Part shown: positions 1-64,000 of the stretch, piece by piece | How the letters are laid out: each line of letters opens with the position of its first letter | How positions within the stretch are numbered: position 1 is the stretch's first letter | DNA from: Sphingomonas astaxanthinifaciens DSM 22298 | Lineage (GTDB): Bacteria > Pseudomonadota > Alphaproteobacteria > Sphingomonadales > Sphingomonadaceae | Direction of reading: 5' to 3' | DNA: 64,000 bases | Assembly (NCBI RefSeq): GCF_000711715.1 | Contig: NZ_JONN01000002.1 | Span: forward strand, 248,001-312,000 | Notes under the pieces: generated by a model | What the model was told of the DNA's origin: nothing | Databases searched by the model: none | Seen by the model: only the letters and a program-made list of their open reading frames with translations | Program-made: the position numbers and the translations under genes

Positions 1-1419
1 GCTGCGGCGGATGCTCTCGCGATAACCGACGCGGGGCGGGCGCTGGGTGACCGTGACGCCATGACGTCGCTTGAGCCGCGCAAGCACGACCGACAATTGC
101 TCCTCGTTCACGCCCGACAGGATCAGCGCATGGTCGTCCTCGTCATGATCCACGTGGAGCGTCGGGTCTTCCTCGGTCAGCTTGTGGAGCGCGCCGGACA
201 GTTTGACGTCGTCCTTGCGATCGGCGGGGGCAATGGCGAGCCGGACGTTGCGCGACGGGAGGGGCAGCTCGGGCAGCGGCGGCAGCATGCTCCGGCCGAA
301 CCATTCGCCGCCATGCATCGCATCGACCTTGGCCAGCGCGACCACCTCGCCCTCGGGCGCCTCGCCCAGCCGCTGGCTCTTCTCGCCCTGCAGGGCGAAG
401 AGCGCGCCGGCCTTGACCGCGCGGCCATCGCCGCCGGTCAGTTCCTGGCCTTCCCTGAGGGTGCCGCCGAGCATCCGGGCGAGGACCAGCCGCCCCAGCG
501 CATGGCCATGGCTGACCTTGACCGTGAACAGCGCCGGATCGTGGACTCCGAGCCGCTGCGCGGTCCGGGCGGGAGCGGGGGCCTCGTGGCGCAGCGCCTT
601 CATCAGCCGGCGCACGCCCCAGCCATTGGCGGCCGAACCGAACAGCACCGAGACGCCGAGATTGTCGCTTGTCTCGCGGGCAAGGTCGTGGAGCACCGTC
701 TCGAGCGGCGGGGTCTCGTCCATCAGCAATTGCTCGAGCAGGGCGTCGTCATGGTCGGCGAGATGCTCGAGCAGGCGGGTGCGGGCCTCGGCCTCGATCG
801 CATCGAGTTCGGCGGGCATGGCGACCTGCTCGGACGGGCCGCCCGGGCGGTAATGGAAGGCGCGTTCGAGCGCGACCTCGACGAAGCCGCTGACCTTGTC
901 GCCGCTGGTGATCGGGATCTGCCGGGCGATGAGCGGCGAGACGCTGAGCGGCTGGAGCGCTTGCAGCAGGTCCCCGATCGAACCGCGGGCGCTGTCGATC
1001 CGGTTGACGAAGACGAGGTGCGGAAGGCCGAGCTCGTCGAGCAGGCGAAGGGTCGGGGCGGCGAGGGCCGCGCGGGCGGGGTCGGGGTCGACCACCACGA
1101 TGGCGAGGTCGGCGACGCTGAGCGCCCGGGCGCCATCGGCCTGGAAGCCGGTTCCGCCGGGGACGTCGATCAGCGCGAAGCGCTCGCCTAGCCAGGTGAA
1201 ATGCATGAGATTGAGTTCGGTCGAGCCGCCGCGGGCGCGCGCTTCTGGGCTCGAATCGCCGATGCTGGTCCCTTGTCCGGTGTCGCCCTGCCGGTCGATC
1301 GCGCCGCTGGCGAACAGCATGGCTTCGGCGAGGCAGGTCTTGCCCGCGCCCGCCGGACCGACCAGCGCAATGGCTCTGGTGCCGGGGACGGGCTCGTGCC
1401 GGTGTGGGGTGCCTTGCAT
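1..1419 (-). CDS. Elongation factor G-like translational GTPase (3' end beyond the window)
   Basis: The frame is open for all 473 codons from an ATG at 1419 to the window edge, so the C-terminus is missing. The start follows a good AAGGAG site. The N-terminus has a P-loop, GPAGAGKT (residues 21-28), a G3-type DVPGG (85-89) and a G4-type NRID. The last visible part contains PRVGYRESIR, matching the domain III/IV boundary of EF-G (canonical PxVxYRETI). Known: EF-G drives ribosomal translocation and ribosome recycling. Odd: canonical DTPGH is DVPGG here, so the catalytic-site histidine is missing, and the RGITI switch I motif is degenerate (RGGST). It is therefore the EF-G paralogue often called elongation factor G-like protein, not the main FusA. 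Its exact role is unknown. Confidence 0.88.
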   Translation of the reverse strand, partial: MQGTPHRHEPVPGTRAIALVGPAGAGKTCLAEAMLFASGAIDRQGDTGQGTSIGDSSPEARARGGSTELNLMHFTWLGERFALIDVPGGTGFQADGARALSVADLAIVVVDPDPARAALAAPTLRLLDELGLPHLVFVNRIDSARGSIGDLLQALQPLSVSPLIARQIPITSGDKVSGFVEVALERAFHYRPGGPSEQVAMPAELDAIEAEARTRLLEHLADHDDALLEQLLMDETPPLETVLHDLARETSDNLGVSVLFGSAANGWGVRRLMKALRHEAPAPARTAQRLGVHDPALFTVKVSHGHALGRLVLARMLGGTLREGQELTGGDGRAVKAGALFALQGEKSQRLGEAPEGEVVALAKVDAMHGGEWFGRSMLPPLPELPLPSRNVRLAIAPADRKDDVKLSGALHKLTEEDPTLHVDHDEDDHALILSGVNEEQLSVVLARLKRRHGVTVTQRPPRVGYRESIRRS

Positions 1420-1557
1420 GGTGCAGCTCTCCTTCGTGCCGAGGTGGCGCGTCGAGTCGCGGCGGGCGCCTCTTGCGCCATGGGGAAGGGGAGGGTCTGC
1501 CTGTCGCGCGCTCTTGGCAAGGGGAACGGGCGCGCCCGCGCGTCGGTTGGGCGCGGC

Positions 1558-2688
1558 ATGGCCAGCACCGCGTCTCCCGGCACCGCCGCCGACAAGCCTT
1601 CCGACATTCCCGCCCCGGGCTGGCTCGCGATCGCGCGGCGGAGCTGGCGCGCGGTGCAGAAGGACAATGTCGGGATCGTCGCCGCCGGAGTCGCTTTCTA
1701 TTTCTTCCTCGCGCTGGTCCCCCTGCTCGGGGCGACGGTGCTGACCTACGGGCTGTTCGTCTCGCCCGAGACGGTGGCGCGGCAGGCGGCGGGGCTGACG
1801 AGCGTGCTTCCGGGCGAGGCGGCCAGGCTGATCGGCGACCAGCTGACGCAGGTGGTCGAGACCTCGGGCGGCAAGAAGGGGATCGGTCTCTTCCTCGCGA
1901 TCCTGCTCGCCTTCTGGGGCGCCCGGAGCGCGGCCGGCGGGATCGTGACCGCACTCAACATCGCCTACGAGGAAGAAGAGACGCGGGGGTTCGTGCAGAC
2001 GACCCTGCTGGCGCTGGCGATGACCGCGGGGGCGGTGGTGATGGCCGGGATCGTGGCGGCGGTGACCGCGCTGCTCGCCGCGCTCGAGGGGCTGCTGCCA
2101 GATGCCGGACCGGTCGGGCGCTTCGCCGTTGCGCTGGCGGGCTATGCGCTGCTCGGCGGGATCGCGGCGGCGGCGGCGGCGACGCTCTACCGGTTCGGGC
2201 CGAGCCGGGCGAAGGCGCGGTGGGTGTGGCTGACCCCGGGCTCGGTCTTCTTCGCCGCGGTCTGGCTGGTCCTGACGCTGGGCTTCGGCTTCTATGTCAG
2301 AAATTTCGCCAATTACGGCGCGACCTACGGCTCGCTGTCGGCACCGATTGTGCTGCTGACTTGGCTCTACCTGTCGAGCATGGTGCTCATCTTCGGGGCC
2401 GAGCTCAACCGCGAGGTCGAGCGCCAGGCGAGCGCCGAGCCGGACACGCCGCCCGCGCCCGCACCTGTGCCCGAGCCCGTCCGCGCCGTGGCTCCGCCGC
2501 CGGCGGTGGTCGCTCCAGTCAAGCCGAAGCCCCTGCCGGTCCTGCTCCGGGCCGGCGCGGCAGCGGTCGTCGTCGCGAGCCTCGTCAGGCGGCTGGCAGG
2601 AGGCGCTGCTCGGTCGCCGACTTCATCAGCGCGGCCTGCAGCTTCTCGAAGGCGCGCACCTCGATCTGGCGGATCCGCTCTCGGCTGA
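1558..2688 (+). CDS. YihY/BrkB (UPF0761) family inner-membrane protein
   Basis: A 376-residue protein that starts at ATG 1558, divergent from the EF-G-like gene. Six hydrophobic segments are visible (for example around VAAGVAFYFFLALVPLLG and APIVLLTWLYLSSMVLIFGAE), with the family's NYGATYGSL-type motif between the last two. This matches the YihY/virulence factor BrkB family, whose transport function is not established. The C-terminal ~90 residues are Pro/Ala/Val-rich and probably cytoplasmic. Odd: the reading frame runs 104 bp into the 3' end of convergent rpoH, so its final ~35 Arg/Ser-rich residues are antisense to sigma-factor codons. The true stop could differ if there is a sequencing error near 2580. 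Confidence 0.85.
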   Translation: MASTASPGTAADKPSDIPAPGWLAIARRSWRAVQKDNVGIVAAGVAFYFFLALVPLLGATVLTYGLFVSPETVARQAAGLTSVLPGEAARLIGDQLTQVVETSGGKKGIGLFLAILLAFWGARSAAGGIVTALNIAYEEEETRGFVQTTLLALAMTAGAVVMAGIVAAVTALLAALEGLLPDAGPVGRFAVALAGYALLGGIAAAAAATLYRFGPSRAKARWVWLTPGSVFFAAVWLVLTLGFGFYVRNFANYGATYGSLSAPIVLLTWLYLSSMVLIFGAELNREVERQASAEPDTPPAPAPVPEPVRAVAPPPAVVAPVKPKPLPVLLRAGAAAVVVASLVRRLAGGAARSPTSSARPAASRRRAPRSGGSALG

Positions 2689-3490
2689 CGCCATAGACCT
2701 GGCTCAGTTCCTCGAGGGTCTTGGGCTCGTCGACCAGCCGGCGCTCGACCAGGATATGCTTCTCGCGCTCGTTGAGCGACTGCATCGCATTGGTCAGCAG
2801 CGTGTGGCGGACCTGCTTCTCCTCCTCGTCGGCGACCAGCTCGTCCTGGAGCGGACCATTGTCGAGTAGGAAATCCTGCCACTGGCTCTCGGCGCCCTCG
2901 TCACCCTTCAAGGGCGCGTTGAGCGAGGTATCGCCGCCCATCGCCATGCGGCGGTTCATCGAGACGACCTCGTCCTCGGTCACGCCGAGATCGGTCGCGA
3001 TCTTGGTCACGTCCTCGGGCTTCAGATCGCCATCCTCGAAGGCGTCGATCTGGTTCTTCATTCGCCGCAGGTTGAAGAACAATTTCTTCTGGGCGGCGGT
3101 GGTGCCGATCTTCACCAGGCTCCACGAGCGCAGGATGAATTCCTGGATCGAGGCGCGGATCCACCACATGGCGTAAGTCGCGAGGCGGAAGCCCCGGTCG
3201 GGCTCGAACTTCTTCACGCCCTGCATGAGGCCGATATTGCCCTCCGAGATGAGCTCGCTGACGGGCAGGCCGTAGCCGCGATAGCCCATGGCGATCTTGG
3301 CGACGAGGCGCAGGTGGCTGTTCACCAGACGCGCGGCCGCATCGGTGTCGCCATGCTCACGCCAGCGCTTGGCGAGCATATATTCCTCTTCCGGGGCGAG
3401 GATCGGGAATTTCTTGATCTCGCTCAGGTAGCGGTTCAGCCCGGCTTCGCCGGAGCTTGCAGGAATGGAAATTGCCTTCGCCTGTGCCAT
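2585..3490 (-). CDS. rpoH: RNA polymerase heat-shock sigma factor RpoH (sigma-32)
   Basis: A 301-residue sigma-70 family protein with region 2 (RLVAKIAMGYRGYGLPVSEL, then FEPDRGFRLATYAMWWIRASI) and region 4 (ERRLVDEPKTLEELSQVYGVS, helix-turn-helix RERIRQIEVRAFEKL). The diagnostic RpoH box QKKLFFNLRR lies between them. Length is normal for alphaproteobacterial RpoH. It directs transcription of chaperone and protease genes after heat or envelope stress. It sits 60 bp downstream of rluD on the same strand. Its leader contains a 9-bp hairpin just upstream of the start. Its 3' end overlaps the convergent YihY-like gene by 104 bp. Confidence 0.96.
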   Translation of the reverse strand: MAQAKAISIPASSGEAGLNRYLSEIKKFPILAPEEEYMLAKRWREHGDTDAAARLVNSHLRLVAKIAMGYRGYGLPVSELISEGNIGLMQGVKKFEPDRGFRLATYAMWWIRASIQEFILRSWSLVKIGTTAAQKKLFFNLRRMKNQIDAFEDGDLKPEDVTKIATDLGVTEDEVVSMNRRMAMGGDTSLNAPLKGDEGAESQWQDFLLDNGPLQDELVADEEEKQVRHTLLTNAMQSLNEREKHILVERRLVDEPKTLEELSQVYGVSRERIRQIEVRAFEKLQAALMKSATEQRLLPAA

Positions 3491-3512
3491 GAAAGTGTCG
3501 CGTCCTTCTTCT

Positions 3513-3540
3513 GGCAGAGCACGCCAATGACTGCCCTGCC
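3513..3540 (-). promoter_or_regulatory. Hairpin in the rpoH 5' leader
   Basis: Arms GGCAGGGCA and TGCTCTGCC (transcript sense) pair over 9 bp with one G-U and a 10-nt loop, ending 23 nt upstream of the rpoH ATG. The AGAAGGA ribosome-binding sequence lies just after it. No U-tract follows, so it is not an intrinsic terminator. A role in translation control or mRNA stability is inference. Confidence 0.4.
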
Positions 3541-3550
3541 ATGAGTATTC

Positions 3551-4504
3551 CTATACACCAAGTGCCTTGAACAGTTCCTGCATGTCCTTTGGGACAGGGC
3601 TTTCAAACGACAAACGGTGCTTCGTCACGGGATGAGTGAAGCCCAGGGTCGCCGCATGAAGGGCCTGGCGCTTGAAATTCAGCTCCTTGCAGACCGCTGC
3701 GACGGTCTTGTTGTTCCGGCCGTACACGGGATCGCCGACCAGGCTGTGGCCGAGGCTCGCCATGTGCACCCTTACCTGATGGGTGCGGCCGGTCTCCAGC
3801 CGGCATTCGACGAGCGCCGAGTCGCGTCCGACGGAGCGACGCGTCCAGTGGGTGACGGCGCGCTTGCCCCGGCCTTCGGCCACGATCGCGATCTTCTTGC
3901 GATCGTGGGCCGAGCGGGCGAGCGACGCCTCGACCCGGCCCTCGGGCGCCATGGGAATGCCGTTCACGACCGCGAGATAGCGGCGGTCGATCGAGTGGGC
4001 GGCGAACTGCCTGGCCAGCCCCTCGTGGGCGACGTCGGTCTTGGCGACCACCAATAGCCCGCTCGTGTCCTTGTCGATCCGGTGGACGATGCCCGGCCGG
4101 GCAACCCCGCCGATCCCGCTCAGCCGTCCGGCGCAATGATGGAGCAGCGCATTGACCAGCGTCCCGTCGAGATTGCCCGCGGCCGGATGGACCACCAGCC
4201 CCGCGGGCTTGTCGACCACGAGGAGATGGTCGTCCTCGAATATGATGCCGAGCGGAATGTCCTGCGCTTGCGCCTCGGCCGGGGCGGCCTGCGGCACGGT
4301 CAGGGTGAAGGTCTCCGAGCCCGCGACCTTGAGCGCGGGATCGCGCACCGGGCTTCCCGAACGCTCGAGCGCGCCGGCCTTGACCAGGCTCTTCAGCCGC
4401 TCGCGCGACATGGTCGGCACGGCGTCGGCAAGCGCGCGGTCGAGCCGCCAGCCGGCATGGGCGGGGGCAAGAGCGATGTCGATGATGTCGGACCCCCCGG
4501 TCAT
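3551..4504 (-). CDS. rluD: RluA/RluD family 23S rRNA pseudouridine synthase
   Basis: A 317-residue protein with an N-terminal S4 RNA-binding domain (WRLDRALADAVPTMSRERLK, about 18-80) and the RluA catalytic domain. The catalytic motif is HRIDKDTSGLLVVAKT, in which the aspartate is the nucleophile. GRTHQVRVHMASLGHSLVGD follows. Family members isomerise uridines in 23S rRNA; RluD modifies helix 69 (1911/1915/1917). Assignment to RluD rather than RluC rests on the S4 domain and length, so the exact target is inferred. It precedes rpoH on the same strand. Confidence 0.9.
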   Translation of the reverse strand: MTGGSDIIDIALAPAHAGWRLDRALADAVPTMSRERLKSLVKAGALERSGSPVRDPALKVAGSETFTLTVPQAAPAEAQAQDIPLGIIFEDDHLLVVDKPAGLVVHPAAGNLDGTLVNALLHHCAGRLSGIGGVARPGIVHRIDKDTSGLLVVAKTDVAHEGLARQFAAHSIDRRYLAVVNGIPMAPEGRVEASLARSAHDRKKIAIVAEGRGKRAVTHWTRRSVGRDSALVECRLETGRTHQVRVHMASLGHSLVGDPVYGRNNKTVAAVCKELNFKRQALHAATLGFTHPVTKHRLSFESPVPKDMQELFKALGV

Positions 4505-4666
4505 GGCCGGACGAGATGGGGTGGGGGCACGCGCTTTTCAAGGCGGGCGGGAAAATGGGACAAGTCGCGCATCCGGCAGCTTGCATCATCTATAATCCTA
4601 CTTTGCAAACACGGATTTGCGTCAGGCGACTTGCACCTTGCGACCCTATCGGCCACGTCGTCTCCA

Positions 4667-5293
4667 ATGAACGCGATCGAACTCGCCAGTCTGCTTTGTT
4701 CGCGGCTTTGCCACGACCTCCTGTCGCCCGTCGGCGCGCTCAACAACGGCATCGAGCTGATGGCCGATGAGCAGGACCCCGAGATGCGCGAGCGCTGCCT
4801 CGAGCTGCTTGCCGAAAGCGCCCGGGCGAGCGCCGCGAAACTCAAGTTCTTCCGGCTGGCCTTTGGCGCCGGGGGCGGGTTCGGCGAGGAGATCGACACG
4901 CGGGAGGCCAAGGCCGCGCTCGAGGGGCTGTTCGGCGGCGAGAAGAAGATCACGCTCGGCTGGATGGTCAGTGCCGAGAAGCTGCCCAAGGACGCGATCA
5001 AGGTGCTGCTCAACCTCGCGCTTGTCGCGGGCGACGCCTTGGTCCGCGGCGGGCAGCTCGACATCGGGGCGGAAAGGGGCGCCGAGGGGACCGAGATCGT
5101 CATCCGGGCGGAAGGACCGCGCCTGCTCCTCGATCCCAATCTGCGCGCCACCCTCGAACGCGGCGCCGGCGGCACCGTCGAACCCCGCGCGGCCGGCGCC
5201 TGGCTCGCCCATGCGCTGATCCACGAGAGCGGCGGCAAGCTGCAGCTGTCGCCGGCGGACAATCCGGTGCTGATGATCGGGGCAGTGTTCTAG
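4667..5293 (+). CDS. chpT: ChpT-type histidine phosphotransferase
   Basis: A 208-residue protein. The N-terminus carries the dimerisation/phosphoacceptor helix with LCSRLCHDLLSPVGALNNGI, phosphoacceptor His16, as in the ChpT family. The rest is a degenerate ATPase-like fold with no ATP-binding N, G1 or G2 motifs. In Caulobacter ChpT moves phosphate from the hybrid kinase CckA to CtrA and CpdR, controlling cell cycle, motility and pili. Divergent from rluD. The start is ATG 4667; the long upstream in-frame extension overlaps rluD antisense and is rejected. The window also holds a Tad pilus locus, a typical CtrA-controlled function. Confidence 0.88.
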   Translation: MNAIELASLLCSRLCHDLLSPVGALNNGIELMADEQDPEMRERCLELLAESARASAAKLKFFRLAFGAGGGFGEEIDTREAKAALEGLFGGEKKITLGWMVSAEKLPKDAIKVLLNLALVAGDALVRGGQLDIGAERGAEGTEIVIRAEGPRLLLDPNLRATLERGAGGTVEPRAAGAWLAHALIHESGGKLQLSPADNPVLMIGAVF

Positions 5294-5327
5294 GGATCGC
5301 GCGCTCTTCCCGGGGAGAGCGGCGGCG

Positions 5328-6275
5328 TCACTTCTCCGCTACGACCGGCTCGCGCAGCATCGGGGCCTTGGCGGCGAGATCGTTGCGGATGGTGGTGGCG
5401 GCTTGCCCGCCTTCGCCCATGGCGTGGCTGATCTGGTCGAGGCCGTGGACCACGTCGCCCGCGGCGTAGAGGCCCGCAATCGTGGTGCGCATCTTCGCGT
5501 CGCAGACGAGGCAGCCGTCCTCGGGGTTGAGCTTCGCGCCGAGCATCTCGGCCAATTGGGTATGCGTGTCGCTGCCCAGCGCCGGATAGATGCTGTCGAA
5601 GGTCAGCAGCCCCTCGGCGGTGTCGATGGTGATGCAGGCGCCGGTGGTGCCGATCGCCTCGGCGGGGCCGCCGACGAGGCGAACCCCGGCTTCGTCGAGC
5701 TTCTCGCGGTCCTCGGCCGAGAGGTCGCAGGCGGCCTCGGGCGCGATCAGGGTGACGTCGGCGGTATAGCTGCGCAGGAACAGGGCTTCGCCGACCCCGC
5801 CCTTGCCTGAGCCGATGATCCCGACGCGCTTGTCGGTCACTTCATAGCCGTCGCAGATCGGACAGTAGCGGATCTGGCCGCGGGCCATTAGCTCGTCGTG
5901 GAGTTCGGGGTCGATCGGCGGGCGGCGGTTGGTGAGGCCGGTGGCGAGCAGGACCGAGCGGGCGGGGCGGGCGCCCGAGCCCAGGTCTGCGGTGAACAGG
6001 CCGTCCTCGTCGCGGTCGAGGCGATGGACCCGGCCGGTCTCGATCTTCGCCCCATATTTCTGCGCCTGGGTGCGCATCAGTTCGAGGAGTTCCTTGCCGT
6101 TGATCCCGTCGGGATAGCCGGCATGGTTGTGGCTGCACGGGATCCAGCCAGCGCGGCTCTTGCCCTCGTCGACCACCAGGATGTCGAGGTGGAAGCGGGC
6201 GAGGTAGATGGCCGCGGTGAGGCCGGCGGGACCGCCGCCGATGATCAGGCAGTCGAGGGGGGCTTGGGTGGACAT
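5328..6275 (-). CDS. Thioredoxin reductase-like NAD(P)/FAD-dependent oxidoreductase
   Basis: A 315-residue flavoprotein. The FAD-binding Rossmann motif is [18 protein letters not shown] at the N-terminus. A redox-type CPIC (in YCPICDGYE) and a second nucleotide motif ([10 protein letters not shown]) follow, and the FAD-closing motif [21 protein letters not shown] is near the C-terminus. The order is that of thioredoxin reductase. CPIC in place of the classical CAT/VC marks a TrxB-like group whose electron acceptor is not known, so it should not be called trxB. ATG 6275 is chosen because the FAD motif begins about ten residues later; the upstream in-frame 20 residues lack family character. Confidence 0.85.
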
Positions 6276-6337
6276 GACGCGGGCGCAATGAGCGGCGCGG
6301 CTTGGCGGTTCCCGCCATGCTGCTAAAGCGCGCATCC

Positions 6338-6622
6338 ATGCGATGGCTCATCTATCTGGCGGTGTTCGCGGCGGGGTTCGGCGCGGGGGCGTGGCGGGCC
6401 GCGCGGCCGGGCCGGGGCCTGTTCGCGGCGGCGGTCGCGTTGCCGCTCCTCCTCCTCTTTCTCGTCGGCGGCTATGCGGGATGGCTGTGGGTCGCCTCGC
6501 CGAGGGTGGAAAATTTCAACGACCTCGCGGCGGCGACCACCGCGGCGGTGGCGGCGGGCATGGCGCTGATCGCGCTGGTAGGCGGGCTGTTCGGGGCCTG
6601 GTTCCGGCGGGCGGGCCGATGA
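6338..6622 (+). CDS. Small hypothetical membrane protein upstream of trmD
   Basis: 94 residues with about three hydrophobic stretches ([36 protein letters not shown] and [24 protein letters not shown]). I do not recognise a family. Its stop overlaps the trmD ATG (ATGA), so it is translationally coupled to trmD. The start could be ATG 6338 (used), or 6317 or 6302 in the same frame. Divergent from the flavoprotein gene by 62 bp. Confidence 0.65.
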
Positions 6623-7356
6623 CCTTCCGCGCGAGCGTCCTCACCCTCTACCCCGACATGTTTCCCGGGCCGCTGGGGGCGAGCCTCGCCGGCCGCGCGC
6701 TCGACGAGGGGAAGTGGCGGCTCGACACGACCAACATCCGCGATTTCGCGATCGACAAGCACCGGACGGTCGACGACACGCCGGCGGGCGGGGGCGCGGG
6801 GATGGTGCTGCGCTGCGACGTGCTCGCCGCCGCGATCGACAGCGTGGCGGACGGACGGCCGATGCTCGCGATGAGCCCGCGGGGCGCGCCGCTGACTCAG
6901 GCCCGGGTGCGCGACCTGGTGGCGGGCGAGGGGGCGATTATCCTGTGCGGCCGGTTCGAGGGCTTCGACGAGCGGATCTTCGAGGCACGGCCCGTGGAGC
7001 CGGTCAGCATCGGCGACTATATCCTGTCGGGGGGCGAGCTCGGCGCGATGGTGTTGCTCGATGCTTGCGTTCGGCTGCTTCCCGGCGTAATGGGCGCCCC
7101 CGATAGCGGTGTGGACGAGAGCTTCGAAACGGGGCTGCTCGAACATCCGCATTATACCCGACCAGTGACATGGGAAGGGCGCACGATCCCCGAAGTGCTG
7201 CGATCGGGGGATCATGCGAAGATCGCTGCATGGCGCAAGTCGCGCGCGATCGATGATACACGGCTACGGCGGCCGGACCTGTACGAGCGTCATGGGGACG
7301 TCTCGCAGGCGTCGCCCTCTGGTGCGCGGCAACGAGACGAAGGTAAGACGAAGTGA
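6619..7356 (+). CDS. trmD: tRNA (guanine37-N1)-methyltransferase TrmD
   Basis: 245 residues, the usual TrmD length. Characteristic motifs are [30 protein letters not shown] and the SAM-binding trefoil-knot segment [19 protein letters not shown], then [10 protein letters not shown]. It methylates G37 at N1 in tRNAs that read CCN, CUN and CGG codons, preventing +1 frameshifts. It starts inside the stop of the small membrane gene and overlaps the rplS GTG start by 4 bp. This trmD-rplS order is conserved in bacteria; rimM and rpsP are not upstream here. Confidence 0.97.
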
Positions 7357-7766
7357 ACCTGATTCAGACCCTCGAGCGCGAGCAGATCGACGAGCTCACC
7401 GCCAAGCGCGCCATCCCCGACTTCCGTCCGGGCGACACGCTGCGCGTCGGCGTCCGCGTCGTCGAAGGCGAGCGCACCCGCGTCCAGAACTACGAGGGCG
7501 TCTGCATCGCCCGCTCGAACAAGGGCATCGGCTCCAACTTCACCGTCCGCAAGATCAGCTTCGGCGAAGGTGTCGAGCGCGTCTTCCCGCTTTATTCGCC
7601 GTCGATCGAAGAGATCCACGTGGTCCGCCGCGGTGTCGTGCGCCGCGCCAAGCTTTATTACCTGCGGGGCCGCACCGGCAAGTCGGCGCGTATCGCCGAG
7701 CGCCGCGATCCCCGTCCGGCCAAGGGCAGCACCGCTCCGGCCGCCGAGGGTTCGACCGAGGCCTGA
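7353..7766 (+). CDS. rplS: 50S ribosomal protein L19 (bL19)
   Basis: 137 residues, with the L19 core [34 protein letters not shown], and the [21 protein letters not shown] tail motif. The start is GTG at 7353, overlapping the trmD stop (GTGA) and preceded by an AAGG site. bL19 sits at the 30S-50S interface. The last ~20 residues are a Pro/Ala extension. An intrinsic terminator follows 29 bp after the stop. Confidence 0.97.
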
Positions 7767-7794
7767 GCCTCGCGAGCATTCGCAGATGAACAGG

Positions 7795-7823
7795 GGCTCG
7801 ACCGCAAGGTCGGGCCCTTTTTC
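7795..7823 (+). terminator. Intrinsic terminator of trmD-rplS
   Basis: GGGCTCGACC - GCAA - GGTCGGGCCC forms a 10-bp stem with one G-U, followed directly by TTTTT. It lies between rplS and the convergent M28 gene. Confidence 0.9.
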
Positions 7824-7829
7824 GTTGGG

Positions 7830-10046
7830 TCAGAGCCTGACGCGGCTGACGAGGATCGTCGCGTCGGGGAGATATTGCGGCCGGGCGAAGGCGGGGCGGG
7901 CGGCGGCCAGCGGCGCGGCGACGGGAGGCAGGCGCCAGTGGGTGGCGGTGAGCTGGACCGTGACGGGCGCCTTGACGAGATCGAGCCGGACCACCGCGCC
8001 GTCGCAGCTGCGGCCCGTGCAGGTGACGGTGTAGGGAACCCTGGCCTCGGGTTTCAGCGCCACGGTGCGGCCATTGAACCCGCCCGCCAGCAGCGCGCCC
8101 TGCCGCTCGATCGTCAGGCTGACCGTGTCGGCACCGCCGGTGGCCAGCCAGAACAACAGCGAACGGCCTGACCCAAGCGCGATGTCGCCGACCGGGTCGA
8201 GGCGGGGGTCGGCAAAGCCAAGCTGGGCGGGCGCGCGGGCGATCCAGCGGAGGCGTTTGCCGAGCGGAAGCTGGCCCTGCCGCCATTGCGCTATTCTCTG
8301 AAGATCGGTCGGCAAGGGCTTGCGATCATTGACGATCGACCAGGCCGGCGGCTTTCCCTCTTCGCGCACATATTGGAGCGTCCACTGCTGCTGGCGGTCG
8401 GCGCTGTAGGCCGGGGCGAGCGCGGGCGGCAGCCAGGCGAGGAGGACGAGGGCGGCGGCGCCGACGAGGAAGGCGCGTCGCGGCAGGTCGTCGAGCAGCG
8501 GTTTCGCCTCGATCAGCCAGGGGAGGATGAGCAGGCCTCCGAACAGCCCGAAGATCGCCAGCGGCCCGCCGTTCACCAGGTCCTGCAGGAGCCCGACCAT
8601 GCTGCCGAGGCTGAGATACAGGACGAGTGCCGCGAGGAGGGACAGCCATGTCTCGGCCCGCTCGGAGCGGAACCCGGCGAGGAGGGCAAGGGCGAAGACC
8701 GCGGGAGCAAGGAGGAAATAGATGAGCGCGCCGCTCGCGACCGTGCTGAGCGCGGCGCCGAGCAAGAGATAGACCAGCCAGAAGGCGACGCGCCACTTGC
8801 GGACCTCGAGCCGGCGGGCGAGGCGGAGCGCCGCCAGGCCGACCGCGATCACGGTGGCGTAGATGGCCCCCTCGGTCAGCACCGGATGGGCGCGCCAGAA
8901 CTGGCCCTCGCGCAAGGACCCAACGACGGCCAGCGCGGCATAGACGGCGGCGGTGGCAGCGATGATGGTGCCAAGGATCAGCACGACCGCCGGCCAGGCG
9001 CGGCGGCGGTGGACCCGGGCGACGAACAGCAGGCCGAGCCCGATGGCGGCCGCGATCCCCGCCGACATCGGCAGGACGAGGAGGCCCAGCGGCGGCACGG
9101 TCATGAACAGGCGCTCGCCGCGCGTCTCGGCGGGATAGGCACCCGGCTGGATGCTGCCCGCCAGCGCCAGCAACTGGTCGCCCATGTGCTGGAGCGTGGC
9201 GGGATCCTGGCCCGCGAGATTGTCGCCCGGGCTGTGGTAGCGCGTCTCGTTGCCGATCGGCGCGAAGTTCAGCGTCACCCACCGCCGGTCCTCGGCGAAG
9301 CTGTTGACGTCGGTGTAATTGGGGATGAGCCGGTAGGCGCTGACCGCGAGGCTGCTCGCGACCGGGTGCGGCGCGGCGCGCGAGAACCAGTCGATCGCCT
9401 GGGCATTGGGGACATTGGTCTCGAACATGTTGACCGGCCCGGTCGTGCCCCGCGCCTCGAGGTTGACCAGCGCGTCGACGCGGTCTTTGAGCGGATCGCC
9501 GTCGAGGAAGGCGCGGGCGCCGGCCAGGCCCAGCTCCTCGCCCTCGTTGAACAGCAAGGTCACGGAACGGGAGAGCTTGCGGTCCTTCAGCAGGTAAGCG
9601 GTCTCGAGCATCGCCGCGACGCCCATGCCCGCATCGCTCGCGCCCGGCCCGACAGGGACGCTGTCGTAATGCGAATTGACGAGGAGGTGGGGGGCATTGG
9701 GCATCTCGCCGAGCGTGACGACGATGTTGCGGACGCGGGCGCAGGCGACGCCCGGCTGCTTGTGGAGGTTGTTGCAGGCGAAGCGGTCGTCGACGCGCGG
9801 GGAGAGGCCCATGGCGCGAAGCTCGGCGACGAGGGCGTTGCGGACACGATCGCTGGCGGCGCTGTCGGCGGGGTGGGGGGACTGGTCCCCGAGCACCCGC
9901 GCGAGCCGCGCCTTGGCGCGGACGGCGTCGAATTCACCGGCGGCGTTGGCGGTGCGCAAGGGGGGCGGGGCGGTCAGCCAGCGGGTCGCGGCCATGCCCG
10001 CCAGCAGCCCGAGCACGATCAAAGCCAGCAGCCACGCCTTGCGCAT
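7830..10046 (-). CDS. M28-family membrane metallopeptidase
   Basis: 738 residues. An N-terminal signal anchor (KAWLLALIVLGLLAGMAA) is followed by a periplasmic M28 zinc-peptidase domain. Motifs with the expected di-zinc ligands are LLVNSHYDSVPVGPGASDAG, LFNEGEELGLAGARAF, ALVNLEARG and RYHSPGDN. About eight transmembrane segments and a C-terminal extracytoplasmic beta-rich domain follow. This layout resembles yeast vacuolar Pff1-type aminopeptidases. It probably cleaves N-terminal residues from periplasmic peptides. ATG 10046 is preferred over the upstream in-frame start because it begins the signal anchor directly. Convergent with rplS, divergent from asd. Confidence 0.88.
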   Translation of the reverse strand: MRKAWLLALIVLGLLAGMAATRWLTAPPPLRTANAAGEFDAVRAKARLARVLGDQSPHPADSAASDRVRNALVAELRAMGLSPRVDDRFACNNLHKQPGVACARVRNIVVTLGEMPNAPHLLVNSHYDSVPVGPGASDAGMGVAAMLETAYLLKDRKLSRSVTLLFNEGEELGLAGARAFLDGDPLKDRVDALVNLEARGTTGPVNMFETNVPNAQAIDWFSRAAPHPVASSLAVSAYRLIPNYTDVNSFAEDRRWVTLNFAPIGNETRYHSPGDNLAGQDPATLQHMGDQLLALAGSIQPGAYPAETRGERLFMTVPPLGLLVLPMSAGIAAAIGLGLLFVARVHRRRAWPAVVLILGTIIAATAAVYAALAVVGSLREGQFWRAHPVLTEGAIYATVIAVGLAALRLARRLEVRKWRVAFWLVYLLLGAALSTVASGALIYFLLAPAVFALALLAGFRSERAETWLSLLAALVLYLSLGSMVGLLQDLVNGGPLAIFGLFGGLLILPWLIEAKPLLDDLPRRAFLVGAAALVLLAWLPPALAPAYSADRQQQWTLQYVREEGKPPAWSIVNDRKPLPTDLQRIAQWRQGQLPLGKRLRWIARAPAQLGFADPRLDPVGDIALGSGRSLLFWLATGGADTVSLTIERQGALLAGGFNGRTVALKPEARVPYTVTCTGRSCDGAVVRLDLVKAPVTVQLTATHWRLPPVAAPLAAARPAFARPQYLPDATILVSRVRL

Positions 10047-10105
10047 CCATTCCCCCTCGCCACATGGGCCCGGCGACGATAGAGGCGCGGCTAAGGAGAA
10101 CAAGC

Positions 10106-11131
10106 ATGGGTTATCGGGTCGTCGTGGTCGGCGCGACGGGCAATGTCGGGCGCGAAATGCTGAACATCCTGGCCGAGCGGCAATTCCCGCTCGACGAGGT
10201 GGCGGCGGTGGCCTCGGCGCGCAGCCAGGGCGACATCATCGACTTCGGGGACTCAGGGCGCGAGCTCAAGGTCTCGAACCTCGAGCATTTCGACTTTTCC
10301 GGCTGGGACATGGCGCTGTTCGCGATCGGCTCGGAAGGCTCGAAGCTGCATGTCCCGCGCGCGGCCGCGGCAGGCTGCACCGTGATCGACAACAGCTCGC
10401 TCTACCGGATGGACCCGGACGTGCCGCTGATCGTGCCCGAGGTGAACCCCGAGGCGCTGGCCGGCTACAAGGCGAAGAACATCATCGCCAATCCCAATTG
10501 TTCGACGGCGCAGATGGTGGTGGCCTTGAAGCCGCTGCACGATGCGGCGGGAATCAAGCGGGTGGTGGTCTCGACCTACCAGTCGGTCTCGGGCGCGGGG
10601 AAGAAGGGCATGGACGAACTGTTCAGCCAGTCGCGCAACATCTTCGTCGGCGATCCCAGCGAACCCGAATTCTTCCCCAAGCAGATCGCCTTCAACGTCA
10701 TCCCGCACATCGACAGCTTCCTCGACGACGGCTCGACCAAGGAAGAGTGGAAGATGGTGGTCGAGACCAAGAAGATCCTCGATTCGCGGATCAAGGTCAC
10801 CGCGACCTGCGTCCGGGTGCCGGTGTTCGTCGGCCATTCGGAAAGTGTCAACGTCGAGTTCGAGCGCGAGATCAGCGCCAAGGAAGCGCAGGACATCCTG
10901 CGCGAGTCGCCCGGCGTCATGCTGGTCGATAAGCGCGAAGCCGGCGGCTACGTCACCCCGGTCGAGGCGGTGGGCGATTATGCGACCTTCGTGTCCCGCG
11001 TGCGCGAGGATCCGACGGTCGAGAACGGCCTCAACCTGTGGGTGGTCAGCGACAACCTCCGCAAGGGCGCCGCGCTGAACGCGGTGCAGATCGCCGAACT
11101 GCTGGGGCGCAAGCACCTGCAGAAGGGGTAA
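10106..11131 (+). CDS. asd: Aspartate-semialdehyde dehydrogenase
   Basis: 341 residues. The NADP-binding motif VVGATGNVGREMLNIL is at the N-terminus, the active-site cysteine is in IIANPNCSTAQMV, and the substrate/histidine region is ATCVRVPVFVGHSESV. It reduces aspartyl phosphate to aspartate semialdehyde for lysine/diaminopimelate, threonine and methionine. ATG 10106 has an AAGGAGA site at 10093. The next gene begins about 20 bp after the stop. Confidence 0.97.
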   Translation: MGYRVVVVGATGNVGREMLNILAERQFPLDEVAAVASARSQGDIIDFGDSGRELKVSNLEHFDFSGWDMALFAIGSEGSKLHVPRAAAAGCTVIDNSSLYRMDPDVPLIVPEVNPEALAGYKAKNIIANPNCSTAQMVVALKPLHDAAGIKRVVVSTYQSVSGAGKKGMDELFSQSRNIFVGDPSEPEFFPKQIAFNVIPHIDSFLDDGSTKEEWKMVVETKKILDSRIKVTATCVRVPVFVGHSESVNVEFEREISAKEAQDILRESPGVMLVDKREAGGYVTPVEAVGDYATFVSRVREDPTVENGLNLWVVSDNLRKGAALNAVQIAELLGRKHLQKG

Positions 11132-11153
11132 AGCCAATAAAGAGGGGGAAGTT

Positions 11154-11756
11154 CTGAAAGCAGACAGGCACGCGCTGCCGGGGGCGCAGCGCGCCATCCT
11201 GGCGCTCATCGCACTTGGCATTCCGCTGAGCGGATGGAACGCAATCTATCCCGACAACACCTGGCTTCAGGTCGGTCCGGTGGCGCTGGCGCTCCCCCTT
11301 TTCTGGTGGGCGCTGGCTCGGAGACCGCTGTCGACCTTGTCCGTCGGGGCCATTGCACTTTTTATCGGGCTGCACCTGCTGGCCGCACACTGGTCGTACA
11401 GTTTCGTGCCCTATCGCGAATGGGTCGGTCTGGCAGAGGGTGGGCGCAATCACTTCGATCGCCTCGTGCATTTCCTGTTCGGCCTGCTTTTGACCGTCCC
11501 GCTCGTCGAGGTGGTGGAGCGCTATCTTGGGCTGAGCCGGGCTGTGGCGATGCTCTTCGCCTTCCTTGCCATCCAGGCGACTAGCGCGGTCTATGAAATC
11601 TTCGAATGGGGGCTGGCGCTGACGATGGCGCCCGATGCGGTCGAAGCCTACAATGGGCAGCAAGGCGATATTTTCGATGCCCAGAAGGACATGGGCCTCG
11701 CGTTGGTCGGCAATCTGCTGGCGCTCGTGCCGGCTGCTGTGAGGAAGATCCGATGA
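11154..11756 (+). CDS. YjdF-like (DUF2238) inner-membrane protein, start uncertain
   Basis: About 200 residues with five or six hydrophobic segments and the motif-rich central part HFDRLVHFLFGLLL and YEIFEWGLALTM, then GQQGDIFDAQKDMGLALVGN, matching the DUF2238/YjdF family of unknown function. No ATG, GTG or TTG lies in frame upstream of a GTG at 11280, which would delete the first two membrane helices (AILALIALGIPL is in frame upstream). A CTG at 11154 preceded by AGGGGGA is the best-placed start and gives the family's full length. Stop overlaps the next ATG (ATGA). Follows asd closely. Confidence 0.7.
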   Translation: MKADRHALPGAQRAILALIALGIPLSGWNAIYPDNTWLQVGPVALALPLFWWALARRPLSTLSVGAIALFIGLHLLAAHWSYSFVPYREWVGLAEGGRNHFDRLVHFLFGLLLTVPLVEVVERYLGLSRAVAMLFAFLAIQATSAVYEIFEWGLALTMAPDAVEAYNGQQGDIFDAQKDMGLALVGNLLALVPAAVRKIR

Positions 11757-12190
11757 CCCAGATGACCGGCGGCTGTGCGTGCGGGGCGAAGCGGTTCAGC
11801 GTGGACCTGCCGGACGATCACCATGCCTATCTCTGCCACTGCCGGATGTGCCAGCGGGCGAGCGGCAATGTCAGCCTGGCGATGGTCGGGGTGCGCCAGG
11901 ACGCCGTGACCTGGACGCAGGAGCCCGACTGGTATCGCAGCTCAGCCATCGCCGAGCGGCCCTTCTGCGCGCAATGCGGGACGACACTCGGGTTTCGCTA
12001 TGCCGAAGGGACCGACAAGATGGACCTTACGGTCGCGGCCTTCGACGATCCCTCGGGCTTCGTGCCCAAGTCGCATTTCGGCGTTGAGAGCATGCACCGG
12101 GCGTGGGTGAATACCGAGGGGCTGCCCGAGATGCGCAGCGAGGATTATGCCGCGCTGCAGGAGCGCTGGGCCAAGGCAAAGGCTGACTAG
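11753..12190 (+). CDS. GFA-family (Mss4-like) zinc protein
   Basis: 145 residues. Zinc-binding cysteines occur in GGCACG, the CHCRMCQR motif and CAQCG, as in the glutathione-dependent formaldehyde-activating enzyme (GFA/CENP-V) family. The founding member was proposed to bind formaldehyde and glutathione, but for most members no activity is shown. ATG 11753 overlaps the stop of the DUF2238 gene by 4 bp, so the two are coupled and may be cotranscribed with asd. Confidence 0.9.
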   Translation: MTQMTGGCACGAKRFSVDLPDDHHAYLCHCRMCQRASGNVSLAMVGVRQDAVTWTQEPDWYRSSAIAERPFCAQCGTTLGFRYAEGTDKMDLTVAAFDDPSGFVPKSHFGVESMHRAWVNTEGLPEMRSEDYAALQERWAKAKAD

Positions 12191-12222
12191 GCAGAAGAGG
12201 GGCCCAGCTTTCTACTTTCCCC

Positions 12223-12996
12223 TCAGTCCGCGATGAGGCTCATGCAGGTGAGGCCGGCTTCGGCCTTCTCGAGTTCGCCGATGTCGACGTCCTCGACGTC
12301 GAAACCGAGGGCCCGCAGCCGCTCGGCGGTATAGGGATAGGCGGCGGCGTGGAGCAGGCGGTCGCCGGCCCGGAGCGCGTTGGCGCCGAAGGATTCGAGC
12401 GGGTGGCTGGGCAGCAGGAACACGTCCTCGAAGGCGTTGGGATCGATCCAGTCGGGATTGATCAGCACCACGTCGCGCCCGGCGCTGTCGTGGCCGACAT
12501 GGGTCGCGCCGGTCTTGAGGTGGAGGCAGCGCTCGTGCGGCACCTCGACCACTTCATAGCCGAGGCGTCCGGCGAGCCCGGCGAGATTGACGATGCCCGC
12601 GCAGTCGCTGCGGCTCGACTGGCCGACGTAGAGGCGCTTGCCGATCCGCAGCACGTCGCCCCCGTCAAGCTTGCCGCGGGTCAGGCGGTGGACGATGAAG
12701 CGGTCGGAAAGGCTCTCGGCGGTGCTGTCGGTCTCGTCCCGCCGCGACTGCGCGCCCGGGCGGGTGATGATCGCATGCTCGCCGAGCAGGATCGCGGTGT
12801 CCTCGACGAACACGCTGTCGGCATGGCCGGGAAGGTCGGGAAGGCGGACCACCTCGAGGCCGGCGTCGGCAAGCGCGGCTTCATAGGCGCGGTGCTGGCG
12901 CTCGGCGCGCGCCAGGTCGATCGGCTTGCGGTCGAGGTGGGTGAGCTCGCAGGCGGCGAAGGTCGGGCTCAGGCCCCGCGTGAAGGCAGTCGGCAT
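12223..12996 (-). CDS. Dimethylarginine dimethylaminohydrolase-like amidinohydrolase
   Basis: 257 residues from ATG 12996, which has a TCTGGAG site; a TTG seven codons upstream is less likely. Substrate-binding VFVEDTAIL, KLDGGDVLRIGKRLYVGQS, the catalytic histidine region RCLHLKTG and a C-terminal catalytic-type cysteine (LTCMSL, Cys251) match the DDAH/arginine deiminase guanidino-group superfamily. Likely reaction: hydrolysis of methylarginine to citrulline and methylamine. Substrate is inferred only from family. Convergent with the GFA gene. Confidence 0.85.
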   Translation of the reverse strand: MPTAFTRGLSPTFAACELTHLDRKPIDLARAERQHRAYEAALADAGLEVVRLPDLPGHADSVFVEDTAILLGEHAIITRPGAQSRRDETDSTAESLSDRFIVHRLTRGKLDGGDVLRIGKRLYVGQSSRSDCAGIVNLAGLAGRLGYEVVEVPHERCLHLKTGATHVGHDSAGRDVVLINPDWIDPNAFEDVFLLPSHPLESFGANALRAGDRLLHAAAYPYTAERLRALGFDVEDVDIGELEKAEAGLTCMSLIAD

Positions 12997-13070
12997 CGTC
13001 GCTCCAGAAAGTCCCAAAGCTGACAGACGCGGCGCGCGGCTGTCAGTTCCGGAACGAAACTTACGCCCAC

Positions 13071-13104
13071 AAGAAAAGGGCGCCCCGATCGCTCGGGACG
13101 CCCC
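13071..13104 (-). terminator. Intrinsic terminator of rplM-rpsI
   Basis: In the minus-strand transcript GGGCGTCCCGA - GCGA - TCGGGGCGCCC pairs over 11 bp with one mismatch and is followed by TTTTCTT. It starts 24 bp after the rpsI stop. Confidence 0.88.
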
Positions 13105-13127
13105 ATTCGGCTGGATGGTGAGAAGGT

Positions 13128-13709
13128 TTAGCGCTTCGAGAACTGGAAGCTGCGGCGGGCCTTGGCCTTGCCGTACTTCTTGCGCTCGACGACTCGCGGA
13201 TCGCGGGTCAGGAAGCCGGCGCGCTTGACGGTGGTGCGGAGCACCGGCTCGTAGCGCGACAGGGCCTGGGCGATGCCGTGCAGCACCGCACCGGCCTGGC
13301 CCGACAGACCGCCGCCCTTGACGGTGGCGATGATGTCATACTGGCCGACGCGGTCGGTGATGCCGAACGGCTGGTTGATCACCAGGCGCAGCGTCGGACG
13401 GGCGAAATAGACTTCCTGGTCGCGGCCGTTGACCACGATCTTGCCCGAGCCCGGCTTGAGCCAGACGCGCGCAACGGCGTCCTTGCGGCGGCCGGTCGCA
13501 TAGGCGCGGCCGAACTTGTCGAGCTGCTGCTCACGCAGCGGGGCGTCGGAGACGGCCGGAACGAACGGGGCCGGCTCGTCCGAGGCGGCTTCGGTCGCCG
13601 GGGCGGCATCGTCGGCGGCGGTCTCGGCCGGCGCAGCGACGGCTTCCGGAGCCGGGGCCGGCTGGCTGGTCAGGGCACCGAGATCGGCGAGGGACTTCTT
13701 GTCGGCCAT
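13128..13709 (-). CDS. rpsI: 30S ribosomal protein S9 (uS9) with N-terminal extension
   Basis: 193 residues against about 130 for typical S9. The conserved core starts near residue 66 ([20 protein letters not shown]) and ends in the tRNA-contacting basic tail [11 protein letters not shown]. Other S9 motifs are [21 protein letters not shown] and [19 protein letters not shown]. The first ~60 residues are Ala/Pro/Glu-rich, acidic and probably disordered, an extension I associate with sphingomonads. Its start is one base after the rplM stop. The operon ends in a terminator. Confidence 0.96.
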
Positions 13710-13710
13710 G

Positions 13711-14190
13711 TTATGCGCCCACCTTGTTCTTGCGGTTCATGGCGCCGACGTCGAGGACCTGCGGGTCCTGACCCGCGTGCGGGTGCTCGGTGCCGTTGTA
13801 GAGGTGAAGGGCGCGCATCTGGTCGCGGCCCAGCGGCCCGCGCGGGATCATCCGCTCGACGGCCTTCTCGAGGACGCGCTCGGGGAAGCGGCCGTCGAGC
13901 ACCTTGGCCGCGGTCGTTTCCTTCAGGCCGCCGGCATAACCGGTGTGCTTGTAGTAGATCTTCTGCTGCGCCTTGCGGCCAGTGAAGCGGACCTTGTCGG
14001 CGTTGATGACGACGACATGGTCGCCGCAATCGACGTGCGGGGTGAAGCTCGGCTTGTGCTTGCCGCGCAGGATGTTGGCGATGATCGTGGCGACACGGCC
14101 GACGACCAGGCCCTCGGCATCAATGAGATGCCACTTCTTCTCGACCTCCGCCGGCTTGGCCGACTTGGTGGTCTTCATCAGCGCCTTCAT
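13711..14190 (-). CDS. rplM: 50S ribosomal protein L13 (uL13)
   Basis: 159 residues with the L13 core [40 protein letters not shown] and [21 protein letters not shown]. First gene of the rplM-rpsI operon. ATG 14190 is taken; an in-frame ATG four codons later is also possible. The leader holds a GCTGCCC/GGGCGGC hairpin (14221-14240), which could serve autoregulation as known for L13 in E. coli; that is inference. Confidence 0.96.
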
Positions 14191-14251
14191 GGCTGAAAAC
14201 CTCGTATGAAAACAGGAAACGCCGCCCCGAAAAGGGCAGCGCGTGGCCGGG

Positions 14252-14280
14252 CTAATCGCGATTCGGGCCCGGAAAGTCAA
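14252..14280 (-). promoter_or_regulatory. Candidate sigma-70 type promoter of rplM-rpsI
   Basis: On the minus strand TTGACT (14280-14275) and GATTAG (14257-14252) are separated by exactly 17 bp. The -35 box is strong, the -10 is 3 of 6. It lies 62 bp upstream of the rplM start. Confidence 0.5.
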
Positions 14281-14320
14281 GCAAAACCGCAGCTTTTCGG
14301 GCGGGTAAAATAATACCCTG

Positions 14321-14674
14321 TCAGTTCTGGATGAGGTGGAAGAGGACGCCGTCGGGGTCGATCAACGCCGCCCGGCGACCCCAGCTTTCCTCGATCGCGG
14401 GATGGAGCCGCGGGGTTCCGGTAGTGCACACGGGCACGCCGGCGGCAAAGCAGGTCTCGTAGAAGGAATCGAGGTCGTCGAGCCGCAGGCAGCAGCCATA
14501 GCCATGCTCGGCCGGAAGGTCGGGATAGGCGAAATATTCGACCTGGAGCGAACCGCGGGTCATGATCATCCAGCCGTCGGACCGATAGCCCGGCTCGAAC
14601 CCAAGCGGGGTCATGAAGGCGACCGTGCGGTCGAAGTCGCGGCTGGGAAGGTTCGGGGTCTGGAAGTCGGCCAT
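14321..14674 (-). CDS. VOC-superfamily (glyoxalase/bleomycin resistance-like) protein
   Basis: 117 residues with paired beta-alpha-beta-beta-beta modules: [52 protein letters not shown] and [15 protein letters not shown]. This is the vicinal oxygen chelate fold of glyoxalase, extradiol dioxygenase and bleomycin-binding proteins. Close relatives are annotated bleomycin resistance protein, but substrate cannot be told from sequence. It sits between ctaA and rplM on the same strand. Confidence 0.8.
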
Positions 14675-14742
14675 GGCGTTTTCCTGACCCATCGGCCTCT
14701 GCCCCGCAAGAGCCAGCCGGCGGCGACCTCCGGGGACGGGGG

Positions 14743-15822
14743 CTAGAGTCCCTCGGCGGTGCTCGGGACCAGCGGGGCGGCCCGCTCGGTGACCCGGCCC
14801 GGAACAGCCAGCCGGTGGATGGCGGCGACGAAGCTCGCCACCACCAGCACCGCCGTGGCCTGGTGCGCGACCGCGACGTGGAGCTTCACGCCCGACAGCA
14901 GCGTCCAGATGCCGAGCAGGATCTGGGCGCCGATCGCCGAATGAAGCGCGATCGAGTGGCGCCGACTCGAGGGACGCACCTTGCGGGCGAGGACGACCGC
15001 GAAGACGAGGACGACCCAGGCCCACCAGCGGTGCACGAACTGCACGGTGACCGGATTGTCGACGAAGTTGCGGACGAAGGGCTCGAGCCAGGGGGCGGCG
15101 GCGGGATAGAGCTCGTCGCCCATCAGCGGCCAGGTGTCGAAGGCATAGCCGGCGTCGAGCCCCGCGACGTAGGCGCCGAACAGCAATTGCACGAACAGGG
15201 CGGCGAAGGCCCACAGCCCCAAGGTCGGGACTTTGCGCGGGACGGCGCCCTCGCTGCGCAGGTCAAGCGCGGTCCACAGCGTGAAGGAGAGGATCACCAG
15301 GGCGGTCAGCAGGTGCACCGCGAGGCGGACATGGCTGACGTCGGTTCGCTCGGTCAGCCCGCTCGCGACCATCCACCAGCCGATCGCGCCCTGCACGCAG
15401 ACGAGGAGGAAGATGATGCCCGTGCGCCAGCCGTAGCCGCGCGGGATTGCCTTCTTCGCGGCGAACCAGACGAGGGGGAGGAGGGCGACGAGGCCGATGA
15501 CCCGGCCCAGCTGGCGGTGCGCCCACTCCCAGAAGAAAATGTTCTTGAACTCGTCCAGCGTCATGCCGCGGTTGAGTTGCTGATATTCGGGGATCCGCTG
15601 GTAGAGCTCGAACTGGTGCTGCCACTGGGCCTGGGTGAGCGGCGGAATGGCGCCGGTGATCGGCTTCCACTCGGTGATGCTGAGCCCGCTTTCGGTGAGG
15701 CGGGTGATGCCGCCGACCACCACCATCACGAAGATGAGGGCGCACAGGGTCAGCAGCCAGTTACTGACGGCGCGCGGGCGGGCGGTCGGAGGGACGAGCG
15801 CGGGGGCGGACATGGCCGCCAT
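14743..15822 (-). CDS. ctaA: Heme A synthase (COX15/CtaA)
   Basis: 359 residues and eight membrane helices in two four-helix bundles. Conserved motifs are VVVGGITRLTESGLSITEWKP, WEWAHRQLGRVIGL, SHVRLAVHLLTAL, VQFVHRWWAWVVL and VAVAHQATA, with the heme-ligating histidines. It oxidises the C8 methyl of heme O to make heme A for cytochrome aa3 oxidase. Length and motifs fit the COX15 branch of alphaproteobacteria and mitochondria. Start ATG 15822, with an alternative ATG three codons in. Divergent from merC. Confidence 0.96.
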   Translation of the reverse strand: MAAMSAPALVPPTARPRAVSNWLLTLCALIFVMVVVGGITRLTESGLSITEWKPITGAIPPLTQAQWQHQFELYQRIPEYQQLNRGMTLDEFKNIFFWEWAHRQLGRVIGLVALLPLVWFAAKKAIPRGYGWRTGIIFLLVCVQGAIGWWMVASGLTERTDVSHVRLAVHLLTALVILSFTLWTALDLRSEGAVPRKVPTLGLWAFAALFVQLLFGAYVAGLDAGYAFDTWPLMGDELYPAAAPWLEPFVRNFVDNPVTVQFVHRWWAWVVLVFAVVLARKVRPSSRRHSIALHSAIGAQILLGIWTLLSGVKLHVAVAHQATAVLVVASFVAAIHRLAVPGRVTERAAPLVPSTAEGL

Positions 15823-15886
15823 ATGGCCTCCGCAAAAAGGTCCGGCAAGCGGACCAAATGTCCCAGGGGATGTTGTAACTTCGCCG

Positions 15887-15903
15887 ATGTTGCACTATTA
15901 CAT
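15887..15903 (+). promoter_or_regulatory. Candidate Zur-type operator upstream of the MerC gene
   Basis: The site ATGT-N9-ACAT (ATGTTGCACTATTACAT) is an inverted repeat ending 14 bp before the MerC-protein ATG. It agrees at most positions with the alphaproteobacterial Zur consensus as I remember it (ATGTTATA-N-TATAACAT). A further GATGTTG direct repeat lies 17 bp upstream. A Zur-like gene is 1.2 kb away. Binding is inference. Confidence 0.42.
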
Positions 15904-15917
15904 TGCGACCACCGCTT

Positions 15918-16304
15918 ATGACTCGCACCCACTCCTCCACCCATGCCTGGGACCGGCTGGCGATCGGCCTGTCGGGCGTCTGCCTCGTGCACTGCGTCGC
16001 GACGACGGTGCTGGTGGCGACGATGTCGGCGTTCGGGAGCCTGCTCGGCAATCACTGGATCCACGAGGTCGGGCTGAGCTTCGCCATGGCGCTCGGCGCC
16101 TTCGCGCTCGGCCGCGGCATCCTCGAGCATGGGTTCATGATGCCGAGCGCAGTGGGCGGCATGGGCCTGGGCGTGATGGGCGGGGCGCTGACCCTGCCGC
16201 ATGACGGGACCGAAGCGGTGGCGACGATCGTCGGGGTGATGATCCTCGCGCTCGGCCACGACCTCAACCGCCGCGGCACCGCGCACCCCTTCGGCCGCCG
16301 CTAG
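15918..16304 (+). CDS. MerC-domain membrane protein
   Basis: 128 residues with four hydrophobic helices. The first carries the paired cysteines SGVCLVHCVATTVL typical of MerC. MerC proteins were described as mercuric-ion transporters, but no other mer gene is present. Here the neighbour is a Zur-type regulator and a candidate Zur box precedes the gene, so a zinc-related role fits better (inference). ATG 15918. The last 4 bp overlap the convergent TMEM175 gene. Confidence 0.85.
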   Translation: MTRTHSSTHAWDRLAIGLSGVCLVHCVATTVLVATMSAFGSLLGNHWIHEVGLSFAMALGAFALGRGILEHGFMMPSAVGGMGLGVMGGALTLPHDGTEAVATIVGVMILALGHDLNRRGTAHPFGRR

Positions 16305-17005
16305 GCCTCGCCCTCGATGACCGGGGCCTCGGTGCAGTAGCGCGGGGTCTCGGGAGGCTTCAGTTTCGCCAGCAGTCCCGCCGCCGACATGGCCAGGCCG
16401 ATCCGCCAGTCGACCCAGGCGATGAGGGCCGCGGCGACGTTCCAGGCCGACATCCGCCGGTAGGTCCGGGTCAGGCGATCGACATAGGCGGGGTCGAGGC
16501 GATCGTCGACATGACCGAAATGGCGCCCGACGCTCCACTTGGTGAGCCACGACAGCGAGGTCAGCGCGAGCGCGACGCTGAGAAAGCGCGCGGCGTCCGG
16601 AAGGGCGCCTGGGTGGGGGATGCTCTCGGCGAAGGCGCGGACCGGAAAGGCGATGTAGCCGATCATGGTCAGGAACAGCGCGGTCGCGAGCAGGAAAGAG
16701 TGACCGGTGGTTCGGTAGATCGCGCCCGAGAAATGGTGGTGCACCCAGTAAAGCGCGATGATCAGGCTGGCGATGAGATAGCCGAGATGGTGCGGCCAGC
16801 CGGCGAGGAGGTCGCTGCCGAGATCGCTGCCGCGACCGCCCAGCGTCGGCATCACGATGTTGAAGACGGGCAGGGTGAAGGCGATGGCGAAGACGCCGTC
16901 GGCGAAAGCCTCCATCCGCGCGGTGCCGCGGGTCGCGCCTTCGCCCTCGTGGCTGTCGCGGCGAAGCGGCGCGTCGGGCGAAAGGGGGGAAGGGGTGGCG
17001 TCCAT
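16301..17005 (-). CDS. TMEM175-family (DUF1211) potassium channel-like protein
   Basis: 234 residues. The hallmark first helix RMEAFADGVFAIAFTLPVFN (canonical RxxxFSDGVFAI) is present, followed by five more helices, including YLIASLIIALYWVHHHFSGA and LSVALALTSLSWLTKWSV. Bacterial TMEM175 proteins form tetrameric K+-permeable channels. The last 30 residues are soluble. Start ATG 17005; it is divergent from the Zur-like gene by 72 bp. Confidence 0.87.
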   Translation of the reverse strand: MDATPSPLSPDAPLRRDSHEGEGATRGTARMEAFADGVFAIAFTLPVFNIVMPTLGGRGSDLGSDLLAGWPHHLGYLIASLIIALYWVHHHFSGAIYRTTGHSFLLATALFLTMIGYIAFPVRAFAESIPHPGALPDAARFLSVALALTSLSWLTKWSVGRHFGHVDDRLDPAYVDRLTRTYRRMSAWNVAAALIAWVDWRIGLAMSAAGLLAKLKPPETPRYCTEAPVIEGEA

Positions 17006-17077
17006 CGCGTCCGAACGCCGGAAAACGAGGCCCGGTTCACTTGCGGCAAGGCAGGCGCGGGGGCATATTGATATACC

Positions 17078-17536
17078 ATGGCGAGACACGATCATCACCA
17101 GCATGGCGGCGCGGATCTCAAGGCGGCGGCGCGCGACCGGCTGACGACCCGCGGCGAGCAGTGGACCGGGATGCGCGAGGCGGTGTTCGACGCGCTTGCC
17201 GGCTTCGATCGCCCGGCGAGCGCCTATGACATCGCCGAGGCGGTTTCCAAGTCGCAGGGGCGACGGGTTGCGGCCAACAGCGTCTACCGGATCCTCGACC
17301 TGTTCGTCGGCAGCAACCTTGCCCGCCGGGTCGAGAGCGCCAACGCCTATGTCGCCAACAACCACCCGGCCTGCCTGCACGACTGCATCTTCCTGATCTG
17401 CGACCATTGCGGGCAGGCCAAGCATATCGACAATGACAGCATCGCCAACGAAGTGCGCGAGGCGGCCGCCAAGAGCGGTTTCGCGCCCACCCGCCCGGTG
17501 ATCGAGGTGCGCGGCACCTGCGAGGACTGCCGCTAG
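17078..17536 (+). CDS. zur: Fur-family transcriptional repressor, probably Zur
   Basis: 152 residues. A winged-helix domain (LTTRGEQWTGMREAVFDALAG, then NSVYRILDLFVGSNLARRVES) is followed by a dimer domain with structural zinc cysteines CDHC and CEDC. The central CLHDCIFLICDHCGQ matches Zur better than Fur, and the His-rich start ARHDHHQHGG is common in Zur. It would repress zinc uptake genes when zinc is sufficient. A weak promoter (TTGCGG, 17 bp, CATATT) would put the transcript start almost at the ATG, and ATAT-TG-ATAT (17065-17074) overlaps the -10. Confidence 0.85.
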   Translation: MARHDHHQHGGADLKAAARDRLTTRGEQWTGMREAVFDALAGFDRPASAYDIAEAVSKSQGRRVAANSVYRILDLFVGSNLARRVESANAYVANNHPACLHDCIFLICDHCGQAKHIDNDSIANEVREAAAKSGFAPTRPVIEVRGTCEDCR

Positions 17537-17550
17537 GGATCAAGCGTGAA

Positions 17551-17604
17551 CGTTCGCCCCGAGCGAAGTCGAAGGGCGTGCTTCGACTTCGCTTAGCACG
17601 AACG
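17551..17604. repeat. Dispersed palindromic repeat, copy 1
   Basis: 24-bp arms (17551-17574 and 17581-17604) beginning CGTTCG and meeting at CGAAG/CTTCG around a 6-nt loop, with few mismatches. It lies between the convergent zur and SDR genes, where it could end transcription from both sides. A related palindrome occurs at 23404-23469. Confidence 0.85.
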
Positions 17605-17613
17605 AACCAAGCG

Positions 17614-18366
17614 TCAGAGCTTCGAGCCACCCGAGGTGTCGATCACCTGTCCGGTGACCCAATCGCTGTCGGGACCGGCGAGGAACGCGACGCTGTTGGC
17701 GATGTCCGCTGGCCGGGCGAGGCGCTTCAGGGCCTGCATGGCATGGACGGTGGCGGTGCCTTCCTCGCTATGGATCCAGGCGGCCATGTCGGTGTCGGTC
17801 GCGCCCGGCGCGACGGCATTGACTCGGATCCCGCGCGGACCAAGCTCGCCGGCGAGGCTCCGGGTCAGCGTGTCGATCGCTCCCTTGGTGATCGCATAGG
17901 CGCTGATCCCGGGGAAGAAGGTCTTGGCGACGATCGAGCTGGTGAAGATGATCCGGCCGCCGTCGGGGATCAGGTCGTGCAGGCCGGTGGTGATGAGGAA
18001 GGGCGCGCGGACGTTGACCGCGAGCTGGCGGTCGAGGACGTCGGCATCGGTCTCGGCGAAGCCGGTATATTCCGCCACCCCGGCATTGTTGACGAGGATG
18101 TCGAGCGGCTTGCCGGCGAGCCGGTCGCGGGTGGCGGTGACGAGGCTGTCGATGCCCGCGACGGTGGCGAGGTCGGCCTGCAGCGTTTTGGCCGAGCCGC
18201 CGGCCGCCGTGATCTCGGCGACCACCGCATCGGCCTCGGCGGCCGAGCGGCCATAATGGGCGATGACATGGGCGCCGTCGGCGGCGAGGCGGCGGGCGAT
18301 GGCGGCACCGATGCCGCGCGAGGCGCCGGTGACGAGGGCGGTCTTGCCGCCAAGAACCTTGGTCAT
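17614..18366 (-). CDS. Short-chain dehydrogenase/reductase
   Basis: 250 residues with classical SDR features: TALVTGASRGIGAAIARRLA cofactor motif, NNAG, catalytic Ser in FTSSIV, the YAITK catalytic Tyr and Lys, and a PG segment. The FabG-like sequence with an AHYGR segment after beta-2 suggests NADP preference. Substrate unknown. Starts at ATG 18366, 110 bp from a divergent ArsR-type regulator, which probably controls it. An in-frame upstream extension is rejected. Confidence 0.92.
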   Translation of the reverse strand: MTKVLGGKTALVTGASRGIGAAIARRLAADGAHVIAHYGRSAAEADAVVAEITAAGGSAKTLQADLATVAGIDSLVTATRDRLAGKPLDILVNNAGVAEYTGFAETDADVLDRQLAVNVRAPFLITTGLHDLIPDGGRIIFTSSIVAKTFFPGISAYAITKGAIDTLTRSLAGELGPRGIRVNAVAPGATDTDMAAWIHSEEGTATVHAMQALKRLARPADIANSVAFLAGPDSDWVTGQVIDTSGGSKL

Positions 18367-18426
18367 GAACAGTCTCCTGGAAAATTCGTCGAGCACGGCG
18401 AGAAAGGTCGGAGACAAGGTTTCTTA

Positions 18427-18443
18427 GTTCAAGATATCCGAAC
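18427..18443. promoter_or_regulatory. Possible ArsR operator
   Basis: GTTC-N9-GAAC inverted repeat in the SDR/ArsR divergent spacer, followed by an AT-rich stretch. Autoregulation from such a site is usual for ArsR proteins; this one is inferred from position and symmetry only. Confidence 0.3.
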
Positions 18444-18476
18444 AAATAAACTTATCATTGCAGATTTTCCCCTTAT

Positions 18477-18818
18477 ATGAGCGGCATGGCGCGGCTTCTT
18501 CACCCCCGATTGGACGATGTTCCGCTCGAAGCGGTGCTTCACGCCTTGTCCGATCCGGGGCGGCTGGCGATCGTCCGGCGCCTCCACGACTGCGATGTGG
18601 CCAAGGCCGACGGGCTGGCCTGCGCCGTCGCCGCGCCCGAGGGCATGCCCAAGGCGACCATGTCCAACCACTTCGGCGTGCTTCGCGCGGCAGGGTTGAT
18701 CCGCTCGGAAAAGGCGGGGGTACGGATGGTCAACCGGCTGCGGACCGAGGAGCTTGCCGCGCGCTTTCCGGGGCTGCTCGACGCCGTCCTTGCCGCCGCC
18801 TCGTCCGCAACCCGCTGA
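18477..18818 (+). CDS. ArsR/SmtB-family transcriptional regulator
   Basis: 113 residues with a winged helix: ALSDPGRLAIVRRLHDCD, recognition region MPKATMSNHFGVLRAAGLIRSE. There is no CxC/metal-site motif of metal-sensing ArsR, so it probably senses something else. This helix signature is shared with ArsR regulators that sit beside SDR or monooxygenase genes. Divergent from the SDR gene; 56 bp upstream of dxs. Confidence 0.88.
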   Translation: MSGMARLLHPRLDDVPLEAVLHALSDPGRLAIVRRLHDCDVAKADGLACAVAAPEGMPKATMSNHFGVLRAAGLIRSEKAGVRMVNRLRTEELAARFPGLLDAVLAAASSATR

Positions 18819-18874
18819 GGCGACCCATCGACCTATTCGACTTGGAGTGCACAAGCGGTTAGGAACGGTCGGAT

Positions 18875-20803
18875 ATGACTCAGCGTCCCGAGACCCCGCT
18901 CCTCGATACCATCCAGGTTCCGGCCGATATCCGCCGGCTCGACAAGAGCCAGCTCCCGCAGCTTTGCGACGAGCTTCGGCAGGAAGTGATCAGCGCGGTG
19001 TCGGTGACGGGCGGCCACCTCGGCGCCGGCCTCGGCGTGGTCGAGCTGACGGTCGCCATCCACTATGTGTTCGACACGCCCGCCGACAAGCTGATCTGGG
19101 ACGTCGGCCACCAATGCTATCCGCACAAGGTGGTGACCGGCCGCCGCGACCGGATCCGCACCCTGCGCATGGGCGGGGGCCTGTCGGGTTTCACCAAGCG
19201 CAGCGAGAGCGAGTATGATCCGTTCGGCGCGGCGCACAGCTCGACCAGCATCTCGGCCGCGCTGGGCTTTGCGATCGCCTCCAAGCTCGACGATCGCCCG
19301 CAGCGTGCGATCGCGGTGATCGGCGACGGCGCGGCGACCGCTGGCATGGCCTTCGAGGCGATGAACAATGCCGCCGAGGCCGGCAGCCGGCTGATCGTTA
19401 TCCTGAACGACAACGACATGTCGATCGCGCCGCCGGTCGGCTCCTTGCGCAATGCGCTCGCCCGGCTGGTCTCGAGCAACAAGTATCTTTCCCCGAGGAA
19501 GCTTGCGGCGCGGCTCGCCGGGCATCTTCCCAAGCCCATGCGCAATGCGGCCGAGCGGATCGAGGAATATGCCCGCGGCATGATGACCGGGGGCACGCTC
19601 TTCGAGGAACTGGGCTTCTATTATGTCGGGCCGGTCGACGGCCATGACGTGCTGAGCCTGGTCGAGATCCTCGAAAATGTGAAGGAAAGCGATCACGGCC
19701 CGATGCTGATCCATGCGGTGACGCAGAAGGGGAAGGGCTATGCCCCGGCCGAGAGCAGCGCCGACAAATATCACGGCGTGGTCAAGTTCGACGTCGTCAC
19801 CGGCAAGCAGGACAAGGGCCCCGGCGGCGGACCGCCCGCCTATCAGAAGGTGTTCGCCGACGCGCTGATCGCCGAGGCCAATGCCGACGACAAGATCGTC
19901 GCCATCACCGCCGCCATGCCGGGCGGGACCGGGCTCGACCTGTTCGGCGCGGCGCATCCGACCCGGATGTTCGACGTCGGCATCGCCGAGCAGCATGCGG
20001 TGACCTTCGCCGCGGGGCTGGCGGCCGACGGCTACCGGCCCTTCTGCGCCATTTATTCGACCTTCCTCCAGCGCGCCTACGACCAGGTGGTCCACGACGT
20101 CGCGATCCAGAATTTGCCGGTCCGCTTCGCGATGGACCGCGCGGGCCTTGTCGGCGCCGACGGGGCGACCCACGCGGGGTCGTTCGATCTCGCCTATCTC
20201 TGCACGCTTCCCAATTTCGTGGTGATGGCGGCGGCCGACGAGGTCGAACTGACCCACATGGTCCACACCATGGCGCAGCATGACAGCGGGCCGATCGCGG
20301 TCCGCTATCCCCGCGGCAACGGGCGCGGACTGCCGATCCCCGAGGTTCCCGAGAAGCTCGAGATCGGCAAGGGCCGGATCGTTCGCGAGGGCAAGACCGT
20401 CGCCATCCTCTCGCTCGGGACCCGGCTCGAGGAAGCCGAAAAGGCCGCCGAGCAGCTGGAGGCCATGGGCCTGTCGACCACCGTCGCCGACCTGCGCTTC
20501 GCCAAGCCGCTCGACGAGGCGCTAATCCGCAAGCTGCTCACCACGCACGAGGTCGCCGTGACCGTCGAGGAGGCCGCGGTCGGCGGCTTCGGCGCGCATG
20601 TGCTCACCATGGCCAGCGACGAGGGGCTGATCGACGCCGGCCTCAAGCTGCGCACCATGCGCCTGCCCGACGCCTTCCAGGACCAGGACAGCCCGGCGAA
20701 GCAATATGACGAGGCGAAGCTGAACGCGCCGCACATCGTCGACACCGTGCTGAAGGCGCTCCGGCGCAACAGCGTGGGGGTCGAGACGGGCGTTAGCGCG
20801 TGA
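18875..20803 (+). CDS. dxs: 1-deoxy-D-xylulose-5-phosphate synthase
   Basis: 642 residues, normal for Dxs. Thiamine diphosphate site: [31 protein letters not shown] and [17 protein letters not shown]. Transketolase pyrimidine domain: [18 protein letters not shown] and [15 protein letters not shown]. It condenses pyruvate and glyceraldehyde 3-phosphate, the first step of the MEP isoprenoid pathway, feeding carotenoids and ubiquinone. The stop overlaps the next gene's GTG (GTGA); a run of coupled genes follows. Confidence 0.97.
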
Positions 20804-21258
20804 TCCTGCTCGTCGCCGCGCTGGCGGCGGCGACCGCCACGCCGACGCCTTCGGCCTGGGTCGGGCATTACCAGCAATCGGCCGAGGCCTGGCGGGCGGG
20901 CAAGCGCGATGACGCGCTCCGCCTCTTCTACGTCGGGCAGTTGCGCGGTCGGATCAACGTCGCCTGTGTCGCGCAGCCGGCCGACGGCGGCCCGGCGCTG
21001 CTGGGCGCGCTCAACGATATGCTCGGGACTGAGATCAACGGCTGGGCCGGGGGCGAGCCCGACCGCTGGATGGCGGGGATCGCCGCCGCCCTCGCGTGGG
21101 ATGCGGCCAATCCCGATCCCGACAGTCCCGGCGCTGCTTGCGAGACCGAGCGGGCGACCCAGCGCAAGGGCCTTGCCGAGCTTCGCACCTATATCGACAC
21201 GCACCGCGCCGAGATCGCCGACGGGCGCCGCGAAAACGGTCTCGCCCCCCAGCCATGA
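20800..21258 (+). CDS. Hypothetical exported protein
   Basis: 152 residues starting at GTG 20800. The N-terminus [19 protein letters not shown] looks like a short signal peptide. The rest is alpha-helical and soluble with two cysteines (VACVAQ, AACETE). No family recognised. It is coupled on both sides: its start overlaps the dxs stop and its stop overlaps the tlyA start. Confidence 0.7.
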
Positions 21259-21995
21259 GCGCCAGGCAGCGGGTCGACCAGGCCCTCGTCGACCGGGGGC
21301 TCGCCGAGAGCCGGAGCCGGGCGCAGGCGTTGATCATGGCGGGGCTGGTGTTTGTGGGCGAGCGCAAGGTCCTGAAGGCGGGGGAGACGCTTGCCGCCGA
21401 TGCCGCGCTCGAGGTGCGCGGCAAGGACCATCCCTGGGTGTCGCGCGGCGGGCTCAAACTGGTCGGCGGGCTCGACCATTTCGGGATCGACCCTGCGGGG
21501 ATGACCGGGCTCGACGTCGGCAGCTCGACCGGGGGCTTCACCGACGTGCTGCTGAGCCGGGGCGCGGCCAGGGTCTATGCGGTGGATGTCGGGACCAACC
21601 AGCTCGCCTGGAGGCTGCGGCAGGACGAGCGCGTGATCGTCCTCGAACAGACCAATGCCCGCCACCTGACGCCCGAGCAGATCCCCGAGCCCATCGACAT
21701 CCTCGTCTGCGACGCGAGCTTCATCGCTCTGTCCAAGGTGCTGGAGAAGGCGGTCGACTTCGTTCGCCCCGGCGGTCACGCCCTCCTGCTGGTCAAGCCG
21801 CAGTTCGAGGCGGGGCGGGCGGAAGTAGGGAAGGGCGGGGTGGTCCGCGACGAGGCCGTCCATGCCCGGGTCGTCGCGGCGGCGGAACAATGGATCGCTT
21901 CGCGGGGGTGGCGAGTTTTGGGCACGACGCGTAGCCCGATCACCGGTCCGGAGGGCAATGTCGAGTTCCTGCTTGCCGCCCAGAAGGAGTTTTGA
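21255..21995 (+). CDS. tlyA: TlyA-family rRNA 2'-O-methyltransferase
   Basis: 246 residues. An N-terminal S4 domain (RQRVDQALVDRGLAESRSRA) is followed by an FtsJ-like methyltransferase. The SAM site is GLDVGSSTGGFTDVLL, with later motifs VDVGTNQLAW, CDASFIALSKVL and LLVKPQFEAGR. TlyA methylates ribose 2'-OH of 16S and, in some species, 23S rRNA; its loss gives capreomycin resistance in mycobacteria. The TlyA gene next to dxs is a widespread arrangement. Confidence 0.92.
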   Translation: MSARQRVDQALVDRGLAESRSRAQALIMAGLVFVGERKVLKAGETLAADAALEVRGKDHPWVSRGGLKLVGGLDHFGIDPAGMTGLDVGSSTGGFTDVLLSRGAARVYAVDVGTNQLAWRLRQDERVIVLEQTNARHLTPEQIPEPIDILVCDASFIALSKVLEKAVDFVRPGGHALLLVKPQFEAGRAEVGKGGVVRDEAVHARVVAAAEQWIASRGWRVLGTTRSPITGPEGNVEFLLAAQKEF

Positions 21996-21998
21996 TCC

Positions 21999-22550
21999 AT
22001 GGCCACCATGGCCGATGAATTCGACCGCCGCGCCCCTGCGCGACCCTGGTGGAAGTTCGCTTTCGTCACCGTCCCGGTGCTGGTCGTCGCCGGCTCCGCG
22101 ATCGGCTATCTTTCGAACAGCGGTTTTTCGAACGGCTGGTACATCCCGCTCGAAAAGCCGAGCTTCCAGCCGCCGGGCTGGGCCTTCGGGGTCGTCTGGA
22201 CCATCCTCTACACGTTCATGGGGATTAGCCTCGCGCTGATCCTGTCGCGGCCGCCCTCGGCGCAGCGCCGCCTAGCGCTCGGGCTGTTCGCCGGGCAGCT
22301 ACTGCTCAACTGGGCCTGGTCGCCGACCTTCTTCGGGCTCGGCTATATCGACGGCGGGTTCCTGCTCATCCTCGGCATGGACGTGCTGGTTACCGCGCTG
22401 ATTATCGCTGCCTGGCCGCTCTCGAGGGTGGCGGCGCTGCTGCTTCTCCCCTATCTGGCATGGCTGTGCCTCGCCACCACGCTCAATTACGAGACGGGCA
22501 GGCTCAATCCCGGCGCCGATCGTGCGCCGCTGGGGATCACTGGGGGTTGA
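21999..22550 (+). CDS. tspO: TspO/MBR family tryptophan-rich sensory protein
   Basis: 183 residues, five helices. Family motifs are WYIPLEKPSFQPPGWAFGVVWTILY, then NWAWSPTFFGL and LCLATTLNYETGRLNPG. TspO binds porphyrins and regulates tetrapyrrole or photosynthesis gene expression in Rhodobacter. A longer N-terminus of ~25 residues precedes the first helix. Three bp after tlyA, 5 bp before ubiK. Confidence 0.93.
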   Translation: MATMADEFDRRAPARPWWKFAFVTVPVLVVAGSAIGYLSNSGFSNGWYIPLEKPSFQPPGWAFGVVWTILYTFMGISLALILSRPPSAQRRLALGLFAGQLLLNWAWSPTFFGLGYIDGGFLLILGMDVLVTALIIAAWPLSRVAALLLLPYLAWLCLATTLNYETGRLNPGADRAPLGITGG

Positions 22551-22555
22551 AACTG

Positions 22556-22873
22556 ATGCAATCGCAGAACCGCTTCTTCGAGGATTTCGTCAAGATCATG
22601 AACGGCGCGGCGGGGACTGTCGCCGGCATGACCCGCGAGGCGCAGGACGGAATGCGCGAGCGGATGAAGGAATGGGTCGCGGGGATGGACTTCGTCAGCC
22701 GTGACGAGTTCGAGGCGGTGAAGGCGATGGCCGCCACCGCCCGCGAGGAAATCGAGACGCTTAAGGCCGAACTGGCCGCGCTCAAGGGCGGCAAGCCCGC
22801 GCGCAAGGCGGCGGCCGGCGACGTCAAGGCGCCTCCGGCCGGAACCACCGGCATCGAGACGCCCGAGGAGTGA
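22556..22873 (+). CDS. ubiK: UbiK-type accessory factor (BMFP domain)
   Basis: 105 residues: SQNRFFEDFVKIMNGAAGT at the start, a coiled coil containing DFVSRDEFEAVKAMA and EEIETLKAELAALK, then a low-complexity Ala/Pro tail. This is the BMFP/UbiK family, a trimeric coiled-coil protein that helps assemble the ubiquinone biosynthesis complex in E. coli and has membrane fusogenic activity. The stop overlaps the following GTG (GTGA). Confidence 0.82.
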   Translation: MQSQNRFFEDFVKIMNGAAGTVAGMTREAQDGMRERMKEWVAGMDFVSRDEFEAVKAMAATAREEIETLKAELAALKGGKPARKAAAGDVKAPPAGTTGIETPEE

Positions 22874-23391
22874 GCTTGTCTTCCCGCGACGAGGAAAACC
22901 AGGCCGAGGAGCGCGACGACGGCGCGCCCATCGAGGTGCTGGAAGCCTATTTCGAAGCCCGCGGCTGGGCCTGCGAGCGTTCGGGCGACGGCGAGATCGT
23001 CGCATCGGCGCCGGGCAGCTGGGCGCAATATGAGCTGCGCGGGGTGTGGCGCCCCGACGACCAGGTGCTCCAGTTCTTGGCCTTCCCCGACATAAAGGTC
23101 GGCGACGACAAGCGCGCCGCTATTTACGAGACCCTGGGCCTCGTGAACGAGCAGCTGTGGCTCGGCCATTTCGAACTTTGGTCGAACAGCGGGCTGATCG
23201 TCTTTCGCTATGCCGCGCTGATCGACGGCGGCGAGGACGGCTTGAGCTTCGAGCAGGCCGAGCAGTTGAGCGAGGCCGCGCTCGAGGAGTGCGAGCGTTT
23301 CTATCCCGTGTTCCAGTTCGTCCTGTGGGGCGGCAAGAGCCCGAGCGAAGCGATCACCGCCGCGCTGATCGAGACCGCGGGCGAGGCCTGA
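22870..23391 (+). CDS. YbjN domain-containing protein
   Basis: 173 residues starting at GTG 22870 inside the ubiK stop. Helix EVLEAYFEARGWACERSGDG, then the beta-rich YbjN core including QYELRGVWRPDDQVLQFLA and LWSNSGLIVFRYAALI. YbjN-fold proteins resemble type III secretion chaperones; in E. coli YbjN affects stress and motility. Role here unknown. Last gene of the dxs-tlyA-tspO-ubiK chain. Confidence 0.82.
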   Translation: MSLSSRDEENQAEERDDGAPIEVLEAYFEARGWACERSGDGEIVASAPGSWAQYELRGVWRPDDQVLQFLAFPDIKVGDDKRAAIYETLGLVNEQLWLGHFELWSNSGLIVFRYAALIDGGEDGLSFEQAEQLSEAALEECERFYPVFQFVLWGGKSPSEAITAALIETAGEA

Positions 23392-23403
23392 GGCCCCTCA
23401 CAT

Positions 23404-23469
23404 CGTTCGTGCTGAGCGACGTCGAAGCACGTTTGCGCAACCGCCCTTCGACGTCGCTCAGGGCGAACG
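23404..23469. repeat. Dispersed palindromic repeat, copy 2
   Basis: Arms 23404-23427 and 23446-23469 start with CGTTCG and contain GAGCGACGTCGAAG. Compared with copy 1 (GAAGTC in that place), both arms have changed together (GACGTC), keeping the hairpin. It lies between the YbjN and proC genes, ending 12 bp before proC. Confidence 0.85.
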
Positions 23470-23480
23470 GAAGTCAGTGA

Positions 23481-24281
23481 ATGTCCAAGCACAATCTCTT
23501 CGTCGGCTGCGGGAACATGGGGCAGGCGATGGTCGCCGGCTGGCTGCTGGCCGGCGAGCCGAATTCGAGCTTCACCGCGGTCCGACCGAGCGGACGGCCG
23601 GTGCCCGGCATCCGCACCGTCCAGCGGCTGGGCGAGCTCGACCGCGCCCCCGACCGGCTGATCCTCGGCTTCAAGCCGCAGCAATTGCAGGCGCTCGCGC
23701 CCGAGGTCGCACGCTGGGTGACCCCGCAGACGGTGGTGGTCTCGATGCTCGCCGGGGCCGATGTCGCAACGCTGACACGGTTGCTGCCGGGCGCGCGTGC
23801 GATCGTGCGGGTGATGCCCAACCTGCCGGTCGCGGTGCGGCGCGGGGTGCTGCCGCTTTATACGCCGGCGCATGAGGACAAGGCGCTCCAGGCCGAACTG
23901 CAGCCGTGGTTCTCGATGCTGGGCTTCGCGCCCTGGTGCGCATCCGAGGAGGAGTTCGGCGCGATCGGCTTCGTCTCGGGCTCGACCCCGGCCTATGTCG
24001 CGCGCTTCATCGAGGCCTTCGCCAAGGCGGGCGAGGGGCGGGGGCTCGAGCCCGGCCTCGCGCTGACCGCGGCGCGCGAGGCGGTGCTTGGCTCGGCCTG
24101 GCTGGCGGCGAGTTCGGGCGAGCCGATGGCCGAGCTTGCCCGCAAGGTGACCAGTCCCAACGGGACAACCGAGGCGGGGCTCAGGGTGCTGGACGCCGAG
24201 CTGCCCGGTCTCGTCGACCGGACGCTGGCGGCGGCTACCCGGCGGTCGGCCGAACTTGCGGCAGAGACGCGCGGCTCCTAA
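23481..24281 (+). CDS. proC: Pyrroline-5-carboxylate reductase
   Basis: 266 residues. NAD(P)-binding motif FVGCGNMGQAMVAGWLLAG, IRVMPNLPVAVRRGVLPLY, and the ProC signature region ARKVTSPNGTTEAGLRVLD. It reduces pyrroline-5-carboxylate to proline. The strand and short gap (31 bp) suggest cotranscription with the aminotransferase that follows. Confidence 0.94.
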   Translation: MSKHNLFVGCGNMGQAMVAGWLLAGEPNSSFTAVRPSGRPVPGIRTVQRLGELDRAPDRLILGFKPQQLQALAPEVARWVTPQTVVVSMLAGADVATLTRLLPGARAIVRVMPNLPVAVRRGVLPLYTPAHEDKALQAELQPWFSMLGFAPWCASEEEFGAIGFVSGSTPAYVARFIEAFAKAGEGRGLEPGLALTAAREAVLGSAWLAASSGEPMAELARKVTSPNGTTEAGLRVLDAELPGLVDRTLAAATRRSAELAAETRGS

Positions 24282-24312
24282 GCGCCAAGCGACATTGTCC
24301 AAGGGGAATGAC

Positions 24313-25185
24313 GTGAGCTTCGACGATCGCGATGGATTCATCTGGTTCGACGGCAAGCTGGTGCCGTGGCGCGAGGCGAACGTCCACGTCCTGACCCATG
24401 CGCTCCATTATGCCTCGAGCGTGTTCGAGGGTCAGCGCGCTTATGGCGGCAAGATTTTCAAGCTGACCGAGCACAGCACGCGCCTGCGCCGTTCGGCCGA
24501 GCTGATCGGCTTCGAGCTGCCATGGAGCGTCGCGGAGATCGATGCGGCCTGCGAGGAAGTGCTGGCCGCCAGCGGTCTCAAGGACGCCTATATGCGCCCG
24601 CTCGCCTGGCGCGGGTCGGAGAGCATGGGGGTCAATCCCCACGGGACCAAGCCGCACCTCGCCATCGCCTGCTGGCACTGGGGGAAATATTTCCCGCCCG
24701 AAAAGGCCGCCAGGGGCATTCGCCTCGACATCGCGCCGTGGCGCCGGCCCGCGCCCTATACCGCGCCGACGCAATCGAAGGCCTCGGGCCTTTACATGAT
24801 CGCGAGCATGAGCAAGGCACATGCCGACAATCGCGGGTTCGACGACGCGCTGATGTTCGACTGGCGCGGCCAGGTGGCCGAGGCGACCGGGGCCAATGCC
24901 TTCTTCATCCGCGACAATGTCATCCACACGCCGACCCCCGACTGCTTCCTCGACGGCATCACCCGCCGGACGGTGATTGAACTGGCGAAGAAGCGCGGGA
25001 TCGAGGTCCAGGAACGCGCGATCTGGCCCGAGGAACTGGAAAGCTTCCAGAGCTTCTTCCTGACCGGCTCGGCGGCCGAGGTGACCTTCGTCCAGTCGGC
25101 GGGCCCGTGGAGCTTCGAGGTCGGCGCGCTGCAGCAGCAGCTGGCCAAGGATTACGACGACCTGGTGAACGGGCGGCAGGCCTAG
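24313..25185 (+). CDS. ilvE: Branched-chain amino acid aminotransferase
   Basis: 290 residues, fold-type IV PLP enzyme. Motifs are THALHYASSVFEGQRAYGG, TQSKASGLYMIA (PLP-binding lysine in SK region), DALMFDWRGQVAEATGANAF and TRRTVIELAKKRGIEVQER. It interconverts branched-chain amino acids and their keto acids. GTG 24313 is used because AAGGGG at 24301 is well placed; an ATG at 24308 is out of frame. Confidence 0.93.
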   Translation: MSFDDRDGFIWFDGKLVPWREANVHVLTHALHYASSVFEGQRAYGGKIFKLTEHSTRLRRSAELIGFELPWSVAEIDAACEEVLAASGLKDAYMRPLAWRGSESMGVNPHGTKPHLAIACWHWGKYFPPEKAARGIRLDIAPWRRPAPYTAPTQSKASGLYMIASMSKAHADNRGFDDALMFDWRGQVAEATGANAFFIRDNVIHTPTPDCFLDGITRRTVIELAKKRGIEVQERAIWPEELESFQSFFLTGSAAEVTFVQSAGPWSFEVGALQQQLAKDYDDLVNGRQA

Positions 25186-25195
25186 GCCGGACGTT

Positions 25196-25263
25196 GCCCC
25201 GGCGACGACCGGGGCCTCGTGCGGTGAAGCGCGGGTCGCCTGTGGTCCCGGCGTTCGCCGGGA
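25196..25263. repeat. Pair of short GC-rich hairpin repeats
   Basis: GCCCCGG-CGACGA-CCGGGGC (25196-25215) and TCCCGGC-GTTC-GCCGGGA (25246-25263), both perfect. The second, followed by TGACGA, resembles the short CCGGCG-rich REP-type elements frequent between sphingomonad genes. Located between ilvE and the transporter gene; may act as a terminator. Confidence 0.7.
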
Positions 25264-25342
25264 TGACGATCAGGCGCGAAGCGCAGCTTGCCCTCGCAAC
25301 CGCCCTCGCTAAAACCCTCGGCAAGAGGGGGAATTTCGCATC

Positions 25343-26935
25343 ATGGCATCAGCCGCAGCACCGACCGACACGCCCGAAGAACGGCCCCAGCGCGACCGGC
25401 TGGTGATCACCGCGAGCGCGCTCGGCACGGTGTTCGAATGGTATGATTTCTTCCTCTACGGAATCCTCGCCGCGCTACTCGGCAAATTGTTCTTCCCCGC
25501 CGACAATCCCACCGCGGCGACGCTGGCGAGCCTCGCCGCCTTCGGCGCGGGCTTCGGGGTCCGGCCGCTGGGCGCGCTGCTGTTCGGCTGGTTCGGCGAC
25601 AAGGTCGGGCGCAAATACACCTTTCTCATCACCATCACGCTGATGGGCGGGGCGACCGCCGCGATCGGCTTCCTGCCCACCTATGCCAGCGCCGGGCTGT
25701 GGGCGCCGGCGCTGCTGGTGACCTTGCGGCTGCTCCAGGGCCTCGCGCTCGGCGGGGAATATGGCGGGGCGGCCATCTACGTCGCCGAGCACGCCCCCGA
25801 GGGCAAGCGCGGCCAATATACCAGCTGGATCCAGGTCAGCGTGGTCGGCGGCTTCCTCCTCTGCCTGTTCGTGGTGCTGGCCTGCCGGACGGCGCTCACG
25901 CCTGAGCAGTTCGACGCCTGGGGCTGGCGCATCCCGTTCCTCGCCAGCCTGATCATGCTTGCGATTTCGCTCTACATCCGGATGAAGCTCAGCGAGAGCC
26001 CGGTGTTCAAGGCGATGAAGCAGGCGGGCACGGTCAGCCGCAATCCCTTCAAGGACAGCCTGACCTATCCCGGCAACATCAAGCGCGTGTTCGTCGCCAT
26101 GTTCGGCGTCGCCGCGGGGCTGACGGTCATCTATTACACCAGCCAGTTCGGGACGCTCTACTTCCTCCAGGGAACGGCGCGGGTCGGCGAGACCGAGGCC
26201 CTGCTCTACATGGCGGTGGGGGCGTGCATCGCGGCGCCGCTCTACGTCGGCTTCGGCGCGCTGTCGGACCGGATCGGCCGCAAGAAGCTGCTGCTCGCCG
26301 GCTATGCGCTGACCCTGGGCCTGCTGTTCCCGCTGTTCCACATGATGGCGGACGGGGCCAATCCGGCGCTGGCACGAGCGACGGCGGCCAAGCCGGTCAC
26401 GCTCGAAATGCCCGACAATTGCGAGTTCAACGTCTTCGCGCAGAAGCATGTCGAGCCGTGCGCGCAGGCGCTGAACTTCCTGTCGAAGCGCGGCATCAGC
26501 TATCGCAAGGACGTGATCGGAACGGTCGCGCTGCGGGTCGGCGACCAGCGGGTGCAGGGCTTCGACCAGGCGGCGTATACCGCCGCGCTCGCCGGGGCCG
26601 GCTATCCCGACAAGGCCGATCCGGCCGAAAAGCAGCGCTGGAAGATCATCCTCGCGGTCGCGGTGATGGTGGCGCTCTCGGCGATGACCTACGGCCAGGT
26701 CGCGGCGATCATGGTCGAGCTCTTCCCGGCGCGGATCCGCTATACCTCGATGAGCGTGCCCTATCATATCGGGACGGGCTATTTCGGCGGCTTCCTGCCC
26801 TTCATCAGCCAGTATATCGTGGTCCGCACCGGGGATGCCTATGCCGGCCTGTGGTACACGATCGCGGTGGTCGCCATGGCCTTCGTGGTCAGCGCCATCT
26901 GGCTCCCCGAAACCTATCGCAAGTCGCTCGATTGA
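25343..26935 (+). CDS. MFS transporter, metabolite:H+ symporter (MHS) type
   Basis: 530 residues, 12 predicted helices. Early motifs ASALGTVFEWYDFFLYG and GWFGDKVGRKYTF (loop 2-3), RLLQGLALGGEYGGA, and FGALSDRIGRKKLLLAG are those of the ProP/KgtP/ShiA-like MHS family. These import osmolytes, dicarboxylates or shikimate with protons; substrate here is not decided by sequence. Odd: a roughly 100-residue hydrophilic insert with two cysteines (DNCEF, EPCAQ) lies between late helices, probably periplasmic. Confidence 0.9.
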   Translation: MASAAAPTDTPEERPQRDRLVITASALGTVFEWYDFFLYGILAALLGKLFFPADNPTAATLASLAAFGAGFGVRPLGALLFGWFGDKVGRKYTFLITITLMGGATAAIGFLPTYASAGLWAPALLVTLRLLQGLALGGEYGGAAIYVAEHAPEGKRGQYTSWIQVSVVGGFLLCLFVVLACRTALTPEQFDAWGWRIPFLASLIMLAISLYIRMKLSESPVFKAMKQAGTVSRNPFKDSLTYPGNIKRVFVAMFGVAAGLTVIYYTSQFGTLYFLQGTARVGETEALLYMAVGACIAAPLYVGFGALSDRIGRKKLLLAGYALTLGLLFPLFHMMADGANPALARATAAKPVTLEMPDNCEFNVFAQKHVEPCAQALNFLSKRGISYRKDVIGTVALRVGDQRVQGFDQAAYTAALAGAGYPDKADPAEKQRWKIILAVAVMVALSAMTYGQVAAIMVELFPARIRYTSMSVPYHIGTGYFGGFLPFISQYIVVRTGDAYAGLWYTIAVVAMAFVVSAIWLPETYRKSLD

Positions 26936-27011
26936 TCCGTTTCGGTGCAAGCTCCGCCAAAATCGATGCGAACTTTAGGTTTCGTTCGCTTCTTGCGCCT
27001 AGTCCGGCACG

Positions 27012-29393
27012 GTGACGGACGTGCTCATCCGTGATGTGTTGACAGCGTCGGAGCGGCCCGGCCGCATCCGCCTCCTCGAATTGTGCTTCATCGCGCCGCC
27101 TGGCGACGCGCTCGGCCATCGGGTGCGCCAGGGGCAGATCGACTCACTCGTCCGGCTGGTCCCGCTGACGATTGCGGTCAACCTGCTGGCCGCTCTGGTG
27201 CTGGGCGCCTGCCTGTGGCCGATCGGCCATCACGGCGAATTGCTGGCCTGGGCCGGCGTATTCCTCGGCTTCTGCGTCCTTCGCTTGTCGCGGGTCTGGC
27301 GGCTCAGGCGCGACCCGGCCTACGCCTCGCGCAATCCGCCCTCGCTCAGGACCATCCTCCCACCGATCTTCTTCCTCAGCCTGCTGTGGGTGGTTCCGGT
27401 GCTCGCCTGGTTCGACGGCGCGCCCCCGCAGGCCCAGGTGATCATGGTGCTGGTCCTGTTCGGCATGGCGAGCGGCGCTTCGGTCACCCTGTCGAGCGTG
27501 CCGCCTGCGGCGCTCACCTATGTCGGCACGGTGACCATCGCCGGGCTCGTCAGCATGTCGCGGCTGGGGGAAATCACCGTCCTGATCCTGCTGCCGCTGT
27601 TCGCGGGGCTGCTGACCTATGCCGTGCTGTGGAACGCGCGCCAGTTCGCCGGCCATCTCGCCGCCAGCCTCGAGCTCCGCGAAAAGGCCGAGCTTATCAA
27701 CATCCTGCGCGAGTTCGACGCCTCGGGCAGCGAATGGTTGTGGGAGCTTGGCCCCGACCTCGCGCTGACCCGGGTCTCGTCGGGCCTTGCTGACGCGCTC
27801 GGGCGCACACCGGAATCGCTGATCGGGCTCGATGCCGTGACCCTGCTCGATCCCGTCGGGCGGGTGGCGGCGGTGTCGACGGGGATGCGCACCATCGTCG
27901 ATGCCTTGCGCTCGAACCGGCCGTTCCGCGACGTCGCCATTCCGGCCATGTCCGGGCGACAGTGGTGGTCGCTGTCGGGCAAGCCGCTGTTCGACCATGC
28001 CGGGGCGCCGATCGGCTGGCGCGGAGTCGGTTCGGACATCACCGCCTCGCGGCTGACCGGCCATGACAGCGTCACCGCCGCCCGCCACGACCACATGACC
28101 GGGCTGGCCAATCGCCTCCTGATCCGCGAGCTGCTCGAGGAGGCGCTGCTTCGCCGCCGCGCGGGCCGGGGCAGCTGCGCGATGATGCTGGTCGATCTCG
28201 ACCGCTTCAAGCTGGTCAACGACACCCTCGGCCACGGCATCGGCGACGAACTCCTGTGCGAGGTGGCGCGGCGGCTCGAGCAGGTCGCGGCGGGGACCCG
28301 GGTAGGGCGCCTCGGCGGCGACGAATTCGCGCTGGTGCTGACGGCGACCAGCGGCCGCGCCGAGCTGTCGAGCCTCGCCGAGGAAATCATTCGCTCGCTT
28401 TCGGCGCCCTACCGGATCGGCTCGGCCGATCTCAACATCGGGGCGACCATCGGGATCGCCGTTGCGCCCTCGGACGGGGTGTCTCAGGAAACGCTGATCC
28501 GCAGCGCCGACCTCGCGCTCTACAGCGCCAAGAAGGCGAAGCGCGGGAGTTTCCATTTCTTTGCGCCGTGGATGGCCGAGCAGGCGGCCGCCAATCGTGC
28601 GCTCGAGAGCGACCTGCGGCAGGCGCTCAACATCGGCCAGCTGAGCCTTGCCTATCAGCCGATCGTCCATGCCCGAAGCCACAAGGTGATCGCGCGCGAG
28701 GCGCTGCTGCGCTGGACCCATCCGGTCCGTGGCGAGGTTCCGCCCGACCTGTTCGTGCCGGTGATCGAGGATGCCGGACTGATCGGGCAGGTCGGCAATT
28801 GGGTGCTTCGCGAAGCCTGCCGCGAAGCCGCCGCCTGGAAGGACCGGGCGCGGGTCGCGGTCAACGTCTCGAGCGCGCAGCTCGCCGCCGGGCCGGTGCT
28901 GGTGGGACATGTGATCCAGGCCCTGGGGTCCAGCGGGCTCCCGGCCGAGCGGCTCGAACTCGAGGTGACCGAGAGCATCTTCCTCGCCGACGACAGCACC
29001 ACCCGGGCGACGCTCGAGCAGCTGCGCGCGATCGGGGTGCGGCTGGTGCTCGACGATTTCGGGATGGGCTATTCCAATTTCGTCTGCCTCGCCAATGGCG
29101 AATTCAGCAAGGTCAAGATCGACCGCAGCTTCACCGCCGCCGCGGCGCTGCCCGGCCATCCGGCCGAGCGGGCGATCGTCGAATCGATCCTGACCCTGGC
29201 CCGGGGCCTGCGTCTCGAGGTCACCGCCGAGGGGATCGAGACCGTCGAGCAGGCGGCGCAGATGACCGCCATGGGCTGCGGCCAGTTGCAGGGCTATCTG
29301 TTCGGTCGGCCGACCGTTCCTGCGTCCCGCGCCGAAGGGCTGCCAGAGCCCGCCCCGGTCGCGACGTTGCGCCCGCGCCCCTACGCCGCCTGA
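27012..29393 (+). CDS. Membrane-anchored GGDEF-EAL cyclic-di-GMP enzyme
   Basis: 793 residues from GTG 27012. Five or six N-terminal helices (about 45-210) are followed by a PAS-like region, GGDEF at 435-439, and EAL at 563-565. The EAL domain keeps EALLRW, VNVSSAQL, ELEVTES, LDDFGMGYSN, KIDRSF, AEGIET and QGYLFGRP, so phosphodiesterase activity is likely. The GGDEF motif is intact (RLGGDEFAL), and I see no RxxD inhibitory site five residues upstream. It may make or break c-di-GMP. The Tad pilus locus and kinases elsewhere in the window are plausible targets of c-di-GMP control. Confidence 0.93.
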   Translation: MTDVLIRDVLTASERPGRIRLLELCFIAPPGDALGHRVRQGQIDSLVRLVPLTIAVNLLAALVLGACLWPIGHHGELLAWAGVFLGFCVLRLSRVWRLRRDPAYASRNPPSLRTILPPIFFLSLLWVVPVLAWFDGAPPQAQVIMVLVLFGMASGASVTLSSVPPAALTYVGTVTIAGLVSMSRLGEITVLILLPLFAGLLTYAVLWNARQFAGHLAASLELREKAELINILREFDASGSEWLWELGPDLALTRVSSGLADALGRTPESLIGLDAVTLLDPVGRVAAVSTGMRTIVDALRSNRPFRDVAIPAMSGRQWWSLSGKPLFDHAGAPIGWRGVGSDITASRLTGHDSVTAARHDHMTGLANRLLIRELLEEALLRRRAGRGSCAMMLVDLDRFKLVNDTLGHGIGDELLCEVARRLEQVAAGTRVGRLGGDEFALVLTATSGRAELSSLAEEIIRSLSAPYRIGSADLNIGATIGIAVAPSDGVSQETLIRSADLALYSAKKAKRGSFHFFAPWMAEQAAANRALESDLRQALNIGQLSLAYQPIVHARSHKVIAREALLRWTHPVRGEVPPDLFVPVIEDAGLIGQVGNWVLREACREAAAWKDRARVAVNVSSAQLAAGPVLVGHVIQALGSSGLPAERLELEVTESIFLADDSTTRATLEQLRAIGVRLVLDDFGMGYSNFVCLANGEFSKVKIDRSFTAAAALPGHPAERAIVESILTLARGLRLEVTAEGIETVEQAAQMTAMGCGQLQGYLFGRPTVPASRAEGLPEPAPVATLRPRPYAA

Positions 29394-29399
29394 ACGGGC

Positions 29400-29428
29400 T
29401 TCACCTCGCGCTTTGAGCCGCTATAAGC
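29400..29428 (+). promoter_or_regulatory. Candidate promoter of tRNA-Gln
   Basis: TTCACC (29400-29405), 17-bp spacer, TATAAG (29423-29428), placed 11 bp upstream of the mature tRNA 5' end. Confidence 0.5.
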
Positions 29429-29439
29429 CGCCCGCGCAC

Positions 29440-29514
29440 TGGGGCGTCGCCAAGTGGTAAGGCACCGGTTTTTGGTACCGGCATTCGCAGGTTCGAATCC
29501 TGCCGCCCCAGCCA
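29440..29514 (+). tRNA. tRNA-Gln (anticodon TTG)
   Basis: 75 nt including an encoded CCA. Acceptor arms TGGGGCG/CGCCCCA, D-arm GCC..GGC, anticodon stem CCGGT/ACCGG with loop TTTTGGT (anticodon TTG), and T-arm GCAGG-TTCGAAT-CCTGC. All stems pair fully. Confidence 0.97.
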
Positions 29515-29532
29515 GTTTCCACACGAAAATGA

Positions 29533-30459
29533 TTAGGCCAGCGCCACTGCGTCGCCCGCGGGTTCGGGGCGGATGAAGATGCGGGTGAGTTCGGGGTGTT
29601 TCGCAGCGAGGCGCTGTTCGAGGCGGCAGATCAGCGCTTCGACCTCGGGCACGCGCAATTCGTCCTCGATGTCGATCGCGACCGTCGCAATCACCTGGTC
29701 GGGGGCGAGCTGCGACGTGGTGACGTCGATCACCCGGGTGACGCAGCCCTCCGCATTGGCCATTTCGCGGATCGAGCGGGCGAGCTCGGGCGCGGCGCGC
29801 TCGCCGATCAGGAGCGCCTTGCTCTCGCGCGCGAGCAGCACCGCGACCACCGCCAGAAGCAGCCCGATCAGCACCGACCCGACACCGTCGATCCATGGGC
29901 GGTCGAGCCACAGCGACAAGGCGGTCGCGCCCGCGGCGATCGCGATCCCGATCAGCGCCGCACTGTCCTCGAACAGGACCATGAAGCTCGCCGGATCCTT
30001 GCTGTTGCGAAAGGCGGCCCAGAAGGCTTGGTCGCCGCGGCTCTGGTTGAAGCTCTTCCAGCCGAACCACCAGGACACGCTCTCGAAGACGAAGGACAGG
30101 CCGAACACGGTGAAGTTGATCCACGCCTGCTGGATCGGCTCGGGCGCCATGATGTGGATGACCCCCTCGTAGAGCGAGACCCCGGCGCCCAGCGCGAAGA
30201 TCAGAAGCGCCACCACGAAGGCCCAGAAATAGAGCTCGCGGCCATAGCCATAGGGGTGGTGCTCGTCGGCGGGCTTCTTGGCGCGGTGCTGGCCGTAGAG
30301 GAGGAGCACCTCGTTGCCGGTGTCGACCAGCGAATGGACCGCCTCGCTCAGCATCGAGCTGCTGCCGCTGATCGCCGCCGCGATCCCCTTGGTCACGGCG
30401 ATGCACAGATTGCCGATCAGGGCGGCGATGATCGCGGTTCGACTGCTGTGCTCGGCCAT
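29533..30459 (-). CDS. Cation diffusion facilitator (CDF) family metal exporter
   Basis: 308 residues. Six membrane helices carry metal-site signatures: SEAVHSLVDTGNEVLLLYG in helix 2 (HxxxD), HHPYGYGRELYFW and LFEDSAALIGIAI in helix 5. A cytoplasmic C-terminal domain follows (VIDVTTSQLAPDQVIATVAI), then RIFIRPE. CDF proteins export Zn2+, Co2+, Fe2+ or Mn2+ by proton antiport. The HxxxD in helix 2 and ExxxD-like site in helix 5 resemble the Fe/Zn subgroup; metal undecided. ATG 30459. Confidence 0.88.
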   Translation of the reverse strand: MAEHSSRTAIIAALIGNLCIAVTKGIAAAISGSSSMLSEAVHSLVDTGNEVLLLYGQHRAKKPADEHHPYGYGRELYFWAFVVALLIFALGAGVSLYEGVIHIMAPEPIQQAWINFTVFGLSFVFESVSWWFGWKSFNQSRGDQAFWAAFRNSKDPASFMVLFEDSAALIGIAIAAGATALSLWLDRPWIDGVGSVLIGLLLAVVAVLLARESKALLIGERAAPELARSIREMANAEGCVTRVIDVTTSQLAPDQVIATVAIDIEDELRVPEVEALICRLEQRLAAKHPELTRIFIRPEPAGDAVALA

Positions 30460-30516
30460 GGGAGCGCCAACCGGCGGCGCGGTCAATCGTTGCGCCGTCG
30501 CACCGAAAGGCGGGAC

Positions 30517-31926
30517 TCAGGCGGTCTCGGCGAGGGGCTCGGGCGTGAGCGGGGGCGTCGCGGCGAACAGGGCGTCGGTGAAGCGGCGGCGCCACCACAG
30601 CACGTCCTGTTCGCGGATATTGTCGAACATCGCCCGCCAGCGCGCGATCCGCTCCTCGCGGCCCATGGCGAGCGCGGTGCGGATTGCGTCGGAGACTTCC
30701 TCGGCGCTGTAGGGATTGACCAGCAGCGCGTCCTTCAGTTGGACCGCGGCGCCGGCGAAGCGCGACAGGATGAGGACGCCTGGATCCTCGGGATCCTGCG
30801 CGGCGACGAATTCCTTGGCGACGAGGTTCATGCCGTCGCGCAGGGGCGTGACCAGCGCCATCCGGGCGGCGCGATAGACGCCCGCCAGCACGGCCCGCGA
30901 ATAGCCCTGGTTGACGTAGCGGATCGGCACCCAGTCGAGATCGGCGTGCGCGCCGTTGATCCGCCCCGACAGCCCTTCCAGGGAGCTGCGAATGCGCTGG
31001 TAGCTTTCGACCGTGCCACGCGACGGCGGCGCGATCTGGAGCAGGAAGACTTCCTTCCGCTCCGCCGGATTCTCGACGAGGAAGCGCTCGTAGCCGAGAA
31101 AGCGTTCCTCCAGCCCCTTGCTGTAGTCGAGGCGGTCGACCCCGACCATCATCGCGCGGTTGGCGGCGCTGTCGCGCATCTGGTTGAAGGTCTCGATCGC
31201 CTCCGGGCTCTCGGCAAGCGACCGGAACTCGGCGCAGTCGATCCCGATCGGGCAGGTGATCAGCCGGATCTGCCGGTCGCCGAGCCGGAGGATGCCATCG
31301 GCATAGGAGCCACCGCTTTCCAGCACCACGAAGTCGACGAACGACTGCAGCCATTCGTCGGTGTGGAAGCCGATCACGTCATAGGCGAACATGGTTTCCA
31401 CCAGGTCGCTCGCCTCGGGCAGGGTCAGCAGCAGCCGGCGCGGCGGCCAGGGCGTGTGGAGGAAGAAGCCGATCCGGTTGCGGCAGCCGCGCTTGCGCAG
31501 CTCGGTGCCGAGCGGGATCATGTGATAGTCCTGGACCCAGACCGCGTCGTCGGGCTCGATCAGCGGGGCGATCGTCTCGGCGAAGCGCTCGTTGACGCGC
31601 TGGTAGCCGCCCGCGAAGCCGCGCTCATATTCGGCCAGGTCGATGCGATAGTGGAACAGCGGCCACAGGGTCCGGTTGGCGTAGCCGTCGTAATATTCCT
31701 CGACGTCCTGTTCCTCGAGGTCGACTGTCGCGGTGGTGACGTCGTCGTCGCGCTGGAAGGTGATCTGGCCGGTGAATTCTTCGGTCACCTCGCCCGACCA
31801 GCCGAACCACAGGCCGCGGCATTCGCGCAGAGCCGAGGTCAACGCGACCGCGAGCCCGCCTTGCGAGCCCGCATTGCCGCCGGTCGCCGCGGCGACCCGG
31901 TTGGAGATGACGATCAGGCGGCTCAT
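30517..31926 (-). CDS. otsA: Trehalose-6-phosphate synthase
   Basis: 469 residues, GT20 family. N-terminal [10 protein letters not shown], substrate loop [54 protein letters not shown] and [12 protein letters not shown]. It joins UDP-glucose (or another NDP-glucose) to glucose 6-phosphate. Start ATG 31926, overlapping the GH15 stop by 4 bp; last gene of otsB-GH15-otsA. Trehalose is an osmotic and desiccation protectant. Confidence 0.96.
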
Positions 31927-33707
31927 CGGACCGAACTCCATGGCTTGCTGAGGAGGACCGCGCAGTTGATCGTGCCCACCAGCGAATAGGTCTGCGGGTA
32001 ATTGCCCCAGAGCTCGCCGCTCTGTGGATCGATGTCCTCGGACAGGAGGCCGGCCCCGGTGCGGCGCGATAGCATCTCCTCGAACAGCGCGCGGGCGTCG
32101 GCTTCGCGGCCCGTCGCCTGGAGCGCTTCGATCAGCCAGAAGGTGCAGACGTTGAAGGCGGTTTCGGGCAGGCCGAAGTCATCCTCGGTCGCGTAGCGCA
32201 GCATGTGCGAGCCGCGCCGCAGCCCTTCCTCGACCGCCCGCAGCGTGCCCTGGAAGCGCGGGTCGGACGGGGCGAAGAAGCGCAGGTCGAGCAGCTGGAT
32301 CAGGCTCGCGTCGAGGTCGTCGCCTTCGAAGGTCGCCGAGATGCGCCCGGTGTCGGGACGCCAGGCGGCGTCCTCGATCCGACTGCGGACGGTGGCGGCA
32401 CGGTCGGCCCAGAAATCCGCCTTGTCGCCGAGCCCGAGCGCGCTCGCCGCCGAGGCCAGCCGATCGCAGGCGGCCCAGCACATGGCGGCGGAATAAGTGT
32501 GGACATGCTTGCGGGTACGCAATTCCCACAGGCCGGCGTCGGGCTGGTCGTGAAGCGCGAAGGCGCGTTCGCCGATCCGTTCGAGCGCCGCAAAATCCTC
32601 GGCGGTCGCCATTCGGAACAGGCGGCGGTCGAAGAAGGCCTGGACGTTGGACAGGATGATCTGGCCGTAGGCGTCGTGCTGGACCTGTTCATAGGCCTGG
32701 TTGCCGACCCGGACCGGCCCCATGCCGCGATAGCCGGGCAGGCCGGGCTCGACCCGTTCCTCGAGCCGCGCTTCGCCGGTGACGCCGTAGAGCGGTTGGA
32801 TCTCGCCCCCGCGTGCCTCGTCGACGATGTTGCGCAGGTAGCCGAGATAGCCCTCGAGGACGTCGAGCGCGCCCAGCCGGTTCAACGCCTGGACGGTGTA
32901 ATAAGCGTCGCGGATCCAGCAGTAGCGATAGTCCCAGTTGCGCTGCGACCCGGCATGTTCGGGGACCGAAGTGGTGAGCGCGGCGACGATCGCGCCGGTC
33001 TCCTCGTGCTGGCAGAGCTTGAGCGCGATGGCGGCGGCGATCACCGCGTCCTGCCATTCGACCGGGGTGGCGAGCCCGCGCACCCACTCGCGCCACTCGG
33101 CGGCGGTGCTCGCCAGCATCTCGATGACGCGCTGCGAGAGGTCGTCGCCAAAGGGCTCGTCGGGCCCGAGGAAGAAGGTCGCGGCGCGTTCGAGGCGGAA
33201 GAAGCGCTCCTCGCGGACCAGCGCTACGGGAGCGTCGGTGGTGAGCCGCATCGGTAGCGCGGGCAGGTGGAAGCGAATGTGGTTGGAGCCGCCGGGAAGC
33301 GCCTCGGCCTTCTGTCCCCAGTCCTGCGCCGGACGCAGCCGGACCCGGATCCGCGGGCTGCCGCCGAGCGGGCGCACGATCCGCGCGAAGGCGACCGGGC
33401 GATAGGTCCGGCCGAGCCGCTGGAAGCGCGGGCAGAAGTCGACGATCTCGATGCTGTTGCCGGCGGAGTCGGTCTTGGTGGTCGAGAGGATCGGGGTGTT
33501 GCGCAGGTAGCGCTGCTCGACCGTCACCTCGTCGTGGAGGTCAATCGCCCAGAAGCCGTGCTGCGGCTCGTCGGCGCCGCCGAGCAGGGCCGAGAAGAGG
33601 GGATCGCCATCGACCCGGGGGACGCAGCCCCAGACGAAGGAGGCGCTTCGATCGATCAGCGCGCTCACCTGGCAATTGCCGATCGGCCAGAGGTCGAGAT
33701 CGCTCAT
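31923..33707 (-). CDS. GH15 family glycoside hydrolase (glucoamylase/trehalase type)
   Basis: 594 residues. An N-terminal beta-sandwich (about 1-210) begins LDLWPIGNCQVSALIDRSA and contains SFVWGCVPR. An (alpha/alpha)6 barrel follows with the GH15 signature NWDYRYCWIRDAYYT, HVHTYSAAMCWAACDRL and FNVCTFWLIEALQATG. Family members hydrolyse alpha-glucosidic bonds. Related GH15 proteins in mycobacteria are trehalases, and the position between otsB and otsA favours trehalose or a related alpha-glucoside as substrate. Coupled by 4-bp overlaps to both neighbours. No signal peptide, so cytoplasmic. Confidence 0.92.
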   Translation of the reverse strand: MSDLDLWPIGNCQVSALIDRSASFVWGCVPRVDGDPLFSALLGGADEPQHGFWAIDLHDEVTVEQRYLRNTPILSTTKTDSAGNSIEIVDFCPRFQRLGRTYRPVAFARIVRPLGGSPRIRVRLRPAQDWGQKAEALPGGSNHIRFHLPALPMRLTTDAPVALVREERFFRLERAATFFLGPDEPFGDDLSQRVIEMLASTAAEWREWVRGLATPVEWQDAVIAAAIALKLCQHEETGAIVAALTTSVPEHAGSQRNWDYRYCWIRDAYYTVQALNRLGALDVLEGYLGYLRNIVDEARGGEIQPLYGVTGEARLEERVEPGLPGYRGMGPVRVGNQAYEQVQHDAYGQIILSNVQAFFDRRLFRMATAEDFAALERIGERAFALHDQPDAGLWELRTRKHVHTYSAAMCWAACDRLASAASALGLGDKADFWADRAATVRSRIEDAAWRPDTGRISATFEGDDLDASLIQLLDLRFFAPSDPRFQGTLRAVEEGLRRGSHMLRYATEDDFGLPETAFNVCTFWLIEALQATGREADARALFEEMLSRRTGAGLLSEDIDPQSGELWGNYPQTYSLVGTINCAVLLSKPWSSVR

Positions 33708-34426
33708 GCCAGCGCCTCCGCGGCCTGGGCCAGCCAGGTATGGACCGCGGGCACGTCGGCAAGAGCAAAAGTCGCCGCGGTGGTTCGCGGCTCGCCGACC
33801 AGGATCCCGGCCCCGCCGAGGGCGGCGGCGGCGGCGAAGCCATGCTCGTCGGTGAGGTCGTCGCCGATGAAGAAGGGGCGGGTGCCGCGGAAGGGCGGCT
33901 CGGCCATGATCGCGGTGACCGCGCTGCCCTTGTCGCCGCCCGCAGGCTTGAGTTCGAACACCATCTTGCCGGGCTGCACCGCGAGCCCGCTCGCCGCGGC
34001 AACCGCAGTGACCGCGGCGCGGCACAGTTCCTCGGCCTCGGGGGCCTGGCGATAATGGAGCGCGGCGCCCAACGGCTTTTCCTCGAGGAGGAGCCCGGCG
34101 ACGCGCTGGGTCAGGTCGCGCAGTGGCTGGAAGGCTTGCGTCGCGGTCGCAGTCGGGGCTGGGGCGCCGGGCCGCTCGAGCCCGTGGCTCCCCGCGACGG
34201 TGATGTCGAGCGGACCGAGCCAGGCGCGGACGTCGCTCGCGGCGCGGCCGCTGACCAGCACCACGCGTCCCTCGAGCCGCTCCACCAGCTGGCGAAGAAG
34301 GGCCGGAAGCCCCGCATCGACCAGGATCGCGTCGGGCCGGTCGGCGATGGCGACAAGCGTCCCGTCGAAATCGAGAAACAGGCTCGCGCCCTCGAGGAGG
34401 TGCGTTGGCGGTGGTTCGAGCAGCAT
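33704..34426 (-). CDS. otsB: Trehalose-6-phosphate phosphatase
   Basis: 240 residues, HAD superfamily. Motif I FLDFDGTLVAI (nucleophile Asp), motif II VLVSGRAASDV, the lysine-bearing GGDKGSAV and motif IV FFIGDDLTDEHGF. It removes phosphate from trehalose 6-phosphate. ATG 34426 follows the family's N-terminus better than an upstream in-frame start. First gene of the trehalose operon, divergent from the hybrid kinase by 200 bp. Confidence 0.94.
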   Translation of the reverse strand: MLLEPPPTHLLEGASLFLDFDGTLVAIADRPDAILVDAGLPALLRQLVERLEGRVVLVSGRAASDVRAWLGPLDITVAGSHGLERPGAPAPTATATQAFQPLRDLTQRVAGLLLEEKPLGAALHYRQAPEAEELCRAAVTAVAAASGLAVQPGKMVFELKPAGGDKGSAVTAIMAEPPFRGTRPFFIGDDLTDEHGFAAAAALGGAGILVGEPRTTAATFALADVPAVHTWLAQAAEALA

Positions 34427-34626
34427 CGGTCCACTGTTATGACAAGAAGGGAAGGGCACCCGCGCCGAGGCGCCGGGCGCGCTCGTTGCTTTCCTCTAAC
34501 GACGCGGCTTGCCCGCTGTTCCGGGAAATGTCGCGCCGGGGCCACAGCCAAATGATCGAGGTTGCGAAAGTTGCACAGGCATGGAAACGCCCGGACGGCT
34601 CAGACATTGGGACTGTCCACACGATC

Positions 34627-37600
34627 ATGAACGAAAACGACCAGAACATTAGCGCGACCCGCTCCAGCCTCGGCACCATCGTGGGCGTGATCGCGGCGCT
34701 GGTCTTCTTCGTCGCGACCGGGGTCATCACCTATCTCAACATCCAGTCGGTGCGGGCGGAGACCGAGCGGGTCGCGGCCACGCATGAGGTGATCACGAGC
34801 CTTGGCGACCTCCTCTCGGCGATGCAGGATGGCGAAACCGGACAGCGCGGCTTCCTTCTCACCGCCAACCCCGCCTATCTCCAGCCCTATCGCGACGCCG
34901 AGGCGCGCAGCCAGGCGAGCCTCCAGACGCTCGACCGGCTGACCCATGACGATCCCGAGCAACGGACGAACCTGGAATCGCTCCGCCCGCTGGTCGCGGC
35001 CAAATTCGAAAGCCTCGCCCAGTCGATCGCGGTTCGCCAGCGCAACGGGATCGAGGCGACGCTCGCCACGATCGATCCCGACCGTGAAAAGGCGCAGATG
35101 GACGCGGTCCGGCTGAAGATCGCGCAGCTTCGCACCAATGAGCGGCAGACCCGCCTTGGCCGGATCGAGGCGCGTGACGCGGCGTTTAGCACCGCCATCC
35201 TCAGTGCCGTCATGGCGGCGCTGCTGGGCATGGCGCTGACGGTCGCCATCGGTTTCCTGGCGCACCGCTCGGCCACCGCCCGGCGGCGGCAGCTGTGGCT
35301 CCAGGCCGGCGAGGTCGGGCTTGCCCAGGCCATGCTCGGCGACAAGGACGTGCCCGGGCTCAGCCAGGACATCGTCGACTTCCTCACCAATTACGTCGGC
35401 GCGCAGGCCAGCGTCCTGTTCAAGGGCGAGCATGGCATCTTCCGCCGTACGGCCATGCTGGGCGTGCCCGCCGAGGCCAAGGTCACCGAGCGCTTCAAGC
35501 TGCGCGAGGGACTGCTCGGGCGCGTCGCCGAGTCGGGCAAGCCGATGATCGTCGACGAGGTGCCCGAAGGCTATCTGACGATCGGCTCCGCGCTCGGCCA
35601 GGACCGCCCGCGGCACCTCGTCATCGCGCCGCTCAACGCCGACGGGCTGGTCAATGCGGTGGTCGAGCTGGGCTTCCTCAAGCCGGTCGACGCGCAGGTG
35701 CTCGAATTGCTCGACCAGGTCGCGGGACCCGCCGGGACCGCGCTGCGGTCGGCCAAATATCGTACCGAGCTCAGGTCCCTTCTCGAGGAAACCCAGCGCC
35801 AGTCGGAGGAGCTGCAGGTCCAGAGCGAGGAGCTCAAGGTCTCCAACGAGGAACTCGAGGAGCAGGGCCGGGCGCTCAAGGAATCGGCGGTGCGGCTCGA
35901 GCAGCAGCAGGTCGAGCTCGAGCAGACCAATTCGCAGCTCGAGGAACAGGCGCGGCTGCTCGAGGTCCAGCGCGACGACCTCGCCAAGTCGAGCGCCGCG
36001 GTCGAGGCCAAGGCCCGCGAGCTTGAGCAGGCGAGCCAGTACAAGTCCGACTTCCTCGCCAACATGAGCCACGAATTGCGCACCCCGCTCAATTCGCTGC
36101 TGATCCTGTCCAAGCTGCTCGGCGACAATCCGACCGGCAACCTGACCGAGGAACAGGCGCAATATGCGCGGACCATCCAGGCCTCGGGGAACGACCTTCT
36201 CAACCTCATCAACGATATTCTCGACCTGTCCAAGATCGAAGCCGGCCACGTCGAGGTCCAGCCCGCGGAAGTCGCGATCGAGCGGCTGACCCGCGACCTC
36301 CGGCGGACCTTCGAGCCCATCGCGGCCGAGCGCGGGGTCGCGTTCGAGATCGCGGTCGAGGCGGGGGCGCCCGACCTCATCGTCTCGGACCGCCAGCGGC
36401 TCGAGCAGATCCTCAAGAACCTCCTTGCCAACGCCTTCAAGTTCACCGCCGAGGGCAAGGTCACGCTCGCCATCGCCCGGGCGGAAGACGACCGCATCGC
36501 CCTCAGCGTCAGCGATACCGGAATCGGGATTGCGCCCGACCAGCAGAAAGCGATTTTCGAGGCCTTCCGCCAGGCCGACGGCTCGATCAACCGCAAATTC
36601 GGCGGGACGGGGCTCGGCCTGTCGATCTCGCGCGAGCTCGCCCGGCTGCTCGGCGGGACCATCGCGCTCGAAAGCGAGCCGGGCGTCGGCAGCCGCTTCA
36701 CCGTCACCGTGCCGGTCGAATATGACCCGGGCCTGGTTTCCGCCCGGCCGCTGCCGGCGCCGGCTGCCGCACCGGTCCCTGCAGCCGCCGCGACCAAGGC
36801 CCCGGCCAAGCCGCGCCGCAAGGTCGCCCGCAGCGCGCCGGTCGACGACGACCGCAACCAGCTCGGCGCCGGACAGCGCGTACTGCTGATCGTCGAGGAC
36901 GATCGCACCTTCGCGAAGATCGTCCGCGACATTGCGCGCGAGGCCTCGTTCCAGACCCTGATTGCGGGCACCGCCGAGGAAGCGCTCGACCTCGCCCGCG
37001 AGCACAAGCCGAGCGGCATCGTCCTCGACCTCGGCCTGCCCGACCAGTCGGGCCTAGCAGTGCTCGACCGGCTGAAGCGCGAGGACGCGACGCGGCACAT
37101 CCCGATCCACGTCATCTCGGCCAGCGACCAGACCCAGACCGCCTTTTCGCTCGGCGCCATGGGCTATCTGGTCAAGCCGGTGAAGAAGGAGGAACTGAGC
37201 CAGGCGCTGTCCGCGCTCGAGGCCCAGCTGACCCGCACCATGCGGCGCGTGCTAATCGTCGAGGACGACCTCGTCCAGCGCGAGGCGGTGAGCAAGCTCC
37301 TCGCCGGGCCCGAGATCGAGACGGTCGCGGTCGGCACCGCCGCCGAATGCCTCGAGCGGCTGCGCGCGGAGACCTTCGATTGCATGGTGCTCGACCTCTC
37401 GCTGCCCGACGCCTCGGGCTATTCGCTGCTCGAAACGCTGAGCGAGGACGACCAACACAGCTTCCCGCCGGTGATCGTCTACACCGGCCACGACCTCAGC
37501 CAGGACGAGGAGCAGCGCCTGCGCCGCTATTCCAGCTCGATCATCATCAAGGGCGCGAAGAGCCCCGAACGGCTGCTCGACGAGGTCACGCTTTTCCTCC

Positions 37601-38058
37601 ACCAGGTCGTGTCCGAGCTCCCGGCCGAGCAGCAGCGGATGATCCGTCAGGCGCGCCACCGCGACGCCGTGCTCGAGGGCCGCAGGATCCTGGTCGTCGA
37701 GGATGACGTCCGGAACATCTATTCGCTGACCAACATCCTCGAGCCGCGCGGGGCCAAGGTGGCGATCGCGCGCAACGGCCAGGAAGCGCTCGACGCGCTG
37801 GCCAAGGCGGGTGCGGGCGGCGACCCGGTCGACCTCGTGCTGATGGACGTGATGATGCCGGTGATGGACGGGCTCGAGGCGACCCGGCGGATCCGCGACG
37901 ACCAGCAATGGGCGCGGCTGCCGATCATCATGCTGACCGCCAAGGCCATGCCCGACGACCAGGCCAAGTGTCTCGCCGCGGGCGCCAGCGACTACATGGC
38001 CAAGCCGCTCGATGTCGACAAACTGCTGTCGCTGGTCCGGGTGTGGATGCCGCGGTGA
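34627..38058 (+). CDS. CHASE3-GAF hybrid histidine kinase with three receiver domains
   Basis: 1143 residues from ATG 34627 (in-frame ATGs at 34528 and 34552 are alternatives). Order: TM1 (about 17-37), CHASE3 sensor ([20 protein letters not shown]), TM2 (about 187-208), GAF (about 225-375), a long Glu/Gln-rich coiled coil (380-470), HisKA with [14 protein letters not shown] (His482), HATPase ([26 protein letters not shown]), then three receivers with phosphoacceptors Asp801, Asp923 and Asp1074. The coiled coil matches those of HAMP/GAF-type multireceiver kinases that signal through CheR/CheB. The stop overlaps the cheR GTG, so the operon is coupled. Likely senses an envelope signal and feeds a multi-branch phosphorelay. 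Confidence 0.93.
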
Positions 38059-38891
38059 CCAACCCCCCTGCCGGGAACGTCGAGGACATCGAGATCCAGC
38101 TTCTGCTGGAAGCTTTGTTCCTGCGCTATCATTACGACTTCCGCCACTATGCGCGCACCTCGATCCGGCGGCGGCTGCGCCAGGCCCGCGACCAGCTCGG
38201 CTTCCCCAATTTCTCGGCGATGCAGGAAGAGGTGCTGCACGACGAGGACATGCTCTCGCGGCTGCTCGACTATCTGACCGTGCAGGTCAGCGAGATGTTC
38301 CGCGATCCGAGCTACTTCCTCGCCCTGCGCGAGAAGGTGGTGCCGCACCTGCGCACCTACCCATCGCTCAAGATCTGGATCGCGGGCTGCAGCCATGGCG
38401 AGGAAGTGCACAGCTTCGCCATCCTGCTCCACGAGGAAGGGTTGCTCGACCGGACGATCATCTACGCCAGCGACATCAATCCGGCCGCGCTCGAGATCGC
38501 GCGCAGCGGCATCTACCCGCTCGACCGGATCGCGACCTTCTCGCGCAATCACCAGCTGGCCGGGGGCAAGAGCTCGCTCGCCGACTATTACACCACCGCC
38601 TACGACCGCGCGGTGTTCGACAAGAAGCTGCGCGCGAAGGTGGTCTTCTCCGACCACAGCCTCGTCACCGACGAAGTGTTCACCGAGTGCCAGCTGGTCT
38701 CGTGCCGCAACGTCATGATCTATTTCGACCGGCCGCTGCAGGACCGGGCGGTGGGGCTGTTTCGCGATTCACTCACCCGTCGCGGATTCCTCGGGCTGGG
38801 CTCGAAGGAGACCCTGCGCTTCTCCGAACATGCCGACTCCTTCACCGACTTCGTCCGCGAGGAGAAGATCTACCAGCGGACCGACGCATGA
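38055..38891 (+). CDS. cheR: CheR-type protein-glutamate methyltransferase
   Basis: 278 residues from GTG 38055, overlapping the kinase stop. N-terminal helical domain FRHYARTSIRRRLRQ; SAM-binding domain with WIAGCSHGEEVHSFAILLHE (CheR usually GCSTGEExxS), YASDINPAALEIARSGIYP and the C-terminal LVSCRNVMIYFDRPLQ. Classical CheR methylates chemoreceptor glutamates, but no receptor, CheA or CheW is encoded here. It probably serves the adjacent kinases instead. Coupled to cheB by 4 bp. Confidence 0.92.
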   Translation: MTNPPAGNVEDIEIQLLLEALFLRYHYDFRHYARTSIRRRLRQARDQLGFPNFSAMQEEVLHDEDMLSRLLDYLTVQVSEMFRDPSYFLALREKVVPHLRTYPSLKIWIAGCSHGEEVHSFAILLHEEGLLDRTIIYASDINPAALEIARSGIYPLDRIATFSRNHQLAGGKSSLADYYTTAYDRAVFDKKLRAKVVFSDHSLVTDEVFTECQLVSCRNVMIYFDRPLQDRAVGLFRDSLTRRGFLGLGSKETLRFSEHADSFTDFVREEKIYQRTDA

Positions 38892-39460
38892 CCGGGGCCG
38901 CGCCGCGAGCGATCGTGATCGGCGCCTCGGCGGGCGCGGTGCAGGCGCTCTCCGACATCCTGCCGCGGCTTCCGGCGGACTATCCCGTGCCGATCCTCGT
39001 GGTGGTGCACGTTCCGGCCGCGCCCTCCGGGCTGACCCGGCTGTTCGCGGCCAAATGCGCGGTTGCCGTGGTCGAGCCCGACGACAAGGAAAGGATCGCC
39101 CCCGGCACCGTCTATTTCGCCCCGCCCGCCTATCACCTGATGGTCGAGCGCGAAGGCACCATCGCCCTTTCGACCGACGAGCCCGTGCTCTTCTCGCGGC
39201 CCTCGATCGACGTCCTGTTCGAGAGCGCGGCGGAGAGTTTCGGCCCCGAGCTCCTCGCGGTCGTGCTGACCGGCGCCAACGAGGACGGGGCGCGCGGCGC
39301 GGCGCTGATCGAGCAGGCGGGCGGAAGCGTGCTGGTCGAAGACCCCGCAAGCGCCTATGCCGCCACCATGCCGGCTGCCGCTCTTGCCCGTTGTGCCGAT
39401 GCTCGTGCCCTGTCGCTCGACTCGATCGCCGACCATCTCCTGGGTCTCGGAGCCGCATGA
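38888..39460 (+). CDS. cheB: Stand-alone CheB methylesterase domain
   Basis: 190 residues; only the esterase domain is present, with no N-terminal receiver. Catalytic triad by motif: Ser14 in IVIGASAGAVQAL, His41 in VVVHVPAAPSGL and Asp133 in LTGANEDGARGAALI. Classical CheB demethylates or deamidates receptors and is switched by its receiver; without one, control must come from a partner. It may reverse CheR modification of an adjacent kinase. Overlaps the next gene by 4 bp. Confidence 0.9.
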   Translation: MTGAAPRAIVIGASAGAVQALSDILPRLPADYPVPILVVVHVPAAPSGLTRLFAAKCAVAVVEPDDKERIAPGTVYFAPPAYHLMVEREGTIALSTDEPVLFSRPSIDVLFESAAESFGPELLAVVLTGANEDGARGAALIEQAGGSVLVEDPASAYAATMPAAALARCADARALSLDSIADHLLGLGAA

Positions 39461-41109
39461 CCGACCTTGTTTCGCCCGTTCCGCTGCTGATCGTCGACGA
39501 CCTCGCCGAGAATCTGCTTGCGCTCGAGGCGCTGCTGGCGGCCGACCACATCCAGTTCCTGCGTGCACGCTCGGGCGAGGAGGCGCTCGAGCTCTTGCTC
39601 CAGCACGATGTCGGGCTGGCGCTGCTCGACGTGCAGATGCCGGGAATGGACGGGTTCGAGCTCGCCGAATTCATGCGCGGCAACGAGCGTAGCCGGCGCG
39701 TGCCGATCATCTTCCTCACCGCCGGCAGCAGCGACATTCATCGCCGCTTCCGCGGCTACGAGGCGGGGGCGGTGGATTTCATCCAGAAGCCGATCGAGGC
39801 CGACATCCTGCGCAGCAAGGTCGGCGTGTTCGTCGATCTTTACCAGCAGCGCCAGGCGCTGTCGCGTTCGGCCGACCGGCTCGAGGAGCAGGTGCGCGAG
39901 CGGACCGCCGAGCTCGAGCGGGCGATGGAGCGGCTTCGCGCCGAAGTCGCCGAGCGCGAGCGCGCCGAAGCCTCGCTTCGGCAGAGCCAGAAGATGGAGG
40001 CGGTCGGCCAGCTGACCGGCGGCATCGCGCACGACTTCAACAACATGCTGACGGGCATCATCGGTTCGCTCGACATGATGCGCCGGCGGATGGCGGACAA
40101 TCGCCTCGACGGCTTCGAGCGCTATCTCGACACTGCGCTCAAGTCGGCCGAGCGGGCCGCCGCGCTGACCCACCGCCTGCTCGCCTTCGCCCGGCGCCAG
40201 CCGCTCGATCCCCGGCCGCTCGAGGTGCCGGCGATCCTCCAGGCGGTGGCGCAACTCGTGTCCCACGCGCTGCCCGAGAATATCGCGCTAGGGCTCGAGG
40301 TCGCCGACGGCTTGCCGCTGGCGCTGGCCGACGCCAACCAGCTCGAGAATGCGATCCTCAACCTCGCGATCAACGCCCGCGACGCCATGCCCGACGGCGG
40401 CGAGCTGGTGATCGCCGCGGGACGCGCGGAACCGGGGAAGTGCCCGGCGGCGATGGATCACGAGACGTGCCTGCGCATCTTCGTCCGCGACACCGGCAGC
40501 GGCATGCCGCCCGAGGTTCTCGACAAGGTGTTCGAGCCCTTCTTCACCACCAAGCCGCAGGGGCAGGGGACGGGGCTTGGCCTGTCGATGGTCTATGGCT
40601 TCGCCGAGCAGAGCGGCGGCACCATCCGGATCGACAGCGCGCCGGGCGAGGGGACCACGGTCAGTCTCTATCTCCCCGGCACCTTCGCCGTGCCGCCGGT
40701 CGAGGAAGGCAAGGCGAAGGTCCAGCCGAAGGGCACGGGACAGCGCGTGCTGGTGGTCGAGGACGAGGACGCGGTGCGGATGCTCGTGCGCGAGGTGCTC
40801 GAGGAACTGCACTATGACGCGACCGAGATCGCCGATCCGTCCCAGGCCGTGCCCTATCTGAAGTCGGACGCCGAGATCGACCTCATGATCAGCGACATCG
40901 GCATGCCGGGGCTCAACGGCCGCGAACTCGCCGACGAGGCGCGCCGCCACCGGCCCGGGCTGCCGATCCTGTTCATCACCGGCTATGCCGAACAGGCGAC
41001 CTCGCTGATCGACTTCCTCGATCCCGGCATGATGCTCGTCACCAAACCCTTCACGCTCGAGAAGCTGGCTGAGAGCATCAATCGCCTGCTGCGAGAAGAA
41101 GTGGCGTAA
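39457..41109 (+). CDS. REC-histidine kinase-REC hybrid protein
   Basis: 550 residues with no membrane segment. N-terminal receiver [18 protein letters not shown] (phosphoacceptor Asp58), a coiled coil (about 130-180), HisKA with [14 protein letters not shown] (His192), HATPase ([32 protein letters not shown]), and a C-terminal receiver [19 protein letters not shown] (Asp480). It is last in the operon and can take phosphate from, or give it to, the hybrid kinase. No DNA-binding output is encoded in the operon. Confidence 0.92.
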
Positions 41110-41176
41110 GCGCGAGGGCGCTGCGCCCGCCACGCGGACATGCTAGTCTTGCCCGATCGAGGCGAGGGGGCCGCGC

Positions 41177-43045
41177 ATGGCGAAATTGGGCTATTTGTTG
41201 GCGGGGTGCGTGCTGGCGGTCAGTCCGGGGGCCGCGCGGGCGAGCGAGCCGGCACCGCCACCGGCACCGGCGCCGGCACCGGCACTCTCCGCGTCGCGCC
41301 TGGGCGAGGTGCGGGTGCGGATCGATCCCGGGGTCGGCGAGGAGGCGGCGGAGATCCTGAGCCTGCTGGGCAATTTTCCGTTCGTCACCGTCGGCGAGCC
41401 CGCGGACTATCTCGTCACCACCAAGCCCGACTTTCCGCTCGACCTCGAGCTCGTCGACCTGCGCGATCCGCCCGATCGCTGGCGCGATGTCACCAAGACC
41501 TTCGAGCCCGTCGTGCCGCGCCCGCGAACCTGGCCGGTCGGCAACCTGCGCGACGAGGCGACAGTGCCGCGCCTCCAACGCCTGCTGGTCGCGGCGGGAC
41601 GGACCCGGGCGCTGCTCGACCGCAGCTTCGCCGACACCAACGGGGTCGAGATCTGCCTGGTGATCAAGATCTTCGGGACCGACTGCAAGCCGCTCGGGCA
41701 GAAGGGGACCACCGCGTTCGTCCGGTTCGAAGACGATGCCGAGGTACGGGTGACCAACCGCTCGGGCGGCCCGCGCTTCGTCACCGCCATGGCCGCCGAC
41801 GGGACGCTGGGGCTCGACTGGGCAGGGATCGACGCCGAGGCGCCCGTGCGGAGGTTGGCGCCGGGCGAGAGCATCGTCTTTCCGGCCCGGATGGTGATCC
41901 GGTCCGAGGCAGAGGACGATCCGCGTTTCCTCATCCTCACCTCGGCCGCGCCGATCGACGTCGCCGCGATCGACCATCTCGATCCGCTCGGCGACTGGCC
42001 CGACTGCACGGCCGATGGGCAGAAGGAGTGCGTCCGGCCCGAGCCGGGACTGGTGCTCGCCGACGACCTTGCGGTGCGCTCGGTCCAGGTGTTGATCGAT
42101 CCCGAGCCCGTGGTCGCCATGGGCAACGCAATGGACGCCACCGCGATGATGGCGACCTGGGCCGCGCAATTCTATTCGGTGCTGCCCTATACGCCCGCCG
42201 AGATCGCCGCCGACGCCAAGCTGCCCGAGGACCAGAGCCAGTTCCTGAAGCTGAGGAGCTACGAGGAGCGCCAGCATCGCTGCGGGGCGACGCTGATCGC
42301 GCCGATGATCGTGATGACCGCCGCCCATTGCGTTGCCGACGGCCAATATGCCGGCAATGGGCTGGCCAAGGTGCTGGTCCAGCGGCGGGTCCGGATGGGC
42401 TCGCGCAAGCTCGGCAAGGAGGGCACGACCTATGCGATCGCAGGGGTCGCGGTGCACGCGGGCTATGCTCCCGGAGACCCGCGCAACGATGTCGCGCTGC
42501 TGCTGCTCGCGGCCGACCGGGGCTCGGTGGGCAGGATGCCCGCGCCGCTCGCCACCGCGACCCGGCCGCTTGCCGCTGGGGTCAGGGCCAATGCCTTCGG
42601 CTGGGGCCTGACCGGTGCGGTGTCGCCGACCGGGAGCATCATCATGCCCGTGTCCGGCCGCCTCAACCGCAATGCCGAGACGCTGCAATATGGCGAACTC
42701 GCCTCGGTCAGCCTCGACGCCTGCCGCCGAAAGCTCGCCGACAAGGTGACCCCGGGCATGGTCTGCATGTTCCCGCCGACCGCGCTGGCCGGGCGCGCGA
42801 GCGGGGACGGGGTGTTCACCTGCCGGGGCGACAGTGGCGGGCCGCTGGTACGCCGGGTTTCCGGCCGCGACGAACTGGTCGGGGTCGTCAGCTGGTCGAT
42901 GGGCTGCGGCTACAAGGATTATCCCTCGGTATTCGCCGACGTCGGCTATTTCGCGCGCTGGATCGACGCGGCGAAGGTCGCGCTCAAGCCGGGTGCGGCG
43001 ATCCGGGTCGCGGATCCTGCCCGGCCGAACGCGGCCTCCCGATAG
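41177..43045 (+). CDS. Secreted trypsin-like (S1) serine protease with large N-terminal region
   Basis: 622 residues. Signal peptide AKLGYLLAGCVLAVSPGAARA is followed by a Pro/Ala linker. Residues ~40-350 form a beta-rich region with no recognised fold (DYLVTTKPDFPLDLELVDLR). A chymotrypsin-fold domain follows with the triad MTAAHC, NDVALLLLA and CRGDSGGPL, all intact, so probably active. The periplasmic or secreted enzyme may process envelope or foreign proteins. The gene is divergent from none: it follows the kinase operon after 67 bp on the same strand. Confidence 0.9.
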   Translation: MAKLGYLLAGCVLAVSPGAARASEPAPPPAPAPAPALSASRLGEVRVRIDPGVGEEAAEILSLLGNFPFVTVGEPADYLVTTKPDFPLDLELVDLRDPPDRWRDVTKTFEPVVPRPRTWPVGNLRDEATVPRLQRLLVAAGRTRALLDRSFADTNGVEICLVIKIFGTDCKPLGQKGTTAFVRFEDDAEVRVTNRSGGPRFVTAMAADGTLGLDWAGIDAEAPVRRLAPGESIVFPARMVIRSEAEDDPRFLILTSAAPIDVAAIDHLDPLGDWPDCTADGQKECVRPEPGLVLADDLAVRSVQVLIDPEPVVAMGNAMDATAMMATWAAQFYSVLPYTPAEIAADAKLPEDQSQFLKLRSYEERQHRCGATLIAPMIVMTAAHCVADGQYAGNGLAKVLVQRRVRMGSRKLGKEGTTYAIAGVAVHAGYAPGDPRNDVALLLLAADRGSVGRMPAPLATATRPLAAGVRANAFGWGLTGAVSPTGSIIMPVSGRLNRNAETLQYGELASVSLDACRRKLADKVTPGMVCMFPPTALAGRASGDGVFTCRGDSGGPLVRRVSGRDELVGVVSWSMGCGYKDYPSVFADVGYFARWIDAAKVALKPGAAIRVADPARPNAASR

Positions 43046-43057
43046 TCACCCGAATGA

Positions 43058-43345
43058 TCAGTGGTCGGTCGACCCCTGCATGGTCGGCTTGGGACCCTTG
43101 GCAGCGCTGTTGCCCGGCGCGGCCTCGTTGCCCGGGGCCATTTCGTTGCCCGGCGCCATCGCATTGCCCGGCGCCATCTCGTTGCCCATCGGCATGACCG
43201 CGACATTGCCGGCCGCGTCATTGGCGATGGCGGCATTCATCGCCGCGGCCTCGTCGGCATTGACCACGTCCTTGCGGGTCTGTCCGCAGGCGGTGATCGC
43301 CATGGCCGCGACCACGATCGACACTCCAGTCAGAAGCTTGCGCAT
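43058..43345 (-). CDS. Small lipoprotein with tandem APGN repeats
   Basis: 95 residues. Signal and lipobox KLLTGVSIVVAAMAITAC, mature N-terminal Cys, then a helical DVVNADEAAAMNAAIANDA segment and about four imperfect six-residue units (NEMAPG, NAMAPG, NEMAPG, NEAAPG). Length polymorphism by repeat slippage is plausible. Function not recognised. ATG 43345 places the signal peptide at the start; an upstream in-frame start is rejected. Convergent with the protease gene. Confidence 0.75.
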   Translation of the reverse strand: MRKLLTGVSIVVAAMAITACGQTRKDVVNADEAAAMNAAIANDAAGNVAVMPMGNEMAPGNAMAPGNEMAPGNEAAPGNSAAKGPKPTMQGSTDH

Positions 43346-43387
43346 ATGCCCCTCCGTCAGCGAGCCCGTCTCGCTCCAGGACATTGA

Positions 43388-45319
43388 TTATACGAAATGA
43401 AGCGCGCGCAATAGCGCCTTGTACCGCGGGGCCGCGTGAAGCGGCGCGAGGAACGGATCGCTGAGAAGATAGACCAGCCCCGAATCCTGCACCTTCACCG
43501 CCTTGTCGAGCGCATCGAGCGCGGGCTCGACCTTGCCCCATTGCGCGAGCACCTGCGCCTGCTGGTAAAGGCCGTTGTCGCCTTCGTCGCGCACCAATTG
43601 GTCGAACGCGGCCGAGGCTGCACGCTGGTTGCCCCGGCGGATGGCCAGGATCGCCTCGCCGGGCAGCTTGAGCAGCGCCGAGCGTTCCCGCGCATATTCG
43701 GCGGCGGCCTCGTCGAGCTGGCCCGAGAGCAGCAGCGCGTTGGCGATGTCGCCATGCGCGCCGCCGAGGTCGGGATTGAGCTCGAGCGCGCGGCGCGCGG
43801 CGGCGATTGCGCCGACGTAATCGCCGCTCGCGAAACGGATCCTCCCCTGCGTCTTGGCGAGCGCGGGGTTGAGCGGATCGAGCGCCACCGCCCGCTCGAT
43901 CGCGGGGCCGGCAATGGCGAAGTTGCGGCGGCGGCCGTGATACAGGGCATAGAGGTTGAGCACCTCGGCACTGCCCGCACCATAGTCGTGCGCCTTGGCG
44001 AAGGGGGCGTCGGCGGCGAGCACGTCCATCTTGCCGTAGAACAGCGCATAGCCGAGCGCGGCATAGCCCTCGGCATATTCGGGCGCGCCCGAAATCGCCT
44101 CACGCGCTTCGGTAATGGCCTCGTCGTAGAGCAGCCGTCGCTCGGCGGTCTCGGCATATTGGTTGGCGATGACGGCGAGCGCGCGCGAGCGGGCGGCGCG
44201 CGCGGCGGCATAATCGGGATCGAGCCGGACCGCCTCGGTGAACTGCGCCAGCGCCGCGCGGTCCGAGGCTTCGTCGCGCTGGCTGTCGAACAGGTCCTTG
44301 CCGCGCAGATAGGCCTCGAAGGCGCTGATGTTGCGCGTGTCGCCGCTCTGCGCATGCGCGTCCTTGGCGCCAAGCTCGGCGGCGAGCGCGCTGCTGACGG
44401 TCTCCGCGACCTGGCTCTGGAGCGCGAGGAGATTGGTGAGCGGGCCGTCGAAGCTCTGCGTCCACTTGCTGAATCCGGTCGCGCCGTCGATCAGCTCGAC
44501 CGCGATGCGGATCTGCTGCGCGTCCATCCGGACATTGCCGTCGAGGAGGTTGGCGACCTTCAACTTGCGTGCAATGTCGGCGCTGCTCGCCTCGCGGTCG
44601 CGGAAGACGTTGGACGAGGCCTGGCCGACCACGCTGAGAAGCGGATTGCGGCTGAGGCGCGCACGAAGCTCGGCGGCGAGACCGTCGGACAGATAGGTCT
44701 TGCTCGCGTCGCCCGAGAGGTTCTCGAACGGCAGGACGGCGAGGCTGTTGGCGCCTGCGCTGCTTGCTCCGAACCAGCGCCAGCCCGCAAAGCCCGCGCC
44801 CGCGACCGCCAGCGCCGAGCCGGCGATGAGCGCGGTCCGCCGGCTGACGGGGAGGGAGCCCGCGTTCTTGCGTGCCTGTGGTTCGGGCTGGTGGCCCATG
44901 ATCTCGGCGATGGCGGCGATCGCGCGCAGCATCCCCGGGCTGCCGCGCCGGCCGCGCCCCTTGGAGATGTCGATGCACTGGATCTGGCGGAACCCCAGCG
45001 GCGGTTCGGTGCCGTCGATCGACAGCGGCACCAGCCGGTGATGGTCGCGGCCATAGCCCGCCTCGTCCTTGACCCAGTCCGACTGGCCCGCCTCGGCCGA
45101 CCACAGGACGACCACCGCGTCGGCGCCTTCGAGCGCGGTGCTGATGCTCGACCCGAAGCGGTGACCACCCGGGATCAGCGCATCCCACCAGACCTTGAAG
45201 CCGGCCTCCTCAAGGGTCTTGATGACCGCATAAGCGGTTCGCTGGTCGCGCCGGCAATAGCTCAGGAAGACGTAGCGTTCGTGGGGTACCCGCTCGCCCT
45301 CATCCTCGTGCCGGTTCAT
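43388..45319 (-). CDS. TIR-TolB-like-TPR membrane protein
   Basis: 643 residues. TIR domain (about 14-140): RYVFLSYCRRDQRTAY, GFKVWWDALIPGG, VVVLWSAEAG and SDWVKDEA, with a catalytic-type Glu86. One helix (163-181) anchors it, placing the rest outside the cytoplasm or on the other face. Residues 192-320 are TolB/FlgO-like (SLAVLPFENLSGD, GLAAELRARLS), followed by about eight TPR-like helical hairpins to residue 640. The same TolB-TPR module occurs with adenylate cyclases. TIR enzymes cleave NAD+ or form cyclic ADP-ribose signals; the conserved Glu argues for activity. Shares a 292-bp divergent region with the TIR-FHA gene. Confidence 0.88.
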   Translation of the reverse strand: MNRHEDEGERVPHERYVFLSYCRRDQRTAYAVIKTLEEAGFKVWWDALIPGGHRFGSSISTALEGADAVVVLWSAEAGQSDWVKDEAGYGRDHHRLVPLSIDGTEPPLGFRQIQCIDISKGRGRRGSPGMLRAIAAIAEIMGHQPEPQARKNAGSLPVSRRTALIAGSALAVAGAGFAGWRWFGASSAGANSLAVLPFENLSGDASKTYLSDGLAAELRARLSRNPLLSVVGQASSNVFRDREASSADIARKLKVANLLDGNVRMDAQQIRIAVELIDGATGFSKWTQSFDGPLTNLLALQSQVAETVSSALAAELGAKDAHAQSGDTRNISAFEAYLRGKDLFDSQRDEASDRAALAQFTEAVRLDPDYAAARAARSRALAVIANQYAETAERRLLYDEAITEAREAISGAPEYAEGYAALGYALFYGKMDVLAADAPFAKAHDYGAGSAEVLNLYALYHGRRRNFAIAGPAIERAVALDPLNPALAKTQGRIRFASGDYVGAIAAARRALELNPDLGGAHGDIANALLLSGQLDEAAAEYARERSALLKLPGEAILAIRRGNQRAASAAFDQLVRDEGDNGLYQQAQVLAQWGKVEPALDALDKAVKVQDSGLVYLLSDPFLAPLHAAPRYKALLRALHFV

Positions 45320-45611
45320 CGATGCTGCCCCAGTGCGGTCCCGAAGCGACAGGACCGGTTGATACCCTATGCAACAACCGCGCGGCTGTCATCCGCCCTT
45401 GGGGCCATGGCCTTGATCTCGATCATTGCCGCCCGCGGGACCGGGCTGCGCCGTAACGGCACGCTTCCCGTTACAACTTCACTAACCAAATGCTCGACAA
45501 CGAGGCATAAGTGACAGAAAAGAGCGCCTCCGTGCGACTCGGAAGACAGGAATCCGCCACTCGTTTCAACCAAGGGCTCGCGGGCTCGTCGCCCGCCTGG
45601 AGTGTGAAAGC

Positions 45612-46520
45612 TTGTCAGGGACGGACATCTTCATCTCCTACAGCCGGGCGGACCGACCGGTGGCCAAGCATTTGGCCCAAAGGTTCGAGGGCGAGGGATT
45701 CACCGTCTGGTGGGATGCCGCGCTCCATTCGGGCGAAACCTTCGACGAGGTGATCGAGCGCAACCTGCGCGCGGCCCGGGCGGTGGTCGTGCTGTGGTCG
45801 CCGCGCTCGGTGGTGTCGCGCTGGGTCCGCGCCGAGGCGACGCTCGCCGACCGGCTGGGCAAGCTGGCTCCCGTGGTGATCGAGGAGTGCGAGCGGCCGA
45901 TCATCTTCCAGCTGACCCACACCACCGACCTCACCGAATGGACCGGCAATGCCGACGACCCCGTCTGGCGGCGCCTCATCGAGGACCTCCAGCGCGCGAC
46001 CCGGAGCAGCGGCCCAGGCGCCGCCCCGGCCCCCGCGCCCGCCGCGCGGCGTTTCGATCCTTCGGCGGTCGCCGCACCGGCACCGGCCCGGTCGCGCGAG
46101 CCCGAGCCCGAGCCCGTTCGCGCCGCGCGCGCTGCGGTGGTGGTCGAAGAGGTGATGCCGGAAACCACCCAGTTCCATCTGCGCGACGATGCGCTCGAAC
46201 TGCTCGGCGCCGATTTCCATGCGCTCGAGATCATCGTCGGCGGGCGGATGGAGAAGCGCTTCATCGTGCCGACCGCGGGGCTCAGGATCGGGCGCACGCC
46301 GCCCTCCGATGTGATCCTCGCCGATCCCATGGTGTCGCGCGCGCATTGCATCGTCGAGCTGAAGGACGACCGGCTTCAGGTCACGGACCTGCGCTCGACC
46401 AACGGGACATTCGTCGACGGTCATAAGGTCGAGGGCAAGGCCTTCCTGCCGGTGGGTTCGATCCTCAAGGTGGGCAATGTCGAGCTCACCCACGTGGTGA
46501 GGAAGCCGCAGGACCGCTGA
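45612..46520 (+). CDS. TIR-FHA protein with GarA-like phosphorylation motif
   Basis: 302 residues from TTG 45612 (GGAG ten bases upstream). TIR (about 4-125): DIFISYSRADRPVAKHLA, TVWWDAALHSGETF, VVVLWSPRSV and SRWVRAEA with catalytic-type Glu75. A Pro/Ala-rich linker (130-180) leads to EVMPETTQFHLRDD (180-192), then an FHA domain (222-296) with GLRIGRTPPSD, VSRAHC (Ser242, His245) and STNGTFVDG (Asn264). FHA domains bind phosphothreonine peptides. The ETTQ motif just before the FHA resembles GarA/OdhI, where the kinase target ETT peptide folds back onto the FHA. No membrane segment. Operon with the SLOG gene (26-bp gap). Confidence 0.9.
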   Translation: MSGTDIFISYSRADRPVAKHLAQRFEGEGFTVWWDAALHSGETFDEVIERNLRAARAVVVLWSPRSVVSRWVRAEATLADRLGKLAPVVIEECERPIIFQLTHTTDLTEWTGNADDPVWRRLIEDLQRATRSSGPGAAPAPAPAARRFDPSAVAAPAPARSREPEPEPVRAARAAVVVEEVMPETTQFHLRDDALELLGADFHALEIIVGGRMEKRFIVPTAGLRIGRTPPSDVILADPMVSRAHCIVELKDDRLQVTDLRSTNGTFVDGHKVEGKAFLPVGSILKVGNVELTHVVRKPQDR

Positions 46521-46546
46521 CGGGTTTCGAGGGGGGGCAGACAGCG

Positions 46547-48337
46547 TTGAGAGAACACCGACCGCCGCGGCCGCGGATCACGCTCAACATCGGGATCACC
46601 GGGCATCGCGCATCGGTCCTTTCGCCAGAGGTGGTCGAACGCACCTCGCCGATCATCGAGCGGGTCTTCGCGGACCTGCGCGCGGCGACCGAATTTCTTC
46701 ACGTGGAGAACCGCGACCTGTTCTCGGCCGAGCCGCCGCAGCTGCGCCTGCACACGCCGCTTGCGACCGGTGCCGACCAGATGGCCGCGACGGTGGCGCG
46801 CCGCACGGGCTTCGAGGTTCGCGCGCTGCTTCCGCTGGCCGCCGACGATTATGACGCCGACTTCAAGCGCGGCCGCGAGAAGCGCGAATTCGCCCAGCAT
46901 CTCGAGCTTGCGCACGAAGTGTTCGCGCTGCCGTCCGAAGGCGCGGACCGCAACGCCGCCTACGTCCAGGTCGGGCGCGCGGTGGTCGCGAGCTGCGACG
47001 TCCTGATCGCGGTGTGGGACGGGCGGGACGGTAACGGACCGGGCGGGACCGCTTATGTCGTCGACCTGGCTCTCAACCTGTCGGTGCCGGTGATCCATGT
47101 CCCGATCGACCGCGACACCGGCACGCCGGGCGAACCGCGCCTCATTTTCGGGCGCGACATCATCGACTATTCGGCGCGGCCGCTCGAGGGGCGCGAGGAC
47201 GTGACCGAGCTTGTCGCCGACGTCCTGCTGCCGCGCGACACGTCGGAGCGCGGCCATGCGCTCGAATATTTCGAGGAGCAGGAAAAGACGGCGAACTGGC
47301 GGATCGAATATCCGCTGCTCTTGTCGCTGCTGCGGGTGAAGAAGCTGCCCAAACGCTTCTGGCACCAGACCAGCATCGCCGACGACATCGCCTACGAATG
47401 GAAGGACGTGCGCGATCCCGGTCCCGAGGAGACGCGGCGGCCGTTCGCCTGGTCCTATGGCTGGGCGAACTTCCTTGCCATTCGCTATGCCCAGCTGTTC
47501 CGCAGCGGGCACATCACCAATTACGTGCTCTCGGCACTGGCGGTGAACCTCGCGCTGTTCGGGCTGATCGCGCCGGCCATCAAGATCTACCTCGTCATGG
47601 CCGAACTCGGGGTGATCGGGCTGCTCTTCTGCAACACCAATGCCGGCACGCAGGGCGACTGGCACCGCAAGTGGCTGCAATATCGCTATCTCGCCGAGAC
47701 CTTGCGGCCCTTCCTCTACCTCAAGCGCACCGGCCTCGTCGGGCCGCCGTTCCGCAACGAATATGCCCATGCGCCGATGCACCGGCGGGGCGGGGCCGAC
47801 TGGACGCGCTGGTACGCCGCGGCGGTGTGGCGGCAGATGGGCTGGCCCAATGGCGAGCTGACGAGCGAGGGCATCCGGCAGCTTGCCACCGACGCGGTGA
47901 CCGAGCAGCTGCTGCCGCAGGCCGCCTATCACAAGGTCAATGCCGAGCGGATGCACAAGCTCGACCACCGGCTTCACGAGATCGGCAATTTCCTGATGGG
48001 CGCGGTGATCGCTGCCTGCTTCCTCTACCTGATCGGCTATTTCGTCATGCACGACTGGACCAAGTCGCTGACCGGGCCCTTCATCTTCCTCACCGCGGGA
48101 CTACCGGCGATCGGCGCGGCGGTGTTCGGGATGCGCGGCCACGGCGAGCATCTGCTCGCGGCCAGCCGCTCGGCGCATACGGTCGAGGCGCTGACGGGCA
48201 ATGTCACGCGGCTGCGGCAGGCGACCCAGCTCGATGCCCTCGCGCGCGAACTCGAGGCAAGCGCGGGGACGATGCTCGCCGACCTCAACGAATGGACCGC
48301 GAGCTATTCCGAACGCTCGCTGGAAATCCCCGCCTAG
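46547..48337 (+). CDS. SLOG-domain membrane protein (SLATT-like four-helix effector)
   Basis: 596 residues from TTG 46547 behind a GAGGGGGGG site. N-terminal Rossmann-like SLOG domain: LNIGITGHRASV (GxTGHR, 16-21), LATGADQMAA (73-81), ASCDVLIAVWDG. Then a helical region, TM helices about 325-343 and 347-365, the WLQYRYLAETLR motif (376-387), and TM helices about 482-500 and 512-530, with a soluble C-terminus. SLOG domains sense nucleotide-derived ligands; the YRYLAE-type motif and paired helices resemble SLATT membrane effectors. In Thoeris the SLOG part of ThsA binds the signal made by a TIR protein, the same pair of domains as here. The last 4 bp overlap the convergent kinase gene. Confidence 0.82.
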   Translation: MREHRPPRPRITLNIGITGHRASVLSPEVVERTSPIIERVFADLRAATEFLHVENRDLFSAEPPQLRLHTPLATGADQMAATVARRTGFEVRALLPLAADDYDADFKRGREKREFAQHLELAHEVFALPSEGADRNAAYVQVGRAVVASCDVLIAVWDGRDGNGPGGTAYVVDLALNLSVPVIHVPIDRDTGTPGEPRLIFGRDIIDYSARPLEGREDVTELVADVLLPRDTSERGHALEYFEEQEKTANWRIEYPLLLSLLRVKKLPKRFWHQTSIADDIAYEWKDVRDPGPEETRRPFAWSYGWANFLAIRYAQLFRSGHITNYVLSALAVNLALFGLIAPAIKIYLVMAELGVIGLLFCNTNAGTQGDWHRKWLQYRYLAETLRPFLYLKRTGLVGPPFRNEYAHAPMHRRGGADWTRWYAAAVWRQMGWPNGELTSEGIRQLATDAVTEQLLPQAAYHKVNAERMHKLDHRLHEIGNFLMGAVIAACFLYLIGYFVMHDWTKSLTGPFIFLTAGLPAIGAAVFGMRGHGEHLLAASRSAHTVEALTGNVTRLRQATQLDALARELEASAGTMLADLNEWTASYSERSLEIPA

Positions 48338-50694
48338 CGCGACGCGCCCGACGAGCGCTTGACCAGGAAGACGAGGTAGGCGCGGGTCTGCTTGGCCTGC
48401 TTGATCAGGCCGTCGGCCTGCCGGTCCGAGCGCACCCCGCGGAAGCTGTCCTTCAAGGTCGCGAGGCTGTTGTCGTAGGTCCGCGCCAGCGCCGCATTCT
48501 GCTTGAGCATGTCGTAGGCCGCGCGTTCCTCGGGCGTGCTTCCGGGCCGCGCGCGCTCGCCCATCCGGATCACCTGCCGGGCCATGTCGCGGCCGTCGCT
48601 GACGATGCCGTTGAAGGTCGCGGCGGTCGAGGGCGAGAGCGTGTCCGCCGATGCGGTGGTGGCGGCGGGCGCCGCGGCGACCGTGGTCGGCTGCGCGGTG
48701 CGCGCGGTGGTCGTCGCGCCGATCGTCGCCTTGGCCGCATTGGCGGCGTCGAGCTTGCGCTTCTCGCGGGCGAGCTGCTCGGCCTGCGCCAGCCGCTGCT
48801 GGTCGCCGCCGTCGAGATTGGCGATGGCGAGCGCTGCCCCCGAAAAGGCCTTCCACGAAGCGAGCGACTGGCGCGCGCTCGCCAGCGCGAGGCGCGGATC
48901 GGTCGCGGCGCGGGCCTGTGCGCTGGCGCTGCGCAGCGCGTCGACGTTCTTCCTGAGTTCGGCGACCGCCAACTGGCGTTCCTGCGGCAGGGTCGCGGGG
49001 TCGGCATTGATCCAGCTCGCCTTGCCCGCGATCTGTCCGGTGCGCTCCTCGACCGACTTGAACAAGGCGTCGGCGAAATTGCCATAGACCGCGCGCGCCC
49101 GCTCGCCCGCCTCGGCGTCGCTGGGGGGCGAGGTGGTGAGGCCGGCAGCGAAATTCGTGACCGGCGCGAGCAGCGCCTCGGGGACCGCGGCGGCCTTGGC
49201 CTCGGCGTCGAGCGCCTGCGTGCCTTCGGCGATCTCGGCGACGGGCACCACCACCGGCTCGGCCGAGGAGGGGAGGACTTGGATGGTGTCGTTGGCGGCC
49301 GCGGGACCCGACGAGCCCCGGGTCAGCGCCCAGCCGCCACCCACCACCACGACCAGCGCCGCCGCCGCACCGCCGATGAGGACGGGCTTGGAGACGCCCT
49401 TCTTCTGCGCGGGGTCATTGTCAGGCTTGCCGGTCGCGGCGGCCTTTTTAGCGGCGATCCGGTCGGCCGCGGCCTTGTCGTCGACCGGGGAGGACTTGGG
49501 TTCGCCCGGGGCTGCCGTCTTGGCTGCGGCGGCAGTCCCGGCAGCGGCAGCGGCAGCCGCCGCGACGGGCGCGACCGGCGCGTCCTTGGCTTCGACCGGC
49601 TCCTCGGTCTTGGCGGCGCCGCCGCCCTTCTTGGTCGCGTGGGTATGGCCCGCGCGCTTGAACTCGGCTTGTTCGGGGTGGTCGGGGACGCTGGTGACCG
49701 GCTGGAATCCCTCGGCCACGGGCGCCACCGGAACGATCGATTCCGACGTCGTGTCGAACGGCACCACGCGGGTGACCTCGCCGTCATCCTCCTCGGCCTC
49801 GGTATCCTCGGCGGCGTCGAACATCGCCAGCCAGTCCGAGATCGACTGCGGGCGCTCGTCGGGGCGGACCCCCATGGCAGCGTCGACCGCGGCGAGGAAG
49901 CGGCGGCTGTAGCCCGGCCAGCTGCCGCTCGCGAGCTTGTCGCCCGCGCCGCCATGCATCCGCTCGAGCACCTCGGCGGGCTTGGTCCCGGTGATGCATT
50001 CGTAGAGCACCACGCCGAGCGCGTAGATGTCGGTCCACGGCCCCTGCGGGAAGGTCTTCACATATTGTTCGATCGCCGCATAGGGCGGGGTGTGGAAGGT
50101 GACCTTGGTGCTGGTCGCCTCGCCGGTCTCAAACCGGGCCGAGCCGAAGTCGATCAGGACCGGGCGCCCGCTGTCGTTGATGAGGATGTTGGGCGGCTTG
50201 ATGTCGCGGTGGAGGACGCCGACGCGGTGCGCGCGCTCGAGCCCCTCGGCGATTGGCTTGATCAGCGCGATGAGGCTCCGCTCGTTCCAGCGCTGGCCCT
50301 GTTTCAGCAGCCGCGACAGCGACATGCCGTCCTCGAAGTCCATCACCATGTAAGCGGTGCCGTGGATCTCGAACAGGCTGCGGACGCTGACGATATTGGG
50401 GTGACGCGACGGCGTGGAGAGGTTCCAGAGAAGCTTGGCCTCCTCGACGAACTTCTTGAGCCCGAGCGCGTGCACTTCCTCGGCATCGCTGTCGATCGGG
50501 ACGACCGTCGCCTCGGCATCGCGCTCGCTGATCGAGCTCGGGAAATATTCTTTGATGGCAACCAGTTCGTTGAAGTAGATGCCGCGGCCCTTGTAGACGA
50601 TGCCGAAACCGCCGACCCCGAGAACTTCTTCCAGACGCCACTCGCGAAGCACGGTGCCGGGCGGGAGTGCCTTGGTGCTATACGCCTTGTTCAA
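48334..50694 (-). CDS. Membrane Ser/Thr protein kinase
   Basis: 786 residues. Kinase domain 18-290: glycine loop GVGGFGIVYKG, VAIKEYFPSSI (Lys48), LHRDIKPPNILI (Asp164) and IDFGSARF (Asp182), all intact. An Ala/Lys-rich linker follows, then a single helix (about 438-457), and a helical periplasmic region with Ala-rich repeats. The EYFP motif after the lysine is typical of kinases encoded beside PP2C and FHA genes. ATG 50694; divergent from the PP2C gene by 92 bp, convergent with the SLOG gene (4-bp overlap). Predicted to phosphorylate the TIR-FHA protein (inference). Confidence 0.92.
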   Translation of the reverse strand: MNKAYSTKALPPGTVLREWRLEEVLGVGGFGIVYKGRGIYFNELVAIKEYFPSSISERDAEATVVPIDSDAEEVHALGLKKFVEEAKLLWNLSTPSRHPNIVSVRSLFEIHGTAYMVMDFEDGMSLSRLLKQGQRWNERSLIALIKPIAEGLERAHRVGVLHRDIKPPNILINDSGRPVLIDFGSARFETGEATSTKVTFHTPPYAAIEQYVKTFPQGPWTDIYALGVVLYECITGTKPAEVLERMHGGAGDKLASGSWPGYSRRFLAAVDAAMGVRPDERPQSISDWLAMFDAAEDTEAEEDDGEVTRVVPFDTTSESIVPVAPVAEGFQPVTSVPDHPEQAEFKRAGHTHATKKGGGAAKTEEPVEAKDAPVAPVAAAAAAAAGTAAAAKTAAPGEPKSSPVDDKAAADRIAAKKAAATGKPDNDPAQKKGVSKPVLIGGAAAALVVVVGGGWALTRGSSGPAAANDTIQVLPSSAEPVVVPVAEIAEGTQALDAEAKAAAVPEALLAPVTNFAAGLTTSPPSDAEAGERARAVYGNFADALFKSVEERTGQIAGKASWINADPATLPQERQLAVAELRKNVDALRSASAQARAATDPRLALASARQSLASWKAFSGAALAIANLDGGDQQRLAQAEQLAREKRKLDAANAAKATIGATTTARTAQPTTVAAAPAATTASADTLSPSTAATFNGIVSDGRDMARQVIRMGERARPGSTPEERAAYDMLKQNAALARTYDNSLATLKDSFRGVRSDRQADGLIKQAKQTRAYLVFLVKRSSGASR

Positions 50695-50786
50695 CGCGCG
50701 TCCCCCGGAATTGCTCGGTTTACAAATCGCATAATCGCGCGTTGATTGCTAGCGTGGCACCTGTTCCAGGGGGGAGCTTTCGCCCG

Positions 50787-51488
50787 ATGCCGTTCGATAC
50801 CGTGAGCCGCACCCATGTCGGCCTCAAGCGCCCGATCAACGAGGACAATTTCCTCGTCCGCGCGGAGGCCGGACTGTTCGCGGTCGCCGACGGCATGGGC
50901 GGGCATGACGCGGGCGAGGTCGCGAGCGCGCGGATCGTCGCCGCGCTCGAGGAGCTGGAAGCGGTCTCGCCGGACGGCGTGGTCGCCGCGCTCGAGGGCG
51001 TGAACAAGGACCTGCGCGAACTTGCCGCGGGGACCGGCAAGCATACCATCGGCAGCACCGTCGTCGGCTATCTCTTCGACGGGGCCGGGGGCGTGACCTG
51101 TTTCTGGGCGGGGGACAGCCGCGCCTATCTCCATCGCGACGGCCAGCTCCTCCAGGTCAGCCGCGACCACAGCCTGGTGCAGGAACTGGTCGACGCCGGG
51201 ATGATCGATCCCGAGCGCGCCGAGGGCCATCCCAACGGCAATGTCATCACCCGCGCAGTCGGTGCGGCGGACCAGCTCCGGGTCGACCGGGTCGAGGGCG
51301 ACGCGCGCCCCGGCGACCTGTTCCTGCTCGCGTCCGACGGAGTGACCCGGGTCGTTCCCGACGACGAACTGGTCAAGGACCTCGCCGGCGACCGGCCGCT
51401 GGGCGAGATTGCCGACGGCCTCGTCTGGAAGGTGCTCGGCCGCGGCGCGCCCGACAATCTTACGCTGGTGCTGGTCCGCGTCCTCTAG
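50787..51488 (+). CDS. PP2C-family protein phosphatase
   Basis: 233 residues. All PP2C metal and catalytic motifs are present: RTHVGLKRPINEDNFLV, AVADGMGGHDAGEVAS, FWAGDSRAYLHRDG, SRDHSLVQELV, FLLASDGVTRVVPDDE and GRGAPDNLTLVLV. It removes phosphate from Ser/Thr and would counter the divergent kinase. ATG 50787 with a GGGGGG-type site is chosen over an upstream in-frame start that would overlap the kinase promoter. It overlaps the convergent membrane gene by 29 bp. Confidence 0.94.
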   Translation: MPFDTVSRTHVGLKRPINEDNFLVRAEAGLFAVADGMGGHDAGEVASARIVAALEELEAVSPDGVVAALEGVNKDLRELAAGTGKHTIGSTVVGYLFDGAGGVTCFWAGDSRAYLHRDGQLLQVSRDHSLVQELVDAGMIDPERAEGHPNGNVITRAVGAADQLRVDRVEGDARPGDLFLLASDGVTRVVPDDELVKDLAGDRPLGEIADGLVWKVLGRGAPDNLTLVLVRVL

Positions 51489-52857
51489 CCGCGCGCCAGC
51501 GCAGCAGCACCAGCACGCACACCACCGGGGCGAGCCAGATCACCCGGCTCTGGTAGCGGTCGTGGACGTCGGACAGGGTGCCGGTGACGAAAGCGTTGGC
51601 GAGCAGCGCGGCGAGGGTCGCGAGCAGCAGGGATCCCGCAAGCGCATCGCGCCGCCGCCACGCGAGCGCCGGCAGGACGAACAGGCCGAGGAGGCCGATG
51701 CTGCTGACCAGACCCGTCACGGCGAGAAGGGGATAGGTCCGCAATTCGCCGCGCACCTGGCGCGTCGCATTGACGCGGTCGCGCAAGCCCGGCTCGAATT
51801 CGTGGAATGCGTCCTGCAGCGCGCTCCTGGGATTGTTGCAGGTCGCCGGGCATTCGTCGTCGAGCACGCGATAGGACAGAAACTGCTCGCCTGTCGCATC
51901 GATCGCGGCGCGCGCGAACAGCAGGGGATGCTCGGCGAGCGCACCGCGCGCGGCAATTCCGAGCTGGCGGTCCCAGTCGATACCGCCGCGCCGGTTGCTC
52001 TGCTCCCACACGGTGTCCCAGAAGACCGATTGCGGCGACCACAGCAATTGCTGGCTGTCGCGGGGAAAGCGCGGTGCGATGGCGCACAGCTCCCTCACCC
52101 GCGGATCGGTCGGGCAATGCCGCGCGAGCCAGGGCTGGACGATGCCGTCCTCGTGCAGGCTTGCGAACAGGAACGCCTCGCTGCGCGGCGCATAGGTCGC
52201 CTTGTGGAAGTAGAAGGCGTTGGCGACGAACTGGATGCCGACCACGAATAGCAGAGCGACGCCGAGCGCGGCGAGCCGGGTCAGCAGCGCTCGCCAGGCG
52301 AGCCCGCCGAGCTTGAGCGCTGCCAGCGCCGCGAGGCAGCTTGCGACCAGCAGGGCAGGGTAGGTGCTGTGGGTCAGGCAGAGCGCGGCCGCCGCCAGCC
52401 ACAGGAGCGGGCTTCCCGGCGCGCCCGGATCGCGGTTCGCGCCCAGCCAGCCGAGCAGCACGATCGGCACCGCATAAGCGTCGGGCATGAGTTGCGAGGC
52501 GTGCCACGGGCCCGTCGAGAGCGCGAGGACCGCAAGCCAGGCGAGCGGCCAGTGCGGGGCCTCCATCCGCCGCGCGGTGGCGAGCGGCAGCAGCACGGTC
52601 GCCACCAGCTGGGGAAGGAGGCCGAGCCACAGCCCCGCGATCCCGCCGACGCTGACGAAGGGCTTCAGGTAGAGGCCGTAGAAACTGCTGCGGTCGCTCA
52701 GCCAGTAGCGGCCCCAGCCGACCTTGAGATAGCCGCCGCTGTCGGGGAAGAAATGGGGCAGGCCGTTGAGGATCGCGGGCCACAGCAGCACCAGCGCCAG
52801 CAGCGCCGCGAGCCACGCGGTCCGCTTCCCGCTGCCACTGGCCTTTGTGCCTATCAT
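51460..52857 (-). CDS. Polytopic membrane protein, GT-C glycosyltransferase-like (uncertain)
   Basis: 465 residues, about ten hydrophobic helices. The loop after helix 1 reads GLPHFFPDSGGYLKVGWG and contains acidic PDS, reminiscent of the periplasmic loop of GT-C enzymes. Helix 3-4 and following, SPLLWLAAAALCLTHSTYPAL and RFPRDSQQ, have no family I recognise. Substrate unknown. ATG 52857 after discarding a longer in-frame start that lacks membrane character. Adjacent to the phosphatase, but no operon link since the strands oppose. Confidence 0.6.
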   Translation of the reverse strand: MIGTKASGSGKRTAWLAALLALVLLWPAILNGLPHFFPDSGGYLKVGWGRYWLSDRSSFYGLYLKPFVSVGGIAGLWLGLLPQLVATVLLPLATARRMEAPHWPLAWLAVLALSTGPWHASQLMPDAYAVPIVLLGWLGANRDPGAPGSPLLWLAAAALCLTHSTYPALLVASCLAALAALKLGGLAWRALLTRLAALGVALLFVVGIQFVANAFYFHKATYAPRSEAFLFASLHEDGIVQPWLARHCPTDPRVRELCAIAPRFPRDSQQLLWSPQSVFWDTVWEQSNRRGGIDWDRQLGIAARGALAEHPLLFARAAIDATGEQFLSYRVLDDECPATCNNPRSALQDAFHEFEPGLRDRVNATRQVRGELRTYPLLAVTGLVSSIGLLGLFVLPALAWRRRDALAGSLLLATLAALLANAFVTGTLSDVHDRYQSRVIWLAPVVCVLVLLRWRAARGRGPAPA

Positions 52858-52969
52858 CCCGCCCCCCGGCACGCGCCGCTGGAACTCGCGGCGGCAATAC
52901 CCATTTACCTGATCGAAAGGGGAAGCGACGACAAGGGCGGGGCGAGCGAGCAGAAGGACTACGTCCCGA

Positions 52970-53755
52970 GTGAAGACACCAGCCGCCATTGCCGCCGTCT
53001 CCCGGACGCTTCACCGGCGCTCGCTCAACGTGCTCGGGATCCTCGAGAACCGCCTGGCCCCGATCATCATGGGCTGGGTCGCTTTGATCCTCGCCGCCTG
53101 TTTCCTGCGCATCCTGGTCAGCCCGCTGCCCCCGCAGGGCCTGAGCCTCGCGATGGTCACCCCTTACCTCCTCCTGATCGGGGCGCCGGCCGCCTCGCTG
53201 CTGCTCGCGCTGCGCTGGTTCGCCGATGGCGAGGCCATGCCGCAGCCGAGCTATCGCCTCGCCCGCGCCGGACGCTGGCAGGACCTCGCGCCCAGCATCG
53301 CGCGCCGCCATCCGCTCTACGGCACGAGCGGGATCATGGTCTCGCTGCTGGTCGGCATGTTGCTCAACATCCCCGTGCGCGCCGCCGAATATCTGATGAC
53401 TATGCCCGCGATCGGTGCCGCCGCGCCCGAGTGGCTGTCGGTGCTCCACTTCTGGATGACGCTCGACGCGGTGCTGGTGAGCAGCCTTTATGCGGTCTGT
53501 TTCGCCGCCGCGATCCGCAAGGTGCCGCTGTTTCCGCGACTGCTCCTGCTGGTGTGGCTGGTCGACATCGCGATGCAGCTGCTGATCGCGCAGGGCGCGG
53601 TCGCGACCGGCCTGCCTCCGAGCGTCGCCGCGCCGCTCCACGTGCTGCTCGAGAAGAATATCACCAAGGTGATGATCAGCATGGGCCTGTGGCTGCCCTA
53701 CCTGCTGCTGTCGACCCGGGTGAACGTCACCTATCGGAGCCGCATTCCCGCCTAA
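52970..53755 (+). CDS. DUF2569-like membrane protein
   Basis: 261 residues from GTG 52970. Six hydrophobic helices are visible, among them APIIMGWVALILAACFLRI, SLAMVTPYLLLIGAPAASL and MGLWLPYLLLSTRVNVTYRS. The C-terminal LLLVWLVDIAMQLLIAQG and PYLLLSxRVxxTF-type ending match DUF2569 proteins, function unknown. It is the last gene before the Tad promoter region. Confidence 0.65.
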   Translation: MKTPAAIAAVSRTLHRRSLNVLGILENRLAPIIMGWVALILAACFLRILVSPLPPQGLSLAMVTPYLLLIGAPAASLLLALRWFADGEAMPQPSYRLARAGRWQDLAPSIARRHPLYGTSGIMVSLLVGMLLNIPVRAAEYLMTMPAIGAAAPEWLSVLHFWMTLDAVLVSSLYAVCFAAAIRKVPLFPRLLLLVWLVDIAMQLLIAQGAVATGLPPSVAAPLHVLLEKNITKVMISMGLWLPYLLLSTRVNVTYRSRIPA

Positions 53756-54195
53756 TGGCCCGCTGAAAAATAATCGTCATCGGGCGGGAACCTTTCGGGG
53801 GTCGCCCGATTCGCGACGCCTCAAATCGTTTTCCATCCGTTCTGAAGACGCACCACTTTGGATGGATTTGTGTGCGACTTTAGGACGCTCTCGCCAAGCC
53901 GTTCGCGGATTTCCGGGAAATAATACGTCCAAAAATCGCGCTTTATCAGTGCGTTGAGTGCCAGAGGCGGGCGCTCGGCGATTAACCCCCGTTAAATCGA
54001 TATACTTGACAAGAGTTTAAGGTTGGGAGCCTCCTTATGCAGCGATGCGGCTGGGAGGCCTCGACGCAAGGAAGAGCTGGCGTGGGGCCAGGCCAGTCCT
54101 TGCCAGCGGGAAATCCTTTCGGGGCTGCGCCGCCTGGGGAGGTGCGGGGGCATAATTTCCCGTCTCCGGAATTCGCAATTCTAGGGGATAAACTG
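53756..54195 (+). other. Intergenic region upstream of the Tad pilus locus
   Basis: 440 bp without a supported gene. It holds an 8-bp stem ATCGGGCG/CGCCCGAT (53779-53810) with a 16-nt loop and no T-tract, an AT-rich stretch (53860-53960), the double TTAA at 53982-53995, and TTGACA at 54006-54011 without a convincing -10. A GC-rich leader of ~150 nt precedes the first pilin; its ribosome site GGGG lies eight bases upstream of ATG 54196. Confidence 0.6.
53982..53995. promoter_or_regulatory. CtrA-like half-site pair (TTAA-N6-TTAA)
   Basis: TTAACCCCCGTTAA. The Caulobacter CtrA consensus is TTAA-N7-TTAA; spacing here is one short. Located 200 bp upstream of the pilin genes, and ChpT, part of the CtrA relay, is encoded in this window. 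Weak evidence. Confidence 0.28.
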
Positions 54196-54378
54196 ATGAC
54201 CACTTTCAAGAACCTGCTCATCGACGAGTCCGGCGCATCGGCGGCCGAATATGCGCTGATCCTTGCCATCGTCGGCACCGCCATCGCGGTCGCCGCCATC
54301 GGCCTCGGCAAGTCCGTCGCCGGCGCGATGAACAACGCCAAGTCGTGCATCGACACCAAGGGCACCACCTGCAGCTAA
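54196..54378 (+). CDS. flp1: Flp/PilA-type pilin subunit 1
   Basis: 60 residues. Short leader ending IDESG, cleavage before ASAAEYALILAIVGTA (Glu +5, Tyr +6), one hydrophobic helix, and a C-terminal pair SCIDTKGTTC likely forming a disulfide. This is the Tad major pilin type, processed by a prepilin peptidase not encoded in this window. First of three tandem copies. Confidence 0.93.
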   Translation: MTTFKNLLIDESGASAAEYALILAIVGTAIAVAAIGLGKSVAGAMNNAKSCIDTKGTTCS

Positions 54379-54438
54379 GCGGGCTACGGAGAGCATCGAC
54401 TGCGCTGCTCTCCACATATCTGAAGAAGGGGAACGATC

Positions 54439-54618
54439 ATGTCGAACTTCGTGAAGCTCGTTCGTGACGAGTCCGGCGCCTCGGCGGCCGAATATGCGCT
54501 CATCCTTGCGATCGTCGGCACCGCCATTGCGGTTGCCGCCATCGGCCTCGGCAAGTCGGTTGCCGGTGCGATGAACAGCGCCTCGAGCTGCATCGACACC
54601 AAGGGCAGCACCTGCTGA
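54439..54618 (+). CDS. flp2: Flp pilin subunit 2
   Basis: 59 residues from ATG 54439 after GAAGGGGAA. Nearly identical leader and helix to copy 1 (VRDESGASAAEYALILAIVG, then SASSCIDTKGSTC). It is shorter than typical gene-calling limits and easily missed. Followed by a perfect hairpin. Confidence 0.92.
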   Translation: MSNFVKLVRDESGASAAEYALILAIVGTAIAVAAIGLGKSVAGAMNSASSCIDTKGSTC

Positions 54619-54624
54619 CGAACT

Positions 54625-54646
54625 GGCCGCGCCTTCGGGCGCGGCC
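54625..54646 (+). terminator. Perfect hairpin between pilin genes 2 and 3
   Basis: GGCCGCGCC-TTCG-GGCGCGGCC: nine G-C-rich pairs with a stable TTCG tetraloop, seven bp after the flp2 stop, followed only by TTA. Probably attenuates read-through or protects upstream mRNA, raising pilin over assembly-gene expression. Confidence 0.65.
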
Positions 54647-54670
54647 TTACCTCGCTGGGGAGCCAAGAGA

Positions 54671-54856
54671 ATGTCGAACTTCGTGAAGCTCGTTCGTGAC
54701 GAGTCCGGCGCGTCGGCCGCCGAATATGCGCTGATCCTCGCGATCGTGGGCACCGCCATTGCGGCCGCGGCCTTCGGTCTCGGCAAGTCGGTCGCTGGCG
54801 CGATGAACAATGCGTCGTCGTGCATCAACAGCCCGACCACCACCAACTGCAATTAA
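54671..54856 (+). CDS. flp3: Flp pilin subunit 3
   Basis: 61 residues, with VRDESGASAAEYALILAIVG shared with copy 2, but a diverged tail (SSCINSPTTTNCN) and AAAAFG in place of AVAAIG. The first ~19 codons are almost identical to copy 2 in DNA, indicating recent duplication. 129 bp precede cpaB and contain a GGGCCG/CGGCCC stem. Confidence 0.93.
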   Translation: MSNFVKLVRDESGASAAEYALILAIVGTAIAAAAFGLGKSVAGAMNNASSCINSPTTTNCN

Positions 54857-54985
54857 GCGCAGTGACGGCAAGTAAGCGGGCCGATGCGGCCCGGCATGCT
54901 CCCCACTGTTGCAATAAAGTCGCGAAAGCCAGTGTAGCTTAACAACACTATTTACGATAAGTTAGTCCGCAAGGGGGAACAGCGG

Positions 54986-55918
54986 ATGCTGAGAAGGCAA
55001 TCTCTGATCGCGCTCGGGGTGGCCGTCATCCTAGGCCTCGTCGCTGTCTACCTTGCGAACATTTACCTCACGAGCCGCGCCGGCAATGACCAGCGCACGC
55101 CGGAGGGGATGGCGCGGGTCGCGGTTGCGGCCGTTCCGCTGGGCTACGGGACCGAGCTGACCGCGGACAAGATCCGCTTCGCCGAATTCCCGACCTCCGC
55201 CATTCCCGCGGGCACCTTCCGCACCGCCGACGAGCTGCTCGTCCCCGGCGAGCGCCGGGTCGTGATCCGGCCGATGGAGGTCAACGAACCGATCCTCGGC
55301 TCCAAGATCTCGGGCAAGGGGCAGGGTGCCTCGATCGCCGCCACGCTGCCGGATGGCCGCCGCGCCGCCACCGTCCGCATCAATGACGTGTCGGGTGTCG
55401 CCGGCTTCATCCAGCCCAACGACAGCGTTGACGTGCTGATCACCCGCCAGAACCAGACGGGGCAGCAGGTCACCGACGTGCTGCTCCAGAACATCCGCGT
55501 CATCGCCATGGGCCAGCAGGCCAATAACGAGACCGGCCAGCCGGTGGTCGCCAGCACCGCGACGCTCGAGGTGGTGCCGATCGACGCGCAGAAGCTCGCG
55601 CTCGGCCAGCAGGCGGGGACGCTCAGCCTGGTGCTGAGGAAGCCTGGCCAGCAGGAGGACATTGCGGGGGTCAAGACCGTCAGCCTGTCCGACCTGCGCT
55701 ACAGCATCTACGGCGCCGCGCCCTACAACAACGGCAATGCCGCCGCGCCGGCGCAGCCGAAGCCGGTGGTCCGCGTGATCCGCCAGCCGGCGCCGCGTCC
55801 CCGACCGGTCGCGACCGCGCCCGCCGCGCCGCCGCGCCCGACGGGCTCCAGTGTTCAGGTGGTGAGGGGCACCGCCGGAAGCGATTATCAGGTGGGGGAC
55901 TATGCTGGTGGCAGGTAA
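54986..55918 (+). CDS. cpaB: Tad pilus assembly protein CpaB (RcpC)
   Basis: 310 residues. N-terminal membrane anchor LIALGVAVILGLVAVYLANIYL, then a SAF domain (VAVAAVPLGYGTELTADKIRF, RVVIRPMEVNEPIL) and the CpaB domain (GFIQPNDSVDVLITR, TLSLVLRKPGQ). A Pro/Ala-rich C-terminus. RcpC is a periplasmic lattice-binding protein at the Tad secretin. The last 17 bp overlap cpaC. Confidence 0.94.
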   Translation: MLRRQSLIALGVAVILGLVAVYLANIYLTSRAGNDQRTPEGMARVAVAAVPLGYGTELTADKIRFAEFPTSAIPAGTFRTADELLVPGERRVVIRPMEVNEPILGSKISGKGQGASIAATLPDGRRAATVRINDVSGVAGFIQPNDSVDVLITRQNQTGQQVTDVLLQNIRVIAMGQQANNETGQPVVASTATLEVVPIDAQKLALGQQAGTLSLVLRKPGQQEDIAGVKTVSLSDLRYSIYGAAPYNNGNAAAPAQPKPVVRVIRQPAPRPRPVATAPAAPPRPTGSSVQVVRGTAGSDYQVGDYAGGR

Positions 55919-57416
55919 GCGAAAGGCGGTTCTCGCCGCGCTTGCGCTCGGCGCGACGGCGCTGACCGCGGGTCTCGGGAGCCCGGGCGTGGCCCATGCG
56001 CAGCGGGTGGTGAGCGAGACCGACGCGGTTCACGCGGGCGAGCTCAACGTGCCCGTCAACAAGAGCCAGGTGCTGCGGGTCGACCGGCCTTATGCCAAGG
56101 CGCTGATCGGCAATCCCGAGATCGCCGACGTCCTGCCGCTGACCGACCAGTCGATCTATGTGCTCGGCAAGAAGCTCGGCACTACCAGCCTGACGCTCTA
56201 CGACCGGTCGAACAGCCTTATCGCGGTGATGGACGTTGCGGTCGGGCCCGATGTCATCGGCCTCAAGAAGCAACTGTCCGAGCTGATCCCGGGTGACCGG
56301 GTCGGCGCGCGGATGAGCAACGACAGCATCGTCCTCGAAGGCATTGTCTCGAACGCGGTCGCCGCCAATCGCGCGGCGCAGATCGCCGAGACCTATGCAC
56401 CGGGCAAGGTCGTCAACCTGCTGTCCATCGGCTCGGCCCAGCAGGTCATGCTGGAAGTCAAATTCTCCGAGGTGAAGCGCTCGGCGCTGAAGCAGCTGGG
56501 CGCCGGCTTCTTCGTCGGCTCGGACGGCGGCAAGTTCAGCGGCGCGATCGGCGGCGGGGCCGGGGTGGTGGGCTCAGGCCCGCCGACGCTTGGCGCGATC
56601 ACCGACAGCTTTGGCGTCCTCACCCGCACCTTCCGCGCCTTCGGCACCAATTTCGAGGCGACCTTCGACGCCCTCGAGCGCAAGGGCGCGATCACCACCC
56701 TCGCCGAGCCGACGCTGATCGCCTTGTCGGGCGAGACCGCGAGCTTCCTGGCCGGCGGCGAATTTCCGATTCCGGTCGCGCAGGGCAATGGCGGCGGCAG
56801 CGGGGTGGGGGCCGGTTCGGGCGCCATCTCGATCGAGTTCAAGCCGTTCGGCGTCAGCCTCGCCTTCACGCCGACGGTCCTTGCCGACGGGGTCATCAAC
56901 CTGCTTGTCGAACCCGAGGTCAGCTCGATCGACAACAGCGCCTCGATCGTCGTCAACAACCTGCGGATCCCGGGCCTCCAGACCCGCCGCGCCAAGACCA
57001 CGGTCGAGCTTCGCGACGGCGAAAGCTTCGCCATGGCGGGGCTGCTGCGGAAGGATTTCTCGAGCACGGTCCGGCAGTTCCCGCTGCTCGGCAACATCCC
57101 GATCATCGGGACCCTGTTCCGTTCGACGAGCTTCAATCGCGACGAGACCGAACTGGTCATCATCGTCACGCCCAGGCTCGTCCGCCCGGTCCGGCCCGAC
57201 CAGCTCGCCGCGCCGACCGACCGCGTGAAGGGGCCGGCCGATGCCGACATCCTGCTGCTCGGCCGCACCGACACCGGAGTTCCGCCGGTTGCTCCGATCA
57301 GCGGTGCGACCCCGCGGCCCGCGGCGCCCGGCGCGGCGACCACCACCGGCGCCGCGACCGCGCCGGCGGCCACCGCTCCGACCGGTCTCGAAAAGGATTA
57401 CGGCCATGTCCTGTAA
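55902..57416 (+). CDS. cpaC: Tad pilus secretin CpaC (RcpA)
   Basis: 504 residues. Signal peptide ending VAHAQ, an N-terminal pilus/BON-like region (NKSQVLRVDRPYAKALIGNPE, GPDVIGLKKQLSELIP), and the secretin domain with GGEFPIPVAQ, FKPFGVSLAFTPTV, VEPEVSSID and LLRKDFSSTVRQFPLLGNIPIIGTLFRS. Forms the outer-membrane ring for Flp pilus extrusion. The C-terminal ~45 residues are a Pro/Thr/Ala tail. Overlaps both neighbours. Confidence 0.95.
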   Translation: MLVAGKRKAVLAALALGATALTAGLGSPGVAHAQRVVSETDAVHAGELNVPVNKSQVLRVDRPYAKALIGNPEIADVLPLTDQSIYVLGKKLGTTSLTLYDRSNSLIAVMDVAVGPDVIGLKKQLSELIPGDRVGARMSNDSIVLEGIVSNAVAANRAAQIAETYAPGKVVNLLSIGSAQQVMLEVKFSEVKRSALKQLGAGFFVGSDGGKFSGAIGGGAGVVGSGPPTLGAITDSFGVLTRTFRAFGTNFEATFDALERKGAITTLAEPTLIALSGETASFLAGGEFPIPVAQGNGGGSGVGAGSGAISIEFKPFGVSLAFTPTVLADGVINLLVEPEVSSIDNSASIVVNNLRIPGLQTRRAKTTVELRDGESFAMAGLLRKDFSSTVRQFPLLGNIPIIGTLFRSTSFNRDETELVIIVTPRLVRPVRPDQLAAPTDRVKGPADADILLLGRTDTGVPPVAPISGATPRPAAPGAATTTGAATAPAATAPTGLEKDYGHVL

Positions 57417-57711
57417 GTGGCTCGCATGCGCCGCCGCCGCCACCGCGCTCGCCGCCTGCCAGAGCGTCGATCCGGTCAGTCAGTCGCCCGATCCCTATTT
57501 CGGCGACGTGACCGCCCGCAACAAGGCGGTGCAGGTCATTAATCCCGATCCCGTCTACACCGCCGACGCCGCCCAGCCGGGCGCCAATGGTGAGCGCGGC
57601 GCCAAGGCCGTCGATCGCTACAAGAAGGGCGAGGTCAAGGACACCAAGCGGATCAGCACCGGCGGTAGCAACGGCGGTGGCGGTAGCGGCGGCGGGTCCG
57701 GTCCAAGCTGA
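57406..57711 (+). CDS. Small lipoprotein of the Tad locus
   Basis: 101 residues from ATG 57406, overlapping cpaC by 11 bp. Lipobox ATALAAC with mature Cys, then PDPYFGDVTARNKAVQVINPD and a Gly-rich end (SNGGGGSGGGSGPS). Position fits CpaD/RcpB, but those are about 200 residues with a distinct domain. Similar small lipoproteins occur in Tad loci of sphingomonads; it could be the pilotin or a secretin anchor. Function inferred from place only. Confidence 0.75.
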   Translation: MSCKWLACAAAATALAACQSVDPVSQSPDPYFGDVTARNKAVQVINPDPVYTADAAQPGANGERGAKAVDRYKKGEVKDTKRISTGGSNGGGGSGGGSGPS

Positions 57712-57722
57712 GGTATGCGGAG

Positions 57723-59420
57723 ATGCTCGGCCAACTAGGAAGGTTGATCAGGGGTGAGGAGGGCGCCATCGCGCCGACGCTCGCCTTGTCGCTCTTCGGG
57801 TTGCTGGCCATCGGCGGGGTCGCCTTCGACTATGCGCGCCTCGCCGCGCTCGACACCGAATTGCAGAGCGCGGCCGACCAGGCGGCGCTTGCCGCCGCGA
57901 CCCAGCTCGACGGCAAGTCGGGCGCCTGCGCACGGGCGGCGGCGGCAGCCGCTGGGCTACTTTCGAACCAGGCCCTCTTCGCCAATGACGGTGGCGGGAT
58001 GGCGGTGAAGGTCGCCAACGAGGCCGCCTGCGATGCGACCGACAACGTCCGCTTCTATCAGAGCTGGGACGATTCCACCGATACGCCCGGCACGGCTGCC
58101 ACTTCCGATGCCAATGCGAAGGTGGTGGTCCTCAAGGTCAATCCGCGGACGGCCAATTTCGCGCTGACCCCCGTCGTCGGCGCAATCTCGGCAAGCAATC
58201 TGACGGCGGAAGCGGTTGCCTCGCTCGAGGGGGGCGCGATCTGCAAGGTCCCGCCGCTGATGATCTGCAATCCCAACGAGGGCAGTCTCACCAACGCCAA
58301 TTTCCCCAATTCGACCGACATCGGGAAGGGGTTGCTGCTGCTGCCGGGAGGCGGCGGGACGCAGTGGGGTCCGGGCAACTACGGTTATCTCGACTTCGGC
58401 TCGGGCGCCAACACCCTCGAGAAGGCAATGGGCGCCAACGTCAATGCCGAGCCCTGCCTTGCCGCGAGTGCGGTGAACACGAAGCCGGGCAATACCGCGA
58501 GCGCGACCGCGGGCGTCAATGTCCGCTTCGACATCTACCAGAACGGCCTGGTCAATACCTGCGACCGGGCGACCGGCAATTGCTCGCCGGCGCTGAATGT
58601 CGGCAAGGACCTCATCCACTCCCAGTTCAGCACCGGAACCGCGCCCAACGAGACCGCGAGCAACAGCGACAATTGCGGGTTCAAGACCGGCAGCGAGCCG
58701 TGGGATTTCGACACGCCCGCCTATCTTCCCGACCCGACCACCCGGGCGCAGCCGACCGCGCTCGGCACGCCCAGGGTGATGGGGATGCCGCGCGATATCT
58801 GCCACGCGATCAGCACCGATGGCGACTGCGGCGGCACGTCGGTCAAGAGCAAGTTCGGCGACGGGTCGTGGGACCGCAATCTCTATTTCTACGTCAATCA
58901 CCGCACGCTTTATCCGACCGCTCCGACGGCGCCCAACAACGGCTGGCAGAGCATCCCGTCACTGATCAGCTGGGCGAACACCAATCTCGCCGGCACCGGT
59001 CGAACCGTCGCCACCGTCACGCGCTATGACGTCTATCGCTGGGAGCTGCAGCAGATGGCCGCCGCGGCCATTTCACGACGCAGTGCGCTGATCACGACCA
59101 TTGGCAACGGCAAGAACGCCAAGGATTATTACGCCTATCGCGGGCCTGCCTGTGCCACCGGCCTGGCGCCCTCGGCGACGGTCAAGGATCGCCGCCTGCT
59201 GACCGCCGCGGTCGTCAATTGCACCGCTGACAACGTCCAGGGTTCCACCAACGTCAAGCCGATCGGCTGGGTCGATTTGTTCTTCGTCGAGCCGTCGCTC
59301 GATCGGGCCCGCACCGGGAAGGACCAGCTTTACGTCGAGATCACCGGTGTCGCGAAGCGGCCCAATGGCGACGACGCCTTCCAATATTATCTGCGCCAGC
59401 GGCCGAGGTTGCTGAAATGA
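57723..59420 (+). CDS. TadG-like pilus assembly protein
   Basis: 565 residues. N-terminal hydrophobic segment IAPTLALSLFGLLAIGGVAFDYARL followed by the conserved ELQSAADQAALAAATQL of the Tad-domain (TadG/TadE pseudopilin) proteins. The large extracytoplasmic part has several cysteines (AICKVPPLMICNP, NTCDRATGNCSP) likely in disulfides. I do not see a clear vWA MIDAS motif (DxSxS). Coupled by a 4-bp overlap to the next gene. Confidence 0.85.
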   Translation: MLGQLGRLIRGEEGAIAPTLALSLFGLLAIGGVAFDYARLAALDTELQSAADQAALAAATQLDGKSGACARAAAAAAGLLSNQALFANDGGGMAVKVANEAACDATDNVRFYQSWDDSTDTPGTAATSDANAKVVVLKVNPRTANFALTPVVGAISASNLTAEAVASLEGGAICKVPPLMICNPNEGSLTNANFPNSTDIGKGLLLLPGGGGTQWGPGNYGYLDFGSGANTLEKAMGANVNAEPCLAASAVNTKPGNTASATAGVNVRFDIYQNGLVNTCDRATGNCSPALNVGKDLIHSQFSTGTAPNETASNSDNCGFKTGSEPWDFDTPAYLPDPTTRAQPTALGTPRVMGMPRDICHAISTDGDCGGTSVKSKFGDGSWDRNLYFYVNHRTLYPTAPTAPNNGWQSIPSLISWANTNLAGTGRTVATVTRYDVYRWELQQMAAAAISRRSALITTIGNGKNAKDYYAYRGPACATGLAPSATVKDRRLLTAAVVNCTADNVQGSTNVKPIGWVDLFFVEPSLDRARTGKDQLYVEITGVAKRPNGDDAFQYYLRQRPRLLK

Positions 59421-59944
59421 GCCGGCTTGCGCGCGACACCCGAGGGTCGGCCGCGGTCGAAATGGCGCTGGCGCTGCCGATCCTGATGGCCCTGTTCTTC
59501 GGCTCGGTCGAACTCGGCAATTATTTCCAGTCGCAGCACGTCCTCGTGAAGGGTCTGCGCGACGGTGCCGTGTTTGTCGCGCGCCAGGATATTTCGAAAT
59601 TCAACTGCACCACGGGCGCCATCGATTCCGGCGTCGTGACCGAGGCCAAGAAGCTCATCCAGAAGAGCGTTCTCGACAACGCCGCCGACGACCGGCTTCC
59701 GCTCTGGGCGAATACGACGACCTACAGTTTCGGCGTCGCCTGTCCGACCTCGGTCTCGATCACCACGTCCAGCGGGACGACGACGACCGGCATGGGCGGC
59801 ATCTACGTCGCCAATTCGAACCGCGCGCCGGTGGTCACGATCAATGTGTCGATGCCCTATCGCCTGCTCATGTCGGGTTGGGGCCTGACCCCGATCAGCC
59901 TCAAGCTCAACGCTACCCAGCAAGCCGTGGTGATGGGCATATGA
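59417..59944 (+). CDS. tadE: TadE-like pseudopilin
   Basis: 175 residues. RGSAAVEMALALPILMALFFGSVELG is the TadE signature: leader ending in Gly, Glu +5, and a hydrophobic helix with ALPxLM. The rest is extracytoplasmic with two cysteines. TadE-type pseudopilins are processed by the prepilin peptidase and needed for pilus assembly. Starts in the previous stop and overlaps the next ATG. Confidence 0.88.
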   Translation: MSRLARDTRGSAAVEMALALPILMALFFGSVELGNYFQSQHVLVKGLRDGAVFVARQDISKFNCTTGAIDSGVVTEAKKLIQKSVLDNAADDRLPLWANTTTYSFGVACPTSVSITTSSGTTTTGMGGIYVANSNRAPVVTINVSMPYRLLMSGWGLTPISLKLNATQQAVVMGI

Positions 59945-60579
59945 GCCGCCTCCGCTTCCTTCGCGACGAGCGCGCCGGCACGATGGCCGAATTCGCGCTG
60001 ACGCTGCCGCTGCTGATGACCTTCCTCTTCGCGATCATCGATGGCGGGCGCTACCTTTACCAGCGCAACAAGCTCGAGAAGGCCGCACAGATGGGCGTGC
60101 GGATGGCGGTGGTGACCACCCCCGTCGCGACCGGGCTGAAAGCCATGACCTTCACCTCGGTGGTTCCGGGCGAGACCATTCCCGCAAGTGCGCTCAATCC
60201 CGTGGTTTGCCGGGACACCGGCGACTGCAGCTGCACCGGCACCGCCTGCCCGTCGTCGCTGGCCCGCGACAACGCCGCCTTCGAGCGCATCTACGACCGG
60301 ATGAAGCTCTTCTATCCGGCGCTCCTCAAAAACAATGTGGAGATCGTCTATTCGGGCTCGGGCATCGGCTATTTGGGCGATCCCGACACGACGTCGCCCG
60401 ACGTCAAGCCGGTCGTCACTGTCCGGATCCGGAACGACGCCACCACAGTGGCTGGCAAAACCACCGACAATAGCGTCACCTTCATTCCCCTCACCGGCTA
60501 CGGATGGGCGACGATGAAGATGCCGGCCTTTCAATCTTCGCTGACCGCCGAGGACCTCGTCGGCTCCCAATCGAACTGA
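59941..60579 (+). CDS. tadF: TadE/TadF-like pseudopilin
   Basis: 212 residues. RAGTMAEFALTLPLLMTFLFAIIDGGRYLY carries a related signature (AEFALTLPLLM) and precedes KLEKAAQMGVRMAV. Extracytoplasmic part with CRDTGDCSCTGTAC, four closely spaced cysteines. Third pseudopilin-like gene in a row. ATG 59941 overlaps the previous stop (ATGA). The TadF name is by position and domain. Confidence 0.82.
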   Translation: MSRLRFLRDERAGTMAEFALTLPLLMTFLFAIIDGGRYLYQRNKLEKAAQMGVRMAVVTTPVATGLKAMTFTSVVPGETIPASALNPVVCRDTGDCSCTGTACPSSLARDNAAFERIYDRMKLFYPALLKNNVEIVYSGSGIGYLGDPDTTSPDVKPVVTVRIRNDATTVAGKTTDNSVTFIPLTGYGWATMKMPAFQSSLTAEDLVGSQSN

Positions 60580-60587
60580 GACAACGC

Positions 60588-61793
60588 ATGAGTGTCATGA
60601 CCCCTCCCGAAAGCAGCAAGAGCTTCCGCCCCCAGGGCGTCGAGGCCGGGGTGCACCTGTACCTGTCGGGCTTCGAGGGGGACAGCGCGGCGCTGCTCGG
60701 CGCGCGCGTCGCCGGGCTTCCGCTGCATCTCAGCATCGTGCCCGTGACCGAGTGGATCGATCCCACCGACCTTGCCACCGCGGCGGTGGCGGTGGTCCAG
60801 GTCGACGCCGATGCGCCGGCGTCGATGAAGCGCTTCGAACGGCTTGCCGCGAACGATGGCAAGCCGCTCATCGCCGCCTGCTACGAGCCGCCGCTGGCGC
60901 TGGTCCGCCAGCTCCTCAAGGCCGGCGCGCATGACGTGCTTCCGCTGCCGCTCGCCATCGACGATCTCGAGGCCTCGATCGCCCCCTTGCGCGACCGCGC
61001 GGTCGAGCAGGTCAGCGCCGAGCAGATCGTCACCAACAACCGGCTGGTCGCGATCATCAAGGCACGCGGCGGGATCGGCGCCACCGCGGTCGGCGCGCAG
61101 CTCGCCTGCCGTTTCGCCGCCGCCGAGGTGCAGGCCGGACGCGAGGCGGCGCTGATCGACTTCGACGTGCAGTTCGGCGACGCGGCCTTCCAGCTCGGGC
61201 TTCGCCCCCGGCTGACGCTCACCGACCTCATCGAGGCCGGTGCCAGGCTCGACGGACCGCTGCTTCGCTCGGCGATGACCCAGCACAAGAGCGGTCTGCA
61301 GGTTGCCGCCGCGCCGACCGACATGCTGCCGCTCGACAGCCTCACCAACGAGCAGGCGATCGCCATCGTCGATCGCGCGCTCAAGGAGTTCGGCACGGTG
61401 TTCGTCGACCTTCCGGCCAATTGGTCCAACTGGTCGCTGAGCCTCGTCGCGCGCTCGAACCTGATCATCCTCTTGACCGACCTGTCGGTCGCGGGGCTCA
61501 ACCGCGCGCGCCGCCAGATCGACCTGCTCGCCGCGCAGGATCTCGGCAACATCGAGATCAAGGTGGTCGCCAATCGCTTCAGGAAGGGCCTGTTCAAGAC
61601 GGTCAACCTGGGTGACGCCGAGGAAGCGCTCGGGCGCAAGATCGCCTTCACCATCGCCGACGAGCCCGACCTCATGAATGCGGCGATCGACCAGGGCCTG
61701 CCGGTCGGCGAGATCAGCCGCAAGGCACCGCTGGTGCGTGACCTCGACGCGCTCGACAAGGCCATCACCACCGCCCTTCGGCTGGAGCGCTGA
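60588..61793 (+). CDS. cpaE: Tad pilus localisation ATPase CpaE (TadZ)
   Basis: 401 residues. An atypical receiver-like N-terminal domain (to ~135) is followed by a MinD/ParA-type ATPase. Motifs are IIKARGGIGATAVGAQLA and ALIDFDVQFGDAAFQLGL, plus FVDLPANWSNWS. The P-loop reads GGIGAT in place of GKT, so ATP hydrolysis may be weak, as seen in TadZ/CpaE relatives. It positions the pilus at the pole. Five bp before cpaF. Confidence 0.92.
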   Translation: MSVMTPPESSKSFRPQGVEAGVHLYLSGFEGDSAALLGARVAGLPLHLSIVPVTEWIDPTDLATAAVAVVQVDADAPASMKRFERLAANDGKPLIAACYEPPLALVRQLLKAGAHDVLPLPLAIDDLEASIAPLRDRAVEQVSAEQIVTNNRLVAIIKARGGIGATAVGAQLACRFAAAEVQAGREAALIDFDVQFGDAAFQLGLRPRLTLTDLIEAGARLDGPLLRSAMTQHKSGLQVAAAPTDMLPLDSLTNEQAIAIVDRALKEFGTVFVDLPANWSNWSLSLVARSNLIILLTDLSVAGLNRARRQIDLLAAQDLGNIEIKVVANRFRKGLFKTVNLGDAEEALGRKIAFTIADEPDLMNAAIDQGLPVGEISRKAPLVRDLDALDKAITTALRLER

Positions 61794-61797
61794 GACC

Positions 61798-63186
61798 ATG
61801 TGGCAGATCCGCAAGCCCAATTCGTCCGCCGCCCCGGCCGAGGAGCGCGTCGAACCGACGCTCGCCGAACGCCAGCTGATGAGCGTCGGCGATGCCGGCG
61901 CCTTCGCCAAGCGCGACGTTCACACCGACCTCAAGGTCGAGCTTCACCAGCGCCTGATCGACTGCATCAACCTTTCGGCGCTCGACGGCATGAGCCGCGA
62001 GCAGATCGCCGAGGAAGTGGGCGAGATCGTCGAGGAGGAACTCGCCAAGCAGAACCATGCGCTCAACCTCGTCGAGCGCCGCCGGCTGATCGACGACGTG
62101 CTCGATGAACTCCTCGGTCTCGGGCCGCTCGAGCCTTTGCTCAAGGACACCACGATCACCGACATCCTGGTCAATGGCCCGGACCGCGTCTTCGTCGAGC
62201 GCTATGGCCAGCTCGAGCCGAGCCCGGTCCGCTTCAAGGACGACAAGCACCTGCTGCGGATCATCCAGAAGATCGTCTCGGCGGTCGGTCGGCGGGTCGA
62301 CGAAAGCTCGCCGCTGGTCGACGCGCGCCTGATGGACGGAAGCCGCGTCAATGCGGTGGTGCCGCCGCTCGCGCTCGACGGGTCGCTGCTGTCGATCCGC
62401 AAGTTCGCCAAGGTTCCGATCTCGATGTCGCGGCTGGTCGAGATCGGGTCGATCCCGGCGCAGGTCGCCGAGGTGCTGAAGGCGATCGTCGCATCGCGCC
62501 GCAACGTGCTCATCTCGGGCGGCACAGGCTCGGGCAAGACGACGCTGCTCAACGCCATGTCGGCCTTCATCGACAATCGCGAGCGGATCGTGACCATCGA
62601 GGATTCGGCCGAGCTCCAGCTCCAGCAGAGCCATGTCGCCCGGCTCGAGACGCGCCCCGCCAACATCGAGGGCAAGGGCGAGATCGGCCAGCGCGACCTC
62701 GTCAAGAACGCGCTTCGCATGCGTCCCGACCGGATCATCGTCGGCGAGGTCCGCGCCGGCGAGGCGTTCGACATGCTGCAGGCGATGAACACCGGCCACG
62801 ACGGCTCGATGACCACCGTCCACGCCAACACGCCGCGCGACGCCTTGTCCCGCCTCGAGCAGATGATCGGCATGAGCGGGATCGACATTCCCGCCCGCTC
62901 GGCTCGCGCGCAGATCGCCTCGGCGATCAATGTGGTGGTCCAGATCGCGCGCCTGTCCGACGGTCGCCGCCGGCTGATGAGCCTGTCCGAAATCACCGGC
63001 ATGGAAGGCGACGTCGTCACCATGCAGGAGATCTTCCGCTTCCGTCAGACCGGCATTTCGGCCGACGGCGGCGTGATCGGCAAGTTCGAGGCGACCGGAC
63101 TTCGGCCGCGCTTCCTCGACCATGCGATCACCCACGGCCAGGTGCTGTCGCCCGACCTGTTCCGGCCCGATGCGAGGTTCGAGTGA
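61798..63186 (+). CDS. cpaF: Tad secretion ATPase CpaF (TadA)
   Basis: 462 residues. N-terminal helical domain (ELHQRLIDCINLSAL, LIDDVLDELLGLGPLEPLL), Walker A SGGTGSGKTTLLNAMSAF (about residue 240), Asp box IEDSAELQLQQ, Walker B DRIIVGEVRAGEAFDML and His box GSMTTVHANTPRDALSR. It powers Flp pilus assembly. The stop overlaps the tadB ATG by 1 bp. Confidence 0.97.
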   Translation: MWQIRKPNSSAAPAEERVEPTLAERQLMSVGDAGAFAKRDVHTDLKVELHQRLIDCINLSALDGMSREQIAEEVGEIVEEELAKQNHALNLVERRRLIDDVLDELLGLGPLEPLLKDTTITDILVNGPDRVFVERYGQLEPSPVRFKDDKHLLRIIQKIVSAVGRRVDESSPLVDARLMDGSRVNAVVPPLALDGSLLSIRKFAKVPISMSRLVEIGSIPAQVAEVLKAIVASRRNVLISGGTGSGKTTLLNAMSAFIDNRERIVTIEDSAELQLQQSHVARLETRPANIEGKGEIGQRDLVKNALRMRPDRIIVGEVRAGEAFDMLQAMNTGHDGSMTTVHANTPRDALSRLEQMIGMSGIDIPARSARAQIASAINVVVQIARLSDGRRRLMSLSEITGMEGDVVTMQEIFRFRQTGISADGGVIGKFEATGLRPRFLDHAITHGQVLSPDLFRPDARFE

Positions 63187-64000
63187 TGGAAGGCACGGTC
63201 CTTCGCGTTCTGGTCCTCATCGTCATCTTCGCGGCGGTGCTGCTGCTGGTCGAGGCCCTGCTCGGCGCGGTGCTCCGCTCACGCGGGGAAAGCCAGGCGA
63301 TCAACCAGCGCCTGACGATGATCGGCCGCGGCGTGTCGCGCGCCGACACGATGAACCGGCTTCGCCGCCAGGACGGGCTGGTCATCCACCGCCTGCCGAC
63401 CTTGCTCCAGGGTCCGGGCCGCCGGCTCGAGCGGATGCTGATGGCGGCGGGGATCGTCGCGCCGACCGCGCAGCTGCTGCTCGGGATCATGCTCGCGCCA
63501 TTGCTTCTCCTCGGGCTGATGATCCTGCTCGCGTGGAGCGCAGGCTTCGCCATGGGTTTCGGCCGCCTCGTGCTGCTCACCGCCATCGCCGTCGCGCTCG
63601 GGCTCGCCATTCCCTTGCTCTTCCTCCAGGCCAAGGCGGCGCGGCGCCGCAAGAAGATGCAGGAGCAGTTTCCGGTCGCGCTCGATGTCTTCGTGCGCGG
63701 GCTTCGCGCCGGGCACCCGGTCGCCGCCGCGCTCGATCTGCTGACGGTCGAGATGCCCGATCCGATCGGCAGCCAGTTCGGTGTGGTCGTCGACGAGGTC
63801 ACCTATGGCGCGGACCTGCGCGACGCGCTCGCCGACCTCGCCGAGCGCTGGGACCTCGACGACATGCGGATGTTCGTGGTCAGCCTCTCGGTGCAGCAGG
63901 AGACCGGCGGCAATCTCGCCGAGATCCTCGAGAATTTGAGCAAGGTCATCCGGGAGCGCACGGCCTTGTTCCTCAAGGTCCGCGCGCTGTCGTCGGAAGG
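63186..64000 (+). CDS. tadB: Tad inner-membrane platform protein TadB (5' part, cut by the window end)
   Basis: 271 codons of an open frame from ATG 63186. An N-terminal helix LVLIVIFAAVLLLVEALLGAV, helices LLLGIMLAPLLLLGLMILLAW and LVLLTAIAVALGLAIPLLFL, then the GspF-type cytoplasmic domain MQEQFPVALDVFVRGLRAGH and QQETGGNLAEILENLSKVIRER. TadB and TadC are the pilus platform. tadC should follow beyond the window. Confidence 0.93.
   Translation, partial: MEGTVLRVLVLIVIFAAVLLLVEALLGAVLRSRGESQAINQRLTMIGRGVSRADTMNRLRRQDGLVIHRLPTLLQGPGRRLERMLMAAGIVAPTAQLLLGIMLAPLLLLGLMILLAWSAGFAMGFGRLVLLTAIAVALGLAIPLLFLQAKAARRRKKMQEQFPVALDVFVRGLRAGHPVAAALDLLTVEMPDPIGSQFGVVVDEVTYGADLRDALADLAERWDLDDMRMFVVSLSVQQETGGNLAEILENLSKVIRERTALFLKVRALSSE

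Follow-up and report, generated by a model that had tools for sequence, protein, structure and literature searches.

In the window analysed here, a stretch of 64,000 nucleotides from Sphingomonas astaxanthinifaciens DSM 22298, four adjacent genes appear on balance to form a single signalling unit, Thoeris-like in its working and gated by protein phosphorylation. They encode a TIR-FHA protein, a SLOG-SLATT membrane protein proposed as the effector, a transmembrane Ser/Thr protein kinase and a PP2C-type phosphatase. Computation provides the domains, gene linkage, exchange of partners, invariant catalytic and FHA residues and recurring candidate phospho-motifs on which this assignment is built.

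The gene for the 302-residue TIR-FHA protein (45612..46520, forward strand, TTG start) is followed after 26 bp, on the same strand, by that for the 596-residue SLOG-SLATT protein (46547..48337, TTG start), as an earlier sequence-only reading of this DNA had placed them. That reading correctly named the TIR and FHA domains and Glu75 in SRWVRAEA. Pfam model TIR_2 matches residues 6-122 (45627..45977) at 85 bits against a cut-off of 28, and FHA matches residues 225-288 (46284..46475) at 62 bits against 20.7. The column of Glu75 (codon 45834..45836) holds Glu in 88 of 88 rows of the TIR alignment, made up of 84 partner rows (71 distinct loci, several partner TIR architectures) and four rows from the window. 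Judged by its residues, the domain appears to have the catalytic Glu expected of a TIR NADase, and its solved relatives by PDB sequence comparison include the NAD+ hydrolase AbTIR. TIR domains can serve as scaffolds, and the one here might be no enzyme, with FHA and TIR merely assembling a complex at the membrane; we consider this highly improbable, as the retention of Glu in all 84 partner rows and the presence of a hydrolase among the relatives both speak against it.

Residues G227, R228, S242, R243, H245 and S262-G265 of the FHA domain are invariant in nine of nine aligned proteins. They fit the residue pattern of a phosphothreonine-binding FHA domain (GR, S-R-x-H, S-T-N-G), in which we take these conserved residues to be the binders. 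GarA and OdhI are among the nearest solved structures by sequence comparison. The structure model of the whole protein is modest (pLDDT 74.5, pTM 0.44) and was built on nine sequences; the best 50 of its 1593 fold matches all concern the FHA part. Directly before this domain lies the linker motif ETTQF, whose Thr186 (46167..46169) is a candidate kinase target. A Thr-Gln (TQ) motif recurs in the linker of 16 of 21 TIR-FHA proteins; it is absent from L032 and L033, both among the closest relatives, and from L037 and L141, and L051 has TAF at the position.

The second protein had been read as a SLOG sensor fused to four membrane helices with a SLATT-like motif, a description that finds support at the level of the family, although not from the single sequence. 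Alone, the protein has no Pfam match and passes no curated cut-off in Pfam, PADLOC or NCBIfam profile searches, scoring 18.4 bits against the NCBIfam model SLATT_1, whose cut-off is 41. Of 55 aligned members of the family, 50 match SLATT_1 with E no higher than 0.1, the best at 1.4e-16, and a Caballeronia relative passes its cut-off at 45.3 bits. DUF4231 is matched by 13 of 16 members (best 8e-8), and weak SLOG-family matches occur among the 16 relatives, to DprA in three (best 0.003), YpsA in two (0.025) and YAcAr in two (0.039). The AlphaFold model (pLDDT 91.4, pTM 0.90) consists of one Rossmann-like domain and two helical hairpins, the first at residues 294-370 (47426..47656), where DUF4231 matches in relatives, and the second at residues 440-557 (47864..48217), the SLATT_1 region. 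A plain hydropathy scan finds three membrane segments at threshold, not the proposed four.

The SLOG head (about residues 12-230, 46580..47236) carries GITGHR, GADQ, WDG and GGT in succession. YpsA ranks first of 649 matches in the fold search (TM 0.71 of target, probability 1.00), with DprA, ShosA and others at probability 0.95-1.00. E values are no better than 1.6e-3, with unrelated low-probability matches interspersed, and no PDB fold match reaches 0.001. Among the best 50 of 649, matches far longer than the SLOG part are to ABC transporters, GPCRs and similar proteins at TM no higher than 0.2, and comparison of the alignment with PDB sequences gives three chance-level matches only. By predicted fold and motifs, the head appears to be YpsA/DprA-like and to belong to the SLOG superfamily.

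The remaining half of the cluster was overlooked in the sequence-only reading. The 786-residue kinase (48334..50694, reverse strand) overlaps the SLOG-SLATT stop tail to tail by 4 bp, and the phosphatase gene (50787..51488, forward strand; 233 residues by gene call) diverges from it. The PP2C open reading frame opens earlier, at 50667. The kinase has one membrane helix and, beyond it, a partly conserved C-terminal tail. Between the kinase domain and the helix, Thr308 (49771..49773, reverse strand) in the acidic motif EVTRV is a candidate FHA docking site; an acidic-x-Thr-[RKQ] motif is found in 19 of 19 aligned kinases. An FHA domain on the TIR protein makes sense because this kinase/PP2C half adjoins. 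Counted, like every TIR, SLOG, kinase, PP2C and channel gene reported here, with home-made profiles built from the very loci counted, the kinase (E up to 1e-60) and the full-length TIR-FHA matches are found in exactly the same 12 of the 37 genomes of the genus. Where FHA is lacking, neither kinase nor PP2C comes within 5 kb of SLOG at any of 80 distinct loci. Of the nine FHA loci in the GTDB set, all nine have PP2C and seven the kinase (L051 and L053 have TIR-FHA and PP2C, with no kinase within 5 kb). Upstream of the cluster, a divergent neighbour encodes a TIR-TPR protein (43388..45319, reverse strand), a possible second TIR input. It was rejected as a core part, being the best match of no gene in the four closest long-flank relatives (L031-L034). 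TIR-TPR proteins of similar type partner SLOG at other loci.

In the circuit that we infer, where each signalling step and its direction, the membrane orientation, the nucleotide, the pore and the purpose are parts of a model, the membrane-spanning kinase, with its C-terminal region beyond the membrane, would sense an envelope or infection-related cue. It would phosphorylate its own threonines (acidic-x-TR), the linker of TIR-FHA (TQ), or both. The FHA domain may bind the phosphothreonine in cis, as in GarA and OdhI, or on the kinase, and this binding would cluster or release the TIR domain. Via Glu75, the TIR would turn NAD+ into an ADP-ribose-type nucleotide that the head of SLOG-SLATT would bind; the SLATT-type helices of that protein would then open a pore or cluster, and the cell would be stopped or killed. 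PP2C would reset the switch.

Comparison across genomes, with gene calls from a home-made codon-usage caller, bears out the pairing of TIR with the SLOG membrane protein. Within the genus, 28 of 30 loci (29 genomes) have a TIR gene no more than 5 kb from the SLOG or SLOG-SLATT gene, on the same strand in 27 of the 28. One of the 30, L037, has SLOG alone; the SLOG gene is split in L050, which is the same locus as L126. Scanning GTDB with the protein alone turned up no relative; with the alignment, 110 came up and 80 were kept. Of these 80 loci, 56 have a TIR no further than 5 kb from SLOG and 24 do not; 14 of the 80 duplicate genus loci, and 43 of 66 have the TIR once they are removed. Among loci with more than 3 kb of sequence on both sides, TIR is absent in 14 of 57, or 13 of 47 without repeats. 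Chance proximity, estimated from 153 TIR_2 matches in 37 genomes, is about 2%, and higher in TIR-rich genomes. TIR_2 is present in 29 of 29 SLOG-positive genus genomes and in 2 of 8 SLOG-negative ones (Fisher 1.2e-5, a value that ignores kinship); two of those eight genomes are less than 80% complete. Along the SLOG tree, which was built by a fast method, has several long branches and scores contig-end loci as 'none', the architecture of the partner TIR switches repeatedly. One of the 91 rows, L126, was left out of the tree as too short.

These distributions also bear on whether the cluster is one unit or two. The kinase, PP2C and TIR-FHA could constitute a module whose output is NAD+ depletion by the TIR, with SLOG-SLATT answering other TIRs. 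The trio lacks an adjoining SLOG-SLATT in 4 of the 12 genus genomes, and also in G014; in those four, SLOG-SLATT has its own site elsewhere, and three of them (G001, G033 and G034, not G018) have a TIR at most 5 kb from it. We nevertheless regard such a division as unlikely, as TIR-FHA is linked to SLOG-SLATT in both the genus and Erythrobacteraceae (15 tree rows), the linkage persists in G004, whose SLOG-SLATT belongs to another clade, and G014 and G030 have a different SLOG-type protein in the same slot.

In G014 the slot is taken by a TPR-S/SLOG-like/nucleotidyl cyclase protein, whose homologues come after a TIR gene in four of four genomes from three other genera. The four-gene unit could, tentatively, represent a new Thoeris-like type: a receptor-kinase-gated TIR pathway in which an FHA phospho-switch leads to an NAD+ signal read by modular SLOG readers, these being the SLOG-SLATT membrane effector, SLOG alone or the SLOG-like nucleotidyl cyclase. 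If so, the same kind of signal would lead to membrane collapse or to a second messenger, with phosphorylation as input and exchangeable outputs. Exchange of partners between TIR and SLOG, recurrent across the family, would provide natural experiments for telling which signal is used by which pair. In Thoeris work, to the extent covered by the accessible portions of two reports, infection sensing is ascribed to the TIR proteins themselves (PMC11204291, PMC12847820). In the present cluster, a receptor kinase and a phosphatase, read by the FHA domain, appear to supply the input, so the trigger step could be manipulated directly, by phospho-mutants or kinase deletion. The SLOG-SLATT output would be a test case for the nucleotide-responsive SLATT pores predicted in the accessible part of PMC7159879.

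The same genes might instead serve an envelope-stress or programmed-death pathway that is not anti-phage, the kinase reading the state of cell wall or membrane and TIR/SLOG-SLATT adjusting ion flow or triggering the death of damaged cells. The single membrane helix and partly conserved tail of the kinase would suit such a role, as would several neighbours. Of 96 distinct loci, 23 carry a K+-channel-like gene no further than 5 kb from SLOG, and in 20 the two stand tail to tail; PEP-CTERM proteins adjoin some related TIR/SLOG-SLATT pairs; and a gene that we take, by eye, to be ispG-like neighbours the TIR-TPR version at 10 of 20 loci, and at 17 of 80, indicating a stable site. Neither the ispG-like gene nor the PEP-CTERM proteins are obviously defence, defence neighbours are few, and the surroundings of the cluster are mostly no defence island. 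We still find this pathway doubtful, because TIR-FHA is patchy, occurring in just 12 of 37 genus genomes, because SLOG-SLATT/TIR pairs occur on Caballeronia and Novosphingobium plasmids, with an nSTAND1 NTPase on one of these, and because the close relative G031 has DrmD-type and PDC-S68 neighbours. The patchiness, the plasmid pairs and further related pairs in Lysobacter and Phenylobacterium speak against a core sphingomonad pathway, the housekeeping stress role raised as an alternative by the sequence-only reading.

The PADLOC search covered 77 of 102 neighbours collected, from 14 of 15 FHA loci. At 1e-15 they match 48 families, 25 of them listed; the two proteins of the G031 locus by themselves match 8 and 38 families, and two members match mad3. 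These neighbour matches are too weak to lean on, and a defence-island argument was set aside. No match was found in 50,697 phage records. IMG/VR contains 17 relatives of SLOG-SLATT, of which one spans most of the protein and the others the SLOG part only; the one near-full relative has no TIR-profile match within its 14 kb.

The four-gene unit keeps the Thoeris-like logic that had been proposed for its first two genes, but not membership in Thoeris, an assignment rejected on two grounds, the failure of the ThsB, ThcA and ThcB4 models and the lack of any listed SIR2, macro or caspase domain. Type I (ThsB TIR with ThsA SIR2-SLOG) likewise encodes a TIR enzyme with a SLOG-carrying effector, as described in the accessible part of PMC11204291; here there is no SIR2, the effector has membrane helices, the TIR carries FHA, and a kinase and phosphatase are present. 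Type II (TIR with TM-macro ThsA) also combines a TIR with a nucleotide-sensing membrane effector, according to the accessible parts of PMC11204291 and PMC12847820, but its sensor is macro where ours is SLOG. SLOG-SLATT has no SIR2 and no macro match in Pfam, PADLOC or NCBIfam. TIR-FHA scores 18.4 bits against ThsB_TIR (cut-off 21.2), and its best match to PADLOC ThsB is partial, at 21.4 bits (E 2.9e-5). Partner TIRs of other loci pass ThsB_TIR in three of three scanned (27.4, 36.2 and 21.8 bits), as does the TIR partner of a SLOG-cyclase homologue (31.9 bits).

Type III (ThcB TIR with ThcA, SLOG cluster3) is again, going by NCBIfam and Pfam names, a TIR with a SLOG protein, but ThcA is a SLOG of 188-203 residues with no SLATT part at the three loci scanned. 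ThcB4 reaches 33.9 bits against a cut-off of 220. ThcA is absent from the NCBIfam matches of SLOG-SLATT at E up to 1, and at E up to 0.1 from those of the 55 proteins in the family alignment. Type IV has a caspase-like effector, and no caspase match is listed for the five proteins scanned from the window. A literature search, covering few subscription papers, found no TIR-FHA or SLOG-SLATT fusions under those names. SLATT occurs next to TIR in the TIR + 2TM SLATT pairs of firmicute phages and GAP1-N1 systems, and the accessible parts of PMC9503650 and PMC7159879 predict SLATT beside TIR to be a membrane effector regulated by ADPr derivatives. Those SLATT proteins are 2TM, so far as these texts describe them, whereas the present protein has two hairpins joined to SLOG, and FHA, kinase and PP2C accompany it. 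GarA and OdhI are kinase-FHA phospho-switches in which the FHA domain binds phosphothreonine in cis. They provide the closest FHA structures among the best 50 of 1593 fold matches, and a Thr motif likewise stands just before the FHA domain, but the output domain here is a TIR.

The TIR-FHA protein (45612-46520, + strand, 302 aa) and the SLOG-SLATT membrane protein (46547-48337, + strand, 596 aa) both begin with TTG, and the 26 bp between their reading frames and all four coordinates agree exactly with the sequence-only reading. The TIR and FHA domains it saw on the first protein score 85 bits (TIR_2) and 62 bits (FHA), both well above curated cut-offs. The second protein, described there as SLOG with a SLATT-like membrane part, passes no curated model by itself, but the description holds at the level of the family and the structure model. 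DUF4231 matches 13 of 16 aligned family members, with weak matches to the SLOG models DprA (3), YpsA (2) and YAcAr (2), while NCBIfam models SLATT_1, SLATT_3 and SLATT_4 match 50, 14 and 7 of 55 aligned members (E up to 0.1; best for SLATT_1, 1.4e-16). The AlphaFold model of the 596-aa protein is confident (pLDDT 91.4, pTM 0.90). Among the best 50 of 649 Foldseek matches to solved structures, YpsA is on top (TM 0.71 of target) and DprA, ShosA, TM1055 and Moco carrier protein appear at probability 0.95-1.00, with E never better than 1.6e-3 and unrelated matches of lower probability interspersed; target sizes and TM-scores suggest that the SLOG-type matches cover the SLOG head and that the membrane part has no credible match. 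Because of the family profile matches, the AlphaFold model and the Foldseek results, the protein is predicted to be a SLOG head with two membrane hairpins of SLATT type. The LOG motif is PGGxGTxxE. The Glu after GGT, at the LOG-motif position, is absent from SLOG-SLATT alignments, which fits a SLOG of binding rather than enzymatic type.

The pairing of TIR with SLOG-SLATT is real. At E 1e-3, the SLOG-SLATT protein occurs in 29 of the 37 genomes of the genus and none of 24 others (61 searched). A TIR gene lies within 5 kb at 28 of the 30 genus SLOG loci, a set that includes one of SLOG alone (L037), and is on the same strand in 27. With 153 TIR_2 matches in the 37 genomes, such proximity is expected by chance about 2% of the time on average, and more often in genomes with 12-18 TIRs. 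Those with 12-18 TIR_2 matches (G018, G030, G033, G034) have many in 600-700 aa frames like the window's 43388-45319 (- strand), some in tandem. TIR_2 is present in all 29 SLOG-positive genus genomes and absent from six of the eight negative ones (Fisher 1.2e-5, ignoring kinship), two of the eight being less than 80% complete. A GTDB scan found 110 relatives, of which 80 were kept, from hosts including Sphingomonas, Erythrobacter, Croceicoccus, Phenylobacterium, Lysobacter and Shewanella. At 56/80 loci a TIR is no more than 5 kb away, or at 43/57 where more than 3 kb is present on both sides; without 14 loci that repeat the genus set, the figures are 43/66 and 34/47, so that the co-conservation of the proposed pair is borne out both in the genus and at further loci. 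TIR matches fall from 37 at 0-5 kb to 6 at 5-10 kb (49 GTDB loci whose flanks both reach 8 kb or more), and from 16 to 0 at 17 genus loci.

The partner of SLOG varies: TIR-FHA, TIR-TPR of about 600-730 aa, a second TIR-TPR type resembling that at 43388-45319, and, in Shewanella, a TIR-WD40-like protein. Partner type switches many times on the SLOG tree (quick method, 90 of 91 rows); the starred branches by themselves require 13 switches for TIR-TPR and 3 for TIR-FHA. The putative catalytic Glu is present in all 84 partner TIR rows (71 distinct loci). On a Novosphingobium plasmid the TIR gene is divergent from SLOG-SLATT, about 125 bp away; a Caballeronia plasmid has the order SLOG-SLATT, TIR, nSTAND1-WD40. 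In Tritonibacter an nSTAND1 NTPase with ankyrin repeats is encoded directly upstream of SLOG-SLATT (L117:1302-5975), with no TIR match found within 5 kb. Small, fast-changing proteins, often one or two per locus, lie between TIR-TPR and SLOG-SLATT (L073:9039-9542 and similar) and carry a DPII-like stretch towards the end; one was scanned, without a Pfam match. PEP-CTERM proteins stand next to TIR-TPR/SLOG-SLATT at L069:6903-8015 (Pfam-confirmed) and, by eye, at L052:4035-4556 and L056:9424-9972. A trypsin-like protease of 622 aa (41177-43045) lies near the TIR genes of the window, and a trypsin-like protein is beside SLOG-SLATT in L065.

Downstream of the pair are a Ser/Thr kinase that has a single membrane helix (48334-50694, - strand) and a PP2C phosphatase (50787-51488, + strand), the half of the system that the sequence-only reading overlooked. 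At E up to 1e-60, the kinase occurs in exactly the 12 of 37 genus genomes that carry full-length TIR-FHA, about 3.5 kb or less from it in 11. The exception is G030, where the two are on separate contigs, the break seemingly within the kinase gene. Outside the genus, one of 24 genomes gave kinase matches, weaker and to the kinase domain only. Neither kinase nor PP2C was found near SLOG at any of 80 distinct loci lacking FHA. FHA loci of the GTDB set have PP2C in 9/9 and kinase in 7/9; in the genus set, 5/7 have both, and the remaining two stretches are too short for them. GarA and OdhI, FHA proteins under Ser/Thr kinase control, are among the nearest solved relatives of the FHA domain by sequence and by fold (best 50 of 1593 for fold), and its phosphothreonine-binding residues are kept in 9/9. 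In all 19 aligned kinases, the stretch from kinase domain to membrane helix contains the motif acidic-x-Thr-[RKQ]. A Thr-Gln motif immediately N-terminal to FHA occurs in 16 of 21 TIR-FHA proteins (Thr186 in the window), is missing from L032, L033, L037 and L141, and is TAF in L051. The co-occurrence, the FHA residues, the kinship to GarA and OdhI and the Thr motifs together make a kinase-to-FHA phospho-switch likely.

The output side also changes. Of the 12 genus genomes with TIR-FHA, four (G001, G018, G033, G034; the G033 contig only 8.2 kb) have it together with kinase and PP2C but with no SLOG neighbour. The slot upstream of TIR-FHA is taken in G030 by a 235-aa protein consisting of SLOG alone. 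In G014 the protein in this slot matches TPR-S at 47 bits and a nucleotidyl-cyclase domain at 31 bits, and its middle resembles SLOG (27 bits to a home-made SLOG profile). Homologues of the G014 protein lie 0.6-0.8 kb downstream of a same-strand TIR-TPR gene in 4/4 genomes of three other genera, two of the four with a SLOG-profile match. The Caballeronia plasmid carries another, at 3 kb from its SLOG-SLATT gene and with a cyclase match narrowly short of the cut-off. TPR-S proteins with cyclase domain and SLOG-like middle that stand beside TIR genes (L140:10532-12310, L169-L172, L173:2929-4695) would be a second TIR-linked output. What appears to stay constant is TIR together with SLOG; the parts attached to each vary.

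A role in anti-phage or cell-death immunity has close to an even chance. In its favour are the patchy distribution, occurrence on plasmids, STAND NTPases neighbouring two of the loci, the DrmD-like helicase and PDC-S68 protein that adjoin the G031 cluster, and, at L109, an Mrr-type endonuclease immediately upstream of SLOG-SLATT. However, of 77 neighbours scanned, few have a match among defence models, and there was no matching phage record; the TIR-TPR version is often beside an ispG-like gene (named by eye), and some pairs are accompanied by PEP-CTERM proteins. A K+-channel-like gene tail to tail with the SLOG gene at 20 of 96 distinct loci also speaks against defence. This 2TM gene is within 5 kb at 23 of the 96 (e.g. 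L031:10422-10871; the L053 protein scores 48.5 bits to Ion_trans_2), and also at some SLOG loci without a nearby TIR; it is absent from the window, with no match in that genome.

In the proposed scheme, the kinase would act through phosphothreonine and FHA on TIR, TIR would yield a nucleotide, and the nucleotide would act through SLOG on the SLATT helices. Passages of PMC9503650 and PMC7159879 contain the prediction that SLATT is a pore responsive to nucleotides, and note TIR next to 2TM SLATT. A phrase search, with most subscription journals outside its coverage, found no paper on TIR-FHA proteins or on SLOG fused to SLATT. The cluster is not filed as Thoeris because its proteins fail the models tested. 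As far as passages of PMC11204291 and PMC12847820 describe those systems, the roles of TIR and SLOG would be as in Thoeris type I (PMC11204291) and the membrane output as in type II (both sources). Thoeris type III, found by the NCBIfam ThcB4 model in 6 of 299 genomes of the phylum, differs in having a separate SLOG cluster3 protein, ThcA (three loci scanned).
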